Virus record (IMG/VR): IMGVR_UViG_3300047550_005317
Coordinates: 1-20,326 of that record
Length of the DNA stretch: 20,326 nt
Source: a virus
Strand: one strand, 5' to 3'
In this document: piece after piece, positions 1-20,326 of the stretch
Position numbering within the stretch: the first letter of the stretch is position 1
Layout of the letters: each line of letters starts with the position of its first letter
The notes under the pieces: model-generated
Told to the model about the DNA's origin: nothing
The model's input: only the letters and a program-made list of their open reading frames with translations
Databases searched by the model: none
Program-made: the position numbers and the translations under genes

Positions 1-859
1 CCGTTGCAATAACCTCTAGCCCAGAAAGTTGCCAGATCGCCTCTTCGTCACTGGAACGATAGGCATCAAAACGAAAGGAGATCTCATCCTGGGCAAAACG
101 GACGACTACATTCTGCTCTGTCTGCCAGTCCTTAAATGTCCAGGGGACAGCGGCCCCACGGCATACCCTAAACCAGGCAATCAGCTCTGCCAATTCGGTG
201 CTGTTCAGGGTTCTATCGCCAATATTCCAGCGGCCTTTTGGGGTTTCCCAGTTGGCGCGGCGATTCTCCCAGCCGGCGTTATTGCCAGCGGTGGAGGTGC
301 TAAAAACTGGCCCTCCCGTCGTCTCGTAGTCATAGCCCAGATCCAATAGCCCGAGGGTTCCCGGTAGAGGGTCAAGGGCCAGTGGGGTTTCCGGGGCCTG
401 GCGGATTTCTACCAGGGAGAGGTTTTCTAGAGTGAAGATTTTGGCCCCATCACCGGGACGATACGCCTTGAATCGAAAATCAATTTTGTCCTGCTCAAAG
501 CGCACCGGGACGGTAAAGGTTTCTCCTCCAGTATCGGGGTGGAGAATAGGCCTGGTGACAGTTTCCCCGTCGGCGGTATAGGTTTTGCTGGCTCCTCCGC
601 CATAGCGATAGTCGGCCCAGTCTTTGAATAGGAATCCCTGATAGGAGCCTTGCCGAGCATTGAAAAACGCCAGCAGAGTGTCGAGCGTATCACCATCAAC
701 GTCCCGCTGGCCAATCTGATACCGGGCCAGTGGCTGATTCCAGCGGATAATTCGCTGTTCTGAACCATCCCCCAGCACAACAATGGTGGTATTAAAGCGG
801 TAGGTGACGATGGTGCCGTAGGTGATGCCCAGGTCTAGGATGGTCGGCGTAAAGCTCAT
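1..859 (-). CDS. DUF2460 (TIGR02217) tail protein, internally duplicated, 3' end outside window
   Basis: Partial gene, 286 codons visible, running off the left edge. It begins at ATG 857-859, overlapping the upstream peptidase stop as ATGA. The first half has the DUF2460 signature (GFLFKDWADYRY, residues 75-86). The family includes RcGTA gp12, a distal-tail protein near the tail tip. The protein is an internal tandem duplication. LDLGITYGT (9-17), FLFKDW (76-81), VPVRFEQDKIDFRFKAYR (117-134) and LVEIR (149-153) recur as LDLGYDYET (172-180), TFKDW (241-245), VVVRFAQDEISFRFDAYR (251-268) and LEVIA (281-285), an offset of 134-164 residues. Most family members I know have one such unit. The family call is strong. 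The structural role is inferred from the family, and the C-terminus cannot be judged. Confidence 0.85.
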   Translation of the reverse strand, partial: MSFTPTILDLGITYGTIVTYRFNTTIVVLGDGSEQRIIRWNQPLARYQIGQRDVDGDTLDTLLAFFNARQGSYQGFLFKDWADYRYGGGASKTYTADGETVTRPILHPDTGGETFTVPVRFEQDKIDFRFKAYRPGDGAKIFTLENLSLVEIRQAPETPLALDPLPGTLGLLDLGYDYETTGGPVFSTSTAGNNAGWENRRANWETPKGRWNIGDRTLNSTELAELIAWFRVCRGAAVPWTFKDWQTEQNVVVRFAQDEISFRFDAYRSSDEEAIWQLSGLEVIAT

Positions 860-1278
860 GGGATTTGGGGAAATTTGAAATAAGTCAGAGCCAGATTGCT
901 CCAGGTCGGGTCAAGTCCATGCTCTGTGACTTTAGCGACGGTCTGATAGGCATGGATAAGAGTGGCTTGGTAGGAGCGATTACCGATAATGCCGCAGTGG
1001 ATTTGGTGGCGGATGCGGAAAATGGCAATATCACCGGGCATCGGGGCCTTAGTTTCGGTGCAAGTTTCCTGAAAGTGTTGCAGGAATGCTTTGAGGGGAG
1101 GAGTGCGGGAGTAGCCGTCAATATCAAAGGTGCTCAGCTCTAAATCCCTAGCGACACAGATAATTAATCCACAGCAATCCACTCCGGCCCCCTTGGCGCG
1201 GCCCTGGTGAACATAGGGAGTGCCGATATATTCCCGCGCTTTGAGCAGAACATCTAGCCGTGTCTTAACTGTTTTCAT
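856..1278 (-). CDS. Phage NlpC/P60 cell-wall peptidase (TIGR02219-like)
   Basis: A 140-aa NlpC/P60 papain-like peptidase, expected to cut peptide cross-links in peptidoglycan at the tail tip during DNA entry. The N-terminus (REYIGTPYVHQG, residues 15-26) leads into VDCCGLI, where C35 is the likely nucleophile (families usually show DCxGL). HQIHCGII contains H94, a candidate catalytic His, and LIHAY holds H109. ATG 1276-1278 is chosen because the domain begins right after it and it overlaps the upstream DUF2163 stop by 14 nt, consistent with coupled translation. A longer reading from 1455 is possible but lies entirely inside the upstream gene. In RcGTA-type clusters this family (gp14) follows the DUF2163 hub gene, as here. 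There is no clear Shine-Dalgarno sequence. Confidence 0.88.
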   Translation of the reverse strand: MKTVKTRLDVLLKAREYIGTPYVHQGRAKGAGVDCCGLIICVARDLELSTFDIDGYSRTPPLKAFLQHFQETCTETKAPMPGDIAIFRIRHQIHCGIIGNRSYQATLIHAYQTVAKVTEHGLDPTWSNLALTYFKFPQIP

Positions 1279-2128
1279 AGCCAGAGGAGAAATATTGATC
1301 TGTGCCGGGAATATCTTTCTCGCCGCCAAAGTTCGCTGTATTGTTGAACTGGCCACAGTCTCGCCATGTCTTCTGGCAACCAGGGATGGCATTGAATTGG
1401 TCGCCAGCCTGGATGGGATTGGGGGGAGTATAGGCCAGCCAGATATTTTGTCCATTGCTCTGGGTGATCATGGACTCCAGCCCCGCATTGTCCCCGGTTG
1501 TCCAGGTGAGCAGGCCCCCAGCCAGGAAATTATCCTCAAAACTCAGGTTAGAGGTGAAGAAATACGGCTCGGCCCCTGGTGCATTTACCGACATCCCATA
1601 GGTGAAAGCGGCGACGTTGGCATTACAGTTGCTATCCCCAAATTTGTAGCGACAGGTGGAGCTGGTCAGGGCGGAAGTTTTTGTTTCAAGGAGTTTTTGG
1701 AGGCTTTCGACTTCAACAGTGAAGGTTTGGTCGCTGAGTCGGACTTGGCCGAGGAATCCCCGGAGACGGGTAAGGTATTGTGCAGGGCTAGCAGAGAGAC
1801 TGCTAGGTAGATTGAAGCAATCAACGCGAAAGACGTGGATTCGAGCATAGTCGTAGACTCCGCTAGATAAATCGGCTTCTGAGATAGCGTCGGCACTGAG
1901 GAAGCTGGCTATCTCGATATTGCTGGGGGTGGCATCCAAGCCAGAATCCACGTTACTGGCGGTGAATCCAGTCGCGGCCTGGTAGGTAACGCCATCAATG
2001 ATTAAATCCTGGTCAAAATCCGTAAAGCCCAATTGAACTTCATCTCTGCGGGTGATCAGCCAACAGGTGGCCAGCATGGACACCCCATCACTCAAAGCGG
2101 TTTGCAGAGAAGCGGCAACAGATTTCAT
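1265..2128 (-). CDS. DUF2163 tail hub protein (TIGR02218, BR0599 family)
   Basis: A 287-aa protein with both signatures of the DUF2163/TIGR02218 family. The N-terminal part has WLITRRDEVQLGFTDFD (23-39) and DGVTYQAATGF (45-55). The C-terminal part has GCQKTWRDC (250-258) followed by NFGGEKDIPG (266-275). The family's best-studied member is RcGTA gp13, a tail-hub component. Four cysteines sit in two pairs, C159/C168 and C251/C258. In related hub proteins such cysteines are thought to hold an iron-sulfur cluster, which I cannot verify here. The gene lies upstream of and overlaps the NlpC/P60 gene. Its promoter would have to lie near 2129-2250, because plus-strand genes separate it from the tape measure gene. 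Confidence 0.88.
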   Translation of the reverse strand: MKSVAASLQTALSDGVSMLATCWLITRRDEVQLGFTDFDQDLIIDGVTYQAATGFTASNVDSGLDATPSNIEIASFLSADAISEADLSSGVYDYARIHVFRVDCFNLPSSLSASPAQYLTRLRGFLGQVRLSDQTFTVEVESLQKLLETKTSALTSSTCRYKFGDSNCNANVAAFTYGMSVNAPGAEPYFFTSNLSFEDNFLAGGLLTWTTGDNAGLESMITQSNGQNIWLAYTPPNPIQAGDQFNAIPGCQKTWRDCGQFNNTANFGGEKDIPGTDQYFSSGYENS

Positions 2129-2273
2129 GGCACCATTCTGGATTTAGACAAATGCCAATGATTTGGCGGTAGCGCTAATGATTCATTGCTACAATGGGGC
2201 AAGATTAAGGCCCTCGCGGTGCGCTAACACCCAGGGCGATGTAAACCTTTCGTTTAAGCTGGTAGGTTCACCT
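2129..2273. promoter_or_regulatory. Divergent intergenic region with candidate extended -10 promoter
   Basis: This 145-bp gap separates the minus-strand hub gene from the plus-strand cassette. On the plus strand TGCTACAAT at 2187-2195 fits an extended -10 (TGnTACAAT) without a well-placed -35. A perfect 11-bp palindrome, AATGA-T-TCATT, lies at 2178-2188 and overlaps it, so it could be an operator. I see no convincing minus-strand promoter for the hub gene. The assignment is weak. Confidence 0.3.
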
Positions 2274-2474
2274 ATGACAAGCATTGTAAAACAATCCGAT
2301 CAGTCTCCGTTTGATGCCATCCGTCATTTTGATGGGAATGGTAACGAGTTTTGGTCGGCCCGTGAGTTGATGTCCGTTTTCTTGCCTGGGTTGGCAAAGA
2401 AACCAAAAAGAGTATTTCGGGGAAATAACCATGGATTTCAGAGAATCCCTAAGCCTTGTCCTAGAAGAGATTGA
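2274..2474 (+). pseudogene. Truncated N-terminus of an antirepressor/DinD-like protein
   Basis: A 66-codon reading frame from ATG 2274. Residues 11-33 carry SPFDAIRHFD and FWSARELM, typical of the N-terminus of phage antirepressors and DNA-damage-inducible DinD-like proteins. There the sequence normally continues into a long conserved domain. Here similarity stops at about 2372, and the remainder (basic and proline-containing) matches nothing I recognise and overlaps the next gene by 44 nt. The simplest reading is a deletion remnant. Alternatively a short peptide is still made and translation feeds the downstream gene. The fragment call rests on recognising the motif, not on an alignment. Confidence 0.5.
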
Positions 2475-2691
2475 GCAGATGTTGCTGAGCAAAAACGCCG
2501 CCTATGGCAACTCGGCCCTAGACCCCCTGCGAGTGTTCAGCAAGGCCAGCCCGGAGGAGCAGATCCGGGTGAGGATTGACGATAAGCTCAAACGCCTGCA
2601 AAACCAAACGCCAGGGGATGCAGAGGACACCGAACTAGACCTGATCGGTTATCTGATCCTGTTGCGGATTGCCAAGAAGAGGGCCAACTAA
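2431..2691 (+). CDS. Small phage protein, DUF1599/MazG-like
   Basis: An 86-aa protein with KNAAYGNSALDPLRVFSKA (residues 21-39), EEQIRVRIDDKLKRL (42-56) and a C-terminal EDTELDLIGYLILLRIA (65-81). This all-helical pattern with conserved acidic residues (R48, D50, D51, E66, D70) is typical of short phage proteins annotated as DUF1599 / nucleotide modification associated domain 1. These are thought to relate to MazG-type nucleotide pyrophosphohydrolases. A role in the nucleotide pool or modified bases is possible but only inferred. A purine-rich stretch (GGGGAAA) precedes ATG 2431. The stop overlaps the next start as TAATG, so the two genes are probably co-translated. Confidence 0.7.
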   Translation: MDFRESLSLVLEEIEQMLLSKNAAYGNSALDPLRVFSKASPEEQIRVRIDDKLKRLQNQTPGDAEDTELDLIGYLILLRIAKKRAN

Positions 2692-3209
2692 TGGCTTTAT
2701 CAGGACTCAAGCGCAGAATAGCCAAATCCCGCGCCAAATCCCTAGATCCCAAGGGCTTTGGTCAAAATACCAGCAATAAATTTGCCTGGTATTCAATCGA
2801 ATGGAATAAAGAAAATGACAATGATGCTGAGCTTGTCGAATTGCACTGGATCAAGGTAGAGAGGCCCTGTTCTAGCCGCCGCCGCCGCTTCCAGGTTGCC
2901 ATGGATCATGCCCAGGTTCCTGACAATCTCAGTGTTGAGGATTTCCTATCTGTCCTATATCTCGGCAAATGCACCGAGGACAAGCGCTTGATTGACCTTG
3001 GCGTTAACGCTGGCTTCCTCTTCCGGGCCAGCAAGAAAGGCGACTGCACCATTAGGGATGTGGTGGCCCAGGTGTTTGGGGTCTGGACTGACGAGGCTAT
3101 ACCAGAGGAAGACATAGTGAACGTCATGGCCTGGCAGTATGTAGCCCTGGATGAGGTGGTGCCAGGGGAGCAGGTCAACCTGGCCAATCGGCGGTTGATT
3201 CGGCGCTAG
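2691..3209 (+). CDS. Hypothetical phage protein, 172 aa
   Basis: I do not recognise this family. The protein starts with a basic segment (LKRRIAKSRAKS, residues 6-17), has a five-residue basic run RRRRF (63-67), and then an acidic, mostly soluble body with no signal peptide or membrane segment. The start overlaps the stop of the DUF1599-like gene by one base (TAATG), so it belongs to the same two-gene unit. The basic N-terminus could bind nucleic acid, but there is no named motif. It may act with its upstream partner. No terminator follows; the next promoter begins 22 bp downstream. Confidence 0.75.
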   Translation: MALSGLKRRIAKSRAKSLDPKGFGQNTSNKFAWYSIEWNKENDNDAELVELHWIKVERPCSSRRRRFQVAMDHAQVPDNLSVEDFLSVLYLGKCTEDKRLIDLGVNAGFLFRASKKGDCTIRDVVAQVFGVWTDEAIPEEDIVNVMAWQYVALDEVVPGEQVNLANRRLIRR

Positions 3210-3218
3210 AAAAAATTT

Positions 3219-3286
3219 TCTCCGTGGGGGTTGACATCTCTGTGCAAGTTTTGTTATATTGAAGATGTCAGCACAACCACGGAGAC
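3219..3286 (+). promoter_or_regulatory. Promoter copy 1 with nested inverted repeats
   Basis: TTGACA (3231-3236) and TATATT (3255-3260) are spaced 18 bp; reading TTATAT gives 17. The inverted repeat TGACATCT (3232-3239) / AGATGTCA (3263-3270) spans the -35, the -10 and the probable start of transcription, as expected for a repressor operator. Outside it lies a second pair, TCTCCGTGG / CCACGGAGA (3278-3286), whose right arm includes the GGAG ribosome binding site of the next gene. A near-identical promoter lies at 3770-3810. Confidence 0.75.
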
Positions 3287-3292
3287 AAACCA

Positions 3293-3514
3293 ATGACCGC
3301 TATCACATTTACCGCCAAAGCCGATTCCTTAGAAACCATGCTAGATGCCAAGGTTTGCGGATTTGGAGCTTTTTCTAAATTTCAAATTAACGGCACTACC
3401 GCCACAATCACCTACATCATCGAAACTAACAATCAAGAATTGGCACTAGAAGAGGCAATGAGCGAGATTAACGTTAACTGCCTAGAAGACCTAGGTGTTA
3501 GCCTTTTTGCCTAA
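3293..3514 (+). CDS. Hypothetical small protein, 73 aa
   Basis: No family recognised. A 73-aa, slightly acidic protein with alternating hydrophobic strands (ITFTAKADS, TATITYIIET) and an acidic helix (ELALEEAMSEIN), so a small alpha/beta fold is likely. It has its own strong promoter and a GGAG site 9 bp before ATG 3293, and a hairpin terminator follows. It is therefore an autonomous one-gene cassette inside the late region, on the opposite strand to the tail genes. Such units are usually morons expressed in the lysogen or early in infection. Expression level and function are inferred only from this layout. Confidence 0.75.
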   Translation: MTAITFTAKADSLETMLDAKVCGFGAFSKFQINGTTATITYIIETNNQELALEEAMSEINVNCLEDLGVSLFA

Positions 3515-3521
3515 GCCACGC

Positions 3522-3560
3522 AAAGCCCCTCAGCAACAACCACGGAGCGAGGGGCCTTTT
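3522..3560 (+). terminator. Rho-independent terminator with leader-like loop
   Basis: Stem GCCCCTC (3525-3531) / GAGGGGC (3549-3555), then CTTTT. The 17-nt loop contains CAACCACGGAG, a third copy of the leader element found at both promoters of this cassette. Confidence 0.75.
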
Positions 3561-3569
3561 AATTATCCT

Positions 3570-3773
3570 ATGAACTGCCCAAACTGCGGAAGCGAGAAAA
3601 CCTACAAACGGGGCAAGCGTCGCTCTTGTCCCAACTGTGGTCATTGGTGGACACCCAATCCCGTGTCACCACCCCAAGGGGGCCGTCCCCTAATTGGCGA
3701 CAAACCCCTAACCGGGTATCAACGCCTCAAGCGGCATCTAGACAAGAAAAAAAATTCTGAGCCAAATGCTTGA
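3570..3773 (+). CDS. Zinc-ribbon protein, 67 aa
   Basis: Two CxxC knuckles, CPNC (residues 3-6) and CPNC (20-23), separated by a basic stretch (KTYKRGKRRS) form a rubredoxin-like zinc ribbon. This resembles the N-terminal DNA-binding ribbons of transposases and some phage regulators. The C-terminal half is basic and proline/glycine-rich (PPQGGRPL ... RLKRHLDKKK). ATG 3570 is chosen because it lies just past the terminator and directly precedes the first knuckle. It has no clear Shine-Dalgarno sequence, and the frame stays open upstream to 3495. The stop codon is embedded in the -35 box of the next promoter. A DNA- or RNA-binding role is inferred from the ribbon. With a terminator in front, expression may depend on readthrough. 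Confidence 0.6.
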   Translation: MNCPNCGSEKTYKRGKRRSCPNCGHWWTPNPVSPPQGGRPLIGDKPLTGYQRLKRHLDKKKNSEPNA

Positions 3774-3825
3774 CATCTCTGTGCAGGTTTTGTTATATTG
3801 AAGATGTCAAGAAAACAACCACGGA
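3770..3825 (+). promoter_or_regulatory. Promoter copy 2 with perfect inverted repeat
   Basis: TTGACA (3770-3775) and TATATT (3794-3799), with the inverted repeat TTGACATCT (3770-3778) / AGATGTCAA (3802-3810). From -35 to the end of the right arm it differs from copy 1 at one base in the spacer, and the ACCACGGAGACAA leader is also kept. The outer TCTCCGTGG arm of copy 1 is missing. Confidence 0.75.
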
Positions 3826-3833
3826 GACAAGCA

Positions 3834-4025
3834 ATGAACATTCTAGAAATGAAGCAAGTCAAATCTTTAGAGCCCGGTCAAACCAAGGCTGTTGCTCAAC
3901 CAGGAAAAGACGGTCAATTGATGGCTAATCGCTCCAAGGATAAAGATGGGAGAACCCTGACAATCTATCGTCAATTGACTACAGGAGGAATTGAATTAAT
4001 ATCTGTTGTCAAATTCCCCGCGTAG
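3834..4025 (+). CDS. Hypothetical small protein, 63 aa
   Basis: No family recognised. A basic, soluble 63-aa protein: N-terminal MNILEMKQVKSLEPGQTKAV, a lysine-rich turn (NRSKDKDGR, residues 32-40) and a C-terminal strand (IELISVVKF). ATG 3834 is chosen because the duplicated leader places GGAG at the same distance as in the 3293 gene. An earlier ATG at 3798 lies within the -10 box. The protein shares a promoter and leader with the 73-aa gene but not its sequence, so the control module was copied without the coding region. It converges on the minus-strand gene at 4041; I see no clear terminator between them. Confidence 0.65.
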   Translation: MNILEMKQVKSLEPGQTKAVAQPGKDGQLMANRSKDKDGRTLTIYRQLTTGGIELISVVKFPA

Positions 4026-4040
4026 TTTTCTTTGTGTGAT

Positions 4041-4289
4041 CTAATCCATAACCGACGCAGAAAAAGCCACATCAATTTCAGCCAGGGCCTTATCAATGCT
4101 CTGGCTTCTTTTTTGCCAGGTATCGCCCCCGTCTAAGCCTCGACAGGGGTTGATGCACTTCCGACCCTTGGCAGAGGCATTGCAGACAAGTCCCGCTAAA
4201 TCCAATTCAGAGCCGGGTTTGCCCGTTGACCAGTAGAGCTGATCATCGATCCATTTGGCTTGGCAGGTAGGGCAAGTTTTGGTAGTCAT
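4041..4289 (-). CDS. Small Cys-rich protein downstream of tape measure
   Basis: An 82-aa protein from ATG 4287-4289; a GTG at 4298 would add three residues. It has CPTC near the N-terminus and two more cysteines in a GRKCINPCRG segment, plus one in GLVCNAS, suggesting one metal-binding knuckle. No family recognised. It lies 64 bp after the tape measure stop in the same orientation, so it is probably the next gene of the tail operon. There is no Shine-Dalgarno sequence at either start. By position it could be a tail assembly or tail-tip accessory protein; this is only positional inference. Confidence 0.6.
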   Translation of the reverse strand: MTTKTCPTCQAKWIDDQLYWSTGKPGSELDLAGLVCNASAKGRKCINPCRGLDGGDTWQKRSQSIDKALAEIDVAFSASVMD

Positions 4290-4353
4290 GGGGAACACTC
4301 AACAACAATCCATTGATAATAGCAATGAAGTATCGTCGAGATGGTAAAATTGC

Positions 4354-7300
4354 CTACCGGATTGTGCGGCGGATCATCTCGGCTTGTTCCCTCGCCATAC
4401 TGCGTTCGCTACGACGGAACCGATCCTCTGGATTGTTGTAAACATTCTGAATCGTGACGTTCATCCCTCCACTGGAACCACCCCCAGAGCCAGACTCCAT
4501 CGCCATAGTCAGCACGGGCAGGCGGCCAGTCTGGTTAACTGAAGCCAACAGGGCCGGCCCGAGGTTACGGGTAGCGGCGGCATTGAGGACAAACTCGCCC
4601 CGGTGAACAATGCCGGCTGGCTGGGACGGACTCCCAGGGCCAGTGTAGCCACCAGAAGCAAAGCCAAATAAGCCACCAAAGAGATTGCCAAGCATTCCCA
4701 GGAAACCACCGCCACCGCCTTTATTGGCTCCCGATAGGCCCTCGGTGGAGAGTCCCAGCATTTTGAATAGTTCCACTGTGGCCAACTGTGCCGCCAATTG
4801 GGAGACGGTTTGCAGGATAGAACGGGCCATGTTGCCAAAGGCATCCGACAGGCTCTGAGTACCCGATAGGACGTTCTCAAAGAAAGTAGATAACGCTCCT
4901 CGGCCAATATCCTCTAGTTCTTTGGCAAGGGAGCCGACTTGCTCTAGGGATTTAACCCGAGCATTGGAAATGGCGGTTTCCTGTTGAATGGCCCTGTCTT
5001 TTTCCTCGGTAGTGAGGTCTGTCCGTTGCTGGATTTCTAACAGGGTAAGCCTCAGGGCCAGTTGTTCCCGCAGGATTTCCAGCTTCTTCACCTCGGCGGC
5101 GTTCTGCTCCAATTGGGCCAGGGTGATGCGGCGATTCACCTCCTCTAGCTCCAGGCTGACGTTTTTCTGTTGGTCGGCAAGGGAAAGAGCAAAGTCTCCC
5201 CCAAAAGGAGCAGGGCCTGGCCCTCCAAAGCGCGGTAGGTTCCCTTCTCCGATTTGATAGCTGAGATTGCCGGGAAAACTGAGGGAGGATTGAGAGACGC
5301 TGGTTACTAGGCCCTTGCTGGCCTCGACAACGGCAGAGGTCAAAATCTCCTTGAGCGGGTCGAGGATCAGGATAGTGGAAGCCTGCTTACTGATACCTTC
5401 CAGCGTGGCACTGCCCTGGAAAATAGATCCAAAGATTTGACTACCAAATTGGGGAATCGTCGGGGTGGTGGTGCCGAAGCGGGGCAATCTCATTCTCGGG
5501 TCGAGGTAATATGCCCCTGGTTCCTGGCGTTGGGCCAGGGATAAATCCAGGTTAGCCATGGTTTGCACCTGACGCTTTTCCTCCCGGATGGCCCTGAGTT
5601 CTAGTGCGATGTTGCGGCTATCGGTGACACGTTCCCCTGCCTTCTGGCGGCGAATCTTATCGGCCTGCTGGGCCTGTAGGTTTTCCTCGGCAAAGGTCAA
5701 CTCCTGGAGCCGGATTCGGGCCTGTTGGGTGATGGTTTGGCTCTCGGTGAGCTTGCCCTGCTTTTTGTCTAGTTCTAGCTGGAATTTGAGCCGGTCTAGT
5801 TGTTGTTTCTGGATTTGCTGGCGTTCCGTGCTGGCCCGGTTAAAGGCCTCTTGCTGGATTTTATCTAGGCTTTCCTGTGCATTTTGTAATTGGCTAAGGG
5901 TCTCACTAGAGCTTTTAATCTGGCCCTCGACGCTCTCTTTGATTTTTAGGACGCTATCAGCATAGCCATAGCCAGCGCTTAGATTGCCTGTCCCTGCGTT
6001 ATAAGCGGCTAGGGCCTTGCGGGTATCCCCGTTAAACTTGACTAGCAATTTCTGGAAGTACCGAATCCCAATCTCAATGTTTTTCTGGGGGTCGTAGCGG
6101 TCTTCTTTCTGGTAGCCAGCCTCAACAGCGGCCCCCCAGCCTACCTGCATAGAGCCAACAAAAGGCCCGTAGGCGTTGGTGCTAGGTGATTGCAAGATTT
6201 TCCCTGTCCTCCGGTTCAGGTGGGTGATATTCTGGGGATTGCCTCCACCGGATTCTTTGGCGGCAATGGCGATGGCTGTTGATGGATCAAGTCCAAGCTG
6301 CCGGGCCGTGTCGTAGATTTGCTTGGCTATAGGGTTAGAGAATAGTGCGCTAGTTGATTGACTGGTTGAGGATGCGGCACTGAGGCTTGTCCCTAGAATT
6401 TGCCCCAGAGGGGATGATGTTATGCCCTGTTGCTTTAATCGTGGTAATGCCATTTTTAAAGCATCGACCACAGCCTGTTTGCTTTTAGTCGTTCCCGCAT
6501 TGCCCCTTGCATCTAGAGCATCGTGCAGTAATACAATATCCCCTCCTCCAGCTTTTAGTATTTGATTTGCAATTGATTGGGCGCTAGTAGAAGGCTTCCA
6601 GTCGTTGGTATCAACAGACCAGTATGCAGTGCTTAACCCCATTTGATTGACTCTTTGCTGGTATGCTTGCTGTCCGTTGTAGCTACCGGCACCATAGGGG
6701 AATCTAAACATAGTAGGAGTGTAGTCTGGGACAATCCCTTTCAAAACTCCCAATGTGTCCTCAATTTCCTTTTTCTGTTGAGCAGGAGTGATTTTTGTAA
6801 AATCGGGGTGAGTCATGCTGTGTACACCCAACTCATGCCCCTCGTTAACTATTCTCCGAATGATTTCCGGGTATTTCTCCGCTCGTTGTCCTACGACAAA
6901 AAACGTCGCCTTCATCCCATTTGCTTTTAGCTGATCCAATACTTTATTCGTCCAATTTGGATCTGGCCCATCGTCAAAGGTGAGTGCAATTTGATTTTTG
7001 GGAATTTTCTGTATCTGCTGACTAATATTGCTGGCATTAATGTTAATGGGATCTCTGCGACTGACTTGCTGATTGCTTGACTGTGACTTAGCTGGTTGAG
7101 TTGCTCCTGTTGGGACGGGTCGGCTGGTGGTGGTAGAACCTGACTGACCTCCATTTTTTAAGTATTTATCATCAAAAGCTACCACTAAATCCGATGCTCC
7201 GCTATTGGTTACCCAACTAGCAATTTTCTTGATTTGGTTTGGATCTGTGAAAACGAGGCACCCAGCACTTCCAGGCGTAATATTGTCTAAGTGAAATCCT

Positions 7301-9441
7301 ATTCCGCTTCGATTTGTTGAAAAAGTTGGAGTTAACCCAATCCATGCCGGGCCAATATTTCCACTAGGAAGCTTTTGTTGGTTATAACCGCTCAAGTTTT
7401 GATTTAATACGCTTTTGGCTTCTGCTGTGTTTATTTTCCATGTTCCCTCTGGAGGTGGAGCCATGCTTTTTGCAACGTTCGTTTTTCCCTTCCCAAAATC
7501 CCCCTGCGTTCTGCGTTGCCCTGTAGATCCGCCAATGAATGTATCAATGACTTTTCCATCCTTTACAAGGCTATATTGCAGAATATCCAATCCATTCGCG
7601 TCTTTCTGTCCGGTTCTGGTCGCTACAATTTTAGTCCCCTTGATTGATGAAAAATCAAATCCAGTGGAACCAGAGCTGTTACCTCCCCCATAGCCAGATG
7701 AGCGCATGGCCCGTTCTCCTGGGGTATCGGGAACACCGCCGCCCTGAGCCATGAAGTTCTGAGCTACAGTCTCGGCTACTTTTTGCCGATTACCTGGGAA
7801 CCACATTGGCATACCCCGAGCCTCCCAAGCTTTTGCCTCTGCCTCAAAGGCCGCCATATAAGCCTTGGCTTGGTCTTCTCCCATGGATTCGGCTATCTGA
7901 CGAGCGATCCGCTTCTCTGGGGAGAGCATCCACTCCCATCCCTCCCCGGCTTTGTTGATTTCCTTGCCCAGGGCCACCATTGCCTGAACAGCCAAGCCGA
8001 TAACTTTGACGAATCCCTCCATCGCCTCCACTGCATCCTGGATAGCTCTGGGATTCTCCTGGAGGTATTGCAACAGGCCTTTGGCTAGTTCCGTAACACT
8101 TTGCAGGGCCACTTTAACGCCAGAGGTCAACGCCTGATTTAGAGCCTTAGCAATGCCTGGGTTTTGGCTGATATAGTCCTTAAAGCTTTGGGCCTGAGCA
8201 TTTAGGTCTTTCCATATTTCCTGATTGTTGCCGAGGGGGTCTAGGGTCTGGACAATAATATCGAGCACTGCCGACAGGGCCGGACTAATGCCCTGATAGA
8301 TGCTGTTGTAGATCTTGGTGAAGGCATCATTCAGGTTAGACAATTTGACGGCAGTAGTAGCCCCCAATTTATCCATCAGCCCAAAGAAGCGGCCCCCTTC
8401 TGAGGTGACGGATCGGAGAACCTTGTCCACCTCCTCAAAGCTCAACTGTAAGCCCTCGCTGGAACCCTTGATCTGGCCCAGTTCCTTAGCGGATTTGCCC
8501 AACGCCTTGGCAATGTCCTCCATGCTCAGTCCAGCATTGAGCAATTGGTTAATATCCTGGCCCAGGGCCCGGCCCTGGTTCTTGATTTGGGTATAGACAA
8601 AGAGAAGCTGGCTCAGGGGTTTGTCGGCCCCGGCGGCGATTTCCCCAAGCATCTTGATCGTCGGGATTAGCTGATCCGCTGGGGTTTTGGTGGCTAATAA
8701 CTGCTTGGCGGCCTCGGTGACTTCGGGTAATTCAAAGGGCGTAGTTGCGGCAAAGTCCCGGACTTCCTTCATTACCCGTTTGGCCTCTTCGGCGGAACCC
8801 AGGAAGGTTTCAAAAGCCACTGCGGTTTTCTCCGTCTGTGCCCCGACTTGGATCACGCTCCCGGCTAATTGTTGCATCGAGGAGGCTAGATTCTGGATGA
8901 CGGAGGTGGCCAGGTTGGCCAGGACATTCTTAAAAATGCTGTAGCCTTCCCCAGCCTTTTGCCCTGCGATAGCCAGAGCATTTATTTCCTTGGTGGTTTC
9001 CTTGGCTGATTCTCCCGTCTGATCTAACTGCCGGTCAAGTTCTGCCAGTTTTTGGGTGAGCTTGGCTTGGGCATTAGCCACATCCTGAGCACTGGCCACA
9101 CCGCTGGACTTGATGGCATTGAAGGCAGAGATCGCCGCCTGCTTCTGGTTCTCAATGCTCTGGGAGGTCTTCACCCCCAACTCCCGGAAGGCATTATTAA
9201 CAACGGTATTCACCTGCTTAACCGCCGATTCCAAGTCTTTTGCGGCCTGTTGAGCGGCCCTGGGGTTCTCGGGAATTAGGGCACTACCGGCGGCCGCCTT
9301 CACACTCTGCTGGGCCTGGCGTACACTTTGCTGGGCCTGTTGGAGCGCATTCTCAAAACTGGCCCCGACCCGATTCATGGAGGCGATGGCCTCGTTAAAG
9401 CCTTCGGTGCTAAATTTGACGCTAAGAGTTCTGCTCGCCAT
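4354..9441 (-). CDS. Tail tape measure protein with three cell-wall enzyme domains
   Basis: A 1695-aa protein that should set tail length, fill the tail tube and help DNA cross the envelope. The N-terminal part (about 195-400) has the classical tape measure domain (FETFLGSAEEAKRVMKEVRD, TTPFELPEVTEAAKQLL). Residues 603-757 resemble an L,D-transpeptidase: H717 and SAGC ending at C728. Residues 816-1005 are a CE4 deacetylase: TFDDGP (D823, D824), HSMTH (H874, H878), RFPYG (R913), DTNDW (944-948) and LLHD (971-974), so all motifs are present. Residues 1035-1165 are a soluble lytic transglycosylase: KES with E1063, SMQV (1097-1100) and AYNAG (1146-1150). Coiled coils follow (1170-1300, 1420-1510), then a Gly-rich C-terminus with SGGYTGPG and IVHRGEFVLN, typical of these proteins. 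AGGA precedes the ATG by seven bases. Confidence 0.93.
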   Translation of the reverse strand: MASRTLSVKFSTEGFNEAIASMNRVGASFENALQQAQQSVRQAQQSVKAAAGSALIPENPRAAQQAAKDLESAVKQVNTVVNNAFRELGVKTSQSIENQKQAAISAFNAIKSSGVASAQDVANAQAKLTQKLAELDRQLDQTGESAKETTKEINALAIAGQKAGEGYSIFKNVLANLATSVIQNLASSMQQLAGSVIQVGAQTEKTAVAFETFLGSAEEAKRVMKEVRDFAATTPFELPEVTEAAKQLLATKTPADQLIPTIKMLGEIAAGADKPLSQLLFVYTQIKNQGRALGQDINQLLNAGLSMEDIAKALGKSAKELGQIKGSSEGLQLSFEEVDKVLRSVTSEGGRFFGLMDKLGATTAVKLSNLNDAFTKIYNSIYQGISPALSAVLDIIVQTLDPLGNNQEIWKDLNAQAQSFKDYISQNPGIAKALNQALTSGVKVALQSVTELAKGLLQYLQENPRAIQDAVEAMEGFVKVIGLAVQAMVALGKEINKAGEGWEWMLSPEKRIARQIAESMGEDQAKAYMAAFEAEAKAWEARGMPMWFPGNRQKVAETVAQNFMAQGGGVPDTPGERAMRSSGYGGGNSSGSTGFDFSSIKGTKIVATRTGQKDANGLDILQYSLVKDGKVIDTFIGGSTGQRRTQGDFGKGKTNVAKSMAPPPEGTWKINTAEAKSVLNQNLSGYNQQKLPSGNIGPAWIGLTPTFSTNRSGIGFHLDNITPGSAGCLVFTDPNQIKKIASWVTNSGASDLVVAFDDKYLKNGGQSGSTTTSRPVPTGATQPAKSQSSNQQVSRRDPININASNISQQIQKIPKNQIALTFDDGPDPNWTNKVLDQLKANGMKATFFVVGQRAEKYPEIIRRIVNEGHELGVHSMTHPDFTKITPAQQKKEIEDTLGVLKGIVPDYTPTMFRFPYGAGSYNGQQAYQQRVNQMGLSTAYWSVDTNDWKPSTSAQSIANQILKAGGGDIVLLHDALDARGNAGTTKSKQAVVDALKMALPRLKQQGITSSPLGQILGTSLSAASSTSQSTSALFSNPIAKQIYDTARQLGLDPSTAIAIAAKESGGGNPQNITHLNRRTGKILQSPSTNAYGPFVGSMQVGWGAAVEAGYQKEDRYDPQKNIEIGIRYFQKLLVKFNGDTRKALAAYNAGTGNLSAGYGYADSVLKIKESVEGQIKSSSETLSQLQNAQESLDKIQQEAFNRASTERQQIQKQQLDRLKFQLELDKKQGKLTESQTITQQARIRLQELTFAEENLQAQQADKIRRQKAGERVTDSRNIALELRAIREEKRQVQTMANLDLSLAQRQEPGAYYLDPRMRLPRFGTTTPTIPQFGSQIFGSIFQGSATLEGISKQASTILILDPLKEILTSAVVEASKGLVTSVSQSSLSFPGNLSYQIGEGNLPRFGGPGPAPFGGDFALSLADQQKNVSLELEEVNRRITLAQLEQNAAEVKKLEILREQLALRLTLLEIQQRTDLTTEEKDRAIQQETAISNARVKSLEQVGSLAKELEDIGRGALSTFFENVLSGTQSLSDAFGNMARSILQTVSQLAAQLATVELFKMLGLSTEGLSGANKGGGGGFLGMLGNLFGGLFGFASGGYTGPGSPSQPAGIVHRGEFVLNAAATRNLGPALLASVNQTGRLPVLTMAMESGSGGGSSGGMNVTIQNVYNNPEDRFRRSERSMAREQAEMIRRTIR

Positions 9442-9476
9442 GGGGGATTCCTATCAAGTCCTCTCCCATTGTGAAT

Positions 9477-9629
9477 TTAGTCTGGCCCTGACTGCTCTAG
9501 CTTTTTCCGTCTGCGGTATTCGCGCATATACTCGGCCCTGTTACGTCTCTGATCGTATTGTCGTCGCATTTCCCTAACATCTTCCTTTTGTCGATATTTT
9601 TGTTGGGCCCGTTTCAGTGCTTCATCCAT
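9477..9629 (-). CDS. Small highly basic protein before tape measure, 50 aa
   Basis: A 50-codon frame from ATG 9627-9629 to TAA 9477-9479. About half the residues are charged, with an Arg-rich core (MRRQYDQRRNRAEYMREYRR) and RRRKK near the C-terminus, so it should be helical or coiled-coil and could bind nucleic acid or a structural partner. Family unknown. It is the first gene after a good minus-strand promoter (9656-9684) and lies 35 bp upstream of the tape measure gene. That is where tailed phages usually keep tail assembly chaperones, but it is far shorter than those and I see no frameshift fusion. The case for a real gene rests on promoter, position and absence of a competing frame. Confidence 0.6.
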   Translation of the reverse strand: MDEALKRAQQKYRQKEDVREMRRQYDQRRNRAEYMREYRRRKKLEQSGPD

Positions 9630-9655
9630 CGCTAAACCTCAAAACTACACTGCTA

Positions 9656-9684
9656 ATTATAGTCGGTAATACGCCTGCTCAAAA
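9656..9684 (-). promoter_or_regulatory. Tail operon promoter (minus strand)
   Basis: On the minus strand a perfect -10, TATAAT (9656-9661), lies 17 bp after TTTTGA (9679-9684). One copy of TATAGTCGGT (9658-9667 on the plus strand) overlaps the -10. Transcription would begin about 20 bp before the 50-aa gene and continue into the tape measure gene. Confidence 0.65.
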
Positions 9685-9718
9685 TTCCCTGTCGGCCCTG
9701 TTGACTCCTATAGTCGGT
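9658..9718 (+). repeat. Direct repeat TATAGTCGGT in both divergent promoters
   Basis: Identical 10-mers at 9658-9667 and 9709-9718, 51 bp apart (about five helical turns). The first covers the -10 of the leftward promoter; the second lies in the spacer of the rightward promoter. A shared operator for one regulator is the natural reading. Confidence 0.6.
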
Positions 9719-9729
9719 TACAGTATATT
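9701..9729 (+). promoter_or_regulatory. Cassette 2 promoter (plus strand)
   Basis: TTGACT (9701-9706), 17 bp, TATATT (9724-9729), followed by GGTAGATGTAAG. Compared with the promoters at 3231 and 3770 (TTGACA, TATATT, GAAGATGTCA) it shares the -35, the -10 and the downstream AGATGT half site, but not the left arm of the inverted repeat. Confidence 0.75.
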
Positions 9730-9795
9730 GGTAGATGTAAGGGGCACACGCAACACCGCCCAGACCGCTACAGAGAAAACCAAGGATTTAAGGCA

Positions 9796-10014
9796 ATGCA
9801 CACTATCAATAACCCCAAAGCCGCTCAACATCTTTCTGCTAACGAGATTGCAATGCGTTCCGCCGCCGATAAGCTTCTAACTCTGCTATCGCAAGAAGGT
9901 GGCTGGGAATGCCTGGATTTTGACGAATTGAGCAAAAAATTCACAATCAAAGAATTGTCCGTACTGTCTGAGAAGTTTTCCCGCGCACTAAACGAGAAGA
10001 TTGACCAAATGTAA
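9796..10014 (+). CDS. Hypothetical protein, 72 aa
   Basis: No family recognised. A soluble helical 72-aa protein: an N-terminal segment (AAQHLSANEIAMRSAADKLL), an acidic middle (WECLDFDELSKKF) and a C-terminal helix (LSVLSEKFSRALNEKI). ATG 9796 follows AAGG at a suitable distance. First gene of the second plus-strand cassette, driven by the promoter at 9701. The second gene follows after a 76-bp gap with a leader resembling this gene's own. Role unknown; the repeated leader suggests the two proteins are made in a set ratio or under common translational control. Confidence 0.7.
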   Translation: MHTINNPKAAQHLSANEIAMRSAADKLLTLLSQEGGWECLDFDELSKKFTIKELSVLSEKFSRALNEKIDQM

Positions 10015-10048
10015 TTTCAGTGACCTCGGCAAGTCCCTAAAAGGCCCT

Positions 10049-10075
10049 CGCTACATCGCTACAACCACCGCTACA
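10049..10075 (+). repeat. CGCTACA triplet in leader of SAP-like gene
   Basis: CGCTACA occurs at 10049-10055, 10057-10063 and 10069-10075, upstream of ATG 10091. The same ACCGCTACA lies at 9764-9772 in the leader of the preceding gene, and both leaders end in AAGGATT-like sequence and an AAGSCAATG start context. Possible protein- or RNA-binding site acting on translation. Confidence 0.45.
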
Positions 10076-10090
10076 AAAGGATTAAAGCCA

Positions 10091-10639
10091 ATGTTATTCA
10101 CCACTAAAATCAACGACGTTCAATCTGCTATCGAATCCCGCTTAGACTTGATTTCCTCCCTAGAGGCACAGATAGAGTCCCTGCGCCAGGAAAACCTGGA
10201 GCAACAGCAGTTCTTACAGGCCCTGGGCAGTGCTGAGGCGGCCGCTGAATCAGCTCTAACTCAGGTGCAGACCGCTATCGCCATGGTCAATGCTGTTGAC
10301 CCAGAGCAGTTAGAAACCTTCAAGAATGCCGTACTGAGTGCCTTCAATGGCAATGCACCTATCCTCCCCCCTGAGCCTCCTACTGACCCGTCTGGGGGCG
10401 ATAACGAGGACAGCGATGATGTGATTGAGGTTGATGTTGAAGTGCAACCATCCGAGGATGACGCAGCTTTAGAAATTGCCATGAGCTTCACCACCCATGA
10501 GCTAAAGTCTCGGCTACAGGGCCTTGGCTATAGCAATCCCAAAGGCAACAAGCGCAGTCTGGCCCAGCTCCTCGTTGACGAATGGAAAAAACAGGGAGGG
10601 CAGGTATCCGCCGAAAATGACTACCCCATGGCCGCCTAG
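10091..10639 (+). CDS. Coiled-coil protein with C-terminal SAP-like domain
   Basis: A 182-aa protein. Residues 8-60 form a heptad-rich helix (SAIESRLDLISSLEAQIESL), 84-126 an acidic Pro/Asp/Glu-rich linker, and 131-168 a SAP-like helix-extended-helix motif (FTTHELKSRLQGLGY, NKRSLAQLLVDEW). SAP domains bind DNA. An acidic linker between dimerisation and DNA-binding parts suits a DNA-bridging or scaffold protein; this is inference. ATG 10091 is preferred over an earlier ATG at 10001, which lies inside the preceding gene and would skip the repeated leader. A strong terminator follows. Confidence 0.75.
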   Translation: MLFTTKINDVQSAIESRLDLISSLEAQIESLRQENLEQQQFLQALGSAEAAAESALTQVQTAIAMVNAVDPEQLETFKNAVLSAFNGNAPILPPEPPTDPSGGDNEDSDDVIEVDVEVQPSEDDAALEIAMSFTTHELKSRLQGLGYSNPKGNKRSLAQLLVDEWKKQGGQVSAENDYPMAA

Positions 10640-10676
10640 GTTAAGATAACGATTCTTACAACGGCATTTTGAGAGT

Positions 10677-10701
10677 AAGCCCCTTTCCTTGGGGCTTTTT
10701 T
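10677..10701 (+). terminator. Rho-independent terminator of cassette 2
   Basis: Stem AAGCCCC (10677-10683) / GGGGCTT (10691-10697), 7-nt loop, run of six T ending at 10701. It closes the plus-strand cassette and sits against the convergent minus-strand gene ending at 10707. The opposite strand lacks a T run, so it is probably one-way. Confidence 0.85.
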
Positions 10702-10706
10702 GTTGT

Positions 10707-11297
10707 CTATTCAGGGCCAAGCAGGCGATTAATTTCCTCGGGCATATCATCCCCAATGGCCCTGGCGGCATCGTAAAAGTTCAACTTCTTGGGCACCTTG
10801 ACTTGCTTCTGGAACTTATAAACCGGGTAACTCCGGCCCTTGTCGTCCTTGATAAAAATCAATACCCCATCGCTCACCTTCTTGATCCAGGCCCTTTTGG
10901 CGATACTCTCCCAGACCTTGGGCCAGGGGTTCCCTTTGGTGATGCGCTTCAAGCCCCGCTTGCGGCCCTCGGGTAACAGAATAATCAGGTGGCCCTTGCC
11001 GGTGACGGTGCCCCCCTCCTCAAAAATACTCAACCAGGGAATCCCCACCCGCACAATCGACGCAAATGGCAGGCTCCCTTTGGCCCTGAGATTCCGAATC
11101 CTCACGGATTTTTTAAAGGCCTTGCTGTCCCCTTTGAAGCTAGACATCTGCTTTTTGACTTCCCTGGAAAGCTTAGCCGCTGAATTTTTGGCAACCAACT
11201 CCGAGGCCCGCTCAAAGTCCTTGATTTTAGAGCGGAGCCATTGATTGATTAGCCGTCGCTGTTCCTTCTCATTGAATGCCATGTCTGCATTCTGCAT
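10707..11297 (-). CDS. Putative minor virion protein (DUF6441 / gp10-like)
   Basis: A 196-aa basic protein. The central IFEEGGTVTGKGHLIILLP (residues 91-109) is the recognisable element. FEEG followed by an L-x-I-x-LP strand is seen in phage minor tail and head-completion proteins annotated DUF6441 or HK97 gp10-like. The N-terminal half is helical and Lys/Arg-rich. I assign a virion morphogenesis role with moderate to low certainty. The start at 11297 follows a weak GGGA; ATG 11282 is an alternative. It is the first late gene on this strand, only 45 bp from the divergent nuclease gene. Cassette 2 separates it from the tail genes. Confidence 0.55.
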   Translation of the reverse strand: MQNADMAFNEKEQRRLINQWLRSKIKDFERASELVAKNSAAKLSREVKKQMSSFKGDSKAFKKSVRIRNLRAKGSLPFASIVRVGIPWLSIFEEGGTVTGKGHLIILLPEGRKRGLKRITKGNPWPKVWESIAKRAWIKKVSDGVLIFIKDDKGRSYPVYKFQKQVKVPKKLNFYDAARAIGDDMPEEINRLLGPE

Positions 11298-11342
11298 TTA
11301 TCCCGGCTAAACCAACGATAGGGCCAGTCTGCCGAGGTTTTT

Positions 11343-11672
11343 ATGAGCGCATCGATTCTAGAGGCTCGTTTCAATCGCCTATTCAGCAAGCTTTACCCAG
11401 AAATAGAATTAATCCATGATCAGGTTTTGCCCGTCCCCAGGCGCAAGTTTCGCCTCGATTTTGCCCACGTTCCTACCAAAGTAGGCATCGAGATTTCTGG
11501 GGGGATCTGGCGCAAAAATGGACACTCCAGCGGCACGGGATTAATCCGGGACTACGATAAAATGAACCTGGCCCAGATGAATGGCTGGCTGGTTTTCCAG
11601 TTGACGGGATCTCAGATTACCGCCGAGTGGTGTCACCGCATCGCCCAGACGATTGAGGATAGGCTTCCCTAA
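11343..11672 (+). CDS. Vsr-like / PD-(D/E)XK nuclease-like protein
   Basis: A 109-aa protein resembling small phage endonuclease-domain proteins of the Vsr/DUF559 type. It has an N-terminal Glu helix (E8), RRKFRLDFAH with D39, VGIEISGGIW with E50, a glycine/histidine loop (GHSSGTGLIRD, H61) and a C-terminal GWLVFQLTGSQI. D39 and E50 fit the PD-(D/E)XK acidic pair. The lysine normally two residues after the Glu is a serine here, as in some Vsr-like families that use His instead. It could resolve branched DNA or nick DNA for recombination or packaging. GAGG lies 10 bp before ATG. The stop codon lies in the left arm repeat of the putative attP. Confidence 0.6.
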   Translation: MSASILEARFNRLFSKLYPEIELIHDQVLPVPRRKFRLDFAHVPTKVGIEISGGIWRKNGHSSGTGLIRDYDKMNLAQMNGWLVFQLTGSQITAEWCHRIAQTIEDRLP

Positions 11673-11880
11673 TCCTTCCCTAAATTCTGAAAAGTTTTGG
11701 TATGTTTTGGGATGTTTTTATATCCATGAAAAAACAGCCAGGATGCGCTAAATCAAGGCTTTTGAGGGTTTTGGTGGAGTGATTAAAAGCTGATTCGTAA
11801 TCAGTTGGTCGTGGGTTCAAATCCCATCATCGGCTTGGCTTCCAGCCTCCAGCGTTTTCCCTTCCCTAATTCTTCCCTAG
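11664..11880. other. Putative attP: tRNA-like core with flanking arm-site repeats
   Basis: Paired CTTCCCTA motifs occur at 11664-11683 and again at 11861-11880, same orientation and same spacing within each pair, with one change in the shared 19 bases. Between them is a tRNA-Thr 3' fragment (11789-11835). Another short direct repeat, ATGTTTTGG/ATGTTTT, lies near 11702-11716. A core with repeats on both sides is the layout of an unrecombined attP (core plus integrase arm sites); in attL or attR one arm would be replaced by host DNA. The integrase gene starts about 1.6 kb away and reads towards the site. Binding of the repeats by integrase is inferred. Confidence 0.7.
11789..11835 (+). pseudogene. 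3' fragment of tRNA-Thr(CGT), att core
   Basis: It begins at the anticodon arm: GCTGA (11789-11793), loop TTCGTAA with anticodon CGT, TCAGT; then T-arm GTGGG-TTCAAAT-CCCAT (11811-11827), the acceptor 3' strand CATCGGC (11828-11834) and discriminator T. The matching 5' half (GCCGATG and a D-arm) is absent upstream, so this is not a working tRNA. Phages carry such 3' pieces to restore the host tRNA on integration. Confidence 0.85.
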
Positions 11881-12282
11881 TGGCAGGGCCGCCAGAGCGG
11901 GGGCAAGTTTTTCTGGAACCTCCTCAGGGCAAGCGATTGGGACAAATTTGGTTTGACTGGCCTCTAGGGACAGGATCAGTCCGTTTTCGCTAAGCTCCCA
12001 GCTGTTATTCCAAAATTTAGCCTCGGATTTGCCCAGTCTGACGCTCACCCATCCGACCGACATTGAAAATCCCTTGAGGTTTTCAATGCTAATTCCAACC
12101 TCTAGGCTTCCGGTTAGGGTAAACAGTCGATTAGGCTCACGAACAAGCATATAGTTTTTGTCACGATACTCATCAAAGTGTTGTTCTAAAGTGATACTGC
12201 CATTGATGATCGTGGCTGGTGCACCATCAACATAAACAGTCGAGCCTGGCTGTAGCGCATTTGCTGGGATGATTTCATTCAT
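11866..12282 (-). CDS. Hypothetical protein, 138 aa
   Basis: No family recognised. A soluble, probably beta-rich protein from ATG 12280-12282: MNEIIPANALQPGSTVYVDG, then short strands (ATIINGSITLEQ, NRLFTLTGSLEVGI) and a hydrophobic C-terminal third. No signal peptide or obvious catalytic motif. An AAAGG precedes the ATG by about 11 bases. A GTG at 12330 would extend it through a hairpin and is less likely. It lies between the att core and the integrase, where excisionases often sit, but its size and predicted beta content do not suggest a typical excisionase. The stop codon falls in the right arm repeat. Confidence 0.6.
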   Translation of the reverse strand: MNEIIPANALQPGSTVYVDGAPATIINGSITLEQHFDEYRDKNYMLVREPNRLFTLTGSLEVGISIENLKGFSMSVGWVSVRLGKSEAKFWNNSWELSENGLILSLEASQTKFVPIACPEEVPEKLAPALAALPLGKN

Positions 12283-12300
12283 GATTTTTAAGCCTTTGAT

Positions 12301-12337
12301 TAAAAGCCGGATCTCGCAGTTTACTCTCACTCCGGCT
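12301..12337 (-). terminator. Hairpin after integrase, possible terminator or attenuator
   Basis: On the minus strand AGCCGGA (12331-12337) pairs with TCCGGCT (12305-12311) across a 19-nt loop and is followed by TTTA. It could end the repressor-integrase transcript. Only 18 bp separate it from the next start, so for the 138-aa gene it may act as an attenuator. Confidence 0.5.
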
Positions 12338-12363
12338 GGGAAAGACTCATAACGCTTCAGCGA

Positions 12364-12373
12364 GTTAGCTAAC
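12364..12373. other. Perfect palindrome GTTAGCTAAC
   Basis: A 10-bp perfect palindrome in the 123-bp gap between the integrase stop and the 138-aa gene. A protein-binding site is possible; no promoter boxes are convincing around it. Confidence 0.3.
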
Positions 12374-12405
12374 TAGCCATTACAAGGCGGCTTGCACACC
12401 TAAGG

Positions 12406-13434
12406 TTATTTTAGCGCTTGCCATACGGCATCAAAATCAGAACGCTCGATCCATTTTAGGTAGTGCCGGTAGTGGACATCGAGGCTGTGGCCCATCCACC
12501 GGGCCGCAATGGCAGGACTGATGCCAAGCCGCGCAGAACGCACCGCATAGCCATCTCTGAGCGCATACGGGGAGAAATCTATCTTGTTGCGGTAGAAGGC
12601 GTTACAGACGGCCCTGCCGTTGTCGCTGTTGATGTTTGATTTTAGTTGGGGTGGATTGAAATTTTCCAACTTGAACCGCTCGGGCCAGTCGGGATGCAGG
12701 GGATACACCAGCCTGTCCTTGGTTTTGGTGTCTCGTAGCACGCTAATGATCGGGAACTGCTCTAAATCCAACTTGACGATCTCATGGTTTCTCAGTCCAT
12801 AGGCGGCCATCATGCCAAAGGCCCATTTCCAGCGGCCCTCTGGTAATCGTTCCCAGGTTTCTAATATCTCCTGGTCGGAGGGAATCCGTCTGTCCCCTGG
12901 GCTGTATTCGCCTTTCAGTGCTTTCCAATCCGCTGGCAGTTCTAGTTCTGCAAATTTGGCCAGCCGGGAGTAGGCGTTATGGTTCCTTTCTCTGGATCTT
13001 GTATGGGCTTCTGTCCTCAGCAATACCCGTTTAAGCACCTCCACCGTCAGCGGTTCATCCGGTGGTAACTGCCGGAAAGCTATCCCGTAATCGTTATAAA
13101 AGCATTTCTCCCGGTTAGGAGTCCTCTGTTTGGCCTGCCAGTGAGCTTCCTCCATTTCGTTGCACCATTGCTCAATCGTCTTTTGGGAAGCCTGGCCCTT
13201 GTTCTCTAATCCATCCCAGGTGAAGCGTTCCAGCAATATATCCGCTTCCAATGCCTGGGCCTTGGCTAATGCCAATTTAAGGCCCTGTTCTGTCGCAGGG
13301 CATCCCGTGGCAATATCAGTCTGCTTCTGGCCCTGGCCATTCCGATTGGGTAAAGTGGCCCTGAGGTATAGCCTATTTCCTTTCTGTCGAATCTTTACTC
13401 GGCTTAGTTTGCCATTGGCCTGGTCAATGTTCAC
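12406..13434 (-). CDS. int: Tyrosine recombinase (phage integrase)
   Basis: A 342-aa integrase that should join the phage into a host tRNA-Thr gene at the core next door. The C-terminal catalytic half shows R215 (GLRNHEI), a lysine around 237-239, R293 in PYALRDGYAVRS, H316 (WMGHS) and the nucleophile, probably Y325, nine residues after the His (Y322 is the alternative). The first His of the usual HxxR box is Y290, and the residue after R293 is Asp where many integrases have His. The N-terminal part (11-90) looks like an arm-binding domain and 85-170 like the core-binding helices. The start is GTG 13434, overlapping the stop of the upstream repressor as GTGA, so integrase translation is coupled to repressor translation. 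Confidence 0.92.
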   Translation of the reverse strand: MNIDQANGKLSRVKIRQKGNRLYLRATLPNRNGQGQKQTDIATGCPATEQGLKLALAKAQALEADILLERFTWDGLENKGQASQKTIEQWCNEMEEAHWQAKQRTPNREKCFYNDYGIAFRQLPPDEPLTVEVLKRVLLRTEAHTRSRERNHNAYSRLAKFAELELPADWKALKGEYSPGDRRIPSDQEILETWERLPEGRWKWAFGMMAAYGLRNHEIVKLDLEQFPIISVLRDTKTKDRLVYPLHPDWPERFKLENFNPPQLKSNINSDNGRAVCNAFYRNKIDFSPYALRDGYAVRSARLGISPAIAARWMGHSLDVHYRHYLKWIERSDFDAVWQALK

Positions 13435-13781
13435 GCAACAATCGCTTCATCGATTAACATCCGGGCCAGTCTTAATTTTTCTGCTGTAGGTAGTTTTTTT
13501 AATCTCTCAATCTCTCCATCGGCTGACAATGCGGCTGGCCTGTCAGCTTTGCGGCCGGTGCCATTGCTCTCGTCATCACTCAACTGGGACAGCAGATCAT
13601 CTAGCCCTACTCCCATGTAATCAGCCATTTTCTGCATGGCCGTAGTGCCAGGAATTACGCCTTCATCCCTCATGTAGCACCGCATATTTTGAGCCTTGAT
13701 GCCCATCTCCTGGGCCAAAGCGGCGGCGGTTTTGCCGTTGGCGATTGATTTTAAAAGTTTTGCTAATTTTGCTGTGTTCAT
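13431..13781 (-). CDS. HTH repressor-like protein B, paralogue of A
   Basis: A 116-aa protein with an N-terminal helix-turn-helix (about 8-65: KLAKLLKSIANGKTAAALAQ, MGIKAQNMRCYM, YMGVGLDDLLSQL) and a C-terminal helix (EKLRLARMLIDEA). It matches the upstream gene in order and spacing: MGI.AQ, YMG..LD.L and a closing Leu/Ala-rich helix. The pair therefore arose by duplication. A linker (about 72-88) separates the two parts. There is no peptidase-type C-terminal domain, so LexA-like self-cleavage is unlikely. It starts two bases after the upstream stop and ends overlapping the integrase start. The second recognition helix (QNMRCYMRDE) differs from that of A (QSVRNYISRP), so the target site may differ. 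Confidence 0.75.
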   Translation of the reverse strand: MNTAKLAKLLKSIANGKTAAALAQEMGIKAQNMRCYMRDEGVIPGTTAMQKMADYMGVGLDDLLSQLSDDESNGTGRKADRPAALSADGEIERLKKLPTAEKLRLARMLIDEAIVA

Positions 13782-13783
13782 GG

Positions 13784-14137
13784 CTAAACGTTATAGGCGG
13801 CACTGGCTTCTGCTAGCAGTCTGGCGCATAGATCAATGCGGCTTTTGGCATTAAGTCCTTTGGTTACGGCATAGGCATCATCAACCGTCACCACGGAGAT
13901 CCTGTTTTTGCTTGGCTTGGTTTTGATTTCTACGCCGATGCGAAAAGCCAGCTCATCTAAGGTAATTCCCATGTAATTAGCTATCTGGGCAAGCTTATCC
14001 AATCCGGGTTTACTACCAGGACGAGAGATGTAATTCCTAACAGACTGAGCAGGTATTCCCATTTTTTCAGCCAAATCCTCTGCTGAGCCATCGCCCATCA
14101 GTTCCTTAAGTAGATCAGAAAGCTTGTAAACGTCCAT
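13784..14137 (-). CDS. HTH repressor-like protein A (lysogeny side of switch)
   Basis: A 117-aa protein with an XRE/phage-type HTH at about 5-66 (KLSDLLKELMGDGSAEDLAE, MGIPAQSVRNYI, NYMGITLDELAFRI) and a C-terminal helix (SRIDLCARLLAEAS), perhaps for dimerisation. It faces the Cro-like gene across a 154-bp region with promoters in both directions, the usual place of a CI-type repressor. AAAGGAGC stands 8-9 bp before ATG 14137. It has its own promoter (14202-14231) and heads an operon with its paralogue and the integrase. The transcript leader contains ten consecutive G (14172-14181). Confidence 0.75.
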   Translation of the reverse strand: MDVYKLSDLLKELMGDGSAEDLAEKMGIPAQSVRNYISRPGSKPGLDKLAQIANYMGITLDELAFRIGVEIKTKPSKNRISVVTVDDAYAVTKGLNAKSRIDLCARLLAEASAAYNV

Positions 14138-14171
14138 ATCAAAATAGCTCCTTTATTGGGTTTATGGTTTA

Positions 14172-14181
14172 CCCCCCCCCC
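14172..14181 (-). repeat. Homopolymer run of ten G in repressor leader
   Basis: Ten C on the plus strand, hence ten G in the RNA, between the predicted transcription start (about 14195) and the ribosome binding site of repressor A. Runs of this length slip readily in replication and sequencing. Confidence 0.9.
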
Positions 14182-14201
14182 TATGGGCTTTGCTTATTGC
14201 T

Positions 14202-14231
14202 GTTATATCCAAACATTAACAAATTTTGCAA
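14202..14231 (-). promoter_or_regulatory. Repressor promoter (minus strand)
   Basis: On the minus strand, TTGCAA (14226-14231), 18 bp, TATAAC (14202-14207). A start near 14195 gives a leader of about 58 nt. The -35 is 7 bp from the -35 of the opposite promoter, so repressor bound between them could control both. Confidence 0.6.
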
Positions 14232-14237
14232 GTAGTA

Positions 14238-14266
14238 TTGCATATTTTTTGCCACCGCAATATAAT
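14238..14266 (+). promoter_or_regulatory. Early promoter (plus strand)
   Basis: TTGCAT (14238-14243), 17 bp, perfect TATAAT (14261-14266). The spacer and -10 are enclosed by TATTGC (14236-14241) / GCAATA (14257-14262). Transcription would start near 14271-14274. Confidence 0.75.
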
Positions 14267-14289
14267 TTGGATGCAACCAAATTTTTTGG
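14264..14289. promoter_or_regulatory. Overlapping palindromes, candidate operator of the switch
   Basis: AATTTGG (14264-14270), 6 bp, CCAAATT (14277-14283) is a perfect 7-bp inverted repeat over the -10 and start point of the early promoter. CCAAA (14277-14281) also pairs with TTTGG (14285-14289). Three half sites on one face suit a cooperative repressor. Confidence 0.6.
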
Positions 14290-14291
14290 AT

Positions 14292-14525
14292 ATGCCAAAA
14301 CGAATCCAGCTAAAGCACCTCAAGTACGAGGCAATCAACGAAGGGACTGGCTTTGACATTGCTTATTTGAGCCGGATATTCAACGGCTCTCAGCGCATTA
14401 GCGAGGCGACGATAGAGCGCTTTGCCAATCTGCTGGGATGCTCACGGGTGGAGGCTTACCGGCAAATCGAGGAAGTCCGAAAAATCAAGCAAACCAGGAA
14501 AAGCCGTTATGAGACGACTTCGTGA
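14292..14525 (+). CDS. Cro-like HTH regulator
   Basis: A 77-aa protein with an HTH at about 20-57: GFDIAYLSRIFNGSQRIS is the recognition part, then ATIERFANLLGCSRVEAYRQ. Its C-terminal tail is basic (RKIKQTRKSR). It is the first gene of the rightward early operon, divergent from the repressor, and by position should be the Cro counterpart. ATG 14292 gives an 18-20 nt leader but a poor ribosome site. ATG 14271, which adds seven residues (84 aa), falls at the predicted first transcribed base and would make the message leaderless. Both starts lie in or near the operator palindromes, so repressor binding would silence the whole operon. Confidence 0.8.
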   Translation: MPKRIQLKHLKYEAINEGTGFDIAYLSRIFNGSQRISEATIERFANLLGCSRVEAYRQIEEVRKIKQTRKSRYETTS

Positions 14526-14730
14526 ACAAATGGCCCTGCGCCTTACCCCAGGGGAACGCCAGGACATTGAGCTAGCCGCTTTTATCTGCGGCGTTCCACC
14601 ATCCCGGTTCATTCGGGAATCGGCCAGCCTTCTGGCCAAGCAAGCAATCCTAGAACACCAAAAGGAGACAAATGCTCGTTACTCAAATCAAACTGCTTCC
14701 AACTCTGCCACCTCTGCCCTCGGAGGATGA
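14509..14730 (+). CDS. Ribbon-helix-helix-like small protein
   Basis: A 73-aa protein starting inside the end of the Cro-like gene (17-bp overlap). The pattern MALRLTPGERQDIELAA (8-24), then CGVPPSRFIRESASLLAKQA (27-46), is the strand-helix-helix layout of RHH proteins of the DUF1778/MobC type. In that fold the first strand contacts DNA and dimers bind repeats. It could be an early regulator or an antitoxin-like protein; no toxin partner is visible beside it. The last 20 residues are Ser/Ala/Asn-rich and probably disordered. ATG 14509 lacks a clear ribosome site, so translational coupling is likely. Confidence 0.65.
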   Translation: MRRLREQMALRLTPGERQDIELAAFICGVPPSRFIRESASLLAKQAILEHQKETNARYSNQTASNSATSALGG

Positions 14731-14809
14731 GCTAGACAAAGCCTTTCACCGGCTTAAAGTCTCTGTAATCAAAGTTCGTAGTCGTCTCCGGGAGGTGGCT
14801 CATGGTTAA
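14672..14809 (+). CDS. Small hypothetical protein, 45 aa
   Basis: A 45-codon frame with AAGGAG four bases before ATG 14672 and overlaps with both neighbours (59 bp with the RHH-like gene, 8 bp with the next). The N-terminus is Leu/Pro-rich (KLLPTLPPLPSEDE) and the C-terminus is a basic helix (FHRLKVSVIKVRSRLRE). No family recognised. Strong ribosome site and operon position argue that it is translated. Confidence 0.6.
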   Translation: MLVTQIKLLPTLPPLPSEDELDKAFHRLKVSVIKVRSRLREVAHG

Positions 14810-14999
14810 AAAGGCCCTGCAACTCCAGATCGGAGATTTGGTTTACGACTATGCCGATCACTGGGTAATGGATGGCTTCACCTACGACGGATTTGGCATA
14901 TGGCTATCCCATCGGGACGGTAAGCGACGGCCCAGGGTAATCCCGTTAGAGTCCGAGGCAACCTTCTCTGTGTACGCCAGGGAGGCCCTTGATGGTTGA
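14802..14999 (+). CDS. Hypothetical protein, 65 aa
   Basis: No family recognised. A small, probably beta-rich protein (LQIGDLVYDYADHWVMDG, GFGIWLSHRDGK, RVIPLESEATFSV) resembling short barrel-like folds. The start follows GGAGGTGG in the end of the previous gene and overlaps its stop by 8 bp. Its stop overlaps the next small frame by 8 bp. It is in the middle of the early operon; a role in host takeover or DNA metabolism is only a guess from position. Confidence 0.65.
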   Translation: MVKKALQLQIGDLVYDYADHWVMDGFTYDGFGIWLSHRDGKRRPRVIPLESEATFSVYAREALDG

Positions 15000-15090
15000 G
15001 CGTTCTATCTGTGTGCTGGTGCCGACCATTGTGCTCAGCCTGCCGCTGATGATGGCTGTTTTGATTTTGATGTTTTCCCAAGGAGGTTAA
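14992..15090 (+). CDS. Predicted single-pass membrane peptide, 32 aa
   Basis: A 32-codon frame, ATG 14992 to TAA 15088-15090. Residues 6-28 are almost wholly hydrophobic (ICVLVPTIVLSLPLMMAVLI), giving one membrane helix after a short charged N-terminus (MVERS). Its last codons contain the AGGAGG that serves the next gene, so it may also be a coupling peptide. GGAGG precedes its start by about 8 bases. If made, it could be a holin-like or superinfection peptide, though position in the early operon argues against lysis. Confidence 0.5.
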   Translation: MVERSICVLVPTIVLSLPLMMAVLILMFSQGG

Positions 15091-15092
15091 GC

Positions 15093-15926
15093 GTGTCTGT
15101 AGGACAAAGCCAAGACAGAACTTATGGCAAGCATAAGCTACTGAACAAGATAACCGGGCGATTGGTAGGTGCATTTTCAACAAACCGAATCCGCTTCCTT
15201 AAGCCCCCGTTCATATTTATTGATTTGTGTGCAGGGGATGGAACGCCTAGCTACTACAGCAACTATTCCAGCCCGCAGATTCTAAAGAAGCATTGCGACT
15301 TCATGGAGCAGAAGGTAGGCCCAGACAGCTCGATTCTGATCCTGGTAGAAAAAGACCGGGCCACCTTCGACAAACTGCAAAAGGCATACCCAGCCACAAA
15401 AAACACTTATTTGATTCATGGTGACAGCAAAGATCCTTCTGTGATCGCTCAGATTGCAGAAATTATTAAAGCGCGGGCAAATCCTAACTCTCCATGCTTT
15501 GTCCACAACGATCCCAACAAGGTTAAGGATTGGGCTATCACCCAAGAATTGCTTCAAGTATTGCCTCGTTATACCACCAGCCTAACGACCATGGGGTGCA
15601 ACGTGGGGGGATTGAAACGGCTAGACCTGGAATCCCGAGGGAGTTGGTTTGACTATGTAAGGGTCTTGGTTCAGTCGGTGCAATCTATCAAGTGCCACGA
15701 TGCTTATCTGGCTTCATTGCGAAACGACAAAAGCCAATGGGCTTACCTGATCACTTGCCCTGCTAAGTGGGAAGAAGACATAGCCAGCGATGTGCAGAAG
15801 GCTTTCAAGGATTGGCCGCATGGCGTTGAAGGGGCATGGCTGTCGAGTCCAGTTCAATTCAATGCGCTGATTCGTATGTTGTTTCTGACCAAAAAAGAAT
15901 GGGAGGACGATCAGGATGTCGCATAG
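15093..15926 (+). CDS. tcmP: Three-Cys-motif partner protein (TcmP-like)
   Basis: A 277-aa protein starting at GTG 15093, six bases after a perfect AGGAGG. The N-terminal half has FIFIDLCAGDGTPSYY (residues 45-60), a class I methyltransferase-like glycine loop, followed by ILILVEKDRATFDKLQ, whose acidic strand end suits a nucleotide or SAM site. Next come CFVHNDPNKVKDW and SLTTMGCNVGGLKR. This matches the TcmP family, known mainly for lying next to the Gp37/Gp68 (DUF5131) three-Cys protein, exactly as here. Its biochemical function is not established to my knowledge. The stop overlaps the next start by 11 bp, so the two proteins are probably made together and act as partners. Confidence 0.78.
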   Translation: MSVGQSQDRTYGKHKLLNKITGRLVGAFSTNRIRFLKPPFIFIDLCAGDGTPSYYSNYSSPQILKKHCDFMEQKVGPDSSILILVEKDRATFDKLQKAYPATKNTYLIHGDSKDPSVIAQIAEIIKARANPNSPCFVHNDPNKVKDWAITQELLQVLPRYTTSLTTMGCNVGGLKRLDLESRGSWFDYVRVLVQSVQSIKCHDAYLASLRNDKSQWAYLITCPAKWEEDIASDVQKAFKDWPHGVEGAWLSSPVQFNALIRMLFLTKKEWEDDQDVA

Positions 15927-17622
15927 TCAACGAATGAAAGACCTTCTTGAAAAGGCAATTGAGCTTTATGGATTGGATGGAGTTCATCCGGCCGCTGAAA
16001 TAATGCCTTTCATGGGAGAGGACGAGTTTAATGGCTTGGTTGAAGATGCTGAAAAGAACGGTTTTCAAAACGCTGTCAAGGTTACAAAAGACCGGCTTTT
16101 GATTGATGGGCGCAACCGCATCTGTGCATCAATTGTCTTAGAAAAAGATGTCCGAATCGAAGAGTTCACACCGTCTGATCCGATTCAGTATGTGCTCTCT
16201 GAAAACCTGGAGCGCCGTCACCTAAGTTCACAGCAAAAAGCCGCGATTGCCATCGAAGCCGAGGATCTTTATCAACTGTTAGCCGAGCAGGCTAAACAGG
16301 CTCAGGGTACACGGGCAGACCTTTTAGTACAAGATGACGCAAACTTTAGTGAAAAAATTCACGAAAGTTCAAAACCGGAACCAAAACCCCAGGAACGTCG
16401 AACTGACACCAAACTAGCCAAGGCTTTTGGTACAAATCAGAATTATGTAGCCAAAGCCAAAAAGGTTAAAGACCATGCCCCGGAACTACTGCCAGAGGTA
16501 GCCGCTGGAAACGTGGACTTGAACGAAGCCGCTAAGGTGGCCGCCCAACGCAAGAAAGAAACCACTGGGCAATTGCAGGAAGTTGGGAGCAAAATCTCAA
16601 CCGGACTACAGCCCGATGTTAATGACTTTACCGCCGCCAAGGTTGATGGGAAGGTGACGATTATCCCAAAGCTTGCCTTGGAGCCAACGGCCGGCCCATC
16701 AAGCGAATCAGCCTTGCCTCCTGAGCCTGAATCTAACCCGATTGAAACCATCAATCAAAACGGTTACACGATTCACATTTGGCACAACAAACCCCAAAGC
16801 CCGCCATCGTTCAACACGGCTAATGAATCCATCGATTGGGCCTGGTCAACCTGGAATCCTGTTACTGGATGCCTTCATGGTTGCAATTATTGCTATGCAG
16901 AACGCATTGCCACCAATGAACGGATGGCCAAGGTTTACCCCATGGGATTTGAGCCGGTATTTCATCCCTACCGCCTTGATGCGCCCAAGAATGCCCATCA
17001 GTTTACTGAGCAGGAAATCATCAAGAAAGCTCAAGAACGCCGCCTTGATTTAGAGCAGGCCAAGCTATGGGCCAAGAATGTTTTTGTCTGCTCAATGGCG
17101 GATCTGTTTGGGAAATGGGTTCCCGATGACTGGATTATGCGAGTTTTTGACTCGGTGATTAAGTATGACCAATGGAACTATCTATTCCTGACCAAATATC
17201 CCCAACGCTTGCAGGAAATTGGAGAGAAGTTGGGCGGTAGTTTCCCTGATAACTGTTGGGTGGGGACAACGGTTGATGAACAGAAGCGGGTTCGCATTGC
17301 CCAAGAAGCTTTTGCCAACATCAAGGCCCCTGTTAAATGGCTATCTCTAGAGCCATTGCTGACAAACCTGGAATTTACCGATTTGGGGATGTTTGATCTA
17401 GTTGCAATAGGAGCCGAAACAGATGGGAGTCCATACTGCAACTCATGTGGACAAGTAGACCCTAAACGAATCAAATTTACTGCGCCTTGGGAGTGGGTCG
17501 AAAACATTCTCTGGCAAGCTCGAAAATCTGGCACTGCTTTTTACTTAAAAGAAAACCTGAAGTGCCGGCCTAAAGAACTGCCTTTTGTTAAATCCGTTGA
17601 AGTGGATGACGAGGAATGGTGA
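15916..17622 (+). CDS. ParB-domain / three-Cys (Gp37/Gp68, DUF5131) fusion protein
   Basis: A 568-aa fusion. Residues 20-120 are a ParB/Srx-type domain (LLIDGRNRICAS, 61-72; ENLERRHLSS, 97-106), followed by an HTH-like segment (TKLAKAFGTNQNYVAKAKKV, 165-184). Residues 215-300 form a variable linker. From about 305 the Gp37/Gp68 domain begins: DWAWSTWNPVTGC, then C319-x3-C323-x2-C326, the spacing of radical-SAM iron-sulfur sites. It continues with SMADLFGKWVPDDW (393-406), NYLFLTKYPQRL (421-432) and WLSLEPLL (475-482). A second pair, C508/C511, may bind metal. Thus DNA targeting (ParB/HTH) is joined to a possible radical enzyme. It overlaps TcmP upstream and the helicase-methylase downstream by 7 bp. 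Substrate and reaction are unknown. Confidence 0.82.
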   Translation: MSHSQRMKDLLEKAIELYGLDGVHPAAEIMPFMGEDEFNGLVEDAEKNGFQNAVKVTKDRLLIDGRNRICASIVLEKDVRIEEFTPSDPIQYVLSENLERRHLSSQQKAAIAIEAEDLYQLLAEQAKQAQGTRADLLVQDDANFSEKIHESSKPEPKPQERRTDTKLAKAFGTNQNYVAKAKKVKDHAPELLPEVAAGNVDLNEAAKVAAQRKKETTGQLQEVGSKISTGLQPDVNDFTAAKVDGKVTIIPKLALEPTAGPSSESALPPEPESNPIETINQNGYTIHIWHNKPQSPPSFNTANESIDWAWSTWNPVTGCLHGCNYCYAERIATNERMAKVYPMGFEPVFHPYRLDAPKNAHQFTEQEIIKKAQERRLDLEQAKLWAKNVFVCSMADLFGKWVPDDWIMRVFDSVIKYDQWNYLFLTKYPQRLQEIGEKLGGSFPDNCWVGTTVDEQKRVRIAQEAFANIKAPVKWLSLEPLLTNLEFTDLGMFDLVAIGAETDGSPYCNSCGQVDPKRIKFTAPWEWVENILWQARKSGTAFYLKENLKCRPKELPFVKSVEVDDEEW

Positions 17623-19868
17623 AATACACAGACTTCCTTTCCCAAAAAATAGCGAGGGTTAAGCCAGCCGGCTTTGAGGTCGCCGACGACCAACTCCCCG
17701 CCTTCTTATTTGACTACCAAAAATTTATCGTCAAATTGGCCCTGGCTAAGGGGAAATTCGCAGTCTTTGCCGGGACAGGCTTGGGCAAGACCGCTATCCA
17801 GTTGGTTTGGGCCGATGCCGTCCATCACCAGACTAATCAGCCAGTCCTCATTCTGGCACCCCTAGCAGTAGCCAAACAGACTGCCTTCGATGAATCGGCC
17901 AAGTTTGGCATCACGGTTCAATACTGCGAATCCTCGCTCGATGTCATCCATGGCATCAACATCACCAACTACGAGAAGCTAGGCAAGTTTGATTGCTCTG
18001 TATTCTCTGGGGTGGTACTGGATGAGAGTTCCATTCTCAAGAGCTTTACCGGGGCCATCAGAAGCCAGTTAATTGAAGCCTTTGCCCAAACTCCCTACCG
18101 CCTAGCTTGTTCTGCCACTCCCAGCCCCAACGATCACATGGAATTAGGCAACCATGCCGAGTTCCTGGGAATCATGACCAGGGTGGAAATGTTGGCCCAG
18201 TTCTTTGTCCACGATGGCGGCAACACCTCCGAATGGCGGTTAAAGAAACATGGGAAACAACCTTTCTGGGCCTGGCTGGCCGAATGGTCGGTAATGCTCC
18301 AAAAGCCTTCAGATTTGGGGTTCTCTGATGACAATTACAAATTGCCTCCCCTCCACCAGTATCAGCTTTTTATCGAGACAGGCATCCGGCGGGATGGTGA
18401 ACTGTTCGCCATGTCTGCAACAGGCCTGGCCGAACAGCGGCAGATAAAAAAGCAGACCTTGGCGGATCGGGTTTCCGCCATATCCAGCCTGGTCAACGCA
18501 TCAGATGAGCAGTGGATCGTCTGGTGTGAGACCAATGACGAAAGCGCGGCTCTGACAGCGGCTATTCCCGATGCCGTCGAGGTTAAGGGGGCCGATACCG
18601 AGAAGCACAAGGAGCAATCTGCCATCAACTTTGCCCATGGGGCCATCCGGGTACTGGTCAGCAAAGCCGCGATCTATGGGTTTGGGATGAATTGGCAAAA
18701 CTGCCACAACATCGCCTTTGTCGGGATGAGCAACTCATTTGAGTTGACCTACCAAGCCATCCGCCGATGCTATCGCTTTGGCCAGACCCAGCCTGTCAAT
18801 GTTTACTTTGCCGTTACCGATACCTGCGGCTCCATTGTCCAGAACATGGAACGCAAAGAGAAACAGTTCCAGGAAATGCTGGCCCAGCTCATTGCCCACA
18901 TGGGCCAGCAGGACTATTCGCAAACCTTACGTCAACGAAATACCTACATGGAAGACCGCAAGATTGGCGAAAACTATCAGATATATCTGGGGGATTGCGT
19001 CATGCACCTGTTAGGCATGGCCCCGGAGTCCATTGACTTCTCAGTGTTTAGTCCCCCATTCGCATCTTTGTACACCTACAGCAATTCAGAAAGGGACATG
19101 GGAAATGCCCGCTCTGATGAGGAGTTCCTGAATCACTTTGATTTTTTGGTGCATGAACTGTACCGAGTGCTGAAGCCGGGATGCCTGGTATCCTTTCACG
19201 TTCAAAACTTGCCAGCTCAAATCCAGAAGGATGGCTACTACGGACGCAAGGATTTGAGAGGCGATTTGATCCGCTCCTTTGAAAAGCAAGGATTCGTCTA
19301 TTACTCCGAGGTGACGATCTGGAAAGATCCCGTCACCCAAATGCAACGGACAAAGGCCTTAGGACTGCTCCATAAGCAAGTCAAAAAGGACTCAAGCAAG
19401 AGCCACCAAGGCATGGCGGATTACCTCGTCACCATGCGGAAACCAGGGGAACGCTCCGAGCCTGTTGCTGGAATGTTTGATGCCTACTACGGCACCAATG
19501 CTATCCCGCCAACGGATGCCACCCATACCAGCATCGAGATCTGGCAACGTTACGCCTCTCCCGTCTGGATGGACATTGACCAATCCGATACTCTCCAATT
19601 CCGGGAGGCCCGCCATAGCGACGATGAACGCCATATCTGTCCGTTGCAATTGACCGTTATCCGTCGGGCCCTGCAATTGTGGAGTAACCCTGGTGACACC
19701 ATCCTGTCTCCCTTTGCTGGCATTGGTTCCGAGGGCTATGTGGCCCTGGAGATGGGGCGCAAATTTGTGGGCATCGAGCTTAAGGAGTCCTATTGGCAGG
19801 TGGCTTGCAAGAACCTCGATTTTGTCGAGAACAAGCCCAAGCAATTAGCTCTGTTGGAGGCGGTATGA
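17616..19868 (+). CDS. Helicase-DNA methyltransferase fusion
   Basis: A 750-aa protein. The N-terminal 430 residues are an SF2/SNF2-like helicase: Walker A GTGLGKT (53-59), LDES with D136/E137, SAT (166-168) and motif VI AIRRCYRFGQ (381-390). The C-terminal 300 residues are an amino-methyltransferase of the type with the catalytic motif first: SPPF (479-482), VLKPGCLVSFHV (518-529), then the SAM site LSPFAGIGSEG (697-707) and KFVGIEL. SPPF points to N4-cytosine or N6-adenine methylation. No nuclease motif is visible in this protein or its neighbours, so this is not an ordinary restriction system. It could mark phage DNA against host restriction or act with the TcmP/ParB proteins. ATG overlaps the upstream stop by 7 bp. 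Confidence 0.88.
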   Translation: MVKYTDFLSQKIARVKPAGFEVADDQLPAFLFDYQKFIVKLALAKGKFAVFAGTGLGKTAIQLVWADAVHHQTNQPVLILAPLAVAKQTAFDESAKFGITVQYCESSLDVIHGINITNYEKLGKFDCSVFSGVVLDESSILKSFTGAIRSQLIEAFAQTPYRLACSATPSPNDHMELGNHAEFLGIMTRVEMLAQFFVHDGGNTSEWRLKKHGKQPFWAWLAEWSVMLQKPSDLGFSDDNYKLPPLHQYQLFIETGIRRDGELFAMSATGLAEQRQIKKQTLADRVSAISSLVNASDEQWIVWCETNDESAALTAAIPDAVEVKGADTEKHKEQSAINFAHGAIRVLVSKAAIYGFGMNWQNCHNIAFVGMSNSFELTYQAIRRCYRFGQTQPVNVYFAVTDTCGSIVQNMERKEKQFQEMLAQLIAHMGQQDYSQTLRQRNTYMEDRKIGENYQIYLGDCVMHLLGMAPESIDFSVFSPPFASLYTYSNSERDMGNARSDEEFLNHFDFLVHELYRVLKPGCLVSFHVQNLPAQIQKDGYYGRKDLRGDLIRSFEKQGFVYYSEVTIWKDPVTQMQRTKALGLLHKQVKKDSSKSHQGMADYLVTMRKPGERSEPVAGMFDAYYGTNAIPPTDATHTSIEIWQRYASPVWMDIDQSDTLQFREARHSDDERHICPLQLTVIRRALQLWSNPGDTILSPFAGIGSEGYVALEMGRKFVGIELKESYWQVACKNLDFVENKPKQLALLEAV

Positions 19869-20191
19869 AGCAGATTATCGCCTTGGCACTGGGACTTAGT
19901 TTCCTACTGCCTGAAATGGCCCAGGCAGGCCAGGCCAGTGCTACCTACTATGGCCCTGGCTTCCACGGCAAAAAGATGGCCAACGGCAAACGATTCAATC
20001 AGCACGGCATGACAGCGGCCCATCCATCCCTGCGATTGGGAACCCGGATCAGAGTCCGTTACAAAAGCCGATCTGTGGTGGTACGGGTAACAGATCGTTG
20101 CCGCTGTTCCCTGGATTTATCTAAGGCGGCCTTCCGCCGACTGGCCCCGTTGAGCAAGGGCCGAATCAGAGTCCGCTATTCCCGAATTTGA
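19865..20191 (+). CDS. Secreted RlpA-like (double-psi beta-barrel) protein
   Basis: A 108-aa precursor starting in an ATGA overlap with the methylase stop. Residues 1-21 are a clear signal peptide (MKQIIALALGLSFLLPEMAQ, cleavage after AQA). The mature part is a minimal RlpA barrel: ATYYGPGFHGKKMANG (26-41), MTAAHPSLRLGT with H53, VTDRC with D77, and LDLSKAAF. RlpA-type proteins are lytic transglycosylases or inactive wall-binding relatives. The usual DRGPF is DRCRC here (C79, C81), as in some expansin-like barrels, so activity is uncertain. There is no SPOR domain. On a phage it could be a secreted wall-degrading lysis factor or alter the host wall early. Confidence 0.8.
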   Translation: MKQIIALALGLSFLLPEMAQAGQASATYYGPGFHGKKMANGKRFNQHGMTAAHPSLRLGTRIRVRYKSRSVVVRVTDRCRCSLDLSKAAFRRLAPLSKGRIRVRYSRI

Positions 20192-20208
20192 AGCATTTAG
20201 GAGGAGTT

Positions 20209-20326
20209 ATGGATAAATGCGGAAGTGATTGGCATCGCGCCAACAAGAAGCGCAAAGATCGCCATTACAAGTATCAGGAAATGTCAAAGGAGCGACGGCT
20301 CCACATCAAGCGCATCAAGGAGGGCC
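20209..20326 (+). CDS. Basic hypothetical protein, 5' part only
   Basis: The first 39 codons of a gene that runs off the right edge. AGGAGG (20199-20204) lies four bases before ATG 20209, a strong translation start. The visible part is very basic (RANKKRKDRHYKYQ, KERRLHIKRIKEG), suggesting nucleic-acid binding. Family cannot be judged from this fragment. It continues the early operon after the RlpA-like gene. Confidence 0.65.
   Translation, partial: MDKCGSDWHRANKKRKDRHYKYQEMSKERRLHIKRIKEG

What the first reader, a model, noticed from the sequence alone, without database searches (positions are those of the whole stretch)
15093..19868. TcmP / ParB-three-Cys / helicase-methylase trio as a possible uncharacterised DNA-directed system
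Three overlapping genes join a TcmP-like protein, a ParB-HTH protein fused to a radical-SAM-like Cys domain, and a helicase fused to an amino-methyltransferase. Overlaps of 11 and 7 bp suggest coupled production. TcmP and Gp37/Gp68 are known neighbours with no settled function. The added ParB domain and helicase-methylase suggest the target is DNA, perhaps base modification or protection against host restriction. The substrate is inference.
Basis: partly seen in the sequence, partly recalled or inferred. Interest (0 to 1): 0.8.

Follow-up and report, generated by a model that had tools for sequence, protein, structure and literature searches.

The report
TcmP and ParB-fused radical-SAM gene pair
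A phage carries a conserved two-gene module: a methyltransferase-like protein, and a DNA-binding ParB clamp joined to a radical enzyme built like a DNA-repair lyase. It probably changes bases in nucleic acid, and its third neighbour, a helicase-methylase, is a common phage gene that is not part of the module.

Summary
The three genes and both overlaps (11 and 7 bp) are real. They are not one trio. TcmP plus ParB-DUF5131 is the unit. Of 41 viral ParB-fused DUF5131 genes with enough upstream sequence, 40 have a TcmP-like gene directly before them on the same strand. All 19 strong TcmP genes sampled in gammaproteobacteria adjoin a DUF5131 gene, in three different arrangements. The helicase-methylase is a common phage family and directly follows the pair in 1 of 77 pair loci.

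Fold and profile evidence links TcmP to RlmJ (rRNA m6A methyltransferase). Its catalytic Lys and Asp are kept, but the DPPY motif has become DPN. DUF5131 resembles spore photoproduct lyase (SPL): it keeps the CX3CX2C cluster, the following Tyr and, most likely, SPL's hydrogen-donor Cys. The N-terminus is a ParB domain with CTP-motif residues and an HTH.

Best reading: a two-enzyme nucleobase-modifying (or lesion-reversing) module that, in this phage form, is carried to DNA by a ParB clamp. The substrate is not shown. The parent pair is already catalogued as the untested defence candidates PDC-M30 and PDC-M41; the ParB-fused phage form is a new variant.

The parts
15093..15926 (+). TcmP-like protein, RlmJ-type methyltransferase fold; K13, H14, S60, E86, D111 and D140-P-N align with RlmJ K18, H19, S100, E118, D143 and D164-P-P
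15916..16605 (+). ParB N domain with CTP-motif residues (DGRNRICA, ENLERR) and ParB-type HTH, residues 1-230 of the fusion
16771..17622 (+). DUF5131 (Gp37/Gp68) radical-SAM domain, residues 286-568; C319/C323/C326 cluster, Y327, C392 (aligned by inference with SPL C140), T426-K427
15916..15926 (+). 11-bp overlap of TcmP and ParB-DUF5131 genes; a 4-bp overlap is the commonest spacing in relatives
17616..19868 (+). SF2 (SNF2-like) helicase fused to beta-type N4/N6 methyltransferase (SPPF), common phage family; neighbour, not a conserved member of the module
12406..14137 (-). integrase-like gene and two HTH regulator genes, divergent from the pair: lysogeny control region of a temperate phage (by sequence inspection; Pfam support only weak HTH)
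   Evidence: similar integrase-like gene beside the pair in L086

Best explanation
Genes 1 and 2 are a two-enzyme module that chemically alters a nucleobase, most likely in DNA. The ParB-HTH part of gene 2 binds DNA, probably as a CTP-dependent clamp, and carries an SPL-like radical-SAM domain. That domain makes a 5'-deoxyadenosyl radical, abstracts a hydrogen from a base and quenches the product radical through C392 and Y327. TcmP, an RlmJ-like SAM-dependent enzyme with an altered motif IV, works on the same or the adjacent base, so that transfer and radical steps are coupled. The result would be a modified base, or a reversed lesion, during phage replication. Shown here: gene pairing, folds by prediction, conserved catalytic residues, fused DNA-binding modules. 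Inferred: enzyme activity, DNA as the substrate, order of steps, biological benefit.
For: Pairing: 40 of 41 viral ParB-fused genes have TcmP directly upstream, and 19 of 19 gammaproteobacterial TcmPs adjoin DUF5131 in three arrangements. TcmP: RlmJ is the top fold (Z 15.0, 210 residues, 3.3 A), profile match E 2e-10, K13 and D140 in 61 of 61 sequences; in RlmJ K18 and D164 are essential (PMC3814359). DUF5131: six SPL entries lead at Z 14.3-14.7, next RlmN at 11.9; Cys triad and Y327 in 61 of 61, C392 in 56 of 61, T426-K427 in 61 of 61; the spacing C to TK is 34 residues against 33 in wild-type SPL 4fhc; C141 and Y99 form SPL's radical path (PMC3742179). ParB residues G65, R68, A71, N97, R100 conserved; ParB replaced by DUF3102 or HTH_38 modules in relatives. 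Neighbours are DnaB, primase-polymerase, RecT, nucleases and DNA methylases.
Against: No activity, substrate or modified base is shown. RlmJ and RlmN, near fold relatives, act on RNA. DUF5131 without ParB, but with TcmP, is common on chromosomes and plasmids. The sequence profile match of DUF5131 to SPL covers only 18-31 columns confidently, and the C392-C140 match rests on hand alignment, not on superposed coordinates. None of the 25 commonest neighbour families is a base-hypermodification gene.
Confidence: 0.5

Rival explanations
1. The pair modifies RNA (tRNA or rRNA), for example to protect translation during infection; the ParB part only regulates or tethers.
For: TcmP's best fold is the rRNA enzyme RlmJ and DUF5131's second-best is RlmN. 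The pair also occurs without ParB on chromosomes and plasmids.
Against: Phage members repeatedly acquire DNA-binding N-terminal modules (ParB, DUF3102, HTH). The best radical-SAM fold match is the DNA enzyme SPL.
Confidence: 0.2
2. The pair is an anti-phage or superinfection-exclusion system carried by a temperate phage (related to PDC-M30/M41).
For: PADLOC lists DUF5131 as PDC-M30B/M41B and TcmP as PDC-M30A/M41A. PDC-M30 occurred in 32 of 100 P. aeruginosa strains, 68.8% of them phage-resistant (PMC10855318). Hna and TcmP are neighbours in S. meliloti (PMC12445080), and a type ISP R-M gene overlaps TcmP in Leptospira p74.
Against: The listing rests on guilt by embedding and is untested; resistance in that survey correlates with many systems. 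The window's TcmP misses the PADLOC models. In phages the pair lies by replication genes. This is a biological role and is compatible with the chemistry of the best explanation.
Confidence: 0.2
3. All three genes, with the helicase-methylase, are one DNA-directed system.
For: 7-bp overlap of genes 2 and 3. A helicase is near the pair in a few unrelated places: pKLC102, Leptospira p74, L248, L090, L091.
Against: The helicase-methylase directly follows 1 of 77 pairs; other SF2 helicases lie within 1.5 kb downstream of 3 more. The closest relatives have a Dam methylase there or lack gene 3. Full-length gene 3 relatives are found in 304 phage records, while no annotated phage record has a window-type TcmP by tblastn.
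Confidence: 0.06

Closest known systems
TcmP with phage Gp37/Gp68 (DUF5131) pair; PADLOC candidates PDC-M30 and PDC-M41
   Same: Same two families side by side, often overlapping genes
   Different: DUF5131 here carries a ParB-HTH N-terminus, and TcmP is divergent (17 bits with TIGR04474, no PADLOC hit). The plasmid pairs examined mostly lack ParB.
Spore photoproduct lyase (SplB, PF20903)
   Same: Predicted fold, CX3CX2C, Tyr after the third Cys, likely hydrogen-donor Cys, TK strand
   Different: Not hit by the SPL model; shorter; fused to ParB; nearly always with TcmP in this clade; no link to spores
RlmJ (23S rRNA m6A2030 methyltransferase, PF04378)
   Same: Fold over 210 residues; catalytic Lys and Asp; SAM-binding Ser, Glu and Asp
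   Different: DPPY motif IV is DPN; helical insert shorter; Y4 and H6 of the N-tail not recognised; not hit by PF04378
ParB/Spo0J/KorB CTPases
   Same: N domain with G-x-x-R-x-x-A and N-x-x-R motifs, followed by HTH
   Different: Dimerisation domain replaced by a radical-SAM domain; no ParA or parS seen
Phage helicase-methylase (phrog_16; S-CBS3 gp40)
   Same: Gene 3 matches over its full length
   Different: Nothing notable; ordinary member

Membership tests
TcmP (TIGR04474) | score over curated cut-off 53 bits | tested here: not met
   17.2 bits; relatives in the same alignment reach E 1e-45, so it is a divergent homologue
TcmP (TIGR04474) | adjacent three-Cys-motif (radical-SAM-like) partner gene | tested here: met
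   DUF5131 overlaps it by 11 bp; 40 of 41 in relatives
DUF5131 / Gp37-Gp68 (PF07505) | over gathering score | tested here: met
   136 bits against 28.9
PDC-M30/PDC-M41 (PADLOC) | both A and B models hit | tested here: not met
   B hit (E 4e-36 and 2e-38), A not hit by the window protein; up to 12 relatives hit one PDC-M30A model
PDC-M30/PDC-M41 (PADLOC) | anti-phage activity | not testable with these tools
   only a correlation in PMC10855318
Spore photoproduct lyase | PF20903 match | tested here: not met
   no hit up to E 1
Spore photoproduct lyase | SPL-like radical-SAM fold | tested here: met
   predicted model: Z 14.7, 232-235 residues, 3.9-4.1 A, well above the next fold
Spore photoproduct lyase | cluster Cys, Y98 and C140 equivalents | tested here: inconclusive
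   cluster and Y327 in 61 of 61; C392 in 56 of 61 at matching spacing, but no superposed coordinates
RlmJ | PF04378 match and DPPY motif | tested here: not met
   no Pfam hit; DPN in the window, N at that place in 50 of 61
RlmJ | fold and catalytic K18/D164 | tested here: met
ParB CTPase clamp | CTP-binding motif residues and HTH | tested here: met
   PDB ParB profile hits E 4e-11
ParB CTPase clamp | CTP binding and hydrolysis, parS site | not testable with these tools
   needs biochemistry
phage helicase-methylase (phrog_16) | full-length match | tested here: met
   E 6e-72 over 28-748; 304 phage records cover 80% or more

The most novel reading that the evidence does not exclude
A ParB CTP clamp that carries an SPL-like radical-SAM enzyme, coupled to an RlmJ-related transferase, installs a previously unknown modified base in phage DNA: a radical route to DNA modification loaded by a clamp.
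Probability: 0.28. Interest if true: 0.88.

Novelty: new variant of a known kind. Interest (0 to 1): 0.52.

Why it matters
TcmP and Gp37/Gp68 pairs are widespread on phages, plasmids and chromosomes, are counted as candidate defence systems in genome surveys, and have no function known to me or found in the held literature. Placing TcmP with RlmJ and DUF5131 with SPL, and finding the clamp-fused form, names the residues to mutate and the molecules to examine (nucleosides of DNA first, RNA second). This makes an open question directly testable.

Tried and rejected
Trio as a unit: rejected by the neighbourhood survey. The window TcmP found no relative in annotated phages by tblastn and only 2 plasmids; a first single-sequence viral scan found none, and profile queries solved this. 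Global hhalign of DUF5131 with SPL gave no usable full alignment, so the C392-C140 match is by spacing and motif only. Thymidine-hypermodification genes near the pair: none among the 25 commonest neighbour families. Literature: no paper on DUF5131, Gp37/Gp68 or TcmP function in the held library. The Mantel correlation of TcmP and DUF5131 distances (r 0.61, 0 of 2000 permutations) fits co-inheritance and is not proof of function. PADLOC hits to ZorA and HEC-06 are weak and were discarded. A plasmid partition role was considered: no ParA or parS was seen, but this was not searched in depth.

Full report
Observation. The window is a whole IMG/VR record of 20,326 bases from a temperate phage: tape measure, baseplate and NlpC/P60-like genes on the minus strand, an integrase-like gene and two HTH regulators at 12406-14137 (by inspection), then rightward genes. 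The three genes and overlaps of 11 and 7 bp are as described. Gene 2 is ParB-HTH plus DUF5131, and gene 3 is helicase plus methylase. Gene 1 is below the NCBIfam TcmP cut-off (17 against 53 bits), but belongs with the family by iterated profile and fold.

Which genes belong together. Viral contigs were collected by DUF5131 alone and scanned with iterated profiles. ParB-fused DUF5131 genes with at least 900 bp upstream number 41; 40 have TcmP directly upstream on the same strand. Among viral DUF5131 genes not recognised as ParB-fused, 18 of 31 with room do. Over the 77 non-redundant pair loci (from all scans), the commonest spacing is a 4-bp overlap. Two Streptomyces plasmids have the same pair. 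In an independent sample of gammaproteobacteria ascertained by the TcmP model, all 19 genomes over the cut-off have, at the locus read, TcmP adjoining DUF5131: TcmP first in 9, DUF5131 first in 5, convergent in 5 (from the coordinates). Adjacency that survives rearrangement argues for a functional link, not just operon inheritance.

Gene 3. Only the window has a helicase-methylase directly after the pair; three further loci have another SF2 helicase within 1.5 kb downstream. The closest relative L086 (TcmP 75%, fusion 72%) has a Dam methylase there, and L002 lacks gene 3, with the terminase module following. Gene 3 itself matches over 80% or more of its length in 304 phage records; its best match, S-CBS3 gp40, has neither TcmP nor DUF5131 annotated around it. 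Neighbours of the pair are replication and recombination genes (DnaB_C, AAA_25, Prim-Pol, RecT, nucleases) and DNA methylases (N6_N4 in 8, C5 in 4 of 96 scanned). Gene 3 is best read as an occupant of this early region.

TcmP. The AlphaFold model (pLDDT 93) finds RlmJ first by Foldseek (E 2e-9) and by VIA-align (Z 15.0 over 210 residues, 3.3 A; the next family, MnmM, at 12.7). Profile alignment gives E 2e-10, probability 97. The TIGR04474 model itself weakly hits genes at the same places as RlmJ in several gammaproteobacteria. Aligned residues: K13-K18, H14-H19, S60-S100, E86-E118, D111-D143, D140-D164. RlmJ K18 and D164 are essential, and S100, E118, D143 and H19 hold the cofactor (PMC3814359). 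K13 and D140 are in 61 of 61 sequences; motif IV is DPN-like (N in 50 of 61), not DPPY. So TcmP is likely an active SAM-dependent enzyme on a nucleobase with a changed base pocket; that last step is inference.

DUF5131. The model (pLDDT 86; pTM 0.56 reflects loosely placed domains) gives six SPL entries at Z 14.3-14.7, then RlmN at 11.9. Three cluster Cys and Y327 are in 61 of 61; C392 in 56 of 61; T426-K427 in 61 of 61. Wild-type SPL 4fhc reads EAACTSDIVG...LRFVTKY; the Cys is Ala in the C140A entry and Ser in the C140S entry. DUF5131 reads VFVCSMADLFG...LFLTKYP, 34 against 33 residues from Cys to Thr. In SPL this Cys gives the hydrogen atom and the Tyr after the third cluster Cys continues the radical path (PMC3742179). 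The correspondence is inferred from fold, motif and spacing; the profile aligner places only the cluster with confidence. Clostridial SPLs lack this Cys and are reported to use another one (PMC5368176), so its loss in 5 of 61 is not fatal.

ParB part. ParB chains of the PDB match the family profile at E 4e-11 to 1e-6. The residues of the CTP motifs (G65, R68, A71, N97, R100) are kept in nearly all members that have the domain. In pair members without ParB the N-terminus holds DUF3102, HTH_38 or unassigned modules. Repeated fusion of DNA-binding modules to one catalytic domain is the main argument that the phage form works on DNA.

What is known. The pair is named in databases (three-Cys-motif partner, phage Gp37/Gp68) and annotated on plasmids of several phyla. 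PADLOC holds it as PDC-M30 and PDC-M41. PDC-M30 was in 32 of 100 P. aeruginosa strains, 68.8% of them phage-resistant (PMC10855318), a correlation only. No functional study was found in the held library.

Verdict. A real conserved pair in a new, ParB-fused variant. The chemistry can be predicted in outline, the substrate cannot. Base modification or lesion reversal on DNA is my best reading at 0.5; RNA modification and a defence role are the rivals, and the defence role is compatible with either chemistry.

Noticed in passing
window 4354-9441 (-): A 1,695-aa tape measure protein holds a NodB-type polysaccharide deacetylase domain (residues 814-935, E 3e-36) and a transglycosylase SLT domain (1046-1156). 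A deacetylase inside a tape measure looks unusual.
   Followed up: partly
window 19865-20191 (+): Small RlpA-like double-psi beta-barrel protein (DPBB_1, E 3e-20) directly after gene 3.
   Followed up: no
L002:5967-6374: An extra stand-alone ParB-like gene sits between TcmP and ParB-DUF5131, overlapping both; it looks like a partial duplicate of the fusion's N-terminus.
   Followed up: no
L234, L248, L230, L232: A type ISP R-M gene overlaps TcmP in Leptospira p74; a 1,628-aa helicase-like protein precedes DUF5131/TcmP in L248; a DEAD/DEAH helicase precedes the pair in pKLC102; Hna lies by TcmP in S. meliloti. A loose helicase link in some lineages.
   Followed up: partly
G133:C2:89126, G081:C35:182676, G112, G124: NCBIfam TcmP model TIGR04474 weakly hits genes at the RlmJ places of gammaproteobacteria (compare), so TcmP and RlmJ look related by an independent model.
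   Followed up: yes
L026, L032, L034, L066: In gut Firmicutes, DUF5131 without TcmP sometimes lies near a helicase-methylase fusion of 833-855 aa (20 bp away in L034).
   Followed up: no
window 11757-11836 (+): tRNA-Thr (CGT) about 570 bp from the integrase-like gene; a possible attachment site or carried tRNA.
   Followed up: no
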